A stretch of 44,342 nt of DNA from a virus. Position numbers and translations under genes: made by a program. The notes beneath the pieces were generated by a model. That model saw only the letters and a program-made list of their open reading frames with translations, had not been told where the DNA came from and did not search any database. How positions within the stretch are numbered: the first letter of the stretch is position 1; the number at the start of each line of letters is the position of its first letter. The stretch covers positions 1-44,342 of IMG/VR virus record IMGVR_UViG_3300047174_000041; one strand, 5' to 3'. Shown piece after piece: positions 1 through 44,342 of the stretch.

Positions 1-1
1 G

Positions 2-124
2 TCCGTGACCCAGCTCGAAGCCGGCCACGCCGCATTTGCTCGGTTCGTCCGCGTCACGCTGGGCAATCGCGATGCCCCGCCGGAGATTGAGCGCCTGCTC
101 GCAGCCCTGGAAGGAAAGCCATGA
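2..124 (+). CDS. 3' end of an unidentified gene (partial)
   Basis: An open frame enters from the left edge and stops at TGA 122-124, leaving the last 40 residues (ending LLAALEGKP). It shares an ATGA overlap with the next start, so the two are probably translationally coupled and belong to one rightward operon. The fragment is charged and probably helical. It has no recognisable motif and I cannot name it. Confidence 0.55.
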   Translation, partial: SVTQLEAGHAAFARFVRVTLGNRDAPPEIERLLAALEGKP

Positions 125-900
125 ACGCCATGCCGCGTAAAAACCTCTTGACGACCACGGAGCTTGTGATGCAGAGGGAAATTCCTTTGCAGGTTCTGGA
201 GACGCTCGATTGCGTCCAGGCCTGCGATAGCATTTCAGAAAATTCGGAAGAAATCAGCAAGATGGGGTGGGGTGGACCTCGTCCGAACTCTGGTGGCAAG
301 CGCGACGGTGCTGGCCGCAAGCCGAAATCTCAGGTCTCTCAGCCGATCGAAATCCGCTGGTACGTGGCCGAGGCCGAGCATAAAAAACTCTATTCCGCGA
401 ACCAGGAGCTGCTCGAGCGGGGCTTTGAGACGTACCTGCCGACCGAGCCGCAGAGACGCCCCGAGATCGTCAACCGCAAGCCGACCGGTAGATACATCAC
501 GGTGCTCAGGCCCATGTTCTTCCAATTCTGGTTCGTCCGGCTGGACCTAAGCGACCCCGGATGGGCTAAGGTCCGGGTTCCCGGCGTCAAGCGCCTCCTC
601 AGCAACTCCGCCGGCATCCCGCACCCCGTAGAGCGCGGCGGCGTCGAGTTCTTCAAGGCCGACGAGCCGAACCGGATTAAGCTCCCAGAGGTCGAGCTGG
701 AGCGGTTGAAGCCAGGACGCCTGCCGATGGTCACCACAGGCCCCCGAATGGGTCCTGATGGCGAGGAGCGCTACCATCCGCTGGGCGGTCAGGTGGTCGA
801 GGTCATCTCCTGCGACGGGCTGATGACCACCGTCTACGCGACGCTGTTCGGCGGTCGCATCAAGATGAACATCCGGCGCGCCGATCTGGTGGATGAGTGA
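121..900 (+). CDS. NusG/RfaH-like transcription factor with N-terminal extension
   Basis: 259 residues. From about residue 78 the protein looks like a NusG N-terminal (NGN) domain: WYVAEAEHKKLYSANQELL, then GFETYLPTE, a basic stretch, and the RPMFFQFWFVRLD strand. The C-terminal 60 residues (LGGQVVEVISCDG, then LFGGRIKMNIRRADLV) look like a KOW domain. NusG-family proteins bind RNA polymerase at the transcription bubble and modulate pausing or termination, and RfaH-type paralogs act on specific long operons. The first 77 residues are unlike NusG and include a GGPRPNSGGKRDGAGRKP stretch similar to the glycine/arginine-rich N-termini of small terminase subunits. The ATG at 121 has AAGGA upstream; an ATG at 262 would skip the first 47 residues. 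It lies directly before the terminase genes, so a role in late-gene antitermination is plausible but inferred. Confidence 0.72.
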   Translation: MNAMPRKNLLTTTELVMQREIPLQVLETLDCVQACDSISENSEEISKMGWGGPRPNSGGKRDGAGRKPKSQVSQPIEIRWYVAEAEHKKLYSANQELLERGFETYLPTEPQRRPEIVNRKPTGRYITVLRPMFFQFWFVRLDLSDPGWAKVRVPGVKRLLSNSAGIPHPVERGGVEFFKADEPNRIKLPEVELERLKPGRLPMVTTGPRMGPDGEERYHPLGGQVVEVISCDGLMTTVYATLFGGRIKMNIRRADLVDE

Positions 901-1514
901 TGGCAACCCTAACCCCCAAGCAGCGCAGTTTCGTCGACGCGTACCTTTCGAACGGTCGCAACGCCTGCGAAGCCTACCGGAAAGCGTACAACACCAAGGC
1001 TACGCCAAACACAATCGCGGTTGAGGCTAACCGCCTGCTTGGCCACCCAAAGATTGCCCCTATTCTCGCCAAAGCGGACCAGAGGGCCGAAAAAGCCACC
1101 GCACGGGCCATTGATCAGTACGAGGTGACCCAAGAGCGCGTGACCCGAGAGCTTGCCCTGCTCGGTTTCGCGAACATGTTGGATTACATGACCACGGATG
1201 ACCTCGGTGACCCCGTGCTGGATTTCTCGAAGCTCACTCGTGAGCAGGCTGCGGCGCTGACCGAGGTGACCGTCGAGGATTTCAAGGATGGCCGCGGCGA
1301 GTCCGCACGGGATGTGCGACGGATCAAATTCAAGCTCGCCGATAAGCGCGCTGCCCTTGTCGACCTCGGGCGGCACCTGGGCATGTTCAAAGATCGGATC
1401 GAGCATAGCGGCCCAAATGGCGGACCCATCGAAATCGATTCCCCGACAGAACGCATCGCTCGCCGCCTTGCTGGCCTCACAGCCGGAGGCAGTACGCCAA
1501 GCGGTACTGGCTGA
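900..1514 (+). CDS. terS: Terminase small subunit
   Basis: 204 residues from ATG 900, which overlaps the preceding TGA by one base (TGATG); a GTG at 897 is a less likely start. The N-terminus (LTPKQRSFVDAYLSNGRN, then EAYRKAYN, NTIAVEANRLLGHPKI) is the helix-turn-helix pattern of the Terminase_2 family. This subunit recognises the packaging site on concatemeric DNA and hands it to the large subunit. The middle is a helical oligomerisation-type region and the C-terminus is polar. The 3' end overlaps the large subunit gene by nearly 100 bases. Confidence 0.9.
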   Translation: MATLTPKQRSFVDAYLSNGRNACEAYRKAYNTKATPNTIAVEANRLLGHPKIAPILAKADQRAEKATARAIDQYEVTQERVTRELALLGFANMLDYMTTDDLGDPVLDFSKLTREQAAALTEVTVEDFKDGRGESARDVRRIKFKLADKRAALVDLGRHLGMFKDRIEHSGPNGGPIEIDSPTERIARRLAGLTAGGSTPSGTG

Positions 1515-2754
1515 TCTATCGCCTGCCGAGCTGACGGCGCTTGAGTACGATTGGAAATTTTGGGGCAGACCCAACCAACAGCCGCCTCCCGGCGAATGGC
1601 GCACTTGGTTGCTGCTAGCGGGCCGCGGCTTCGGCAAGACCCGCACAGGCGCGGAGTGGACCCGCTCCGCCAAAGACCGGTTTGCCCGCCTTGCGCTGAT
1701 TGCACCGACGGCCGCCGACGTGCGCGACGTGATCGTGGAGGGTGAGTCCGGGCTGCTGGCGACAGCGCCGCCCTGGGATCGCCCGGTCTACGAACCGTCC
1801 AAGCGCCGCGTGACGTGGCAAAATGGTGCACAGGCGGCCTGTTACTCTGCAGACGAGCCTGAACGTCTTCGCGGGCCGCAGCACCATGCGGGATGGTGCG
1901 ACGAGGTGGCTTCATGGCGATATCCCGAGACGTGGGATATGTTCATGTTCGGCTTGCGTCTCGGTTCCGATCCGCGCGTCGTGGTGACGACGACACCCAA
2001 GCCGGTCAAGCTGATTCGAGAGCTACTGAAATCTCCAACCACAGAGGTGACCAGAGGCTCAACGTACGACAACCGGGCCAATCTGGCCGCCCCGTTCTTT
2101 GAGCAGATCGTCAGCAAATACGAGGGCACCCGGCTCGGCCGGCAGGAGCTGAATGCCGAGCTGCTTGATGACATTGAAGGCGCGATGTGGACGCGCGGCA
2201 TGCTCGACGCTTGCCGCGTCACGCAAAGCCAGGTGCCGGCGCTGCGGCGGATCGTCATTGCGGTCGACCCATCAGGATGTTCTGGCCTTGATGATTTCCG
2301 GTCCGACGAAATCGGGCTGATTGCTGCAGGTGAGGACGGAAAAGGGACCGCTATCGTCCTAGAAGACCGCTCAGGGCGCTATTCTCCGGACGGATGGGGC
2401 GCCGAAGCGGTCAAAATGATGGATTTCTGGCAGGCAGACCGCATTATCGGCGAGCGCAATTTCGGTGGCGCGATGGTCGAGAGCACAATCCGCGCAACCA
2501 GACCCAACGCGCCGGTCAAACTGGTGACGGCCTCGCGTGGCAAGACCCAACGTGCTGAGCCGGTGGCCGCACTCTACGAGCAATCTCGCGTCAAACACAT
2601 GGGCGCATTCCCGGAGATGGAGGACCAGCTCTGCGCGTTCTCCGCTGCCGGGTATCAGGGCCCGAAGTCGCCTGACCGGGCGGATGCGATGGTCTGGGCT
2701 GTCACCGAGCTTCTGCTTGAGGAACGGAAAACCTTCGCCTTCGGGTCGGTCTAA
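1417..2754 (+). CDS. terL: Terminase large subunit (packaging ATPase and nuclease)
   Basis: 445 residues from ATG 1417; the frame is open further upstream, but that part lies inside the small subunit gene and reads as an out-of-frame translation. Walker A is AGRGFGKT (about residues 68-75, after WLLL). The acidic Walker B pair follows in HHAGWCDEVASW. The C-terminal half carries the RuvC/RNase H-like nuclease: AVDPSG, GERNFGGAMVES and a late DRADAMVWA aspartate cluster. It drives DNA into the prohead and cuts the concatemer. The neighbours are the small subunit and portal, as expected. The length fits the roughly 420-500 residue range of this family. Confidence 0.95.
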   Translation: MADPSKSIPRQNASLAALLASQPEAVRQAVLADLSPAELTALEYDWKFWGRPNQQPPPGEWRTWLLLAGRGFGKTRTGAEWTRSAKDRFARLALIAPTAADVRDVIVEGESGLLATAPPWDRPVYEPSKRRVTWQNGAQAACYSADEPERLRGPQHHAGWCDEVASWRYPETWDMFMFGLRLGSDPRVVVTTTPKPVKLIRELLKSPTTEVTRGSTYDNRANLAAPFFEQIVSKYEGTRLGRQELNAELLDDIEGAMWTRGMLDACRVTQSQVPALRRIVIAVDPSGCSGLDDFRSDEIGLIAAGEDGKGTAIVLEDRSGRYSPDGWGAEAVKMMDFWQADRIIGERNFGGAMVESTIRATRPNAPVKLVTASRGKTQRAEPVAALYEQSRVKHMGAFPEMEDQLCAFSAAGYQGPKSPDRADAMVWAVTELLLEERKTFAFGSV

Positions 2755-2765
2755 AGGAAACATTC

Positions 2766-4160
2766 ATGGCCGGTCTTGTCGATTTCATCGGCCGAGCGAT
2801 GCGCCGCGGTCGCAAGCGCATCGAGCCCGTTCGGGAAACCGAGAATTATCCGCGCCTCGTTCAGCTAGGATCGCCGCGCGAAAGCCGGAAGAAAGCAGCT
2901 TTCAAGCCGGTTGCACGGAACCTGCGGTATTTCAGCCGCACACCCTACGCCCGGCGAGCCATCAACGCGATCCGCAACCCGATCTGCCAGCTTGAATGGG
3001 AAATCTCCCCGCTGCCAGGCGTGAAGATGACCAGCGAACTGAAGCGTCAGATCGAACTTGCGTCGTACTGCTTCGACCATCCGAACTATTCGGACTCTTT
3101 CGCCACCATGACCGCTGAGCTGATCGAAGACGTCTGCTGCGGCGCTGGCGCTATCGAGACGCAGATCGGCGGCGACCCGGACAGGCCGCTCTGGATGTGG
3201 CCGGTAGACGGCCTCTCGATCCAGATGTTTGCTGGCTGGGATGGCAGTGCAGCGGACGCACATTACTACCAGACCATGGGCTATGGCGGCGTCGGTAACC
3301 TGCCCAATGACGGCATAGCCCTGCGTGACGACGAGCTGCTCTACATCCGCCCGAACCCGAGCACCGCTGACCCATTCGGCTTTGGCCCGATTGAGATCGC
3401 CTTTCTGTCCATCGCCCGCCAACTCGGCGTCGCGGACTTCGCCGGCAACCTTGCCAGCAATGCGCGGCCCAGCGCTGGACTGGTGCTCAAGGGAGCAGAC
3501 GAGGACACCATCCTGGCGTTTCGCTCGTACTGGACCAACGAGATCGAGGCACAGGGCAAGATGCCGATCATGGGCGGGGAAGGGGGCGAGGCCGTACGCT
3601 TCTGGCCCGAAGGCGATTCTGCCCTTTACCTGAAGTATCAGGAATTCCTGATCCGCGAGATCGCCACCGCCTTCGACCTCAGTCCGATGAATTTCGGCAT
3701 TGAGGCAGGCATCAATCGCGGTCAGGGCGAGGTTGCTGCGGATCGCGACTGGGACAGCGCCATCAAGCCGATGGCCAGCACCCTATCGGCCAAATACACG
3801 CGGCACGCTCTGCACAAGAAGTTGGGCTTTCATCAGCTGCAGCATCGCTTCCTGGGCCTCGACCGCGAGGACGAGGAGGCGACCTCGCAGATCATGAAAA
3901 CCTACTACGGCATCAACGTTTTCACGCCAAACGACATCCTGGCCCGTCTCGGTAAGCCGCCCTCGACCAGCCAATGGGCTGATATGCACAGCGTTGACGT
4001 CGAGATCGCCAAGGCGGCCGCCACCGGCATGAAGACCGACCTGGACCCTGACCTGAAACCCCCTGCCGGTGCCGTCGCGCAACCCGGCGTGGTGCCCAAA
4101 AACCCGGAACCCACCCCCCGCAAGCCAAAGGGCAGGGGCACAAAGGAGTCATCCAAATGA
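2766..4160 (+). CDS. Portal protein
   Basis: 464 residues; ATG with AAAGGA upstream. FSRTPYARRAINAIRNPICQ near the N-terminus and YLKYQEFLIREIATAFDLSP followed by the NRGQGE region are typical of SPP1/HK97-type portals, which form the dodecameric ring through which DNA is packaged and ejected. The last 60 residues are proline- and lysine-rich and probably disordered. It follows terL by 11 bases and shares an ATGA overlap with the next gene. Confidence 0.88.
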   Translation: MAGLVDFIGRAMRRGRKRIEPVRETENYPRLVQLGSPRESRKKAAFKPVARNLRYFSRTPYARRAINAIRNPICQLEWEISPLPGVKMTSELKRQIELASYCFDHPNYSDSFATMTAELIEDVCCGAGAIETQIGGDPDRPLWMWPVDGLSIQMFAGWDGSAADAHYYQTMGYGGVGNLPNDGIALRDDELLYIRPNPSTADPFGFGPIEIAFLSIARQLGVADFAGNLASNARPSAGLVLKGADEDTILAFRSYWTNEIEAQGKMPIMGGEGGEAVRFWPEGDSALYLKYQEFLIREIATAFDLSPMNFGIEAGINRGQGEVAADRDWDSAIKPMASTLSAKYTRHALHKKLGFHQLQHRFLGLDREDEEATSQIMKTYYGINVFTPNDILARLGKPPSTSQWADMHSVDVEIAKAAATGMKTDLDPDLKPPAGAVAQPGVVPKNPEPTPRKPKGRGTKESSK

Positions 4161-4465
4161 GCCTTGATATTCACACCCTGCAGGTTGCCAACGGCAGCGT
4201 GGTATCCCAGCAGGATCGCGTCGTCCTCTACACACAGCCGAACATTGTCAACGCTGCAGGCGGCTCAGCTGGCGCGTCCGTGACCACGGCGGTGGCCTTC
4301 GGCGAGCCTTTGCCGGCGAACTATTCCGTTTCGGTGACGCCCTCGCAGGCGTGCTTCGACGCGGTGACCAACAAAACCCAGAACGGCTTCAACGTCGTGC
4401 TCACGCCCACGCTCAACTCCGTGACGCTCGGCGCCGGCACGTTCGACGTGATCGTGCTCGGGTAA
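4157..4465 (+). CDS. Small head-associated protein, decoration-like
   Basis: 102 residues, coupled to the portal gene by ATGA. The sequence is beta-rich with no charged helices, and the segment AVAFGEPLPANYSVSVTPSQ followed by NGFNVVLTPT resembles a small beta-sandwich module found in phage virion and fibre proteins. Its place between portal and protease suggests a capsid decoration or stabilisation role. No catalytic motif is visible, and the function is inferred from position only. Confidence 0.6.
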   Translation: MSLDIHTLQVANGSVVSQQDRVVLYTQPNIVNAAGGSAGASVTTAVAFGEPLPANYSVSVTPSQACFDAVTNKTQNGFNVVLTPTLNSVTLGAGTFDVIVLG

Positions 4466-4471
4466 TCGGAG

Positions 4472-4747
4472 ATGGCCCGCCGAGGAAAACACCTTCAAGC
4501 AGACCTCGAACAACGGCGGAATGGGCCAGCCGATCCCGAGGACGCCGTGGACGAACCGGCCCTGATCTGCCTGCAGGAGGCGTTGCGGGCGCAAGCCACC
4601 AGCGCTGACGTCAGCCACGAGGCCGCGATGCGACTGAGCAGCATGATCCACGCCACGCAGGAATTCGGCGCCAAGCTCGCCGCCTGCATCGATACGCTGA
4701 ATGAGGAAGGGGCAGCTGCAGCGCGTGAGGTATTGGAGCGGCTCTGA
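4472..4747 (+). CDS. Small helical protein of unknown function
   Basis: 91 residues, mostly alpha-helical and acidic (RLSSMIHATQEFGAKLAA, ending REVLERL). Its stop overlaps the start of the capsid protease gene (TGATG), so it belongs to the head operon. No family is recognised. It could be a head assembly accessory or simply a coupling ORF. Confidence 0.6.
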   Translation: MARRGKHLQADLEQRRNGPADPEDAVDEPALICLQEALRAQATSADVSHEAAMRLSSMIHATQEFGAKLAACIDTLNEEGAAAAREVLERL

Positions 4748-6123
4748 TGGCACATCTGTCGGTCGAAGAACAAAACAAACTGCCAGAGAGCGATTTCGCA
4801 GTGCCGAAGTCTCGGCAACTGCCAATCCACGACGCCACGCATATTCGGCTGGCGCACGACATGCTCGACCACACGAGCGGCCTCACGCCCGAGGAGCGCA
4901 ACGACGCTCGCAACCGCATCGTAAAGCGCGCGGCCGAGATGGGCATCGACGTCAGCGAGTGGAAAAAGATTTCTGGGACTTCAATCGCGATCGGCATCGA
5001 GGCAATGAGCCTGGACGTCCCGAATACCGGCGATCACCCGAACAAGCGCCCGTTCAAGGGCATTCTGACACGTATCGACGAGCCGAGCGACGCGCCACCC
5101 AACGGCAGCGGTGGGCGACTGGTCGTGCTCACCAAAGCTGCGGCAGAGGCGGCGCTGGGCACGTTGCTCGGGATGGCGGTCGATTGCTCGGCCGACCTCA
5201 GCCAGCACGCCGACACACACAAAATCGGCATCATCACCGCCGCGAATATCGTGGGCAACGCCATCGAGATCGAGGGCTTCTTCTACGCTCAGAATTTCCC
5301 GGCCGAGATGAAGGCGATCGACAAAGAAAAGTCGCGCCTCGGCTTCTCATTCGAACTCAACCCGACAGCGTACGTGATCGCTCCGGGCAACATATTCCAG
5401 GTCAATTCCTGCGTCTTCACCGGCGCTGCGGTCTTGTACCGGGATAAAGCCGCTTATCATTCAACGTCGCTGGCGGCTGCGACAAGCAAGGAGTTTAGCA
5501 TGCCCAAAACACCGGAAGAACTGCAGGCAGAGCTTGACGCCCTGACGCAGCGCGTGACGAAAACTGAAAACGAAAATGCGGCGCTGAAAGCTCAGCTGGA
5601 GGCGAATGCCACCGTGATGAGCAAGGTCGAGCCGCACGCCAAAGCGCTTGAGACTTGCGCCGCTGGGATGGCTGCCGACGGAATCGGCGGTGATCCGAAG
5701 CGCGGCCACGTTGCCGTGCTGAACCGCATGGCGGGCTCGATGCGCGCCTCTGCCGCACTCGGCAACATGCCGGCGATTTATCGCGACCATGATTACTTCA
5801 TGGACGCGAGCGCCGAGACCGGCGTGACCGATCCGAAGGTCGCCAAGGAGCTGGCCGACATGAAGGCGTCGCTGGAAGCTGCCGAGACCCAGATCAAGGA
5901 TCTGAAGGCAGCCAAGCGCGAAGGAAGCGGGTCCCCGGCTCGCAAAACCATTTCGGCAAGCGAGCAAGCGCTACTGTCCCGGTTCAACCTCACGCCTGAT
6001 GCCGACGGCAAGCTGTTGGCCGGCGCCGAGCTTGATGCTGCGCTGAAGAGCGTCACCGATCCGGTGCAGCGCATCACCATTAAACGCACGCTGGAGCGCA
6101 TTCAGCAGGGCCTCGCGGCCTAA
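4747..6123 (+). CDS. Capsid maturation protease fused to scaffold
   Basis: 458 residues in three parts. Residues 1-78 are a DUF6582-like helical module (HDATHIRLAHDMLDHT, GLTPEERNDARNRIVKRA). Residues 79-250 look like a prohead protease: SADLSQHADTHKIGIITAA, then IEGFFYAQNFPAEMKAI and RLGFSFELN, with a candidate catalytic histidine in QHADTH and serine in LGFSFEL. From residue 252 comes a coiled-coil scaffold (ELQAELDALTQRV). In this phage class the protease removes the scaffold and itself during prohead maturation. The fold is inferred from position and pattern; the catalytic residues are my reading, not proven. An internal start for the scaffold is listed separately. Confidence 0.75.
   Translation: MAHLSVEEQNKLPESDFAVPKSRQLPIHDATHIRLAHDMLDHTSGLTPEERNDARNRIVKRAAEMGIDVSEWKKISGTSIAIGIEAMSLDVPNTGDHPNKRPFKGILTRIDEPSDAPPNGSGGRLVVLTKAAAEAALGTLLGMAVDCSADLSQHADTHKIGIITAANIVGNAIEIEGFFYAQNFPAEMKAIDKEKSRLGFSFELNPTAYVIAPGNIFQVNSCVFTGAAVLYRDKAAYHSTSLAAATSKEFSMPKTPEELQAELDALTQRVTKTENENAALKAQLEANATVMSKVEPHAKALETCAAGMAADGIGGDPKRGHVAVLNRMAGSMRASAALGNMPAIYRDHDYFMDASAETGVTDPKVAKELADMKASLEAAETQIKDLKAAKREGSGSPARKTISASEQALLSRFNLTPDADGKLLAGAELDAALKSVTDPVQRITIKRTLERIQQGLAA
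5500..6123 (+). CDS. Internally initiated scaffold protein
   Basis: Inside the protease frame an ATG at 5500 (codon 252) is preceded by a full AAGGAG at 5488-5493 with a 6-base spacer. This would make a free 207-residue scaffold beginning MPKTPEELQ, with an early coiled coil and a long helical middle. The arrangement copies lambda C/Nu3, where the scaffold is the 3' part of the protease gene with its own start. The ribosome site is seen in the sequence; use of the start is inferred. Confidence 0.7.
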   Translation: MPKTPEELQAELDALTQRVTKTENENAALKAQLEANATVMSKVEPHAKALETCAAGMAADGIGGDPKRGHVAVLNRMAGSMRASAALGNMPAIYRDHDYFMDASAETGVTDPKVAKELADMKASLEAAETQIKDLKAAKREGSGSPARKTISASEQALLSRFNLTPDADGKLLAGAELDAALKSVTDPVQRITIKRTLERIQQGLAA

Positions 6124-6147
6124 CCGTCCCCCAGAAAGGAAAACCAG

Positions 6148-7260
6148 ATGACCGTTCGTGCATATACTGGGGATGAAGGTCCCGCGATGCAGGCGATCGG
6201 CCGGGCTCTGCCCGCGCTGATGGCCGGCCAGTCGTTGTCCGCTGCCGCCGATTATCTCGGCAACGGCGCGATCGAAATCAACAAATACGAGACCGAGATT
6301 CTCGACATCGTGCGCCGCGAAAGCCCGTTCCTGACGCGCTTCCGTTCCGTGCCCTCGACCGGTCAACCGCACCGGTATTTCGAGGAGACGTACATCGCCC
6401 AGGCCTCCGCGGTAGCGATCACCAACGGCGCCGCGCTGGGCCAGCCCACCGCATCCGGCCCGCTGCGTACTGAGCGCACGGTGTTCATCAAGGCGATCTC
6501 GGCGCAGACCAACATCTCGCTGTTCGACGCCGACGTGACCCGCCAGCAGGGCCAGTTCGCTGGCATCGAAGCCCGCGACATCGCGGACGTCGCCAAGGCC
6601 TGCGCGCGCCTGGAAGCCTCCATGATCTGGAACGGCACCGACACCTCGCTCACATCGCCCACGACCTCGCAGTACATGGGCCTGCTCGCGCAGATCAATC
6701 AGACCTCGCAGATTGCGCTCGGTGCCAGCATCATCGATGGCATCAAGTCCCAGGTCGCGTATATGGCGGGTAACAGCGATTTCACGGTGCGCCCCACCTG
6801 CATCGCCCTGCACCCGGTTCTCGGCGACTATATCGACCGCGAAGCCAAGTCCACGCAGATCAGCCTGGACAACGTCATGGTTGGCGGCGTGCAGGTCAAA
6901 GCGCTCGCCACCCAAGCGGGGCTTTTGCCGTTGATCACCGATCCGTTCCTGCCCGCGAATAACAGCGCGTCGAGCAACCAGTATGGCTTCACTGCGCCGA
7001 CCGGCAGCAATCACAACTATTTCGCCGTGATTTTGTCTGAGGACATGGTGGAGATGCCGTTCGTTCATGGCGGCGACGGCAATCCGAACCCGCGCATCTT
7101 CCAGCTCGGCCTGGTCGGCGGCTTGCTCGGCCAGTACGTCGGCATCCACTTTAACAGCATCGTCGCCAAAGGCGTCACCGGTGCCAGCGTGTTGAGCGGC
7201 GCTTATACCCCGGCGAATACGTCCTACCCGCACGCCGTGGTGGCCGTTACCCGTCCATAA
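6148..7260 (+). CDS. Major capsid protein
   Basis: 370 residues; ATG with AAAGGA upstream. Position directly after protease/scaffold, size and content fit an HK97-fold major capsid protein: an N-terminal helical arm, then IEINKYETEILDIVRRESPF, RYFEETYIAQAS, ARLEASMIWNGTD (spine helix region) and a late beta domain with EDMVEMPFVHG. Hundreds of copies form the icosahedral shell. The gene is followed by a hairpin terminator, consistent with high-level separate transcription. Confidence 0.82.
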   Translation: MTVRAYTGDEGPAMQAIGRALPALMAGQSLSAAADYLGNGAIEINKYETEILDIVRRESPFLTRFRSVPSTGQPHRYFEETYIAQASAVAITNGAALGQPTASGPLRTERTVFIKAISAQTNISLFDADVTRQQGQFAGIEARDIADVAKACARLEASMIWNGTDTSLTSPTTSQYMGLLAQINQTSQIALGASIIDGIKSQVAYMAGNSDFTVRPTCIALHPVLGDYIDREAKSTQISLDNVMVGGVQVKALATQAGLLPLITDPFLPANNSASSNQYGFTAPTGSNHNYFAVILSEDMVEMPFVHGGDGNPNPRIFQLGLVGGLLGQYVGIHFNSIVAKGVTGASVLSGAYTPANTSYPHAVVAVTRP

Positions 7261-7284
7261 TCGCCTGATCTGAAACTGTGAAAG

Positions 7285-7302
7285 CCGCCCTCGGGCGGTT
7301 TT
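7285..7302 (+). terminator. Hairpin terminator after the capsid gene
   Basis: Stem CCGCC/GGCGG with tetraloop CTCG, directly followed by TTTT and preceded by AAAG. It lies 24 bases past the capsid stop. It would end or attenuate transcription between head shell and completion genes, so downstream expression would need read-through. Confidence 0.75.
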
Positions 7303-7322
7303 CCTTGCGAAAGAAAATCCAA

Positions 7323-7568
7323 ATGGCGACCAAAATTTTCTATAACCGGCCGTACCATCGGCCCGGTATCGTCAACTTGACTGTTGCTCCGGCGACGCTC
7401 GACCCGTCCGCACGGCGGGACGACTGGACTGACCTTCAAGGCAATCCGGTGAACGTGACTGTCTGCTTCCGTAATGGCGAGGCGGTGGTCGATGATGGCC
7501 TCGCGGCGATGCTCGTCAAACATGGGTATGCGCGAAAGACGAAGCCGGCGCTGCTGGAAGCGGCCTAA
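7323..7568 (+). CDS. Small conserved-looking head protein, function unknown
   Basis: 81 residues from ATG 7323; an upstream start at 7278 would translate the terminator hairpin and is rejected. Begins MATKIFYNRPYHRPG and ends in a basic helix and LLEAA. It contains GEAVVDDGLAAMLVKHGYA, a pattern I associate with small proteins following capsid genes, but I cannot name a family. Confidence 0.6.
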   Translation: MATKIFYNRPYHRPGIVNLTVAPATLDPSARRDDWTDLQGNPVNVTVCFRNGEAVVDDGLAAMLVKHGYARKTKPALLEAA

Positions 7569-7573
7569 GGCCA

Positions 7574-7972
7574 ATGGTCGACGCCACCTCACCCGGTGAG
7601 GCCTATCCGATCCTGGCGAGAGGCCCGGTAACGCAGCTCGTTGTCCCAGCCGCGTATCATGGGCTGGCGGCCACGATCCCTGCCTCCGGGAACATATCGT
7701 CCAACTTACTCGCCGCCGACGGCTTTCCGGCGATGGCGATTGGCGTGACCTCTTCTCAGGCAGGCCAGCTCAGCGTCCAGCGGTATCTGGATAGCGCCGG
7801 CACCATCGCGGCTGGTGCAGCGCTCACCGCCGCGCTCACGGCGGCCACGCCAGCGGTGTTGAACAACAACGACGGCACGATCTTCCGCTCGTTCAAGATC
7901 GCCATCACCAACACCAATGGTTCGACCGCGGCGAACGTTACCGGCCTGATCGTCGTCCAGCAGGCGCAATGA
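7574..7972 (+). CDS. Structural protein, beta-rich, unknown
   Basis: 132 residues, low in charge and rich in Ala/Thr/Ser/Gly, with alternating hydrophobic strands (GNISSNLLAADGFPAMAIG, FRSFKIAITNTNG). Such composition is usual for virion beta-sandwich proteins. It starts 5 bases after the preceding stop and is coupled by ATGA to the next gene. Possibly a capsid decoration protein; there is no diagnostic motif. Confidence 0.6.
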   Translation: MVDATSPGEAYPILARGPVTQLVVPAAYHGLAATIPASGNISSNLLAADGFPAMAIGVTSSQAGQLSVQRYLDSAGTIAAGAALTAALTAATPAVLNNNDGTIFRSFKIAITNTNGSTAANVTGLIVVQQAQ

Positions 7973-8892
7973 CGCAGGTCGCCTATCTGCAGCCGTCAGA
8001 ATACGCCACCTTCGGCGTTCCGAACGCGACGGCTGCCCAGGTTCAGCAAGCATCAATGATGATCGACGGCTACCTGAAACGCCCAAAAGGGCTTATTTGG
8101 GTGCCGGATTCGACGGGCGCGCCATCCTACATGGCAAATGCTACGCCGGACATTTCCTGGGCGAGCGCTGCAGCAATCGAGCCCGGCTCCAATGTCGTCG
8201 TCACGGTCAGCGGGCCACCGCTTTATCCCGAGCTGATCGGGCGTCCGGTAGTCCTCGATCAGGGCAGCGCAGAGACCTGCGAGACCTGCGTCATCACCGC
8301 CGTCAACACACCGACAAACGGCACGATCACATTGGGACAGGTCCAGTTTGCTCACGCCACGTTGCCCGTCCAGATGCTCGGCGGCTTGCAAATCTTCGAG
8401 GAGCGCAGCCTCCCGCAAGATCGCTCGGTCGCCCGTGTAGGCCAATGGCCGGTGGCGAGCATCGTCTCGGGATTAGGCCGGTACGATTACGGTCGCCGGT
8501 CTCAGCAGGTGCAGGGCAATTACTCCGAATTCAATCTGCTGGCCATTTTGCAGCAGTTCGGCGGTCCGCCCGCCTTTGTGCCGCTGGATGTGCTGCAAAT
8601 CGGCGTAAACCCCATTTCCGGCGAGCTTTGGATACCGGCGGGGCTTTTGCTGGCCTATTATTCCACCGTCCGCCTGCATTATCTCGCGGGCTGGCAGCAA
8701 GCCTATCTTCCATATGACATCAAGCAGGCCTGCGCGAATCTCGTGGCCGGTCTCGCCAATCCCTTGCTGGGGAATGCCGCGCTCAAGGCGGTCAGCATGG
8801 TCGGCATCAGCATCCAGCGGTTCGCGCCGACAGTAATCGATGACGACACCAAGCGCATCCTGAACCAGTACAAATCCCGGCTGTTTGGCTGA
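7969..8892 (+). CDS. Head-tail connector region protein
   Basis: 307 residues. The N-terminus (LQPSEYATFGVPNATAAQVQQASMMIDGYLKRPKG) is a helical pattern typical of head-completion adaptor proteins that dock under the portal. A middle beta domain (SNVVVTVSGPPL) is inserted, and the C-terminus is helical (DIKQACANLVAGLANPLL). Position after the capsid and decoration genes supports an adaptor role. It is long for an adaptor (usually 100-200 residues), which the inserted beta domain would explain. Confidence 0.6.
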   Translation: MTQVAYLQPSEYATFGVPNATAAQVQQASMMIDGYLKRPKGLIWVPDSTGAPSYMANATPDISWASAAAIEPGSNVVVTVSGPPLYPELIGRPVVLDQGSAETCETCVITAVNTPTNGTITLGQVQFAHATLPVQMLGGLQIFEERSLPQDRSVARVGQWPVASIVSGLGRYDYGRRSQQVQGNYSEFNLLAILQQFGGPPAFVPLDVLQIGVNPISGELWIPAGLLLAYYSTVRLHYLAGWQQAYLPYDIKQACANLVAGLANPLLGNAALKAVSMVGISIQRFAPTVIDDDTKRILNQYKSRLFG

Positions 8893-9551
8893 TGAGTGCT
8901 ACGACGTTGCAAATGGCCGTGGCTGCCGCGCTGAATGCGACCGCGCAAACCGCTGGCACCATCTATGCGCAGTACCGCGCCAACGGGGTCGACAATCCGA
9001 CCGCCGCAGCCAACCAGGTGGGAACCATCCAAGCGTGGCTGACGCCTGATCCGACGTTGAAGACCGCGAAGCAGAATCAGGCGGGCAAGCCGGACTGGTA
9101 TGGCGCTTTCGACCCCACCTATTGCGATGTCGGCGATTACCTGATCGGGCCTGACGGTACGTTTTTCGTGATCGCGACGCAGTTCTTCAAAGCGCCGCAT
9201 TTGATCCAGTGCAACCACGTCCTCTCGATTGCACGCGCCAGCGACACGCTCGAGGCCGGTTCCGGCGGCGTCTATTCGGGCGATGCCATCAACACCGCGA
9301 CGGCGTTCATGTCCGGGTGGCCCGCTTCGATGTTGCAGCTCTCTTCCGGCTCAAAGATGGGGCAGACCGGCATGTCGCTTCCCTCGGACGGCAAGACACC
9401 TGGTGTTGCGATCTGGCTGCCCGTCACCGCGCCGGAGATACGGTTCAACGACATCATCACCGATGAGAATTCCGTGCGCTATTCGATCAGCAGCGTCGAG
9501 CTGACACCGCTCGGGTATCGCATCGTCGCCGAAACCTGGCCGAGCGCCTGA
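8892..9551 (+). CDS. Head completion/stopper-type protein
   Basis: 219 residues, TGATG-coupled on both sides. It contains TYCDVGDYLIGPDGTFFVIA and DIITDENSVRYSISSVELTPLGYRIVA, a beta-barrel style with a terminal strand pattern common in head-closure proteins. The order (adaptor, this gene, tail terminator candidate, sheath) fits. Function is assigned by position. Confidence 0.55.
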   Translation: MSATTLQMAVAAALNATAQTAGTIYAQYRANGVDNPTAAANQVGTIQAWLTPDPTLKTAKQNQAGKPDWYGAFDPTYCDVGDYLIGPDGTFFVIATQFFKAPHLIQCNHVLSIARASDTLEAGSGGVYSGDAINTATAFMSGWPASMLQLSSGSKMGQTGMSLPSDGKTPGVAIWLPVTAPEIRFNDIITDENSVRYSISSVELTPLGYRIVAETWPSA

Positions 9552-10378
9552 TGGCGGATGCATCGGACGTCGAGACCGCGCTCGTCGCGCTGATCGTCGG
9601 CATCGTTTATCCAAACGGCACCAGCAGCGCCAGCGTCGCGAATACCGAAATCTCGGTGGAGCGCGGCTGGCCGACCGAGGCCGATATCCGCAACGCTAGC
9701 TCGGCGAATATCCAGCTGATTCGCGTGCATGCGATGGCCGGGATGTCTCGCGACGCTGAGCGCTATTTCCGAAGCTGGCAGCAAGGCACGACGACCGCGC
9801 CAACGCTTGCCGCCGCGGTCTCTGGCGCCTTGGTAACACTGAGCGGCACGATTACCGCCGGGAACATTCTAGCGATCCTGGTCGGCCAGAAGGCTTACAC
9901 CTACGTCGTGCAGGCCAGCAGCACATTGGCCACAATTGCAACGGGGATGGCGGCGAAGATCACAGACGCCAGCTCGAGCGGCTCAGTGATCACGTTGCCC
10001 GGCCAGCCCGCTTTCGCTGCCGTTTACGCCTCGACCGATGCCGCGATGGAGCTCGGCCGGCAAAAGCAGATGTTCTCCGTTTCGGTCTGGGCCACCACGC
10101 CGACGCTGCGCGATACGATCTTCTCCGCCGTCATGCCCGCGCTGGCGTTGCCGTACCGGATGACCATGCCGGACGGCTCGACCGCGACACGCGATGATCT
10201 GATGTCGGGCGGCCCGAACGACCTTCCAAGCCGTGCGAAAACCTGGGCGCGCGATATCCGCATGAGCTGGGAATTCGGGCTCGTCATCTCCGAGATCGAG
10301 CCGCCTGCCGCCGCCATTGGCGTCACCTCCAGCCCGAACGTCACCGGCGCACCCGGGACCACGACCTACACGATTTAG
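9551..10378 (+). CDS. Tail terminator-like protein with inserted domain
   Basis: 275 residues immediately before the sheath gene. The start (DVETALVALIVGIVYP) and the later QKQMFSVSVWATTPTLRDTI, plus MPDGSTATRDDL, match the layout of tail-terminator or tail-completion proteins. A Ser/Thr/Ala-rich insert (about residues 80-160, GALVTLSGTITAGNILAILV) separates the two halves. It is likely the ring that caps the tail tube. The assignment is positional plus weak pattern. Confidence 0.55.
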   Translation: MADASDVETALVALIVGIVYPNGTSSASVANTEISVERGWPTEADIRNASSANIQLIRVHAMAGMSRDAERYFRSWQQGTTTAPTLAAAVSGALVTLSGTITAGNILAILVGQKAYTYVVQASSTLATIATGMAAKITDASSSGSVITLPGQPAFAAVYASTDAAMELGRQKQMFSVSVWATTPTLRDTIFSAVMPALALPYRMTMPDGSTATRDDLMSGGPNDLPSRAKTWARDIRMSWEFGLVISEIEPPAAAIGVTSSPNVTGAPGTTTYTI

Positions 10379-10395
10379 CGACAGGAGCCGCTCGC

Positions 10396-11976
10396 ATGCC
10401 GATCTACCAAGGCAACGCTTTGAACACGACTGCCCTCGTGGTCCCCGATCTGTATGTGCAGATTCTGCCGCCGAGCATCGCATCGCTGAATGGGGTCCCG
10501 ACCAACGTGCTGGGCATCGTCGGCACAGCGAGCTGGGGCCCGGTCAACGTACCCACCGTGATCGGCACACCAAGCCAGCAGGCGCAGACCTTCGGGCCAG
10601 TCAAAAACAGATCGAACGATCTGGGTACCGCGGTTGCCATCGCAGCGCTCCAGGGCGCGCAGAACTTCCGATGCGTGCGCGTCACCGACGGCACCGACAC
10701 CGCCGCCACTGCCACGCTCGGCACATCAGGCATCACCATCACTGCGCGATACACAGGCACGCTCGGTAACGGCATCACCGTCACCATCGCGCAATCGCCG
10801 CTTGGCGCGTCCTACTGGAACGTCACCATCGGGCTGGCCGCCACCGGCCAGGCGCAGACCTTTCCAAACATCACAGGTACCGGCAACGCGTTCTGGCTTG
10901 CCTTGGCCGCCGCGATCAACAACGGCATTGCAAACAGCCTGGTCGGCCCGTCGCCCATCGTCGCGGCGGTGGCCGGGGCCGGCACCGCATCGCCAACCGC
11001 TGGCACCACCACCCTGAGCGGTGGCACCGACGGCGTGGCCACGATCACCACCGCCGTGATGATTGGCTCGAATACCGTGCCGTACAAAGGTATGTACGCC
11101 CTGCAGAATCAGGGTTGCTCGATTGGCATGCTGGCGGACCTTTCCGATGTCACCAGCTTCAGCACGCAGGTCGCCTTCGGTTTGTCCAACGGCATCTACA
11201 TGATCGGCACGATGCCAGCCTCGACCGGCTCGCCGTCCTCAACCGAAGTCGCGCAGCAGACCGCGTTGATTGGCGCCGGCGCTTCCAGCTACGCCTTCAA
11301 GTGCATGTTCGGCGACTGGGTCTATTGGGCGGATCAGACCAACCAGGTCACCCGCCTCGTCAGCCCGCAGGCCTTCGAGGCTGGACTTCTCTCCAACCTC
11401 GCGCCCAATCAGTCCAGCTGCAACAAGCCGCTTTACGGCGTCATCGGCACGCAACAGAGCGGCCTGCCGGGGTCCAACCAGTCGCAGACCTACGCCTCGG
11501 CGGATCTGCAGGTGATCTTCGGATCCGGCTCAGCGCCGTCCTTCGATGTGATCACTAACCCGATTCCGGGTGGTGCGAACTGGGGCACGCGCGGCGGCTT
11601 CAATACCTCAGCGCAGGCTGGCATCAACGACGACAGCTATACGCGCATGACCAACTACATCGCCTCAACGCTGAATGCCGGCATGGGCGTTTATGTTGGC
11701 CAGCCGATCACACCAAGCCTGTTCAACAATATCACTGCGACGCTCACGACCTTCCTGGGAAATCTGCTCCAGCAAGGCCTGCTCGCGATGATCACGAACT
11801 CGCAGGGGCAGTCTGTACTGCCGTTCACCGTGACCTGCGGCCCCTCGAATAACCCGCAGAGCCAGACCGGCATCGGCATCGTCCAGGCCAACGTCTCGGT
11901 CACATACGAGGGGATCAACAAGATTTTCATCATCAATCTGCAAGGCGGGTCGACCGTCGTGCAGCAGGTCAATTAA
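10396..11976 (+). CDS. Contractile tail sheath protein
   Basis: 526 residues; ATG with AGGAG 8 bases upstream. The N-terminus (PDLYVQILPPS, NVLGIVGTASWGPVNVP, then a LGTAVAIAALQGAQNFRCVRV segment) is the usual start of Mu/P2-type sheath subunits. The C-terminal part (VSVTYEGINKIFIINL) supplies the strand exchanged between subunits. The protein assembles around the tube and contracts at infection, which identifies the phage as a myovirus type. Confidence 0.9.
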   Translation: MPIYQGNALNTTALVVPDLYVQILPPSIASLNGVPTNVLGIVGTASWGPVNVPTVIGTPSQQAQTFGPVKNRSNDLGTAVAIAALQGAQNFRCVRVTDGTDTAATATLGTSGITITARYTGTLGNGITVTIAQSPLGASYWNVTIGLAATGQAQTFPNITGTGNAFWLALAAAINNGIANSLVGPSPIVAAVAGAGTASPTAGTTTLSGGTDGVATITTAVMIGSNTVPYKGMYALQNQGCSIGMLADLSDVTSFSTQVAFGLSNGIYMIGTMPASTGSPSSTEVAQQTALIGAGASSYAFKCMFGDWVYWADQTNQVTRLVSPQAFEAGLLSNLAPNQSSCNKPLYGVIGTQQSGLPGSNQSQTYASADLQVIFGSGSAPSFDVITNPIPGGANWGTRGGFNTSAQAGINDDSYTRMTNYIASTLNAGMGVYVGQPITPSLFNNITATLTTFLGNLLQQGLLAMITNSQGQSVLPFTVTCGPSNNPQSQTGIGIVQANVSVTYEGINKIFIINLQGGSTVVQQVN

Positions 11977-11997
11977 TCGCAAGAACGGAGCCGATAA

Positions 11998-12447
11998 ATG
12001 GCAACTCCCGCGACCTTTACCGTCGGCAAAGACTGCAGCGCGGTGCTCATATCGCCTTATGGCACCACAATCACGCTGCCGCTTCTCACCGAAATCACGA
12101 CCACGCCGGAATACGCCACGCCAAAGTCGGCGCCGCTCAACAGCTATCCCATCGAGCGCAACCTGCCGATGGGGCACCGGCTGAAATTTTCCTTCGACCG
12201 CTCCGGCCCCGCCGTCGATCAGTTGTTCAGTAACATCGAGGCGAACTGGTGGGCACAAGGCACGCCTGATGGCGGTACCAACTCTGCTGCAGCAGCTTAC
12301 ATCTATGTCAACGAGCCCGGCGGCGGCACGACGACCTATCAGTATGTCGGCGTCAGCCTTGCCCAGACCAATTCGGGCAGCATCTCGGTCGATAACCCGA
12401 TCAAACAAGAAATCAGCGGCTTCGCGCAAACCAGGATCGTCAGCTAA
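11998..12447 (+). CDS. Tail tube protein
   Basis: 149 residues after the sheath gene, with CGGAG before the ATG. It is beta-rich, begins TFTVGKDCSAVLISPYG and ends KQEISGFAQTRIVS. Size and position correspond to the inner tube subunit of contractile tails. Sequence identity to a named family is not obvious to me, so the call rests on order, size and composition. Confidence 0.75.
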   Translation: MATPATFTVGKDCSAVLISPYGTTITLPLLTEITTTPEYATPKSAPLNSYPIERNLPMGHRLKFSFDRSGPAVDQLFSNIEANWWAQGTPDGGTNSAAAAYIYVNEPGGGTTTYQYVGVSLAQTNSGSISVDNPIKQEISGFAQTRIVS

Positions 12448-12797
12448 TGGATAACTTGACCCCGACCCAAGCTGTTGTCGCGGCAGCGCAGCCGCCTGAA
12501 GTCACGCTGCCGAATGACGGAAAGCCCATCGTCGTGCGCGTGCTGACCCCCTTAGAGCAATTCCGCTACAAAAAGGTCATTGGCAAATTCACCGATAACC
12601 CCGGCTACATGATCGACGCGCTGATGGCCGCCTCCGTGCGCTCCATTGATGGCGCGCCGATGCCATTCCCGCAGAATGAAGCAGGCATCGAGCTCATCAT
12701 CGAAAAGCTGGGCTGGGGCGGCTGGCAGTCCGTACAGCAGCACTTCAACAAGCTCGGCGAAGAGCAGGCTGAATCGGTCGACAACGTAAAAAACTAG
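12447..12797 (+). CDS. Tail assembly chaperone, short form (gpG-like)
   Basis: 116 residues with a TAATG overlap at the start. Features include TPLEQFRYKKVIGKF, a short helical core and an acidic tail (EEQAESVD) ending in the slippery codons. Located between tube and tape measure, as in nearly all long-tailed phages. It is expected to coat the tape measure while the tube assembles. It is also the upstream half of a frameshift product listed next. Confidence 0.85.
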   Translation: MDNLTPTQAVVAAAQPPEVTLPNDGKPIVVRVLTPLEQFRYKKVIGKFTDNPGYMIDALMAASVRSIDGAPMPFPQNEAGIELIIEKLGWGGWQSVQQHFNKLGEEQAESVDNVKN

Positions 12798-12973
12798 CAG
12801 GGGACGGCTTTCTGCAGCGGCGGCTTTACTTGGTCAGCAAGCTTGTCCCCTTCGATGTCGCGATGTGCCTGCCGGAAGACGAAGCATTCGCCTACATGGT
12901 CATTTTTGCAGATTTTGATGGCTATTTTTTCAACTGGTCAACCCGGCAGTTTGTGAAGAAGCCCCCCCAATGA
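12447..12973 (+). CDS. Tail assembly chaperone, -1 frameshift form (gpGT-like)
   Basis: A -1 shift at A_AAA_AAC (12788-12794) continues for 59 codons to TGA 12971-12973, giving 175 residues. The extension (LAGDGFLQRRLYLVSKLVPF, then DVAMCLPEDEAFAYMVIFAD, ending FVKKPPQ) reads as a genuine acidic/aromatic T-domain and has no start of its own suited for independent translation. Its stop overlaps the next ATG (ATGA), as for other genes here. In lambda the GT form links the chaperone to the tail tube protein. The slip itself is inferred from the signal. Confidence 0.85.
12788..12850 (+). promoter_or_regulatory. -1 programmed ribosomal frameshift signal
   Basis: Heptamer A_AAA_AAC at 12788-12794 sits in the correct phase (GTA AAA AAC, then TAG). 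Five bases later GGGGAC (12800-12805) is exactly complementary to GTCCCC (12845-12850), and inside that GCTT (12807-12810) pairs with AAGC (12839-12842). Slippery site, spacer and stem together match the textbook arrangement. Confidence 0.85.
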
Positions 12974-13485
12974 GCGCAATGAGCCTTGCCGAATTCGCCG
13001 CCGAGACCGTCGCTCTGGCGCTTGCTGTGCACGAGGAATCCAAAAGCGCGCTGGAACGCGCCGCGCGCCTCGTCGAAAAAGAAGCTAAAACGGAGATCGG
13101 AACCTACCAAAGCAGCGCCGGGCCATTTCCAGGCTGGCAGCAACTGGCCGATTCCACGCAGACCAATCGCGCGCAGGCGGGCTTCCCGCCGAATGACCCG
13201 CTGCTGATCACCGGCAGCATGCGCGACAGCATCGAGCATACCGTCGACATGGACGATCTCGACGGCGTTGCTTATGTCGGCTCGAACAATCCGATTGCGC
13301 TCTGGCAGGAACAGGGCACCACCAAGATCCCGCCACGTTCATTCCTTGGCGGCGCACTTTTCCGGAAAGAAACCGAAGTGCGCGACCTGATCGGCGGCTC
13401 GATCTATGGCGCGTTGATCGGCAAGCCCGATGCGGCTCGGAACATCTCCGGCGTGACCGACGTCATAGGCCAAGAAGACAGCTGA
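12970..13485 (+). CDS. HK97 gp10-like neck/minor tail protein
   Basis: 171 residues. The segment HEESKSALERAARLVEKEAK followed by a Gly-rich loop, LITGSMRDSIEHTVD and VGSNNPIALWQEQGTTKIPP with RSFLGGAL is typical of the HK97-gp10/virion morphogenesis family, which includes tail terminator and completion proteins. It starts in ATGA overlap with the frameshift product, not with the short chaperone. Position after the chaperone rather than before the sheath is slightly unusual. Confidence 0.75.
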   Translation: MSAMSLAEFAAETVALALAVHEESKSALERAARLVEKEAKTEIGTYQSSAGPFPGWQQLADSTQTNRAQAGFPPNDPLLITGSMRDSIEHTVDMDDLDGVAYVGSNNPIALWQEQGTTKIPPRSFLGGALFRKETEVRDLIGGSIYGALIGKPDAARNISGVTDVIGQEDS

Positions 13486-13720
13486 TAATCCCACCAAGCG
13501 CGATGCTGAGAAACACCGCGCCGATGACGCCGAACATGATCAGAACGATGATCACACCATGACTGATCGCCTCTTTCCCGGATCTGGGTTTCGACCAGAT
13601 GCTGCGTTGGCCGTAGCGCTCCTGCAGGTGGATTTCACGCCTCACGCGAAACGACGCGCCATCGTCCTCAAAGTCCTCTGACGAGTCGAGCGACCCGTCC
13701 TCACGGATGGTTTTGGCCAT
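13463..13720 (-). CDS. Small membrane protein on the opposite strand inside the tail operon
   Basis: 85 residues from ATG 13720 (the frame continues upstream to a TTG at 13762). A charged, acidic N-terminal half (DGSLDSSEDFEDDG, then RREIHLQERYGQRS) precedes one long hydrophobic segment (GVIIVLIMFGVIGAVFLSIA) at the C-terminus, so a tail-anchored inner-membrane protein is likely. It fills the only gap between tail genes and overlaps the previous gene by 23 bases. Its single reverse orientation suggests a moron expressed independently, for example in the lysogen for superinfection exclusion. That role is inferred. No family is recognised. Confidence 0.6.
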   Translation of the reverse strand: MAKTIREDGSLDSSEDFEDDGASFRVRREIHLQERYGQRSIWSKPRSGKEAISHGVIIVLIMFGVIGAVFLSIALGGIISCLLGL

Positions 13721-13772
13721 GTCCAAGCCTAGCACATAACGTAGGATTTCCGCCATTCCCAACGTTTACGAC

Positions 13773-15536
13773 GTGTCGGTCAAGATCGCGATGCAGAACG
13801 GGGTCAGCTCGGTTCTGAAGGTGATCCAGAAGGACGTGCTGGGCCTGGGCGCAGCTGTCGACTTCACGCAGGGCAAATTTAACCGGATGAAGCTGGCGGT
13901 CGTCGGCGCGGGCGCGATGTTTGCCGGCGGCGCGGCTCTGGCTGGTTTCAAGGCTTTGGCCGACGCAGGCGGCCAGGTGCTGAATGCGCAGGCGAAGATG
14001 CTGCAGATCGGCATCTCCCAGCGCGACGTCGCGATCGAGACCGCCGTCGCCTACAAAAACATGAGCATCGCCGGGACGACCGCGGCGGGCAACATCAACA
14101 ACCTGACCACGCTGCGCGGCATCCTCGGCACGTTGGGCGCTGCAAATGCGGCGCTTCCGGCGTATTCTCAAGCACAATTCGCGCTGTCGTCCAGGGGCGT
14201 TGATCCGGGCCAGCTCGACCAGTTTGTGAAGGCGCTCGACCTTATGGGCGCGTTCAACACGAAGGGTCAGATTGACCCTGCGAAGTTCGGCCCAGCCATT
14301 CAGCAGGCCGTTTCCGCCGTCCTGACCACGAACGGCCTGCTAACCGGCCAAGGCTTTTATCAGGCGGTCCGTCTCTCAGGCCCTGCCGCATCTGCCATGG
14401 GCGAGAAAGCCTACCTGCAGAACATGGTGGAAATCCTGCTCGCCCTTGGCAATCGAGGGGCGCGCGGCCTCGAATATGGCGCCACAACCTTCATTGGCGG
14501 CCAAATGTCGAAGAACTCGGCCATGATGATGGATCGCCTCGGGCTTACGAAGGCGAGCGATTACACGCACGAAGGTGGTCGCTGGTCATTGAAATCTGGG
14601 AAAATCCAGGGCGCGGATATGCTGGATAGCGGCAACATCGTCGGCTGGATTCAGAAATACTTCCTTCCCGACGCCGCAAAGGCTGGGCTCTCGCCGCTCC
14701 AGGCCGCCGCCACACTACCGCAGACCTTGCAACTGCTCATCACCACCATCGCAAACATGGCACCGCAGATGGCGCGTTCGGTGCAGCAGCAGGCCCAAGC
14801 CCAGACCGCCAACCCCTACCAAGCCGGAATGCTGGCGTTTGGCGGCGCGACCCAGAATTTCGAGAGTGCCCTGACGTCGCTCTGGCAGGTTCTTGGCGTC
14901 CCGGCTGCCCAAACGGCAGTGACGGTGCTGAACGAACTCGCAGGCGGCATTCGCACTTTCGGGCAGTGGGTTGGAGCGCATCCGACCTACGCCAAGGTGA
15001 TCGACGACATGCTGCTGGGCCTTGGCGTCGGGCTGACAGCCCTCGGCGCGGTCGCTGTCGGCGCTGCTCTGGTCGGCATGATTGGCTCTGGCGGCACGCT
15101 GGCACTAGTTGCTGCGGGCATTGTCACGCTTGGCACCGCGATGACCGTGCTGGCGAATGCAATCCCGAGCATCATCAAGCATCTGCCGAAATGGATGACG
15201 GATTCCACCAATAACGGGCAAGGCTATTATACGCCTGGACCGCGACCTGTTTATCATCCAAATTCTGGCTATATCGCCCAGCCCGCAATGCCCGCGGGAC
15301 ACTACGTGAACGAACATGGGCGCATGGTTTACCAGCCATACGGCGACGTGACGCCGCCGACAGGGCAGGGATCGTCTCAGCCCATCGTCCTGCACGGCAC
15401 TGTCGCCATGGACGGCAAGAAGGTCGGTGCCATCGTTGCCAAAGTCCTGGCAGCACCAGGCGCGTCACCCACCGGCATGAACCTGCGCAGCATCCCGCCT
15501 GGCGGTGCCGGCCTCACCATTCCTGGTAGCCACTGA
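13773..15536 (+). CDS. Tail tape measure protein
   Basis: 587 residues from GTG 13773. The frame is open back to 13740 and an ATT at 13755 has AGGA eight bases upstream; starting there gives a PNVYDVSVKIAMQNGV N-terminus that looks more natural. It is rich in Ala/Gly helices, with hydrophobic segments at about residues 45-65 (VVGAGAMFAGGAALAGF) and 410-465 (LGVGLTALGAVAVGAALVGM). The protein fixes tail length, and about 0.15 nm per residue predicts a tail near 90 nm. It is short for this family. The C-terminal region is Pro/Tyr-rich. Confidence 0.85.
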   Translation: MSVKIAMQNGVSSVLKVIQKDVLGLGAAVDFTQGKFNRMKLAVVGAGAMFAGGAALAGFKALADAGGQVLNAQAKMLQIGISQRDVAIETAVAYKNMSIAGTTAAGNINNLTTLRGILGTLGAANAALPAYSQAQFALSSRGVDPGQLDQFVKALDLMGAFNTKGQIDPAKFGPAIQQAVSAVLTTNGLLTGQGFYQAVRLSGPAASAMGEKAYLQNMVEILLALGNRGARGLEYGATTFIGGQMSKNSAMMMDRLGLTKASDYTHEGGRWSLKSGKIQGADMLDSGNIVGWIQKYFLPDAAKAGLSPLQAAATLPQTLQLLITTIANMAPQMARSVQQQAQAQTANPYQAGMLAFGGATQNFESALTSLWQVLGVPAAQTAVTVLNELAGGIRTFGQWVGAHPTYAKVIDDMLLGLGVGLTALGAVAVGAALVGMIGSGGTLALVAAGIVTLGTAMTVLANAIPSIIKHLPKWMTDSTNNGQGYYTPGPRPVYHPNSGYIAQPAMPAGHYVNEHGRMVYQPYGDVTPPTGQGSSQPIVLHGTVAMDGKKVGAIVAKVLAAPGASPTGMNLRSIPPGGAGLTIPGSH

Positions 15537-16579
15537 TGACAAGCCTTCTCTCGGACCTCCAAGCGATCGGCAATGTTGGTGGCCTGTTCACGCAGGGCTC
15601 AACGCTCTCCCTTGGATCGGTCACGTTCACCGGTCAGGAAATTCCAGACTATATCGAGATGGGTGGCCAACAAGCCATCGCGCTCAAAAAGTACATTGGC
15701 GGCCTGCGCGACATCCAGGTCATGGGCCGCGACGATCAGCCGCTGACATGGACCGGCATCATGCTCGGACCCAACGCCGAAGCCAGGATGCTGCTCTTGG
15801 ATGCGATGCGCACCGCTGGTCTGCCGGTCTCGCTTTATTTTGGCACGATGTCCTACACGGTAGTGGTCACCGAATTTAAGGGCAAATATAAGCGCACAAA
15901 CTGGTGCGAGTATTCGATCACCTGCACCGTCCAAGCCGACAACGCCACGCCGGCAACAAAGCTTAGTTCGCCGTTAAATTCACTTGTGGGCAGCAGCCTG
16001 GGCAGCGCGATCTCGGGTGTAACTTCAGCGGTTGATAGCGTGGCCAACACGATCAGCCAGGTCGCGAGCGTCGCTCAGAACATCGTGCAGACAGCGGAAT
16101 CCGCGATTGCCCCGGTCGCATCAGTTTTTGGTATCAGCGTATATTCCGACATGCAGGGCATCTCCAACGCGCTGGACGGTGCCCAGAGTGTCGCAGGCGG
16201 CCTCTCGGCCATCGCCAATGCGCCTAGCGCCATCGCGAGCACGATCACGTCCATGCAAACGGCCGGTTCTCAAATCCTCTCCACGATGTCGAGCGCGGAA
16301 TCCACGATGGAGGCGGTTGCGGGACGCTCACCACTCAACGGCATCGTCGGTGGTGTTAGCGATTTGTTCTCCGCCATCACTTCCAGCACAGTAATTTCGT
16401 CGCTGACGAGCGCTGCGGGTTATCTCAACCAGGCCGGCGCAAATCTGGTTCTGAGCGCTCCTGGCGGAGCGGTGGGCGCGCAAATCGCCTCTGCGCAAGG
16501 TACCAATCCAGGCCCGTTCTCGTACGGCGGTTACAGCTTTGGCCCGGAGACGATCGTTCCACTGTCTCAGGTGGCTTAA
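15536..16579 (+). CDS. Baseplate/tail protein following the tape measure
   Basis: 347 residues, TGATG-coupled. The first 150 residues (LSLGSVTFTGQEIPDYIEMG, then ALKKYIGGLRDIQVMG and SITCTVQ) resemble the N-terminal fold of gpU/DNA-circulation-type tail proteins. The rest is a long Ser/Ala/Thr helical region without charge patterns. In Mu-like phages a protein at this place joins tape measure to hub. Assignment is by position and the N-terminal pattern. Confidence 0.65.
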   Translation: MTSLLSDLQAIGNVGGLFTQGSTLSLGSVTFTGQEIPDYIEMGGQQAIALKKYIGGLRDIQVMGRDDQPLTWTGIMLGPNAEARMLLLDAMRTAGLPVSLYFGTMSYTVVVTEFKGKYKRTNWCEYSITCTVQADNATPATKLSSPLNSLVGSSLGSAISGVTSAVDSVANTISQVASVAQNIVQTAESAIAPVASVFGISVYSDMQGISNALDGAQSVAGGLSAIANAPSAIASTITSMQTAGSQILSTMSSAESTMEAVAGRSPLNGIVGGVSDLFSAITSSTVISSLTSAAGYLNQAGANLVLSAPGGAVGAQIASAQGTNPGPFSYGGYSFGPETIVPLSQVA

Positions 16580-16768
16580 ATGCAGGTCATCACCGTCACC
16601 GGCGGCAACCTCTATGCGCTGGCCGCCCAGTATTATGGCGATGCCACCATGTGGTGGTGGATCGCGCAAACAAACGGCCTCACCGACCCGATGTTGCCGG
16701 CGACGACATTCAATCTGGTCATCCCCGGCTATGACCCAAGCACCACCGGGGGCGTGCCGCCGCAATGA
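16580..16768 (+). CDS. Tail protein X (LysM-type)
   Basis: 62 residues. GGNLYALAAQYYGDATMWWWIAQTNG and PATTFNLVIPG are a single LysM motif, the hallmark of P2 gpX-family proteins. In contractile systems the equivalent protein connects hub and tube or tape measure and may touch peptidoglycan. It starts directly after the previous TAA and couples by ATGA to the hub gene. Confidence 0.88.
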   Translation: MQVITVTGGNLYALAAQYYGDATMWWWIAQTNGLTDPMLPATTFNLVIPGYDPSTTGGVPPQ

Positions 16769-17901
16769 CACAGCCTACAGCGCCGTTCCCGCCCGGGACC
16801 ATGCGTGCCCCTCGCGCCCAGGTCCTGCTCAACAACACTGTTATGCTTGGGCTCATCGACGTCTCAGTCGATCTGACCAACGAATTCGAGGCTGCGAAGT
16901 TCACGCTAAACGGGAATATCAACCCCGATTACGTGATGAACGCGGCGTGGTGGTCCAATCAGACCAAGGTCACGGCGGTCGTCCAGGTCGGCTTTCTTTT
17001 CAACAGCTCGGTGGTCTGGCAGACGATTTTGACCGGGCTCGTCGACGATTACGAGATCGATCTCGACAACGCGAATATCGAGATAAATGGCCGCGACCTG
17101 GCCGCGCAGCTGATCGACACGAAGACCGCAGACACCTATTCGAACCAGACCAGCAGCGAAATTGCCACCATGCTGGCGACCTCGGCCGGTCTCACGCCAG
17201 TGGTGACGCCCACCACGACCATTGTCGGCACCTATTACCAGATCGACACCACGCATACAGGGCTCGGCGCTTTCTCGCAGGACATCACGCAGTGGGATCT
17301 GCTCGTCTATCTCGCGCAGCAAGAGGGTTTCGACCTCTTCGTCTCGGGCTCATCACTTTACTTCCAGCCGCCGGCCACCGCTGCGAATGCGTACAACATC
17401 AGCTGGAAGATGGGGCCGAATAACATTCCGATCAGCGATGTGATGGGCCTGAAATTGAAGCACTCGCTGACGCTAGCTAAGGGCGTCACCGTCACCGTCA
17501 AATCCTATAACAGTAACACCGGCCGAGCCATTAAGGCGGTCACCGCGGACCCGAATTATTCCAACACGCTTGATCCTGACGCGCAAAACTACGTGTTTTA
17601 CGTACCAAACCTGACGCCGCAGCAAGCTATCAATCTTGCAAACAAGCGCTATTCCGACATCACCCGCCACCTCAGGGTTATCGAGTTCGATGTGCCAGGC
17701 GACGCGGTTCTGACGCCGCGCAGCTTGATTGTGCTTTCTGGTACCGGCACCTCGTTCGATCAGAGTTTTTACCCGGACCAGATCAGCCTCAAACTCTCAT
17801 TCGATGATGGCTTCACGATGTCAGTGACGGCTCGAAACATTCCGCCCACACCGAGCGCCGTGATTCCCAGTACCGAGGACGAAGGCGGCGCCGGCACATG
17901 A
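16765..17901 (+). CDS. Baseplate hub protein (gpD / Mu gp44-like)
   Basis: 378 residues. It begins with a beta domain (RAPRAQVLLNNTVMLG, VSVDLTNEFEAAKFTL), followed by IEINGRDLAAQLIDTK and DITQWDLLVYLAQQEGFDLF, the pattern of phage late-control D/hub proteins. The C-terminus is Pro/Glu/Gly-rich. It forms the trimeric hub under the tube and binds the spike encoded next. ATGA overlaps are present at both ends. Confidence 0.88.
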   Translation: MTQPTAPFPPGTMRAPRAQVLLNNTVMLGLIDVSVDLTNEFEAAKFTLNGNINPDYVMNAAWWSNQTKVTAVVQVGFLFNSSVVWQTILTGLVDDYEIDLDNANIEINGRDLAAQLIDTKTADTYSNQTSSEIATMLATSAGLTPVVTPTTTIVGTYYQIDTTHTGLGAFSQDITQWDLLVYLAQQEGFDLFVSGSSLYFQPPATAANAYNISWKMGPNNIPISDVMGLKLKHSLTLAKGVTVTVKSYNSNTGRAIKAVTADPNYSNTLDPDAQNYVFYVPNLTPQQAINLANKRYSDITRHLRVIEFDVPGDAVLTPRSLIVLSGTGTSFDQSFYPDQISLKLSFDDGFTMSVTARNIPPTPSAVIPSTEDEGGAGT

Positions 17902-18449
17902 TGTTCCACGATGTCGTCAAGCGGGTAGCCACTGCGATCGTCATGCAGATGGGCCAGAAGCGCTTCGCCACGGTCACCAGCGTCAACCCCAACGCTTACA
18001 CCGCGAAGGTGATGCTGCAGCCCGACGGCGTGCTGACCGGCTGGCTGCCCATCAAAAGCGAGTGGATCGGCAATGGCTGGGGTTTGGTCTGCCTGCCGAA
18101 CGTCGGAGATCAGGTAACGGTCGAGCCGCACGATGGCGACGCCAACAATCTCGTAATTACGGGTCGCGTCTATTCCCAGCAGCAATTGCCCCCGGTTGGG
18201 GTGCCAGGGGAATTCTGGCTCGTCCATTTGACCGGCGCTTCCCTCAAGCTGGTGACCTCGGGCGCCATCGTGATGAATGCCCCGGCGGGCGTGCAGATCG
18301 CCGGCAACGTCGCGGTAACCGGCAGCATAACCGCCACCGGCAACATCACAGGCGGCGAAGGCACGGGCGATCAGGTCGGCTTGACGACACATAAACACAC
18401 GAGCGAGACGGTGGGCACGCCGACGACCTCGCCGATAGCTGGAACCTGA
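17898..18449 (+). CDS. Baseplate spike protein (gpV / Mu gp45-like)
   Basis: 183 residues. An OB-fold-type N-terminus (RFATVTSVNPNAYTAKVML, GWLPIKSEWIGNGWG, CLPNVGDQVTVEPHDGD) is followed by a repetitive beta stretch (AGNVAVTGSITATGNITGG) that would form the triple-stranded helix, and a histidine tip THKHTSETVG. In P2 and phi92 spikes such His residues hold an iron ion at the membrane-piercing point. The trimeric needle perforates the outer membrane. Confidence 0.9.
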   Translation: MMFHDVVKRVATAIVMQMGQKRFATVTSVNPNAYTAKVMLQPDGVLTGWLPIKSEWIGNGWGLVCLPNVGDQVTVEPHDGDANNLVITGRVYSQQQLPPVGVPGEFWLVHLTGASLKLVTSGAIVMNAPAGVQIAGNVAVTGSITATGNITGGEGTGDQVGLTTHKHTSETVGTPTTSPIAGT

Positions 18450-18451
18450 GT

Positions 18452-18814
18452 ATGGCGGACCTCGCGCACAATTTCGGCTCCGATCTTCAGTTGAGTGCCA
18501 CCGGCGGCCTGCTGCTCGCCAGCGGTCCAGCGTTGGTGCAGCAGCGTATCCTGCGCAGGCTACTCACCAACCCGGGCGATTATATCTGGCAGCCCACCTA
18601 TGGTGCCGGGCTTCGTCAAATGGTCGGCCAGAACGCGAACCTGCTGGCAATCCAGAACGTCATCCGCTCGCAAATCTTTGCCGAGACGGACGTGTTGCAA
18701 ACCCCGGCGCCGGTCATCACCGCAACGCAGGACCCGGCCGGAAACGTCATCGTCAGCATCGCCTACACGGACGCAACGACGAACACGACGCAGCTTTTGT
18801 CTTTTCAGGTGTAA
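18452..18814 (+). CDS. gp25/gpW-family baseplate wedge protein
   Basis: 120 residues. DLQLSATGGLLLASGPALVQ, then QRILRRLLTNPGDYIWQPTYG and GLRQMVGQN are the standard features of the gp25-like family, a sheath initiator that starts sheath polymerisation at the baseplate. It lies between spike and J genes exactly as in P2-like modules. Confidence 0.9.
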   Translation: MADLAHNFGSDLQLSATGGLLLASGPALVQQRILRRLLTNPGDYIWQPTYGAGLRQMVGQNANLLAIQNVIRSQIFAETDVLQTPAPVITATQDPAGNVIVSIAYTDATTNTTQLLSFQV

Positions 18815-18817
18815 TTC

Positions 18818-19975
18818 ATGGCTCTGTCGCTTCAATCCTTTTCGACGACGGTGCAGAACATGGCCGCCGCGGTGCAGGGTGCTTGTGCATCGCTAATCGA
18901 CTTGACAGTCGGCTCTCCGGTTCGCGCCATCCTGGAGGCGACCGCCAGCGTCAGCTTGTGGCTGCAATACCTGGTTTTGATCGTCATTCAGGGTCAGCGC
19001 CTCACCACCAGCGTGGGCAGCCAGTGCGACACCTTCGGCGCCGATTTCGGCTTCACCAGGCTCGCGGCGACCTACGCCAGCAACAACGTCGTTTTTTCGC
19101 GCTTTACCGCCACCAATTCAGCGCTGATCCAGCCTTATGTTGCTGCATCCGGCACGACGCCCGCCAGCGGCGCGCAGGTGCGTTCGGCGGACGGCACACA
19201 GACTTTCAACGTCACCACCAACACCGCGAATTCGTATTGGAGCACGGCCCTCAACGGCTACTTGATCCCGGCCGGGACGGCGAGCGCCATAATCCCCGTG
19301 CAAGCGGTGAACGCTGGCACGCAGGGCAACGTCATTGCCGGCGCGATCAATACGATCGTGGGCACGATCTCCGGCGTCGATACCGTGACCAACAGCGCGG
19401 CATTCACCAATGGCGTGAATGCGGAGACCGACGCGGCATTCAAGCTGCGCTTCCAGAATTACATCAACACCCGGTTTCAGGCGACGCTGGCGGCCATACT
19501 CTATGCGGTCACCTCGGTTGCCCAGAACATCACCTGCGCGGTCAACGAGTATTATAACCCCGCACTGGTCTACACCCCTGGGTATTTCACCGTTTATGCC
19601 GATGACGGCTCGGGCAATCCACCTTCTGGCACGCTGGCGCTGATCTCCACGGCAGTGAACAACAGCCGCGCGCTCGGCATCGCTTATGCGGTGCAGGGGC
19701 CGACGGAAATTGTGGCGAACGTCTCGTTTACGCTCACCGTCGCGTCCGGTGTGGTCAAAGCGAATATCATCGCCGGGGTCGAGGCGGCGGTAGCGACGTA
19801 TATCGGTGGTTTGGCGATGGGCGCGCCGATGCCATACAGCAAGCTCTCGTCGGTCATCTATGCGTCGAACGCAGGCATCGCGAACGTCACAAATCTGCTG
19901 GTGAACAGCGGGACCGCGGACCTCGGCGGCGGCGCTTCTCAAGTCGTGCGCGCAGGCACCATCGTCGCATCCTGA
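18818..19975 (+). CDS. Baseplate J-like protein
   Basis: 385 residues. The N-terminus (NMAAAVQGACASLIDLTVGS followed by PVRAILEATASVS) and central ETDAAFKLRFQNYINTRFQ match the Baseplate_J family (P2 gpJ, Mu gp47, T4 gp6), which forms the wedge ring around the hub. The beta-rich insert around residues 95-190 is low in charge. It is followed by a 26-codon ORF in TGATG overlap. Confidence 0.88.
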   Translation: MALSLQSFSTTVQNMAAAVQGACASLIDLTVGSPVRAILEATASVSLWLQYLVLIVIQGQRLTTSVGSQCDTFGADFGFTRLAATYASNNVVFSRFTATNSALIQPYVAASGTTPASGAQVRSADGTQTFNVTTNTANSYWSTALNGYLIPAGTASAIIPVQAVNAGTQGNVIAGAINTIVGTISGVDTVTNSAAFTNGVNAETDAAFKLRFQNYINTRFQATLAAILYAVTSVAQNITCAVNEYYNPALVYTPGYFTVYADDGSGNPPSGTLALISTAVNNSRALGIAYAVQGPTEIVANVSFTLTVASGVVKANIIAGVEAAVATYIGGLAMGAPMPYSKLSSVIYASNAGIANVTNLLVNSGTADLGGGASQVVRAGTIVAS

Positions 19976-20055
19976 TGTCGATTTACATCGGGCACGTCAT
20001 CTTCGGATCGCCGGGTTGGGTTAATCGGCCGTGCTATTTTGGAGCGTGCAACTGA
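19975..20055 (+). CDS. 26-residue ORF between the J and I genes
   Basis: ATG 19975 overlaps the J stop (TGATG) and its own TGA (20053-20055) overlaps the next ATG in the same way. The product begins MSIYIGHVIFGSPGWV and ends GACN, with two cysteines and no homolog I know. The double overlap argues for translation, at least as a coupling peptide; a separate function is unproven. Confidence 0.5.
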   Translation: MSIYIGHVIFGSPGWVNRPCYFGACN

Positions 20056-20765
20056 TGAGTACCGGCACGCAAAGCGATATGCTCAGCCGCCTGAAAGCGG
20101 TGCTGCCAGCAGGATGGTTTCCCGCCACGTCGGCAGGTCAAGCCAGCGCCACGCCGGTGCTGGATGGCATTCTCTCCGGCATCGCTTGGTCGCTGTCCTG
20201 CGCATTCTTGCTTATCCAGTACGCCTTTGCGCAGACCCGTATCGCGACTGCGACAGACATATGGCTGGATCTGATTGCGCTCGATTATTTTGGTCTGAAT
20301 CTGACGCGCAGCAACGGCCAGACAGACGCTTCATGGTCAGCGCAGATTCAGACGAACTTATTGGCACCTCGCGGCACCCGCGCGGCAATGATCAACGCGC
20401 TCACCAACCTGACCGGCGTGGCACCGGTCATCTTCGAGCCGTTCTATCCGGCTGACACCGGCGCGTATGGCTATGGCGGCCTAGGTTATGGGGTTGCAGG
20501 CGGCTACGGCTCACTCGCACTCCCGGGCCAGGCTTTCATTACTGCGTATCGGCAGATCGAAGGCGGAATTCCGAACATCGCCGGATATGCCGGCAACGAA
20601 AGCACGCCGAAATATGCGCCTGCTGGCTACGGTTATGGACTCATTCAATACGCGACGTTGGCCCAGGCGGCCACGCAGATCGAGGACGCCGAAATTTACG
20701 CGACCGTCGCAGCGACCCAGGCATCGGGGGTCTGCTGCTGGACAAGGATAGAAAATCCCCCATAA
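20055..20765 (+). CDS. Baseplate protein at the gpI position
   Basis: 236 residues from ATG 20055, with GGAG 10 bases upstream; a start at 20031 is possible but would overlap the 26-codon ORF. It contains DMLSRLKAVLPAGWFP and IALDYFGLNLTRSNGQTDAS then RAAMINALTNLTGVAP, a tail-protein-I/DUF2313-like helical pattern. This is followed by a Gly/Tyr-rich loop region (GAYGYGGLGYGVAGGYGS). It would link wedges to fibres. The name rests mainly on order. Confidence 0.65.
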   Translation: MSTGTQSDMLSRLKAVLPAGWFPATSAGQASATPVLDGILSGIAWSLSCAFLLIQYAFAQTRIATATDIWLDLIALDYFGLNLTRSNGQTDASWSAQIQTNLLAPRGTRAAMINALTNLTGVAPVIFEPFYPADTGAYGYGGLGYGVAGGYGSLALPGQAFITAYRQIEGGIPNIAGYAGNESTPKYAPAGYGYGLIQYATLAQAATQIEDAEIYATVAATQASGVCCWTRIENPP

Positions 20766-20777
20766 GGAGTACCGGCT

Positions 20778-22037
20778 TTGAATCGTGGAATTGTATATCC
20801 CGGGGCTATCCCCCTGGATTCCGATGTGCTCAGCACTAACCAAAACGCGCTCATCGGAATCGGCGCACTGGCCAAAATGGCGCTCGGTTCGACCACCGTC
20901 GTCGACGGCCTGATCGGCACACAGACGACGACGCCATCGCTGACGATCAACATCGGCCCGGGCTCGATCCTCTCGCTGCAACAGGTCGACGCGAACGCCT
21001 ACGGCTCGCTCGGCACCAACACCAATCCCCTCGTGAAGATGGGGATCAACCTCACCACTACGCAATTCACGCTGACGCCGCCGGGCACCTCTGGGCAGTC
21101 GATCAATTACCTGATCGAGGCGCAGTTCCTGGAGCAGGATGGCACGCCGGTCGTGCTGCCCTATGTGAATCCATCTAACCCGGCGAACCCCTATAGCGGC
21201 CCGGCCAACGCTGGCACCGCTCAGAACACGGTTCGCGCCGAGACGGTCAGCCTGCAGCTCAAAGCGGGCGTGGCGGCTACAACCGGCACACAGACGACGC
21301 CGTCAACCGATTCCGGCTGGGTCGCGCTCTACGTGGTCACCGTGAATTACGGGCAGACGACGATCACCACGTCGCAGATCACGCTGGCGTCCGGCGCTCC
21401 GTTTGTCGATCCTTTGCAGGCCGGGCGTGGCATTCAACCGGGGCGTCTGTTGAACGTCCAGATTTTCAGCACCCCCGGCACCTCGACTTACACTCCAACG
21501 CCAGGAACCAACAGCGTCGAGGTCGAAGTACAGGGCGCTGGTGGCGCGAGTTCAGGTTCTCCAGCGACTCTATCTGGGCAAGCATCGTCTGGCGGCGGCG
21601 GTGGTGCTGGAGCTTGGGCCTGGAAGCGCATCCTGTCGGGATTTTCAGGCGTAACTGTCACTGTGGGCGCTGGCGGCGCGCCGGCGGCGGGAGCAGCGGG
21701 CGGGAATGGCGGAGCGTCTTCGTTCGGCGCCTTGGTGGCGGCAAATGGCGGTGGCGGCGGTGGTCCGGCTGGACCAACAACGAGCACCGCGACGTTTAAT
21801 GCGTCATCCGGCGCGGGTGGCTCTGCCGGAGTGTCGGGGGCCATAAATACTGCTGGGTCGCAGGGGTATCAAGCCGTAACGATATCGGGCGCTTTTGTCT
21901 TCTTTCCTTATCTGCCGAGCAGATATGGGATAACCTTTGGCAGCGGCGGAAATCCAACGGCAAATGCAGCATCTACTGCCGCAACAACTGGCGGCGCTGG
22001 TGGCGGCGGAATTGTAATTGTCAGGGAGTATACATGA
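20778..22037 (+). CDS. Tail fibre/adhesin with glycine-rich tip
   Basis: 419 residues from TTG 20778, with a perfect AAGGAG at 20764-20769 that decides the unusual start. Residues 1-230 are a baseplate-attachment part (YPGAIPLDSDVLSTNQNALI, SLTINIGPGSILSLQQVDAN). From about 235 a beta stretch (TYTPTPGTNSVEVEVQGAGG) leads into glycine-rich clusters (SSGGGGGAGAWAWKR, NGGGGGGPAGP). Such polyglycine-helix tips bind host receptors in S16/Mu-type adhesins. It probably determines host range together with the gene at 26,795. Confidence 0.78.
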   Translation: MNRGIVYPGAIPLDSDVLSTNQNALIGIGALAKMALGSTTVVDGLIGTQTTTPSLTINIGPGSILSLQQVDANAYGSLGTNTNPLVKMGINLTTTQFTLTPPGTSGQSINYLIEAQFLEQDGTPVVLPYVNPSNPANPYSGPANAGTAQNTVRAETVSLQLKAGVAATTGTQTTPSTDSGWVALYVVTVNYGQTTITTSQITLASGAPFVDPLQAGRGIQPGRLLNVQIFSTPGTSTYTPTPGTNSVEVEVQGAGGASSGSPATLSGQASSGGGGGAGAWAWKRILSGFSGVTVTVGAGGAPAAGAAGGNGGASSFGALVAANGGGGGGPAGPTTSTATFNASSGAGGSAGVSGAINTAGSQGYQAVTISGAFVFFPYLPSRYGITFGSGGNPTANAASTAATTGGAGGGGIVIVREYT

Positions 22038-22555
22038 TGCTTTGGGCACTCATCATCAACGGCATTGTTTTTGAAATCACGACGACGAATCCCGCCGGGC
22101 GCTTTCCGCCTGAAATGGAATGGGTGGAATGTGCGAGCGACATTGTTCCGGGATACACCTATAACGGTACGACCTTTGCGGCTCCCGTTGCGCCAGTGCC
22201 GACGCCTGCGGAACTAGCGGCCGCTGCCTATGCTGCGGCGATCGCAGCGGGTGTGACGATCACGAGCGCTGGTAATTCCGCACTCGATGGCACCTACGCG
22301 ATTACTGAGAGTTCGAAGGGAACCATCACGGCGGAACAAGTCTATATCGCCACCACCACCAAATTCACGAATGGCCAGACCTCGCGCGCTTGGCCGGACA
22401 TCAACGGTGCTTATCATACTTTTCCGACAACGGCTGAGTTTACTGCCTTTGCGGAAGCAACGGCGTTTTATGTCGACTCTCTCAACGCCGCATTGGCCGT
22501 CGGACAAGCTGGTGGAGCTTGGGTCGCGCCGCCTATGCCTCCTGCAATTCCTTAA
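22034..22555 (+). CDS. Fibre-associated protein, possibly fibre chaperone
   Basis: 173 residues, coupled by ATGA to the fibre gene. The N-terminal part (LWALIINGIVFEITTTNP, then VPGYTYNGTTFAAPVAPVP) followed by helical Ala-rich and ITSAGNSALDGTYAI segments resembles the DUF4376/tail-fibre-assembly type found after fibre genes. A chaperone or small fibre subunit is the likely role. Confidence 0.65.
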   Translation: MMLWALIINGIVFEITTTNPAGRFPPEMEWVECASDIVPGYTYNGTTFAAPVAPVPTPAELAAAAYAAAIAAGVTITSAGNSALDGTYAITESSKGTITAEQVYIATTTKFTNGQTSRAWPDINGAYHTFPTTAEFTAFAEATAFYVDSLNAALAVGQAGGAWVAPPMPPAIP

Positions 22556-22570
22556 TTCGAGGATCACATC

Positions 22571-23185
22571 ATGCTTTCGGATCGAGATCTATGCGCTGCT
22601 GCTGCCGCCGCATATAGCGGAACCGCGACCTTTGTTTGCGCTGGCGATGTACATTGTCTGGTGACTGAACAGGGCGGCTATGTGCTAGTCGCTTTTCGTG
22701 GCACAGAGCTCAACGATATTGCTGACTGGCTGCGCGATTTTGACGCCGTTCCTGCAGATGGCGGCCCGCTCGGTATCTGCCATGCGGGCTTTTTGAATGG
22801 CGCTTGTGCTGCGCTTCCGTTGCTTAAGCCGTTTCTCACGACAAGCAAACCGTTTATCGTTACCGGTCACTCTCTGGGTGGTGCGCTCGCGATCTGCACC
22901 GCTGCTCTGCTCGCATCTGAAGGTAACCCACCCGCGCTCTGCACCACTTTTGGTGCGCCGGCTGTCAGTGTCATGGGTACTATAGCGCGCGTTCTCGGAA
23001 AGGTGCCCGGCGTTCGTTGGTGGGATGGAAACGACCCGGTGCCGTTCGAGCCGCCCTGGCCTTATCAGCAGGACCGCTCGCTGACCCATATCGGCACGCC
23101 GATGGTCGATCCCATCGCCGCGCACATGATCGCCCGGTACGCCGCTGAGCTGCCGCCCCCGGTCGCGATACCGCTCGCCGCTTAA
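22571..23185 (+). CDS. Class 3 lipase-like alpha/beta hydrolase
   Basis: 204 residues; ATG with GAGGA upstream. The oxyanion-side AFRGTE motif (41-46), the nucleophile elbow VTGHSLGGA (Ser101), Asp155 in DGNDPVP and His185 in DPIAAHM form the complete triad of the fungal lipase-like class 3 fold. No signal peptide or membrane segment is seen. In a phage fibre/lysis region such an esterase could help breach the outer membrane at lysis, modify a surface glycolipid, or act as a lysogen trait. Substrate is unknown. Confidence 0.85.
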   Translation: MLSDRDLCAAAAAAYSGTATFVCAGDVHCLVTEQGGYVLVAFRGTELNDIADWLRDFDAVPADGGPLGICHAGFLNGACAALPLLKPFLTTSKPFIVTGHSLGGALAICTAALLASEGNPPALCTTFGAPAVSVMGTIARVLGKVPGVRWWDGNDPVPFEPPWPYQQDRSLTHIGTPMVDPIAAHMIARYAAELPPPVAIPLAA

Positions 23186-23207
23186 CCCTCCACCGAAAGA
23201 AACCGCC

Positions 23208-23483
23208 ATGAATCCGAGCCTTGCCACGTCCGGCAGCGCGAACGGCTACGCGCTCGCCTTCGTCGCCGTCATCATCGCCATCGCGCAATCTCGCGGCATC
23301 ACCATCACCGCCGACGTTGCCGCTTCGCTCGCGCTGCTGCTCTCCGGCGGCTGCCATTACCTCGGCCTCATCGGCGTCATTCCGATGCCCAAGCCTCCCG
23401 CGCCGGTTGTCCTCGCTGCACCGGCTACCCCTGAGCCGGCGCCACTCCCGGCACCGACTGAACCCCAAACCCCAACTGTTTAA
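23208..23483 (+). CDS. Small membrane protein, holin candidate
   Basis: 91 residues. Two hydrophobic stretches (GYALAFVAVIIAIAQS and AASLALLLSGGCHYLGLIGV) are joined by a short loop, followed by a proline-rich tail (PPAPVVLAAPATPEPAPLPA). Two close membrane spans and position between lipase and lipoprotein suggest a class II-like holin, but the long Pro-rich tail is atypical. It has a poor ribosome site. Confidence 0.6.
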   Translation: MNPSLATSGSANGYALAFVAVIIAIAQSRGITITADVAASLALLLSGGCHYLGLIGVIPMPKPPAPVVLAAPATPEPAPLPAPTEPQTPTV

Positions 23484-23495
23484 GGAACCCGACCC

Positions 23496-23981
23496 ATGAA
23501 ATACGCCCTTCTTTCCATCTGCGCCTTCGCGATGCTCTCCCTCGGCGCTTGTACCACGACTACCGCCAGCAACGGCACCACCGTCACCAGCGTCTCTCTC
23601 GCGGTGGTGCAGAGCGAAATCCGCGCCATCGACGGCGCGATCGACACTCTGGCGCCGACGCTCGAAGTCTCGATGGCTTCCGCCACCGCCTCCAAGGCGA
23701 AACTGGCGGTTACCTCGCTTGACACTGCCGCTTCGGCTGCTGAGAGCCTGACCGCTGGCGAGAGCGTCACCACCATCCTGGAGACCTTTGACGGGGCCGC
23801 TCAGGGCGTTGTCGCGATCCTGCCGCTCCCGGCTGCCACCGGCACCGCCATCGAGGCCGGGCTGGTTATTGCCGACGCGTTCCTGGCAGGTCTGCCCACC
23901 GCGACGATTCCGGCCGCCGCAGCGCCGTCCACCGCTGCCGCCGCGCTTGGTGCGCCGCCTGTCGCCATCCCGCTGCAGTAA
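23496..23981 (+). CDS. Lipoprotein of the lysis/fibre region
   Basis: 161 residues; ATG with AAGGA upstream. A signal peptide MKYALLSICAFAMLSLGAC ends in a lipobox LGAC (Cys19). The rest is helical and Ala/Thr-rich with a hydrophobic segment (AATGTAIEAGLVIADAFLAG) and no Cys. It could act as an outer-membrane-anchored lysis factor (o-spanin-like) or a superinfection-exclusion lipoprotein. No partner i-spanin is evident in an overlapping frame. Confidence 0.7.
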   Translation: MKYALLSICAFAMLSLGACTTTTASNGTTVTSVSLAVVQSEIRAIDGAIDTLAPTLEVSMASATASKAKLAVTSLDTAASAAESLTAGESVTTILETFDGAAQGVVAILPLPAATGTAIEAGLVIADAFLAGLPTATIPAAAAPSTAAAALGAPPVAIPLQ

Positions 23982-23986
23982 GAAGC

Positions 23987-24766
23987 GTGTATCTTCGGAG
24001 AGGCAAGCAGCCGGCGGTCTTTGACCCTCGGCTGCCCACCGCTCGCGGCCTGCTTGCCAAGACCACTTTTGAAGCGCTCCCCGCCAGCACAAACTGGCGG
24101 GCTGCGTGCCCGACTGTTCCGATGTTGGGTAATGATCGTGCTGGCTGCTGCGCTTTCGCGGCGAGCCTTCACTTCGTGGACGTGATCACCAGCAACGCGG
24201 GCTTGCCGATGGTACCGGATACCGCCTCGGCGCTGCAGGACTATAGCCTTTTCACCGGATACGATTTGACCACCGGGGCCAACGACAACGGCACCGTCGT
24301 GCTGACGAAGAATCAGCGATGGATGAGCCAAGGCCTCATGATCAATCAGCGGTCCGCATGGGACAAGCTGGACGGCTTCGCACCGATTGAGCCCGGCGAT
24401 CTCGACACGCTGCGCAAGGTCATCGCGACCTTTGGCGGCGCTGAAGTTGGCTGGACGCTGCCCGACAATGCTGAGGCGGCCTTCTCCGCGGGCCAGCCCT
24501 GGACCGATACCAGCCAACCGGGCGGGGAGGGGCACGATACCGTCATCGTCGATTTCGATGGGCCGGATTGGTTCATCGTCTCTACCTGGGACCGGTACCA
24601 GCGCGCATCGAGCGCGTGGGCCCAGAAGTACATGGACGAGGGCTTCGCCCTTCTCCGGCGCACCTGGCTGCGCAACAATCTCGTTTCGCCCTCCGGCCTG
24701 ACGATGGCGCAGCTGGACGAACACATCACCGAGCTGGGCGGCGTGCTCGGGCTTGGTGCCACATGA
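23987..24766 (+). CDS. Papain-like cysteine-peptidase-fold protein
   Basis: 259 residues from GTG 23987. The segment TNWRAACPTVPMLGNDRAGC followed by CAFAASLHFVDV has the LGND-x-x-G-x-C-x-x-A pattern of a papain-like group (Cys54 or Cys55). It is matched by a GGEGHDTVIVDFDG segment (His183) and WFIVSTWD (Trp201), as for a Cys-His pair on a beta sheet. Peptidase or amidase activity is inferred; a bound-nucleophile or non-catalytic role remains possible. No signal peptide is seen. It ends in ATGA overlap with the next ORF. Confidence 0.65.
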   Translation: MYLRRGKQPAVFDPRLPTARGLLAKTTFEALPASTNWRAACPTVPMLGNDRAGCCAFAASLHFVDVITSNAGLPMVPDTASALQDYSLFTGYDLTTGANDNGTVVLTKNQRWMSQGLMINQRSAWDKLDGFAPIEPGDLDTLRKVIATFGGAEVGWTLPDNAEAAFSAGQPWTDTSQPGGEGHDTVIVDFDGPDWFIVSTWDRYQRASSAWAQKYMDEGFALLRRTWLRNNLVSPSGLTMAQLDEHITELGGVLGLGAT

Positions 24767-24792
24767 ACGCGAAAGAAAGTGGAGGCGCTTTG

Positions 24793-25170
24793 ATGCCCGA
24801 CACGCTAGCCGAAGATGAAGGGAAAGTGATGCCAACAGGAAACGTCGAACGAGACATTGGACGTATCGAAGGGGCACTCAAAGCGCATGAGGACCGCATG
24901 GATCGGACAGATGTCGCCCATGCGTCGCAGTTTAAGGCGATTAACGATAGGTTCGACGGCGTAACAGCGCATCTCGACAAGCAGGATGAGAAGCTGAATT
25001 TGCTGATTACGCGAACAAACCGGGAAGATGGCGCCGACGAGGCTGAAGCCGCCATTGTCGCCAAGGATGAGGCCAAAAGCCAGAAACGGCTGATGATCTA
25101 TCTGGCAGGTGCTGGCGTGATTGCCACGCTCATCGGCGCGCTGCTCGAAGCGCATTGGCATTTCGTATAG
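24793..25170 (+). CDS. Coiled-coil protein with C-terminal membrane anchor (XhlA-like)
   Basis: 125 residues from ATG 24793, chosen because GGAGG (24781-24785) lies 7 bases upstream; an ATG at 24763 in ATGA overlap would add 10 residues. A helical, charged N-terminus (ERDIGRIEGALKAHEDRMDR and QFKAINDRFDGVTAHLDKQD) precedes one terminal span (LMIYLAGAGVIATLIGALLE). This coil-plus-anchor layout is that of XhlA/holin-accessory proteins, which work with a holin in lysis. The assignment is by architecture only. Confidence 0.65.
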   Translation: MPDTLAEDEGKVMPTGNVERDIGRIEGALKAHEDRMDRTDVAHASQFKAINDRFDGVTAHLDKQDEKLNLLITRTNREDGADEAEAAIVAKDEAKSQKRLMIYLAGAGVIATLIGALLEAHWHFV

Positions 25171-25607
25171 TGACCGACGCTCACAGCCAAGACGAAACCT
25201 TGCGCCAGGACGTGCTCTATCCCGAACACGTCCAGCGCACGGAGAGCGCCGAATTCGCGCGCAACAAGCATCAGCTGATCCACAAACTTAACCTGGGCTG
25301 CTGGATCTGCGGTTCGCGCGAAAAGCGCGAAGTGCACCATTACATTTGCGAGTGGGCGCTCTGGGAAGATGTTGACCCCGCCAAGGCCCTACGCACCGCG
25401 CACGCGATCGACCCGTACGGTTTCGCTGCGCACGACCCCGAAAAGCCCATCGAAAGCCCGGATGATATTCGCAACCTGATGGTGCTCTGCGAAACACACC
25501 ACCGCGCGCCGTTTTTTGGCGTGCATACAATCACGTTTCCGATCTGGGTGTCCCAGCGGGAAGTGAAGCCCGGCGTGCAAATCACCCAGTCTGAACCAAA
25601 AGGATAA
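25170..25607 (+). CDS. HNH-type zinc protein
   Basis: 145 residues from GTG 25170 (overlapping the preceding TAG by one base). GCWICGSREKREVHHYICEW and NLMVLCETHHRAPFFGVH carry paired cysteines and the HH/H residues of an HNH-like beta-beta-alpha metal fold. HNH proteins in phages serve packaging, nicking or homing. Here it is far from the terminase genes, so a packaging role is not supported by context. It may be a free-standing homing-type or accessory nuclease. Confidence 0.65.
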   Translation: MTDAHSQDETLRQDVLYPEHVQRTESAEFARNKHQLIHKLNLGCWICGSREKREVHHYICEWALWEDVDPAKALRTAHAIDPYGFAAHDPEKPIESPDDIRNLMVLCETHHRAPFFGVHTITFPIWVSQREVKPGVQITQSEPKG

Positions 25608-25612
25608 ACCAC

Positions 25613-26092
25613 ATGCAATTCGGCGTTCTCATCACGCACGGCGGCAGACACACGCCTGAAAAATGGGCTTCGGCTGCTGCCGAGCGCATCGTCAGCGTTG
25701 CTCAGACCCTCGAAGGCGAGCGGCTGATCGCGGCCCAAAAGCTGCAGCTCGCCGTCACCGAGATTTTGGAAAAGCACCACGCGGATGCGCAGGGTGACGT
25801 GCAGGGATCGCTTGCGTCCGGCAATCATTATGATCCCGACGTTCATCCGGTTTTCTTTAAGCACGATCCCGGCCCGCGCCTTGACCAGGCTGTGACCGAT
25901 ATCCAGACGGCCGCCGCCGGCACGCCGTGGGAAGCGCATTTTCAGCACGCCGAGACCGTCGAAAAGCTCCGCCACGCTGTCGGCCAATCGCTGGTTGACC
26001 TCGCACATGTCGAGCGGCTTTGGCACGCGGATGAAAACGCCGGCGATGCGAGCGCCCAGGCCTACAAAGCGTTTCACGTAGGAGGCGCATAA
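25613..26092 (+). CDS. Hypothetical helical protein
   Basis: 159 residues; ATG with AAGGA upstream. Mostly helical (PEKWASAAAERIVSVAQTLE, TVEKLRHAVGQSLVDLAHVE) with scattered histidines and an ITHGGRHTPEKW start. No family is recognised. It is followed without a gap by a structural gene with a strong GGAGG site located inside this gene's end. Confidence 0.6.
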   Translation: MQFGVLITHGGRHTPEKWASAAAERIVSVAQTLEGERLIAAQKLQLAVTEILEKHHADAQGDVQGSLASGNHYDPDVHPVFFKHDPGPRLDQAVTDIQTAAAGTPWEAHFQHAETVEKLRHAVGQSLVDLAHVERLWHADENAGDASAQAYKAFHVGGA

Positions 26093-26788
26093 ATGGCAAC
26101 CACCGGCATATGCAACTCGGCAAAGGTCGAGTTTCTTCAAGGAAATCACTGCTTTAACGGGACGCAATCGAGCCTCGCGGGCGCAGGCGTCAACGGCGCT
26201 TATACGCTGACCGGCTTGGCCAGCACCGCGGGCGTCTCGGTAGGCATGGCCGCATCCGGCACCGGCGTCGGCGCCGGCGCAATCGTGTCGCGTATCCTCA
26301 GCGCCTCATCCGTCCAGCTCGACACCCCGAACTCCGGCACCGTCACCTCGGGCACGATCGGCTTCACCGGCGACGCGTTCAAAATGGCGCTGATCAAGGT
26401 CAGCCCGTCGCTAACCTACTCGGCGACACAGACCAACTACGGGTCCGGGTCCGGCACGCCGACGACCTCGAACATCGGCACCGACGAGGCCTCGGGCACC
26501 GGCTACACCGCAGGCGGCATCGCGCTGACCAACGTCACCCCCGCGCTATCCAGCACCACGGCCACCACGTCGTTTTCGCCGAGCCCATCGCTCACATCGG
26601 CGACGATCAGCGTCACGGCTGGCATCGTTTACAATACGACCACGCGCGGCGGTGCGGCGGCGACCCCGCTCAATGGGCGCACCGTTGGTGTTTATGATTT
26701 TGGTGGCACGCAATCGGTTTCGGCGGGAACCATAACATTCCAGATGCCTGCGAACTCGGCAGGCACCGCGCTGATCCAGCTCGCCTAA
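26093..26788 (+). CDS. Virion-type beta protein
   Basis: 231 residues; GGAGG 6 bases upstream of the ATG. Low charge, Ser/Thr/Gly-rich. It contains FKMALIKVSPSLTYSATQTN and ASGTGYTAGGIALTNVTPAL, a pattern seen in phage structural proteins located with fibre genes. It possibly forms part of a fibre base or capsid fibre. The first 90 residues have a GLASTAGVSVGMAASGTGVG repeat-like loop similar to receptor-binding modules. Confidence 0.6.
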   Translation: MATTGICNSAKVEFLQGNHCFNGTQSSLAGAGVNGAYTLTGLASTAGVSVGMAASGTGVGAGAIVSRILSASSVQLDTPNSGTVTSGTIGFTGDAFKMALIKVSPSLTYSATQTNYGSGSGTPTTSNIGTDEASGTGYTAGGIALTNVTPALSSTTATTSFSPSPSLTSATISVTAGIVYNTTTRGGAAATPLNGRTVGVYDFGGTQSVSAGTITFQMPANSAGTALIQLA

Positions 26789-26794
26789 TCACTC

Positions 26795-28630
26795 ATGACC
26801 GCCAAGGTCATATTCCTCACCACGACCGGCGCAAACACATGGACGGTGCCGAGCGACTGGAATAGCGCGTCAAACACCATCGAAGTCATCGGCGGCGGTG
26901 GCGGCGGTGGCGCGCTTGCCAGTCGCGGTGGCGGCGGTGGTGGCTATTCTAAAATCTCGAACTTGTCGCTCACCGTTGGCGCGACGATCAACTACAGCGT
27001 CGGCATCGGCGGCGCGGGGTACATCCAAACCAGCAACACGCTTTCGGTCAACGGCGGCGCGACTTGGTTCAACGGCACCTCGCTCTCCGGCTCATCCGTG
27101 GGTGCGAACGGCGGCTACGGCGGCGATAACTCATACGGGCAGGGAGCATCTACGACCGGCGCAGTCGGCACCACGCTCTATGGTGGCGGCGGCGGCAATG
27201 CGACCGCGTACACAGGCGGCGGCGGCGCGGGTGGCCCGAATGGCAATGGCGCTTCTTCTGGCTCGTCGGGCTTTAATTACGAGGGCACAGGCGGCGGCGG
27301 CTCAGGCGGTGGCACCGCGTCTTCCGGCACCACGGGCGGCAATAACAGCTCCGGCTCTGGCGGTGGCACGGGCGGCACATCCGGCTCGGTCAACGGCGGC
27401 AACGGATCGAACGGCGGCGGCGGTGGCGGCGGCTGGGGCTCGAACGGTGGCACGTCCGGCAAAGGCGGCGCAGGCGGCGCTGGCTCCGAATGGACAAGCA
27501 ACCCCGGCGGGGTAACGGCGGGTTCTGGCGGCGGCGGCGGCTCAGGCGGTCTCACCACAAATTCTTCAGCCGTTCCGGGCGGCGCAGGCGGCCTGTATGG
27601 CGGCGGTGGCGGCTCTGCTGGTGAGAGCGGCACGGGCGCGGATAACGGCGGCCTGGGCGGCCAGGGCATCATCGTCATCACCTACACCCCGACGGGTGGC
27701 ACGACGGTCACCCTCACCGGCGCGGTAACCACATCTGCGGCAGGGACTATCGGCATTTCAGCCGCCATCACTCTCGGTGGCGCAGCTACAACTTCCAGCG
27801 CCCACACGGTCAGCGTCGCGGAAGCGGCGACGATATCGGGTGCTGCTACGACCTCCGGCGCGGGTGCGGTCGCATCGTCCGAAGTATTTACTCTGACAGG
27901 CGCGGCGACCACCTCGTCCGCGCATACGGTCACGCCCAACGTCCAGCCAGCGCTCGCAGGTGCTGCCGCCAGCTCGAGCGCAGGCACGATTGCCAAGGCC
28001 GAATCAATCGCACTCTCCGGCGTGACCTCGACCAGCGCGGCGGGCGCCATCAGCGTTCAGACCTCCGGCAGCACCACCGTGAACCTGACCGGGGCCACGA
28101 CCACTTCCGCAGCGGGCGGGGTGCAATCAAGCATCGGCCTCGCGCTGGTGGGCGCTTCCACCACATCCGGGGCAGGGACCGTGCAGGATACCACGGCTCC
28201 CGCGATCACCGGCGCTTCCACGGTATCGTCGGCCTACACCACCAGCATCGCCGCGCAGGTGAGCGTAGCGGGTGCAGCATCGACCTCTGCGGCTGGCAAC
28301 GTCGTGCCGAGCGGGACGGGCAGCGTCAGCCTTGTCGGCGCGCGCACCACCTCAGCGCCAGGCACCTTGACGGTGGCGCAGGCGCTCAGCCTCATCGGCG
28401 GCAGCGTCGTCTCTGCTGCTGGGCGGCTGGGGTTCAGCGTCTCAGGCGCGCTACCGGGCGCTGTGGTGCAATCGCGAGCGGGCATCGTCACCACCAGCGG
28501 GCCGGTATGGCTGTTTGACCCGGATTGCGTGGCGATCTGGCAGGCCGACGTTTTGACGGCGGTTTTTCAGGCCGATGTGACCACCGCTGTTTTCACTGCC
28601 GATGTGACCACCGCTGTTTTTCGGAGTTGA
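26795..28630 (+). CDS. Large glycine-rich, repeat-bearing adhesin/tail protein
   Basis: 611 residues. Residues 1-30 are a beta start (VIFLTTTGANTWTVPSDWNS). Residues 31-300 are polyglycine clusters (GGGGGGGALASRGGGGGG and many more). Residues 305-590 hold about eleven degenerate units of some 22 residues around a GAxTTSxAG core. The end carries 9-residue ADVTTAVF repeats. Such polymers are fibre or surface adhesins, and the glycine part matches phage tip domains. Repeats make it prone to length variation. The stop lies 7 bases before the truncated recombinase fragment, so the original C-terminus may have been altered by that insertion. Confidence 0.7.
   Translation: MTAKVIFLTTTGANTWTVPSDWNSASNTIEVIGGGGGGGALASRGGGGGGYSKISNLSLTVGATINYSVGIGGAGYIQTSNTLSVNGGATWFNGTSLSGSSVGANGGYGGDNSYGQGASTTGAVGTTLYGGGGGNATAYTGGGGAGGPNGNGASSGSSGFNYEGTGGGGSGGGTASSGTTGGNNSSGSGGGTGGTSGSVNGGNGSNGGGGGGGWGSNGGTSGKGGAGGAGSEWTSNPGGVTAGSGGGGGSGGLTTNSSAVPGGAGGLYGGGGGSAGESGTGADNGGLGGQGIIVITYTPTGGTTVTLTGAVTTSAAGTIGISAAITLGGAATTSSAHTVSVAEAATISGAATTSGAGAVASSEVFTLTGAATTSSAHTVTPNVQPALAGAAASSSAGTIAKAESIALSGVTSTSAAGAISVQTSGSTTVNLTGATTTSAAGGVQSSIGLALVGASTTSGAGTVQDTTAPAITGASTVSSAYTTSIAAQVSVAGAASTSAAGNVVPSGTGSVSLVGARTTSAPGTLTVAQALSLIGGSVVSAAGRLGFSVSGALPGAVVQSRAGIVTTSGPVWLFDPDCVAIWQADVLTAVFQADVTTAVFTADVTTAVFRS
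28544..28620 (+). repeat. Three 27-bp tandem repeats at the 3' end of the adhesin gene
   Basis: Copies start at 28544, 28571 and 28598. The last two share GCCGATGTGACCACCGCTGT and the first is degenerate. They encode ADVLTAVFQ, ADVTTAVFT and ADVTTAVFR. Confidence 0.8.
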
Positions 28631-28637
28631 ACTCTGA

Positions 28638-28784
28638 GTCGAAAGCCTGTCACCAGAACAAGAAATGGTCCAAGACCTGATGACCATCGTTCACACCTTT
28701 TCAAGCCGGTTATACGGATTGCGTAATTACCGCAAGAAACTCAGTGAAGCCATCAGCCAAGACGTGAAGGCAGACTCTCTTTGA
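28638..28784 (+). pseudogene. 3' remnant of an IS607-type serine recombinase (tnpA)
   Basis: Only 48 codons remain, opening directly after an in-frame TGA (28635-28637) and ending at TGA 28782-28784. The peptide segment EMVQDLMTIVHTFSSRLYGL followed by RNYRKKL is the characteristic C-terminal helix of IS607 TnpA resolvases. The stop overlaps the tnpB start (TTGA), the usual IS607 tnpA-tnpB arrangement. The catalytic domain with the serine is missing, so the element cannot move by itself. The call is from memory of the family; no alignment was run. Confidence 0.65.
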
Positions 28785-30085
28785 TACTTGCCCATAAGAT
28801 CGAGCTTGATCTAACCACAGAGCAAGAAATCTACTGTGCCCGAGCCGCAGGAACGGCTCGGTTTGCATGGAACTGGGCGCTCGCCGAATGGAAGCGCCAA
28901 TATGCTGCGGGTGAGAAACCAAGCGCAACGAAACTGAAAGCGCAATGGAATGCCGTCAGAAAGACAGAATATCCATGGTCGTTTGATGTAACAAAATGCG
29001 CCAGTGGCCAAGCCATTATGAACCTCGGAACGGCTTTCAGTAATTTCTTCCGGGATGTGAAGAAACCGAAGGGAGCAAGAAAGGCTGGTCGGCCAAAATT
29101 CAAGAAGAAAACCCATGATCAGAGCTTCGCTCTCTGGAATGACCAGTTCGAAATACGTGGCGTCTTTGACAAATTTGGCAAGGACCGTGGGAAAATCCGC
29201 ATTCCAAATCTGGGCTGGGTTCGGATGCGCGAGCCGCTACGCATTGATGGTCGCATCCTCGGCGCTGTAGTCAGCCGCAAGGCAGGACGCTGGTTCATTT
29301 CGGTTCAATGCGAGATGCCGGATAACACACAGGCGCATCCAGCGCCCGGCACAGTCGTTGGGATTGATCTCGGCATCTCGCACCTGATGTCGATTTCGCG
29401 TCCTCTTCCAAATGGCCAGACCAAGATCGAGAACCCGAAAGCACTTCGCAAATCCATGAAGCGGATCAAGAAGCTTTCACGACGGATTAGCCGCCAAGAG
29501 GAAGCGCGCAAAAAACGGAGCGCCAAGACGAGTCGGCGTATGAAGAAACGTCGTGCGTCTTTGGCTAAGATGCACTGGCGAGTGGCTAACATCCGCCGTG
29601 ATGCCATTCACAAGGCAACTACGGCTATTTCCAAAAACTTTGAGACCATTGTTCTCGAAGACCTAAATGTATCCGGTATGGTCAAGAACCACGCCCTAGC
29701 CGGATCACTCCACGATGCAGCTTTCGGCGAGATACGTCGGCAGTTCGAATACAAAGCCGCGATGCGCGGGGGCCACGTTCGCGTGGCCAACCGCTTCTTC
29801 GCGTCGAGCAAGACATGTTCGGCTTGCGGCTGCATTGCGGATAAGTTACCGCTTTCTGTTCGGGAATGGGCATGCACCGAGTGCGGTGTAGTTCATGACC
29901 GCGACGAAAATGCGGCGATAAATCTAGAATCTCTTGTGGTAGGACCGGCTTGGTCCGAACCGCTGTCGGTTATGCCGGTGGCTACGCTTGGGGAGATTGC
30001 GGCTCTGGCTGCTTCGCAAGAAGTAGTGAAACCGTGGTCACCGAACCGAGAACTAAACCCGTACGCACATGTGCGTACAAATTAG
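28781..30085 (+). CDS. tnpB: TnpB, RNA-guided nuclease of an IS607-type element
   Basis: 434 residues from TTG 28781. RuvC-like residues are complete: Asp196 (VGIDLGIS), Glu293 (VLEDLNVSGM), Asp375 (HDRDENAAIN). The zinc ribbon has Cys346, 349, 365 and 368. The N-terminal part is a basic WED/REC-like region. TnpB proteins use an omega RNA made from the element's right end to cut DNA next to a short motif, favouring retention of the element. The gene looks intact although its partner recombinase is truncated. The C-terminal 50 residues overlap the likely omega RNA. Confidence 0.9.
   Translation: MILAHKIELDLTTEQEIYCARAAGTARFAWNWALAEWKRQYAAGEKPSATKLKAQWNAVRKTEYPWSFDVTKCASGQAIMNLGTAFSNFFRDVKKPKGARKAGRPKFKKKTHDQSFALWNDQFEIRGVFDKFGKDRGKIRIPNLGWVRMREPLRIDGRILGAVVSRKAGRWFISVQCEMPDNTQAHPAPGTVVGIDLGISHLMSISRPLPNGQTKIENPKALRKSMKRIKKLSRRISRQEEARKKRSAKTSRRMKKRRASLAKMHWRVANIRRDAIHKATTAISKNFETIVLEDLNVSGMVKNHALAGSLHDAAFGEIRRQFEYKAAMRGGHVRVANRFFASSKTCSACGCIADKLPLSVREWACTECGVVHDRDENAAINLESLVVGPAWSEPLSVMPVATLGEIAALAASQEVVKPWSPNRELNPYAHVRTN
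29940..30085 (+). ncRNA. Candidate omega-RNA region with perfect palindrome
   Basis: TnpB guide RNAs are normally transcribed from the 3' part of tnpB through the right end of the element. Here the last codons contain a perfect 18-base palindrome at 30061-30078 (GTACGCACA/TGTGCGTAC), able to fold as a 3' hairpin. The RNA boundaries are guessed; only the palindrome is seen directly. The guide would be the sequence following the element end, near 30,090-30,110. Confidence 0.35.
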
Positions 30086-30097
30086 AAAGCAGTTGAG

Positions 30098-30421
30098 ATG
30101 TCAGGATTTTTCGCAACGCCGGCAATTCCCACGCTCACCGGAAAATCGCCCGTTGATGCCGGGCCGTGGGGTGCGGATTTCTCCAACGTGCTGCCGACAG
30201 GCGATACGATTGCGAGCATCGTCTCGGTGACTGTGGTGCCCAACGATCTCGTTGTCGGCAGCACGGCCATCACCGCGGGCGTCGGTGGCGCCAATCTGCG
30301 CGTCGGCATCCAGCTCAGCGGCGGCACTGCCGGGCTCTCGTATCAGGTGACCACCGAGATCACGAGCACCCAGGGGCTGACCCGGGCGCGCTCGTTCAAC
30401 ATCCCGGCGCTGGTCCGCTGA
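30098..30421 (+). CDS. Small virion-type protein
   Basis: 107 residues. Beta-rich: the segment DTIASIVSVTVVPNDLVVGS, then GVGGANLRVGIQLSGGTAG and YQVTTEITSTQGLTRARSFN, a fibronectin-like small domain common in Mu/Burkholderia-type phages near fibre genes. It probably belonged to the same transcription unit as the adhesin before the IS607-type insertion. It is TGATG-coupled to the next ORF. Confidence 0.65.
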   Translation: MSGFFATPAIPTLTGKSPVDAGPWGADFSNVLPTGDTIASIVSVTVVPNDLVVGSTAITAGVGGANLRVGIQLSGGTAGLSYQVTTEITSTQGLTRARSFNIPALVR

Positions 30422-30552
30422 TGGGCCGCGTGATTGTCATGGCGGACTGGCGGCAGTCGCACCCGGGCTGGGTCCGCGAACCTGCGCAAAATCGCAGGAT
30501 GCCGTTTTGGCCGTTTGAGTGGGCGCTTTGGTTTTGGGGGATGTGGCCGTGA
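30421..30552 (+). CDS. 43-residue tryptophan-rich ORF
   Basis: ATG 30421 overlaps the preceding TGA, and the TGA (30550-30552) overlaps the GTG start of the next gene. The peptide begins with a short polar part (VIVMADWRQSHPGWVREP) and ends WPFEWALWFWGMWP, with six tryptophans in the last 30 residues. It could be a membrane-interface peptide. No family is known to me; the overlaps on both sides support translation. Confidence 0.5.
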   Translation: MGRVIVMADWRQSHPGWVREPAQNRRMPFWPFEWALWFWGMWP

Positions 30553-30872
30553 GCAAAATTCGGAAAGTGCAAAATCAGGGTCAGATTTTTTTCTGCCCGG
30601 GCTGCAAGAGCGCACATGCCGTCAACACCTCCGGCCCGCGCTGGACCTATAACGGCAACCCCGATGCGCCGACATTCTCGCCGAGTATACTTGTCACCTA
30701 CGATGGCAGAGATGCGGGGGAGGATGACGCACCGCCCGCTGTCTGCCACTCTTTCGTGCGTGACGGCATGATCCAGTTCCTCGGCGACTGCACGCACGAA
30801 CTTGCCAACCAGACTGTAGAAATCCCGGAATGGCCACACGCACCGGGCACCTATGGCGGGATCGAGGATTAA
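30549..30872 (+). CDS. DUF6527-like zinc-site protein
   Basis: 107 residues from GTG 30549 (GTGA overlap). FFCPGCKSAHAVN, GNPDAPTFSPSILV, CHSFVRDGMIQFLGDCTHEL and VEIPEWP reproduce a family common in phages (DUF6527), with four Cys and several His suited to metal binding. The function of that family is not established. The stop abuts the right end of the second TnpB element, so the last residues may be altered. Confidence 0.75.
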   Translation: MSKIRKVQNQGQIFFCPGCKSAHAVNTSGPRWTYNGNPDAPTFSPSILVTYDGRDAGEDDAPPAVCHSFVRDGMIQFLGDCTHELANQTVEIPEWPHAPGTYGGIED

Positions 30873-30878
30873 CATCTT

Positions 30879-30898
30879 CCCCGCCCTAAAGGACGGGG
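30879..30898 (-). repeat. Right-end hairpin of the IS200/IS605-type element
   Basis: Arms CCCCGCCC/GGACGGGG with one mismatch and loop TAAA. The tnpB stop (plus strand 30886-30888) is within it. Also a likely 3' hairpin of the omega RNA. Confidence 0.7.
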
Positions 30899-32082
30899 AT
30901 TTCCACTAAAGGAAGTTTTCGCTTCACCGCCTGCTTAACAGCAGGCTCCACGACCGGAGTGTTTCCCCGTTGAAGAATATTAGTAGCAGCGTTCAGATCG
31001 GCATTAGAGCGGAAACCGCAGGCGGTACAGACGAATCTCGATTGGCTTTCTCGACTTCTACTGTCCAGTTTTCCGCAGGCCGAACATATCTGCGACGTGT
31101 GGCGCGGATCGATTTTCACGACCCGGAAGGCTTTGTAGAACAGCATCGTCTCAACCTGATGCCATCCGACATTGAGGATCGCGCGGTTGAGCCCACGTTT
31201 TTGAGCAACGTTCTTGCCGGGCTCAGCAATAGTGCCGCTCGCGGATTTAGTCATGCCCTTGGTGCGCAGACGCTCGATCACGACTGTTCCGAATTTGCGG
31301 GCAATATCCGTAGTGGTTTCGTGCGCCCAATGCTTGCGGATGCGGGCGCGTTTGGCGCTGAGGGCGGCAACGCGGCGTTGTGCCTTGCGGCACCGGTTGG
31401 ACCCGCGCTTGCGACGACTGACGATGCGCTGAGCCTTGCGGATACGCCGATCAAGCAATGCGACCGTCTCGGGGAGTCGGTAAGCCGTTCCATCAGACAG
31501 CATCATCGGAACGGCAACACCCCGATCTATGCCGACAGCGCCGCCAGCGTCCTGAATGTTCCGGTCGATTTTGCAGCCAATGGAGATTTGCCATCCCAGG
31601 GCAGTTCTAGTGACGGTAGCCTCCGTCATCTTGCCTTCGATATCGCGAGTCATGCGGAACTTAACCCAGCCGATCTTCGGCATGCGAACGCGGCCCCAGC
31701 GATGGTTCATGCGCTCAACCAAGACCTCGCGACCGTTGAAAGTAAAGGCGTCATTGACCCCCTTCTTTTTCGGTTGGGGAAAACCACCAAGACCTTTGAA
31801 GGCGCGGCGATAAGCGTCGTCCAATGCTTTCAGGGTGTATTGCTGCGCGGTCTGGCTGCCCTCGCGGATAAAATCCACCTCAGCCCGCAGCGCGGTCAGT
31901 TCCCGCGCCTGCGTAACGTAGTTCAGATTGTTGCCAGTTCGCGCCTGATAGTTCCGCCAATGGGTGCGGCGTTGTTCAAGAGCAAGGTTCCACACCAAGC
32001 GGCAAACGCCCGCAACCTGACCAAACTTTTCAGCTTGTTCAGGTGTTGGCCGCAACGCGAAGGTGAAGCCTCGAAAAATCAT
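30886..32082 (-). CDS. tnpB: TnpB, RNA-guided nuclease of the IS200/IS605 type
   Basis: 398 residues. It starts MIFRGFTFALRPTPEQAEKF. RuvC residues Asp186 (VGIDRGVA), Glu270 (VVIERLRTKGM) and Asp362 (SNADLNAATN) are present, with zinc ribbon Cys333, 336, 352 and 355. The C-terminal tail (VVEPAVKQAVKRKLPLVEIP) is the variable end normally overlapped by the omega RNA, and the stop codon lies in the right-end hairpin loop. It differs clearly from the TnpB at 28,781 and has the opposite orientation. It appears intact and potentially active. Confidence 0.9.
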   Translation of the reverse strand: MIFRGFTFALRPTPEQAEKFGQVAGVCRLVWNLALEQRRTHWRNYQARTGNNLNYVTQARELTALRAEVDFIREGSQTAQQYTLKALDDAYRRAFKGLGGFPQPKKKGVNDAFTFNGREVLVERMNHRWGRVRMPKIGWVKFRMTRDIEGKMTEATVTRTALGWQISIGCKIDRNIQDAGGAVGIDRGVAVPMMLSDGTAYRLPETVALLDRRIRKAQRIVSRRKRGSNRCRKAQRRVAALSAKRARIRKHWAHETTTDIARKFGTVVIERLRTKGMTKSASGTIAEPGKNVAQKRGLNRAILNVGWHQVETMLFYKAFRVVKIDPRHTSQICSACGKLDSRSRESQSRFVCTACGFRSNADLNAATNILQRGNTPVVEPAVKQAVKRKLPLVEIPVL

Positions 32083-32124
32083 ATTAATCTATATTGCACG
32101 TTCAACCCAACAACACAAAAAAGG

Positions 32125-32166
32125 CGCGCTTTCCTCCCCGGCCTAAACGCCGGGGTTTCCAGCGCG
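32125..32166 (-). repeat. Left-end hairpin of the IS200/IS605-type element
   Basis: Inner perfect stem CCCCGGC (32136-32142) and GCCGGGG (32149-32155) with loop CTAAAC, extended by outer CGCGCT (32125-32130) and AGCGCG (32161-32166). The same CCCCG/CGGGG design as the right end marks the element boundary. It ends 8 bases before the endolysin start. Confidence 0.75.
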
Positions 32167-32174
32167 AATGTCAG

Positions 32175-32639
32175 ATGACCGCCTCCCAGACCTTCGACAC
32201 CGCCGCCATGGTGGCGATTCTCATCGCCGAAGAGGCGGAACGCTATTTCGTCTATGACGACAAGACGGGCGATCCTATTCGCTCCGGATCTGTCGTGCAG
32301 GGCAATCCCACCGTAGGCATCGGGCGCAACCTCTCCAGCGAGGGCCTCACGGATGCCGAGTGCCGATACCTCTGCGCCAACGATATCGCCACGAAGTCCG
32401 CCGCGCTCGATCAGGCGATTCCGTGGTGGCGCTCGCTATCGGTCAACCGCCAGTACGCGATTTTGGACCTCGCTTTCAACCTGGGCGTCGGTGGCCTCGT
32501 CAACGGCTGGCCGCACTTCCTGGCCGACATGCAGGCGGGCGACTGGTCCGGCGCGGCAAACGAGCTGGAGACATCGGAGTGGTGGGGGCAGGTCGGCACC
32601 AGGGGCCCGAGGATCACGGCGCGGATTCTGGCTGGGTAA
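32175..32639 (+). CDS. Endolysin, T4-type lysozyme (GH24)
   Basis: 154 residues from ATG 32175; upstream codons belong to the IS left end. Catalytic spacing matches T4 lysozyme: Glu20, Tyr27, Asp29, then Thr46 in PTVGIG after a loop about eleven residues longer than in T4. LSVNRQYAILDLAFNLGVGG and the WP...WGQVG..R C-terminal part complete the fold. It hydrolyses peptidoglycan. No signal peptide or SAR helix is visible, so a holin is needed. No Shine-Dalgarno precedes the ATG, perhaps because the adjacent element displaced it. Confidence 0.88.
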   Translation: MTASQTFDTAAMVAILIAEEAERYFVYDDKTGDPIRSGSVVQGNPTVGIGRNLSSEGLTDAECRYLCANDIATKSAALDQAIPWWRSLSVNRQYAILDLAFNLGVGGLVNGWPHFLADMQAGDWSGAANELETSEWWGQVGTRGPRITARILAG

Positions 32640-32779
32640 TGCCCGACCTCCGCACAGCCGCCAGCACGCAGCCGGTTCAGTACCAGTTTACGGGGCTGCA
32701 CCTCTCGCCGGACGCCACCATCTGGTTCATGTTCGGGCTGGCCGTGGTGCTGGTGCTGCTGTCGGAGATGCGCGACTGA
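32639..32779 (+). CDS. 46-residue single-span membrane protein
   Basis: ATG 32639 overlaps the endolysin TAA (TAATG). A polar N-terminus precedes one C-terminal span (TIWFMFGLAVVLVLLSEM) and the sequence ends MRD. Directly behind an endolysin and before a terminator, it is a candidate holin, pinholin or antiholin. No overlapping spanin frame was seen. Confidence 0.6.
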   Translation: MPDLRTAASTQPVQYQFTGLHLSPDATIWFMFGLAVVLVLLSEMRD

Positions 32780-32801
32780 ACTCGCTCAGTCAATTTTGCA
32801 G

Positions 32802-32830
32802 AGGCCCTCGGAGCGATCCGGGGGCCTTTT
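32802..32830 (+). terminator. Strong terminator closing the rightward late operon
   Basis: Ten-base-pair stem AGGCCCTCGG/CCGGGGGCCT (one G-U) with loop AGCGAT, then TTTT. It separates the rightward late genes from the convergent higBA operon. Confidence 0.85.
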
Positions 32831-32835
32831 GCGTT

Positions 32836-33210
32836 TCAGGCGCTAATCTTCGTCGGCTTCAGCAAAGCCTCGGCCGGGACGCCCCATTTCGTATGCAGCG
32901 ACCACGCCTGGTCCATTGTCAGGGAACGCTTGCCGCTCATGATCTCGGAGGCGCGCGACCGCGAGCCGATCAAAAGTGCCAAATCAGACTGCTTGTATGA
33001 CCGCAGCACCATGACCTCTTTGATCGCCTCGACAGGCTCGGGCGGCTCAATCGGCCATTCCTTCGCCTCGTAAGCCTCGATCAAGGTAGCGAGCACATCG
33101 AAGCGAGCGGCCGCTTCACTATTCGGAGCGGGCTCGTCGTCAAAATATTGCTCGATCTCTTTCAGAGCCCAGTCGTAATCTGCCTCCGTCTTAATCGGTC
33201 GAATATCCAT
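32836..33210 (-). CDS. higA: HigA-type antitoxin
   Basis: 124 residues from ATG 33210, which overlaps the toxin TGA. The N-terminal half is an acidic helical region (IKTEADYDWALKEIEQYFDD). The C-terminal half is a helix-turn-helix (SYKQSDLALLIGSRSRASEI then MSGKRSLTM) of the HigA/COG5499 kind. It neutralises HigB and represses its own promoter, whose palindromic operator is seen at 33,520. Order toxin-then-antitoxin is typical of higBA. Confidence 0.88.
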   Translation of the reverse strand: MDIRPIKTEADYDWALKEIEQYFDDEPAPNSEAAARFDVLATLIEAYEAKEWPIEPPEPVEAIKEVMVLRSYKQSDLALLIGSRSRASEIMSGKRSLTMDQAWSLHTKWGVPAEALLKPTKISA

Positions 33211-33503
33211 CACACTGTCTCCGGGTTAATGTCGTCATATTCTTTGTGGGTGCCGATGAACTTCACCATCACCCGGCCATATTGGTAGGACACGCGAGCA
33301 ACCAGCCGGTATTTGTTGCCGCCAATGTTAAAAATCACGCGGCTGTCGCCAACCTGATCGGCCGAGTTGAGCGACTGTTGCAGTTCAACAAAATTCGCCC
33401 AGCGCGCTTTGCTCGTGACCGCAAACCATGTCTTCAACGGCGCTTCGGCCTGTGGGTGTTTTTCCCAGAAAAACCGCAGAGCGCGTTTGGAGAGGATTTG
33501 CAT
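33210..33503 (-). CDS. higB: HigB-type mRNA interferase toxin
   Basis: 97 residues from ATG 33503; another ATG at 33509 would add two residues. FFWEKHPQAEAPLKTWFAVT, SRVIFNIGGNKYRLVARVSY and FIGTHKEYDDINPETV are the conserved blocks of the HigB_toxin family, ribosome-dependent RNases. Predicted transcription start falls on or next to the second ATG, so translation may be leaderless. The pair sits beyond the lysis genes in reverse orientation, a usual place for prophage stabilisation genes. Confidence 0.9.
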   Translation of the reverse strand: MQILSKRALRFFWEKHPQAEAPLKTWFAVTSKARWANFVELQQSLNSADQVGDSRVIFNIGGNKYRLVARVSYQYGRVMVKFIGTHKEYDDINPETV

Positions 33504-33509
33504 GACCAT

Positions 33510-33562
33510 TATCTAGCATGTTCCCAGCCTGGGAACAAGCTATTATTTCCATATTTGGGAAC
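33510..33562 (-). promoter_or_regulatory. higBA promoter with overlapping operators
   Basis: Reading leftward: -35 TTGTTC (33538-33533), 17-base spacer, -10 TAGATA (33515-33510). The spacer holds a perfect palindrome GTTCCCAG-C-CTGGGAAC (33520-33536). A second, imperfect copy lies at 33547-33562. This is the expected target of HigA autoregulation. Confidence 0.75.
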
Positions 33563-33565
33563 TTT

Positions 33566-33706
33566 TTACTGTGCAAACACCGCGTGCAGATCGACCACCG
33601 TACACCCCGGCGTCACGCTTGTCGGCACATTATTCGCCACAGTGAACAGCGCCGCATTCGGCGACCAGTGGCCATGCAGGATCAGATACGCCATCGCTGA
33701 CGGCAC
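33566..33706 (-). CDS. Small ORF, 46 residues, uncertain
   Basis: From GTG 33706 (or ATG 33694, 42 residues) to TAA 33566. The product contains AMAYLILHGHWSPNAALFTV and ends DLHAVFAQ. The only good ribosome site nearby (GGAGG) fits better to an ATG in another frame giving 11 codons, so a small frameshift or a non-coding stretch cannot be excluded. It lies just upstream of the higBA promoter and occupies an otherwise empty 130 bases. Confidence 0.3.
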   Translation of the reverse strand: MPSAMAYLILHGHWSPNAALFTVANNVPTSVTPGCTVVDLHAVFAQ

Positions 33707-33713
33707 CCAACCC

Positions 33714-33875
33714 TCATTTTTGGTATCCTCCGATCATCTTTGATATACGCCGATCAGCCTGCCGCTTGCGCCACAACGCCCAGGTCAGATTGCCCCAAAA
33801 GTTGGCCCAGCGCAGTGTGAATTGCTCCCAGCGGGTAAAGGGCCCGGATTTCGGTTTAACGGAAATAACCCTCAT
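33714..33875 (-). CDS. 53-residue basic protein, unknown
   Basis: ATG 33875 with AAGGAG six bases upstream (33887-33882, inside the previous gene's end). The peptide is basic and aromatic (GPFTRWEQFTLRWANFWGNL, then WALWRKRQADRRISK). The strong ribosome site and tight spacing support translation. No family is recognised; it could bind nucleic acid or membrane surfaces. Confidence 0.55.
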   Translation of the reverse strand: MRVISVKPKSGPFTRWEQFTLRWANFWGNLTWALWRKRQADRRISKMIGGYQK

Positions 33876-33876
33876 T

Positions 33877-34287
33877 TCATGCTCCTTGCGTCTTCTGTTG
33901 GGCCATCATCCTGACAAATCGGTATATGTCGCGCGCCTCATCAACGGTCTTAATTTCCCCGGTGTGATACGGGCGTCCGATGTGTTCGCTTATGCGTCCA
34001 TAGATCGCACGTCGGCTCATGCGTTTCGTTTTCCAGAGCGGATCAAGGATGGCGTGGATATGGCTCCTCGCCTTGCGTAATTCTGGGGTTGGGATATTGC
34101 CCAGCGGCTTGTCGCCGCCTGGATGGCACCCGACGTAATTTCCGCAAGCGAGGCATTGCCAAAGCCGCTTCGCCGCCAAGTCCGGCCGGTGCGGGTAAAT
34201 ATCAGTGCCGCTGCAAAGTGCGGCGTCCGTTGTCTCGCCGCACCCGCAGCACCAAACATCCAAATATTTGGCCGGCAAGAGGCTCAT
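33877..34287 (-). CDS. DUF3268-type zinc-finger protein
   Basis: 136 residues from ATG 34287, in ATGA overlap with the upstream gene. CCGCGETTDAALCSG then WQCLACGNYVGCHPGGDKPL provide two Cys pairs, followed by TPELRKARSHIHAILDPLWK and a helical end (RRAIYGRISEHIGRPYHTGE). The pattern is that of the DUF3268 zinc-finger family widespread in temperate phages; function unknown, nucleic acid binding likely. Confidence 0.75.
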   Translation of the reverse strand: MSLLPAKYLDVWCCGCGETTDAALCSGTDIYPHRPDLAAKRLWQCLACGNYVGCHPGGDKPLGNIPTPELRKARSHIHAILDPLWKTKRMSRRAIYGRISEHIGRPYHTGEIKTVDEARDIYRFVRMMAQQKTQGA

Positions 34288-34442
34288 TTTCTGACAATCT
34301 CCCATTCGTGAGGATTGGTTAAGTCAGCAGTCCGCACAGCCGTAACGCGGTCTCCGTAATTTGCCGTGACAACATAGCTTTCGCCCCGCACGCCTCGCAC
34401 TATATCGCCTGGTTTTAGCGCACTCATGTCCGCATGGCTCAT
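34284..34442 (-). CDS. 52-residue hypothetical protein
   Basis: From ATG 34442. The segment LKPGDIVRGVRGESYVVTAN followed by YGDRVTAVRTADLTNP is a small SH3-like beta barrel pattern. It overlaps the DUF3268 gene by ATGA. Longer readings start in a region that is antisense to nothing known and lacks a ribosome site, so the short form is preferred. Confidence 0.5.
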   Translation of the reverse strand: MSHADMSALKPGDIVRGVRGESYVVTANYGDRVTAVRTADLTNPHEWEIVRK

Positions 34443-34447
34443 TTGAT

Positions 34448-34648
34448 TTATGCCTTGTAATAAAGAGTTGATGCTAAGTTTGACGCCGCCAGAAGGAAAC
34501 CTTCGGACGCTTCTGGGTGCGCGTGTTGCTTTAGGATGCCATAATCGCATGGCCACCACGGCGGCTGTGAATAGTTGCAAGGACCAATTCCGCGCACTAA
34601 AAAATAGCCGCTTTCGAGAGGTTGCACCGTGATGGGTTGCTTGCTCAT
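34448..34648 (-). CDS. 66-residue hypothetical protein
   Basis: From ATG 34648 (an ATG at 34660 is also possible). The segment ITVQPLESGYFLVRGIGPCN is followed by SQPPWWPCD and HPEASEGFLLAASNLA. It is a small early-region protein without known family. It follows the upstream stop by one base and is part of the leftward chain. Confidence 0.5.
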   Translation of the reverse strand: MSKQPITVQPLESGYFLVRGIGPCNYSQPPWWPCDYGILKQHAHPEASEGFLLAASNLASTLYYKA

Positions 34649-34649
34649 A

Positions 34650-34997
34650 TCATTCACCATCTATCTGTGTTAAAAGCGCCCGAATTGCTTTTGCTGTAAA
34701 AAGTGCGCTTCGTTGTTCGTCGTCCAGTTTGTCGCCTGAGCTTGCAAAGCCCTCCAATTTAATCCCGGCTTCATGCAGCATGGCGTACATTTCAGGTGCT
34801 GCCGCGATTAGGCGGGCGTTGGCATTACAAACATCCCGAGGCGCTTGGCCGCGCCCATGATATGCACCAGCAATAAGCGGATGGTACGGCCATTCTTCCG
34901 TTTTGAAAGCCGGGTTTTCGGACATAATTGAAACCTTATGATGCCGACCGTCCATCTCAACGGCGGCTTGCCAAGGTCCAGGCGTAAAGGCGCTCAT
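34650..34997 (-). CDS. Early-region protein with the FTPGPW...NARLIAAAPEM pattern
   Basis: 115 residues. The start SAFTPGPWQAAVEMDGRHHK and the later DVCNANARLIAAAPEMYAML, then KLDDEQRSALFTAKAIRALL, define a family seen in early regions of many temperate phages. Function is unknown. It overlaps the upstream gene by ATGA. Confidence 0.7.
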   Translation of the reverse strand: MSAFTPGPWQAAVEMDGRHHKVSIMSENPAFKTEEWPYHPLIAGAYHGRGQAPRDVCNANARLIAAAPEMYAMLHEAGIKLEGFASSGDKLDDEQRSALFTAKAIRALLTQIDGE

Positions 34998-35254
34998 TGT
35001 GTGTCCTTTGTCGCAAGAAAGTTGGAGGGGTTCATGGCCTCAAGCTGCGCAATGCTTGGAGGCTCGTGTGCCCAATTCTGCGTGTAATCGCAAAGCGGAT
35101 CGCCATTGGTGCCAGGGCAAATCCAGCCAGCCTGGGTCGCCCGCAAATCATCTCCGCATTTGCCGCACGTGTACGGATGCACGTAGCCGACGCCTTGCTG
35201 ATAGTTCAATGTTCGGATGGTTTCGGCATCCCAAGGCGCTGTAATTCGGCTCAT
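34994..35254 (-). CDS. Zinc-ribbon-like early protein
   Basis: 86 residues from ATG 35254, in ATGA overlap with the upstream gene. The stretch HPYTCGKCGDDLRATQAGWI then CPGTNGDPLC offers four cysteines of a zinc ribbon. The rest is polar. It likely binds nucleic acid or a protein partner. No named family. Confidence 0.6.
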   Translation of the reverse strand: MSRITAPWDAETIRTLNYQQGVGYVHPYTCGKCGDDLRATQAGWICPGTNGDPLCDYTQNWAHEPPSIAQLEAMNPSNFLATKDTQ

Positions 35255-35595
35255 TGGGTGGCCTTTGTGTCTGGGGTTGAAGGAAGCGGACGCCATAATT
35301 CAACATCGCTCGCGTCGCAGAAAAAATCGTCATAGTGTTCGTCGTCAAAACACAGATGCTCGCAATTCCACGGGCGCATCTTGATTTCGCCTTTATGGAC
35401 AATCAGGCAATCGACATACTCGTAGCTTTTCTTTCCAGGCTTAGTCGGCAGCGCGTCCTGGGGTTTTACCCATAGGGCATCCTCATATGCCTTGATGGCA
35501 TCCCCGATCAGGTCATCAATCGCGAGAAGATCAAATGGCTTTTCGCTATTGACAAAAACCTCGTAGGCAGCGCGCAAGGCGTCGGTCTCGCTCAT
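35251..35595 (-). CDS. DUF551-like early protein
   Basis: 114 residues from ATG 35595, with AGGA upstream. An N-terminal helical part (FDLLAIDDLIGDAIKAYEDA) precedes YEYVDCLIVHKGEIKMRPWN and DDFFCDASDVELWRPLPSTP, which is the C-terminal signature of DUF551-type phage proteins. It overlaps the serine recombinase gene by ATGA. Function unknown. Confidence 0.6.
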   Translation of the reverse strand: MSETDALRAAYEVFVNSEKPFDLLAIDDLIGDAIKAYEDALWVKPQDALPTKPGKKSYEYVDCLIVHKGEIKMRPWNCEHLCFDDEHYDDFFCDASDVELWRPLPSTPDTKATQ

Positions 35596-36221
35596 AAAAT
35601 TTCCTTTCTCTCTAAGTTTTCTAGGCTCTGTTTGTCTCGGTACTGGCCAAGCCACTGAAAAAATTTGGTGCGGCTGATGTATGGTTTAAGCTCCCGCGCT
35701 ATGTCGTTCATGGCCATGGGCGGCACTTCTGCCAGCAATTTCAGCGCAAGCGCCTCGACCTCCGGCGTCATCTTGTCGCGCCTCCCCGGCACTATCCCGC
35801 GCTCTCTGCTGGCTGCTTGGCCCGCCTTTGTGCGCTCTATAATCAAATCCCGCTCCATCTGCGCGAACGCGGCCAGCAAGGTAATCATCATCTTGCCGAT
35901 TGCGGTTCGGCCATCCAGGCTTTCCGTGAGGCTTACCAACTGCACGCCCCGGTCATTCAGCCGCTTGACCATCTCCAACACGTCAATGACGCTACGGCCC
36001 AGCCGATCGAGCTTCAAAAGCACAAGCGTATCGCCGCCCCGGAGCGCCTTCATTGCCGCTTTCAGGCCGGGCCGGGCGAAATTGCTGCCGCTCATCTGGT
36101 CCGTGTAAATTTGGTCGCGGTCCACGCCGTATCGGACTAGCGCGTCCATCTGTAAATCTAGCTTCTGGTCGCCCGTCGAAATCCTAGCGTAGCCGATCAG
36201 CGGGCGGTTATCTTCTCTCAC
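35592..36221 (-). CDS. Serine recombinase (resolvase/invertase type)
   Basis: 209 residues from GTG 36221. The segment IGYARISTGDQKLDLQMDAL holds the catalytic Ser15, followed by DQMSGSNFARPGL, LVLLKLDRLGRSVID and LTESLDGRTAIGKMMITLLA then FAQMERDLIIERTKAG, the complete resolvase/invertase catalytic core. A short C-terminal helix-turn-helix follows. It may invert a segment, resolve multimers or serve integration next to the tyrosine integrase. Candidate sites are the inverted 10-mers upstream. The start codon is only 8 bases past a TATAAAAC motif. Confidence 0.9.
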   Translation of the reverse strand: MREDNRPLIGYARISTGDQKLDLQMDALVRYGVDRDQIYTDQMSGSNFARPGLKAAMKALRGGDTLVLLKLDRLGRSVIDVLEMVKRLNDRGVQLVSLTESLDGRTAIGKMMITLLAAFAQMERDLIIERTKAGQAASRERGIVPGRRDKMTPEVEALALKLLAEVPPMAMNDIARELKPYISRTKFFQWLGQYRDKQSLENLERKEIL

Positions 36222-36223
36222 GA

Positions 36224-36305
36224 TCTATAAAACACCTTTTTTCTGCGACATTACGTTTTTATTCCTTTACAGGATTGTCGGACTAATGTAAACAGGTTTT
36301 ATAGA
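36224..36305. promoter_or_regulatory. Divergent control region with 10-bp inverted repeat
   Basis: TCTATAAAAC (36224-36233) and GTTTTATAGA (36296-36305) are exact inverse copies 62 bases apart between divergent genes. Rightward, TTGTCG (36274-36279) stands 17 bases before TTTATA inside the right copy, so both arms may double as outward -10 boxes. They could instead be recombinase or repressor sites. Confidence 0.5.
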
Positions 36306-36332
36306 CTCAATCGTTTACCCGGAGATACCCCG

Positions 36333-36599
36333 ATGAGCAACCTTCCTAAACTCAGCAACCGCGCAAAATTGGCCTTGGATGTTTTGTCGAATGGCGGCCG
36401 GTTCGTTGAGCGCCTTGAGCGGAACAGCTACACGGGCCGCGAGCAATTCCACACGCGGTTGCTTTCCGAGTGCTACAACGTCATGTCTGGCGTCGGGCTG
36501 AAAGCCTTCTACGAACTGAAAAACGCGGGCTTTCTCTGCATGGCTGGCGGCAACACCTCAGTCAGCACCTATTGGAAACTCAACACGGTGGCGGTCTAA
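36333..36599 (+). CDS. 88-residue hypothetical protein
   Basis: ATG with GGAG nine bases upstream. LSNRAKLALDVLSNGGRFVE followed by QFHTRLLSECYNVMSG and LKAFYELKNAGFL suggests a small winged-helix-like protein, possibly a regulator. It begins a three-gene rightward unit opposed to the surrounding leftward genes. Confidence 0.6.
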   Translation: MSNLPKLSNRAKLALDVLSNGGRFVERLERNSYTGREQFHTRLLSECYNVMSGVGLKAFYELKNAGFLCMAGGNTSVSTYWKLNTVAV

Positions 36600-36806
36600 A
36601 TGGCCGCGCCCGATATTTTGCCGGAGTACGCCGAGGAGCCTATTACCCTAAAACCGTATTCCAGCCGGCTGCACCGTCTCGTGGCCATTTTGGCTGATAC
36701 TTGGTACGACGATCTAACCGACGATCGCATTGCTAAGCTTGAAGCGATGGCACAATCCTGGCGCTGGATGGGCGCGGATGGCCGACGCCTCGACGTGTCC
36801 ACCTAA
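36600..36806 (+). CDS. 68-residue hypothetical protein
   Basis: ATG directly follows the preceding TAA. Acidic N-terminus, then a helical region (RLHRLVAILADTWYDDLTDD) and a polar end. No family recognised. Confidence 0.5.
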   Translation: MAAPDILPEYAEEPITLKPYSSRLHRLVAILADTWYDDLTDDRIAKLEAMAQSWRWMGADGRRLDVST

Positions 36807-36831
36807 CCCCGATTTTACCCTGGAGGCCTTT

Positions 36832-37290
36832 ATGGGTTGCGATATTCACAGCTATGCAGAGCGGAAAGACGAGAGCGGCAAGTACGTCGATCTTGAGTTT
36901 TCCCCGTTCGATAACCGCTCTTATGGAACATTCGGCTTCCTTGCTAACGTGCGTAATTACTCAGGTATTGAGCCCATTTCAGAGGCGCGTGGCTTGCCGC
37001 AAAACCTTTCGCCCAGCGTGAAAGAGGCTGCTTATGATTGGAACAGCGATGGCCATAATTACTCTTGGCTCACCGTGGCTGAACTCACCGCGTTCAATTA
37101 TGACGCAACCACGGAAGATCGTCGGACTGACTTTCGCCATAAGACGCCAGGGTCAGGTCCCGACACTTGCGCGCCAGGCGATGGCATCAAGACGACCTAC
37201 CGCGAGTTCCTGGGGGGAGGCTTTTTCGAAGACCTCGCCAAGCTTCAGGACATGGACGCCGAGCGCATTGTGTTCTGGTTCGACAATTGA
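36832..37290 (+). CDS. MGCDIH-type phage protein
   Basis: 152 residues from ATG 36832, with GGAGG five bases upstream. It starts MGCDIHSYAERKDESGKYVD and contains a FDNRSYGTFGFLANVRNYSG part and a C-terminal DAERIVFWFDN. Proteins opening with MGCDIH and aromatic/acidic patches are common in phage genomes, and their role is unknown to me. The GCDIH motif suggests a metal site. Confidence 0.7.
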   Translation: MGCDIHSYAERKDESGKYVDLEFSPFDNRSYGTFGFLANVRNYSGIEPISEARGLPQNLSPSVKEAAYDWNSDGHNYSWLTVAELTAFNYDATTEDRRTDFRHKTPGSGPDTCAPGDGIKTTYREFLGGGFFEDLAKLQDMDAERIVFWFDN

Positions 37291-37432
37291 GTTCAACAAC
37301 CCCCCACCAAATAACCGCCAGACGGCGACCTTTGTGGAATGGTTTTCAAGCGTTATTGTCTAAAATTATTCAATAAAATCAAAGCCGTGACGTTCCACGT
37401 GGTTATTTTAATTCCGCTCTGCATCTGCAAAT
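37291..37432. other. Convergent intergenic region beside the integrase (possible attachment site)
   Basis: 142 bases between a rightward gene and the 3' end of the leftward integrase. It holds AT-rich stretches, a CCACGTGG palindrome (37395-37402) and a short CGCC/GGCG hairpin, but no clear terminator. Phage attachment sites often lie next to the integrase gene, so this is where to look; no core sequence can be identified from this window alone. Confidence 0.3.
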
Positions 37433-38386
37433 TTACCTCGTTTTTAACTTTTTGGCATTTTCCAAACGCACCACAGCCGATTGGGACAAAACCCGCTGGT
37501 CCACGCTTTTGGTGTAAACCTCAACTTGTTGCAGCGTCACATGGCCGGTGATGGCCTTAATCTCATGTGCGCTACATCCAGCCTCGGCCAATTGCGTGGC
37601 TGCGAGCTTGCGTAACCCATGAATGTTCAACCCGGAGGGCAACCCGATCCGCTGCAATTCGCGGGGCAGCGTGGTCGATAAAACACCAACCTTCATTGGT
37701 TCACCAAGCGCATTAGTAAGGATCGTCAACCCGTTGGCCTCACGCTTCCAAGCGTCCAACGCGGCTCGTAACTCGGCAGATGCTGGAATAACCATTTCAC
37801 GCTTGGTTTTCTGCTGTATCAGTTTCAAGCTTGAGCCGTCATAATCGGACCAGCGGAATTTGCAGAGATCACCACGGCGCTGCCCCGTATGCCGCGCCAG
37901 CAATACGGAGCGAGCGTATATTGTGGGCAGATTAGTCTCAGCGTGCAGGGCTTGCTCAAGCGTCCAAGCTTTCCACGCGCCGCGTGTCAAATCACCCTTA
38001 AGCCTGGTGGCGGGAGACGCCTCAATGTAATCCCGATCCACGGCCCAGCTAAAAAAGCTTGAGACCGCACGGCAAAAACCGTCCGCAGCGCCGTGGCCGT
38101 TTTCGCGGGCGAGATCGTCGCGGATTTCCAGAATGTGCCGGCGCTTTATATTGACAATCGGTACGGATTTATAAACATCGTATAAATAGGCAGAATATCT
38201 GACGTAAGCCGTTGCCGTGTTTGGCGATAATTTCGCCCAATTTGGGCTGCGCTGCCACGCGGCCATGACACCACTCACAATTTTGGATTCAGGCGAGGCG
38301 GCAATTTTTGGCGCGTAACGGTAGGTTTTTATAGTCCCGTCAGCCAGTTTACGCCGTTCTACCCTGTCTTTGCGCTTTTTTTGCAC
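37433..38386 (-). CDS. Tyrosine recombinase, phage integrase
   Basis: 317 residues from GTG 38386. An N-terminal SAM-like DNA-binding domain (WAKLSPNTATAYVRYSAYLY) precedes the catalytic domain: Arg170 (ARHTGQRRGDL), a Lys near 193 (QQKTKRE), His256-x-x-Arg259 (NIHGLRKLAATQLAEAG), His282 (TGHVTLQQVEVY) and Tyr291. It integrates and, with an excisionase, removes the prophage. Its start lies inside the excisionase-like gene, so the two are co-expressed. Confidence 0.92.
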   Translation of the reverse strand: MQKKRKDRVERRKLADGTIKTYRYAPKIAASPESKIVSGVMAAWQRSPNWAKLSPNTATAYVRYSAYLYDVYKSVPIVNIKRRHILEIRDDLARENGHGAADGFCRAVSSFFSWAVDRDYIEASPATRLKGDLTRGAWKAWTLEQALHAETNLPTIYARSVLLARHTGQRRGDLCKFRWSDYDGSSLKLIQQKTKREMVIPASAELRAALDAWKREANGLTILTNALGEPMKVGVLSTTLPRELQRIGLPSGLNIHGLRKLAATQLAEAGCSAHEIKAITGHVTLQQVEVYTKSVDQRVLSQSAVVRLENAKKLKTR

Positions 38387-38603
38387 GCCATGCCTCCAAT
38401 GCTTGGTCGGGGTCGCGTGAGGCTACGCCACCGACCATACGCTTGTCCAATGCTTGGCGATCATAGCGCGGGCTGCGGGGGCCTAAGCTGTAATCTGGGG
38501 CTGGCACACGCCCAGCTCGCACAAGCCTGGGCAATGCATCAACGCGCACATCCAGATAGTCTGCCGCCGCGTCGGGACGCATCCAGCGCCCTCGGTCACC
38601 CAT
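38349..38603 (-). CDS. Excisionase-like winged-HTH protein
   Basis: 84 residues. MRPDAAADYLDVRVDALPRL, then VRAGRVPAP and SPRYDRQALDKRM follow the HTH_17/AlpA-excisionase pattern. It overlaps the integrase start by 38 bases in another frame and the upstream zinc-ribbon ORF by 8 bases. Adjacent placement supports control of excision direction. It could equally act as a small transcription regulator. Confidence 0.7.
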   Translation of the reverse strand: MGDRGRWMRPDAAADYLDVRVDALPRLVRAGRVPAPDYSLGPRSPRYDRQALDKRMVGGVASRDPDQALEAWRAKKAQRQGRTA

Positions 38604-38682
38604 TCTTCACATCCCCGCAGCCTACGCAATACGGAATATGCGCCAGGGTCCGGGTGCCACAGCGGGAGCATAAGCGGGTCAT
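38596..38682 (-). CDS. 28-residue zinc-ribbon micro-protein
   Basis: ATG 38682 with AGGA nine bases upstream; the TGA at 38598-38596 overlaps the excisionase start. Two Cys pairs (CSRCGTRTLAHIPYC then GCG) would form a minimal zinc ribbon. The tight overlap and the Cys spacing make it a credible gene. Confidence 0.6.
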   Translation of the reverse strand: MTRLCSRCGTRTLAHIPYCVGCGDVKNG

Positions 38683-38712
38683 GCTAAATTGTCCTTCTTT
38701 GCCTATTTCGCA

Positions 38713-38741
38713 GCAGGGTGCTTTGAAACACCCTGCTTTTT
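38713..38741 (+). terminator. Hairpin with rightward T-run
   Basis: Perfect 8-bp stem GCAGGGTG/CACCCTGC, loop CTTTGAAA, followed by TTTTT on the plus strand. Oriented for rightward transcripts, it could stop antisense transcription; for the leftward operon it only offers a hairpin without a T-tract, perhaps a partial terminator after the SSB-like gene. Confidence 0.6.
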
Positions 38742-38751
38742 CATCCCAAAC

Positions 38752-39204
38752 TCAAAAAGGAATCGAATCGTCTAAATCATCAGCAGTAATTGCCGTTAAT
38801 TTACGAAAAGGTTGTGGCGCTTCATCCACAATGTAATCTGCAATTCCATTTTTATCAGGATACTGGCCAGTCTTATCCTTCTGAATATTCACCTTGCACC
38901 GGCCCGTTTTGCCTTCAAACTCCACCGCATCCAAAAATCCAGAATCATATTGCTTGCCCAAGCCGCACACATCCACACAATGGCGCAATTTATACGGAAC
39001 AGACTCAAGCAAATAATCAAAAATAGTCTGTTTGCGGCCTTCTTCGTTAAAGACATCAACCGTAAGCTTTACCATATCATTGCCAGATTTGCTGACGGTA
39101 TCTTCGGCGGCGCGGATTTCAAAATCGTATACGCCGGGTTTCCAAACAGGGAAATTGCTTTCCGCTTTGATCTGTTCGGCGCTCTTTGGTTCATTAATTC
39201 TCAT
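38752..39204 (-). CDS. SSB-like protein with acidic tip
   Basis: 150 residues. VWKPGVYDFEIRAAEDTVSK then SGNDMVKLTVDVF is a DUF669/OB-fold-like beta pattern, and the C-terminus AITADDLDDSIPF copies the acidic D-D-x-I-P-F tip by which SSB proteins recruit partners. It likely coats single-stranded DNA in phage recombination. It overlaps the Sak4-like gene by ATGA, forming a pair known from other phages. The region is visibly more AT-rich than the late genes. Confidence 0.75.
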   Translation of the reverse strand: MRINEPKSAEQIKAESNFPVWKPGVYDFEIRAAEDTVSKSGNDMVKLTVDVFNEEGRKQTIFDYLLESVPYKLRHCVDVCGLGKQYDSGFLDAVEFEGKTGRCKVNIQKDKTGQYPDKNGIADYIVDEAPQPFRKLTAITADDLDDSIPF

Positions 39205-40097
39205 GGCAAACGTCCTTTCAACATTTTGATAATAGCGTCCATTTTGTCAGCGTCGATTTCTTCCCAAGCCTCAATCTCGGCTTTTTTAAATGTTTTTTCC
39301 TGCCAATCTTCGGGCAGTTTAACCACATCCAAAAGACGCTTCATTTCTGAGATCTGATCTGGCGTGGCAAGAATTAAAGGTGCAGCTTTCCGCTCAATAA
39401 CATCTTTGCCGTAGCGTTCCGCAAACTCCGCGTATGACCAAGGAAACAAGGTTGCTTCTGGAAAGCTAGGCAACCGAGATTTACCTATTTTGGCTTTACG
39501 AGTGCCGCCCATTTTTACGATGTTTAGTAATAGGTGCAGATCGTAAGCGAGTTTTTCCGGCCCGTCATACGTTGCGCCGACCACCTCACGGTTACCCTTT
39601 TCATCTTTTCCCCACTCATCTTTTTCGTGGCAAATAAAAATCACGCTCATGTCGAGCTTGTTAACCCAGCGCAACAGATCGTTGAACTTGCGGATTGGAA
39701 TTTTCTTGGACGCGCTAAACACATCCTTGTCGCCCAAGCGCTGCTGCTCGTCTTGCAACGTGGTGTTCCACAGCTTAGAAGCGCTATCCAATACCACGGT
39801 GCGGAAATCATGCCTTTCGGTGGCAAGCGCAGTTACTTCCGCAATAACCGCGTCGATATCCAAACTACCTTGTTCTGGTCCGAAATAAACGCCGCCAGCG
39901 TTTTTCAGCTTAGCACGGTAATGGTCCAAATCAGCGCCGCCCTCGGTGTCGATATAATAGACGTTCGGAAAGTCCAGACTTGCCCAGGTTTTTCCGACGC
40001 CGGGCTTCCCAAATATCAACACTTTTGGTTTTTTGGGTTGTACGCTATCGGGTTCAACCGCTTTTAATTTTGATCGCGGTTTAATCATTCCGTCCAT
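39201..40097 (-). CDS. Sak4-type RecA-fold recombinase ATPase
   Basis: 298 residues; ATG 40097 with GGAG upstream. Walker A GKPGVGKT (30-37), Walker B in FRTVVLDSASKLW, then MSVIFICHEKDEW and GATYDGPEKLAYDLHLLL are typical of the AAA_24/Sak4 family, phage single-strand annealing helpers that need a cognate SSB. The SSB-like gene follows directly. The C-terminal 60 residues are helical and acidic. No annealase of the Beta/Erf type or exonuclease is in the window. Confidence 0.85.
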   Translation of the reverse strand: MDGMIKPRSKLKAVEPDSVQPKKPKVLIFGKPGVGKTWASLDFPNVYYIDTEGGADLDHYRAKLKNAGGVYFGPEQGSLDIDAVIAEVTALATERHDFRTVVLDSASKLWNTTLQDEQQRLGDKDVFSASKKIPIRKFNDLLRWVNKLDMSVIFICHEKDEWGKDEKGNREVVGATYDGPEKLAYDLHLLLNIVKMGGTRKAKIGKSRLPSFPEATLFPWSYAEFAERYGKDVIERKAAPLILATPDQISEMKRLLDVVKLPEDWQEKTFKKAEIEAWEEIDADKMDAIIKMLKGRLP

Positions 40098-40152
40098 GTT
40101 TCTGCTCCTAATTAGCGCTTTCCAAGGCAGCGCAATCGCCTATTCGTGAATT

Positions 40153-40407
40153 TTAAACGATCCGTTCTAGCGTTCTCAAAGCCGCCACCGAAAAACCAGA
40201 CTTAACCAGATTTTCCGCGTTACGAATGTGCATCTGAATGTCGCGCTGTTTTTTGCGTTTTTCGATCAAAAGCACCTGGCCGATCCGGTCTGTGGTCCAG
40301 GGGTCAATAGCCTCTAGTTCGAGATAGTTGTTCGCAAAAGCTTTGCGGGCGCGGTGAAAGGCGGTTTTTAGATCAGCCATTGTTTCGCGCGATGCGGGGA
40401 TGCTCAT
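40153..40407 (-). CDS. 84-residue hypothetical protein
   Basis: Basic, helical (TMADLKTAFHRARKAFANNY, then DIQMHIRNAENLVKSGFSVA). It overlaps the preceding 36-codon ORF by ATGA. No family known. Probably part of the leftward early operon. Confidence 0.55.
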   Translation of the reverse strand: MSIPASRETMADLKTAFHRARKAFANNYLELEAIDPWTTDRIGQVLLIEKRKKQRDIQMHIRNAENLVKSGFSVAALRTLERIV

Positions 40408-40514
40408 CGCCTTTCCTTCCGGCGTTTTTCGAGTGCGGCCTCAAGCTCTGCGATCAGCAACGCCACCCGCGCTTCGGTTTCGGGGGACATGATAGGGTCG
40501 GGTCTACGGGTCAC
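40404..40514 (-). CDS. 36-residue charged ORF
   Basis: GTG 40514 overlaps the stop of the repeat-protein gene (GTGA) and its TGA overlaps the next ATG. The peptide is a single charged helix (ETEARVALLIAELEAALEKR). An ATG at 40490 gives 28 residues. Overlaps on both sides support translation. Confidence 0.5.
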   Translation of the reverse strand: MTRRPDPIMSPETEARVALLIAELEAALEKRRKERR

Positions 40515-41875
40515 GTCCGCACCTCCATCACCTTGCGATACTCCGCACCCGTCAGGCCGTAGGTCGAAGCGACCGCGTTAAGCGCAGTGAGGATTTGGGC
40601 GTCACCTAGCTCACCACCCTCATCGGGCAACGGTTCGCAACTGGGGGCCACAGGCAGGATGTAGCGACGGAACGATCCGTCAGGCTCAGGCGATCCGTTA
40701 ATGACCTTAAGAAACTCCGCCCGCCCATTGCGGCCGTACAGCGTGCCGTATTTTTCGTCATGGTCGATAATCGAAGCGCCACACTCATCGGCATAGCGAT
40801 CCCACCCGAAACGCTCAATCATCACGCGTTGAATTTCGGTGTTAGGCTCAGCTTCGATAGTCTTGATATCCAACCGCTCGGATTGCTCGATGATCCATCC
40901 ATCAAGGCGCACGCCGTGCACCGCGTAGAGCTTCCAGCCATCGCGGAATGCAATGGCAGGTCCCGTGTCGTTATGCAGACGGCCAATCTCATCAAACGAA
41001 ACAGACAGCGGGCGCTCGCATGCGATGATCAGGCCATCGCGCGGATACCACCACATGCAGGAGTGGCCGATCTCGTGCATGATGTCGAGCCTGTCGGCAG
41101 TGTCTGGCGGATACTTAACCCCGATATCCGCGCAAAATTTATAAAACGCGATCCAGTATAGATCCTGCTGACCCAACCAGTAGGTATCCTGGAATTCAAT
41201 TTTTGAGTTTTCGAGCTGCCCCCTGAGCTGCCCCCTGAGCTGGTGCGCGAGCTGGTCCGCGAGCTGGTGCGCGATCTGGCCCCAGAGCTGGTGCGCGAGC
41301 TGGTGCGCGATCTGGTCCGCGAGCTGGCCCCAGAGCTGCTGCGCGAGCTGGCCCCTGAGCTGGCCCCTGAGCTGGTGCGCGAGCTGGTGCGCGAGCTGGT
41401 GCGCGATCTGGCCCCAGAGCTGGTGCGCGAGCTGGTGCGCGAGCTGGTGCGCGATCTGGCCCCAGAGCTGGTGCGCGAGCTGGTGCGCGATCTGGTCCGC
41501 GAGCTGGCCCCAGAGCTGGTGCGCGAGCTGGCCCCTGAGCTGGCCCCTGAGCTGGTGCGCGAGCTGGCCCCTGAGCTGGCCCCTGAGCTGGTGCGCGAGC
41601 TGGTCCGCGAGCTTTAAAAATTTTGAACCGCCACCTTTGGCGGCGGGAAGGGCGAGGTGCTTGAGGGCAGCAAAAGCCAATTGCGCGGATAGCGGGCTAT
41701 CAACCCAGATGACTGGCACACGTTCCTTGCCGATCACCTTGTAGGCGCGCGCAAAAGCGCGTTCTGCGCGGGGGCGATCTGCGGGATCGCAATTTGTGCC
41801 GCGAGCCAAATACTCGGCGCGGAATTTCGGAAGATATGCCACTTGTTCGGCGGTCAGTTTTTCAATTTTTGCCAT
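40511..41875 (-). CDS. DUF6745-like protein with 33 tandem tetrapeptide repeats
   Basis: 454 residues. Residues 1-89 are a globular N-terminal part ([20 protein letters not shown]). Residues 90-221 are 33 units of x-x-Q-L/I ([18 protein letters not shown]). The rest is a globular C-terminal domain with [53 protein letters not shown] and [20 protein letters not shown]. The C-terminal part matches my memory of the DUF6745 family, whose members often carry similar short repeats, and whose function is unknown. The repeat would make a long polar helix or solenoid. It stands upstream of the Sak4 genes and next to a GEATGHHH protein. Confidence 0.75.
41213..41608 (-). repeat. 33 x 12-bp tandem repeat inside the DUF6745-like gene
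   Basis: Plus-strand units are variants of GAGCTGGTGCGC, GAGCTGGTCCGC, GAGCTGGCCCCT/A and GATCTGG... . A block at 41258-41388 recurs 180 bp downstream (41438-41568) with one visible difference (41339 C versus 41519 G), a recent 15-unit duplication. Both strands are open through the array. Confidence 0.95.
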
Positions 41876-41935
41876 GATGCCCTTCGGAATTTAAAGGAAG
41901 TGGTGGGCCGGACGCGAGGTCCAGACCAGTTAACC

Positions 41936-42307
41936 TCAATCCGCGACGCGACGCGCCATGCCAGCGTGGTATGTGCGCTGGCGGATAACGTTGAATTTGC
42001 CGGTAGGATTGGTCTTCGGGTCGGGTGCAAAGGCAATGGTGGAGTGCTCTTGATGTTGAAGAGGCATCGCGTCCGCGACTTGGAACGCCACCGGCGTGTT
42101 CGATGCGTCGCGGAACAACGCGGCGCCGCGAGTGTGCGGCAGGCTGTGGTGGTGTCCCGTCGCTTCTCCGCGCGCGAGAATCAGTCGGCCGTTTTCGGGT
42201 TCGGACGTTTCAAGTTTAGAAATGTCCACATCCAGTCTAGGAATAATTCCCTGCGCAATGATGAGAATATCTCCCTGCGCTGCACCCTTGGTCACTACTT
42301 TCGTCAT
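41936..42307 (-). CDS. Protein with GEATGHHH motif
   Basis: 123 residues. It starts with a basic/Gly segment (VVTKGAAQGDILIIAQGIIP). The central RLILARGEATGHHHSLPHTR is a metal-like His cluster pattern I associate with small proteins encoded beside DUF6745 genes. The C-terminal half ends in TGKFNVIRQRTYHAGMARRV. Function unknown; linkage with the repeat gene suggests a two-gene module. Confidence 0.6.
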   Translation of the reverse strand: MTKVVTKGAAQGDILIIAQGIIPRLDVDISKLETSEPENGRLILARGEATGHHHSLPHTRGAALFRDASNTPVAFQVADAMPLQHQEHSTIAFAPDPKTNPTGKFNVIRQRTYHAGMARRVAD

Positions 42308-42329
42308 TGTACGCTCCTTGTTAAAATGG

Positions 42330-42515
42330 TTAGGCCGCTTTGGGCAGCGTGTCGGAAAGTCCGATATCCGCGCCTTCGATGCGCTCGATGCAAAGGCCCC
42401 GCTCGTGCAGCGCTTGCAAAAACTTCTCGGTCTTGTCGCTGCCGTAAGTGGCGTTCGCGACGCTGAGAGCGCTTTCGACGGCGCGGATAACCTTCAATGC
42501 TTCTAAAGTATTCAT
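42330..42515 (-). CDS. 61-residue hypothetical protein
   Basis: Helical (MNTLEALKVIRAVESALSVA, then TEKFLQALHERG). It overlaps the upstream gene by ATGA. No family recognised. Confidence 0.55.
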   Translation of the reverse strand: MNTLEALKVIRAVESALSVANATYGSDKTEKFLQALHERGLCIERIEGADIGLSDTLPKAA

Positions 42516-42742
42516 TTTCTGATTGCTCCTGCTGACACATTATATGGCTTACGCGGGCACCTCGGCGCTTCGCATTCTTTGTTCGCGCCGGGCGGACAGA
42601 TGCAGCCCATCTGCCAACCTGACGCATCGGGCCTGACTTGCTCAGTTGTCGTAAATTTCCGCGATGTTCCGCATAGTGCGCAATAAGCGAAAAGCGTTAC
42701 GCCATGGACGCAAAACTGTTCTCCGTTGCCTGTTATGCTCAT
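42512..42742 (-). CDS. Cysteine-rich small protein
   Basis: 76 residues with seven cysteines (FCVHGVTLFAYCALCG, GCICPPGANKECEAPRCPRK). The ending ECEAPRCPRKP recurs in small phage zinc-binding proteins. It overlaps neighbours by ATGA. Metal binding likely; role unknown. Confidence 0.55.
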   Translation of the reverse strand: MSITGNGEQFCVHGVTLFAYCALCGTSRKFTTTEQVRPDASGWQMGCICPPGANKECEAPRCPRKPYNVSAGAIRK

Positions 42743-43203
42743 GCCGCTTCTCCATGAAAAACCTCATTAAACCGCGCCAGCGCCGCGCGCTCGTATTGCG
42801 GGCGCTTTCGCATCGCTTCGGCAGCGATCTTCGGAATGTTGCGGCGCAGCTCCAGCAGCTTGTGCAGGCCAGCCAGCCAGCGCGCGTGATCGGCTTGCCG
42901 CAGCTTCACCTGGCGCTCGCGGTAGTCATCCCAATCGGCGAGCGACTTTTTCCAGTCGGGACCGGGCAATCCCTGACGCGCAAGCCGCGCACCATCGTCG
43001 GGCCTGTTCTCGAAATGGATCTGGATTTCGTGGCGGATTTCGGCCCATGCGGTGCGAACGCGGCCCTGGGCGGCAAACCGTTCGATAAGCTCAACGGTTT
43101 CCTCGCGGTCGATATCGTACGGCGTCAGGTCGTCCGCCTCGTAATCGTAATCATCGTCCGGCGCGCCGAGATACGGGCCACCGCAGCCTGCCAGGAGGTT
43201 CAT
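42739..43203 (-). CDS. Hypothetical helical protein
   Basis: 154 residues from ATG 43203, overlapping the preceding stop. Acidic N-terminus (GAPDDDYDYEADDLTPYDID) and long helices (ELIERFAAQGRVRTAWAEIR, WLAGLHKLLELRRNIPKIAA). No family recognised. Member of the leftward operon. Confidence 0.6.
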   Translation of the reverse strand: MNLLAGCGGPYLGAPDDDYDYEADDLTPYDIDREETVELIERFAAQGRVRTAWAEIRHEIQIHFENRPDDGARLARQGLPGPDWKKSLADWDDYRERQVKLRQADHARWLAGLHKLLELRRNIPKIAAEAMRKRPQYERAALARFNEVFHGEAA

Positions 43204-43352
43204 GACAGCGCCGCCGCAACGCAGGCCCACACAAGGAAGGCGAGTGAGCAGCCTGCGCAGAGCGCCACTATAACAACTATCGCCAGCGTGGCCGTGCGAT
43301 CGCCTTCAGCGAGGTCGGTCATCTCGCTCAGGTCATCCGGTTCCGGGTACAT
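43200..43352 (-). CDS. 50-residue membrane protein
   Basis: ATG 43352 overlaps the upstream TGA, and its own TGA overlaps the next ATG. An acidic N-terminus precedes one long hydrophobic segment (ATLAIVVIVALCAGCSLAFL followed by VWACVAAAL) with three Cys. Overlaps on both sides and the clear span support a real gene. Unknown role. Confidence 0.6.
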   Translation of the reverse strand: MYPEPDDLSEMTDLAEGDRTATLAIVVIVALCAGCSLAFLVWACVAAALS

Positions 43353-43633
43353 CAGGCAGCCGCCGCGACAGGGATAAAGCTGGGCAGCGCCCGGATGATC
43401 GCCGTGCCGGCATAACCGACGGTCGCGACCATGCCGTTCTCGGCCAGGAGATCGATAAAGGCCTCCAGGTTCGCGCGGGCGGTCACCGCGCTGCGGACGG
43501 CCAGGATGTTGGGGCTGTTGATCGCTGCGATCACGCCATTTGCGAAGCGGAGGACCTCGTCATCGGTCATGGCCGCGCCCTGAGCGAGACCGGCGGCGTG
43601 GTGGCGGAGGTGGAGATTGTTGTGATCCGACAT
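43352..43633 (-). CDS. 93-residue hypothetical protein
   Basis: From ATG 43633. His-rich start (DHNNLHLRHHAAGLAQGAAM), then TDDEVLRFANGVIAAINSPN and a hydrophobic end. No family recognised. It overlaps the membrane ORF by TGATG. Confidence 0.55.
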   Translation of the reverse strand: MSDHNNLHLRHHAAGLAQGAAMTDDEVLRFANGVIAAINSPNILAVRSAVTARANLEAFIDLLAENGMVATVGYAGTAIIRALPSFIPVAAAA

Positions 43634-43634
43634 C

Positions 43635-43886
43635 TTAAATCGCCATCGCCTGGGCGAGGCTGTCGCAGCGCACCAAACCGTTATGGGGAACGAACTGATA
43701 GAATCGGTTGGTGGAAGCCTGCCACAGCACGTATGCGTCGGGCTTGTGATCGCCGGGTGTCGCGATCTTCTTGACCACCTCAAGGCCGGAGACAAAGCCG
43801 ACTTTTACGGTGTCGCCGATCTGCCAGGATTGCCTGGCGGTGCGGCGGATGGGGTGGCCGTAGCGGGTAGCAACTGTATGGGACAT
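43635..43886 (-). CDS. First gene of the leftward early operon, unknown
   Basis: 83 residues from ATG 43886. The segment WQIGDTVKVGFVSGLEVVKK then PDAYVLWQASTNRFYQFVPH suggests a small SH3-like beta protein. It is the first gene behind the operator-bearing promoter. Function unknown. Confidence 0.6.
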   Translation of the reverse strand: MSHTVATRYGHPIRRTARQSWQIGDTVKVGFVSGLEVVKKIATPGDHKPDAYVLWQASTNRFYQFVPHNGLVRCDSLAQAMAI

Positions 43887-43914
43887 TTTGGCTCTCACTG
43901 AGGATGTGAGACAA

Positions 43915-43944
43915 CACATACCGGGAAATATCCCGTACTGTCAA
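43915..43944 (-). promoter_or_regulatory. Leftward early promoter
   Basis: Reading leftward: perfect -35 TTGACA (43944-43939), 18-base spacer filled by an operator, -10-like TATGTG (43920-43915). It drives the genes from 43,886 leftward. A repressor on the spacer operator would block polymerase directly. Confidence 0.7.
43922..43935. promoter_or_regulatory. Palindromic operator, proximal copy
   Basis: CGGGAAATATCCCG, arms CGGGA/TCCCG, inside the promoter spacer. Likely bound by the phage repressor or a Cro-like protein, which is not encoded in this window. Confidence 0.7.
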
Positions 43945-43952
43945 TTAATATT

Positions 43953-43966
43953 CGGGAAATATCCCG
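43953..43966. promoter_or_regulatory. Palindromic operator, distal copy
   Basis: An identical CGGGAAATATCCCG, 31 bp from the first copy (about three helical turns), upstream of the -35. The spacing allows cooperative binding on one DNA face. Confidence 0.7.
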
Positions 43967-43994
43967 AAATAATTTTACCGGGCCTTTTAGGCAC

Positions 43995-44017
43995 AAAAAA
44001 CCCGGCGCGCGGCCGGG
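43995..44017 (-). terminator. Leftward terminator after the partial gene
   Basis: Leftward reading: stem CCCGGC/GCCGGG with a 5-base loop, then TTTTTT. It closes the gene ending at 44,047 and insulates it from the leftward early promoter. Confidence 0.8.
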
Positions 44018-44046
44018 CGGGTTTGCTCAAAGCTATTTGGAGGAGG

Positions 44047-44342
44047 CTATTGACCGCCTCCGACCACTTGGGCGTCAAGGGTGATTGAGTTGAGATTATC
44101 GGAAACGTCCTGCCAATCGTCGTCAGAACCGCTGCCGGAATAGGTGATGACGCTGGCGCCGAGCGATTGCAGGTCGCTGCCGATACGCTGAAGTGCATCC
44201 GAGTAATCAGAGGCGTCCTGAGGGTCCTGGTTCATGTCCGCGGCGAGCTCGTCGCCGAGGCCGCCCACCCTGGTGAGCGCGTCGGGCCTGTCGTCGCTTG
44301 AGGCAGAAAGCGCGCCCTTGGCGGCCTGACAGACCGCGATCA
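44047..44342 (-). CDS. Partial gene at the right edge, unknown
   Basis: The frame is open from the stop at 44047 to the window edge, so the start lies outside. The visible 98 residues include IAVCQAAKGALSASSDDRPD, then GDELAADMNQDPQDASDYSD and ITYSGSGSDDDWQDVSDNLN. It is acidic and Ser/Asp-rich. A GTG at 44268 could give a 73-residue form, but the coding pattern upstream continues. It may be a periplasmic or surface protein; I cannot name it. It ends in its own terminator. Confidence 0.55.
   Translation of the reverse strand, partial: IAVCQAAKGALSASSDDRPDALTRVGGLGDELAADMNQDPQDASDYSDALQRIGSDLQSLGASVITYSGSGSDDDWQDVSDNLNSITLDAQVVGGGQ

Follow-up and report, generated by a model that had tools for sequence, protein, structure and literature searches.

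Tetrapeptide arrays of variable length are already known in a phage counter-defence protein. The Tweety gp54 protein has two conserved ends that flank AA[GWQ][SY] units of 12 bp (PMC2884959). Defence-escape mutants of Tweety gp54 with more or fewer units gained activity against the Phrann gp29/gp30 or the MichelleMyBell prophage defences, and Phrann gp29/gp30 is a putative alarmone synthetase defence (PMC9262239, PMC8549241). Within the Tweety group, which includes Che8 gp57 and PMC gp51, counter-defence has been tested for Tweety alone. An in-gene tandem repeat whose number varies among isolates of one phage is also described for VR2 of Bordetella phage BMP-1 bbp36 (as cited in PMC2884959); as described there, it is unlike the array reported here in being a 24-bp element in another gene. 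Here, we describe a second, widespread family of arrays with a conserved partner gene, which appears to be undescribed in the literature searched. That search returned no paper naming DUF6745, the domain found in the array protein, and nothing on what any protein with this domain does.

The window, meaning the whole stretch of DNA that was analysed, is a virus record of 44,342 bp. The closest matches of its large terminase are those of Brevundimonas, Desulfofustis and Roseobacter phages, and hence an alphaproteobacterial host is plausible. From the array gene onward, a run of minus-strand genes encodes a Sak4-like annealing protein, a DUF669/SSB-like protein and a tyrosine integrase. Because of this run, the array gene looks as if it sits in the early region of a temperate phage. 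An earlier note on this DNA had placed it in an early operon, which agrees with the recombinase and integrase genes adjacent to it. A serine resolvase/invertase gene (35592-36221) is found near the tyrosine integrase and on the same strand. The features of the locus are as follows.

40511..41875, minus strand: DUF6745-domain protein with tetrapeptide array, 454 aa (ORF list; PF20530 at 115.9 bits, E=2e-33)
41612..41875, minus strand: conserved N-domain, residues 1-88, kept in array-bearing relatives and in array-less chromosomal relatives
41216..41611, minus strand: array of 33 in-frame 12-bp units [L/I]xxQ, residues 89-220 (unit reading, TRF)
40511..41215, minus strand: C-terminal part including the DUF6745 domain, residues 221-454 (PF20530 and AlphaFold)
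41258..41388, minus strand: block that recurs 180 bp further at 41438-41568 (2 mismatches in 131; permutation p=1e-4)
41936..42307, minus strand: partner gene of the phrog_27831 family, 123 aa, predicted all-beta (PHROG match; AlphaFold pLDDT 93)
39201..40097, minus strand: AAA_24 / Sak4-like ssDNA annealing ATPase, a neighbour that gives early-region context and lies outside the cassette
37433-38386, same strand as the serine resolvase/invertase gene: tyrosine integrase (Pfam search)

The array gene product matches Pfam DUF6745 (PF20530) over residues 234-414, far above the curated cut-off of 27 bits, which bears out the family named in the earlier note. The Pfam model covers the C-domain only, and Pfam gives no functional assignment for PF20530. 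Other Pfam matches of the gene (Trigger_C, Minor_tail_Z, HI0933-like) fall in the array and were rejected as low-complexity matches. The earlier note had proposed a beta solenoid or a long helix for the array. AlphaFold predicts both flanks confidently (pLDDT mostly 84-97 across residues 1-70 of the N-domain and mostly >90 in the C-terminal part), whereas the array is called helix at a pLDDT of 35-57, which carries no usable information. Fold comparison of the product with the PDB gave nothing significant, sequence searches of the PDB gave no convincing relative, and the only viral models that stood out were those of other DUF6745 proteins.

The array of the window runs from 41216 to 41611 and comprises 33 units, each 12 bp long (396 bp in all), in unbroken register, as the earlier note had stated. 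TRF reports periods of 12 and 48 for the gene. The first codon of the unit is CTC or ATC, the second is GCG, AGG or TGG, the third is mostly CAC, GGC or GAC and the fourth is always CAG. The tetrapeptide reading of the earlier note is therefore kept, while its pattern x-x-Q-L/I is better given as [L/I]-x-x-Q, in which position 1 also varies between L and I. A block duplication is superimposed on the 12-bp period. The earlier note had seen one changed base between the two copies; there is one internal mismatch at 41339 (1 in 130 without the edge base) and a second at the last base of the block. The longest near-repeat in the order of the units spans 10 units with at most one mismatch, and since shuffling the same units 20,000 times gave p=1e-4, the duplication is real. 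Neighbouring units differ by 52 nonsynonymous and 0 synonymous codon changes, and third positions are nearly invariant, so the limited third-position variation noted before stands, and the claim that the array is recent or being homogenised is supported.

The array has some likeness to pentapeptide repeat proteins, which also carry a short repeat of fixed period in phage or bacterial proteins. A pentapeptide repeat reading (A(D/N)LXX) was rejected, as the repeat never departs from a period of four and matches no pentapeptide model in Pfam. A diversity-generating retroelement target was rejected on the pattern of variation alone: all four nucleotides (A, C, G, T) occur at base 4, and whole units reappear. 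A known anti-phage defence family was likewise set aside, as PADLOC gave only weak matches on or beside the array. Opposite the array, a plus-strand ORF of 124 aa (ELVRELVR...; 41243-41617) is open; it is probably a by-product of the 12-bp period and has no signs of a gene.

Similar arrays are prevalent among relatives of the window gene. In IMG/VR, 154 relatives were recovered with an alignment-based scan, and 80 of them were kept; the window, deposited phages and these viral relatives gave 86 ORFs, and 75 of the 86 carry arrays of at least 9 units (range 9-151). Most array-bearing homologues have the layout of N-domain, array and C-domain, as far as their contigs extend to show it. A protein-blind scan of DNA for xxQ[LV] units again recovered mostly DUF6745 genes of this layout. 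The deposited Mycobacterium prophage genome prophiGD102-1 contains a long array of about 45 units. Unit positions 1 and 4 are nearly uniform inside one protein and differ from protein to protein, such that the 75 arrays fall into the classes VxxS (24), VxxQ (21), LxxQ (15), VxxA (5), LxxN (4), LxxS (4) and LxxG (2). Over all arrays, the unit varies mainly at two bases, base 4 with 1.46 bits and base 8 with 0.95 bits. The codon of position 2 is usually NGG or GAG, so that most units have G, R, W or E there; in the window this residue is A, R or W, as against W, R, G or E in the arrays of relatives. Codon differences between neighbouring units of all arrays amount to 2840 nonsynonymous versus 184 synonymous. 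Such an excess is expected if units are copied whole and a variety of amino acids is kept, and is no proof of selection; it could alternatively come from a few old unit types spread through duplication.

The earlier note had expected array length to vary, and close relatives of the window gene, though not the window phage itself, differ in this way. L050 and L052 are 99.5% identical in the N-part and 99.8% in the C-part, and have 22 versus 27 units in a different order. Similarly, L031 and L039 are 99.1% and 95.5% identical in these parts and have 32 versus 30 units, again in a different order. The array thus varies strongly among close relatives while the reading frame is preserved. Equal repeat numbers in diverged homologues, named in the earlier note as evidence against its view, are the opposite of these near-identical flanks with different counts. 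Two pairs have identical arrays (L016/L017 and L053/L071); as identity over the entire locus is 100% and 99.99%, each pair represents records of one phage. A search for more near-identical pairs yielded no further ones. Several arrays have unusual arrangements. The largest, of about 151 units, is more diverged and lies in one ORF of 917 codons (L025:3925-6612). Viral contig 3300022562_001757 carries four DUF6745 genes (L049, L062, L065), and those read have short, differing arrays. Tandem short ORFs of about 10-25 xxQ[V/L] units lie in L148, L153, L160, L178, L189 and L208; these array-only ORFs have neither the N-domain nor the C-domain (one starts MKSVKKQV...), and a phrog_27831 partner is found near them in L148 and L189. 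In L171:8982-10011, an xxQL array is joined to another N-terminal region without the usual N-domain, and the contig ends inside the array.

Metagenomic contigs often break at these arrays. Among viral relatives selected by the C-motif, about 32 of 80 contigs begin inside the array gene, nearly all of them in the array. For the cut genes of all viral loci, 55 of 60 cuts on the 5' side and 25 of 29 on the 3' side fall in the array, counts that are biased since they take in loci from the DNA-only scan, which were chosen by their array. Because so many contigs break there, unit numbers, including the 33 of the window, are provisional; the exact copy number in the window is not certain if short reads were used, and metagenomic assemblies may give false copy numbers. 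Three contigs have the array of a DUF6745 gene at both ends (L152/L182, L157/L180 and L159/L181), which suggests that they are complete circular genomes opened by the assembler only at the array.

The array gene forms a linked two-gene cassette with its upstream neighbour. The comparison of neighbours proposed in the earlier note agreed with its early placement, but the note had overlooked this conserved partner (ORF 42307..41936), which ends 60 bp upstream of the array gene on the same strand. The window ORF matches phrog_27831 at 2.8e-7 and the partners of relatives match it at about 1e-11 to 1e-20; PHROG labels the family 'unknown function', and no source was found that connects phrog_27831 with DUF6745. 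Of 93 uncut viral DUF6745-type ORFs, 79 have a partner homologue no more than 400 bp away, on either side and on their own strand; by the same limits of distance and strand, so do 25 of 41 uncut ORFs of this type in public genomes. Conversely, when viral contigs were searched with the partner alone, a DUF6745-type ORF was adjacent in 76 of 80 loci. The array was absent in 18 of the 44 uncut cassettes found via the partner (~40%) and hence is not indispensable. The invariant residues of the partner include a QGD motif, E48, H54, H85 and H88, which suggests a metal site. The partner has no convincing relative in Pfam, NCBIfam, PADLOC or PDB, and its predicted fold gave nothing significant against PDB structures.

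The array is associated with the phage context, a point that emerged from comparing phages with chromosomes, as the earlier note had advised, and that the note itself had missed. Phage and actinobacterial members of DUF6745 have the N-domain in common with the window gene, and most chromosomal proteins (from public genomes, largely actinobacterial) consist of the N-domain and the C-domain without an array. Seven array-bearing genome loci have neighbours that match RecT, RecE, DnaB, integrase, replication-initiation and HNH families. Ten array-less genome loci have few phage-family matches nearby, with only one clear minor-tail protein. Array-bearing copies are thus found near recombinases, integrase and helicases, while array-less chromosomal copies are not. 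Actinomadura-type chromosomes carry the partner and DUF6745 pair with no array (L112, L114-L117, L120, L122, L124-L126). The array is also absent from some intact viral cassettes. Because both parts are found together in chromosomal proteins that have no array, the most fitting view is that the array was inserted into an older two-part protein, although loss may also have occurred.

The Tweety group resembles the DUF6745 arrays in architecture. Both have kept ends and in-frame tetrapeptide units of 12 bp (15-49 in the Tweety group), near-invariant silent positions, a copy number that varies among close relatives, and a place in the early region of a temperate phage. They share a variable W/G/R/E codon alphabet: the arrays of Tweety, Che8, Taj and Melissauren88 were read and use TGG, GGG, CGG and GAG codons, as the DUF6745 arrays do. 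Tweety, Taj and Melissauren88 have identical N-parts and 49, 31 and 19 units by the present count. That this alphabet is shared with an unrelated phage family, one for which counter-defence has been tested, is a further point absent from the earlier note. In contrast, the constant residues are AA in the Tweety group and Q-L in the DUF6745 arrays, and the Tweety group has no DUF6745 domain, no phrog_27831 partner, and end regions and neighbours that are not homologous. The window gene versus Tweety gp54 gave E=1.6 by BLASTP and a probability of 0.1-0.4% by hhalign of the N-part; hhalign of the end regions against the Tweety group gave <1%, and hmmsearch with models of the N-domain, C-domain and partner found no match in Tweety-group loci. 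Homology of Tweety gp54 to the N-domain, the C-domain or the partner was rejected on these searches, which leaves an analogy in architecture and nothing more. It supports the view that the DUF6745 protein may work like Tweety gp54 and does not support its membership in the Tweety family. The role in host interaction or defence suggested in the earlier note finds its best analogy here (PMC9262239, PMC8549241).

By this analogy, we tentatively read the cassette as an early, contingency-tuned counter-defence or host-interaction pair of a temperate phage, a reading to which we give a little under an even chance. The array gene and its upstream neighbour would form one early cassette, whose two products, the DUF6745 protein and its small all-beta partner, probably work together in a complex. 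Phage members have the array of four-residue units between the N-domain and the C-domain. Whole 12-bp units would be gained and lost via slippage or unequal recombination among near-identical units, and the reading frame would stay intact because they change as whole units. The length of the array and the order of unit types would then change while both flanking domains stay, and for this reason the array may set the spacing between the domains or a surface pattern. Such changes could allow a phage population to retune itself quickly against shifting host- or prophage-encoded defences, as with the repeat-number mutants of Tweety gp54. A broader claim is possible but rather doubtful: that this is an undescribed, widespread class of phage counter-defence or host-takeover cassettes, with a frame-locked array as a tuner between two domains, an all-beta partner, and the same W/G/R/E module in DUF6745 proteins, Tweety gp54 and the array-only genes.

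Other readings of the same locus were weighed. The pair could be a phage- or prophage-borne defence, superinfection-exclusion or toxin-antitoxin-like cassette directed at rival phages, with the array recognising a fast-changing phage trigger. Two small, adjacent, co-oriented genes found in either order, a position in the early or lysogeny region beside an integrase, and related pairs in bacterial chromosomes beyond a prophage context would all suit such a cassette. We nonetheless consider it unlikely: the PADLOC models offer no match, the usual phage neighbours are recombination and replication genes of an early lytic operon, and chromosomal pairs mostly lack the array just where a defence would be expected to need it. 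Those neighbours (ERF, RecT, Sak4, YqaJ/RecE and helicases), and the absence of the array from some intact viral copies, fit instead a replication or recombination accessory with the array as a spacer, the length of which would be of little consequence and would vary through neutral slippage. This is about equally improbable, as neutral slippage leaves the 2840 nonsynonymous versus 184 synonymous differences unexplained, the W/R/G/E alphabet is kept across proteins with different constant residues, and the same design recurs in the unrelated Tweety gp54.

It is also conceivable that the array acts as DNA, as a recombination hotspot or a protein-binding array, with its coding sense secondary; the 12-bp period, the near-invariant silent positions and the recombinase genes nearby are in line with this. 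It is very unlikely, however, since the unit DNA of relatives is wholly different (GTCNGGGMCAGC, CTCNGGAGCAGC, TTGGGTAGCAAT) while the protein pattern is kept, and the arrays remain in frame between the same two domains. Finally, the breaks in the contigs of relatives indicate that assemblers struggle with the array, yet that the array in the window record is itself an artefact of assembly is scarcely credible: like arrays are present in assemblies made independently, in the deposited genome of a Mycobacterium prophage and in most relatives, and the doubt reaches the exact number 33 only.

In the literature searched, Tweety gp54 and its close relatives are the only phage proteins with counter-defence tuned by repeat number. 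The same style of array is now found in a different protein family, carried by well over a hundred viral contigs; in nearly all cases the N-domain and the C-domain flank it and the phrog_27831 partner lies next to the gene. A practical warning follows for phages with array genes, as their assemblies break in the array gene and may mis-size it. For structural and genetic tests, the family supplies candidate proteins, a partner and arrays that differ naturally in length. It would thereby turn an oddity into a testable general strategy, that of contingency loci in phage anti-defence.
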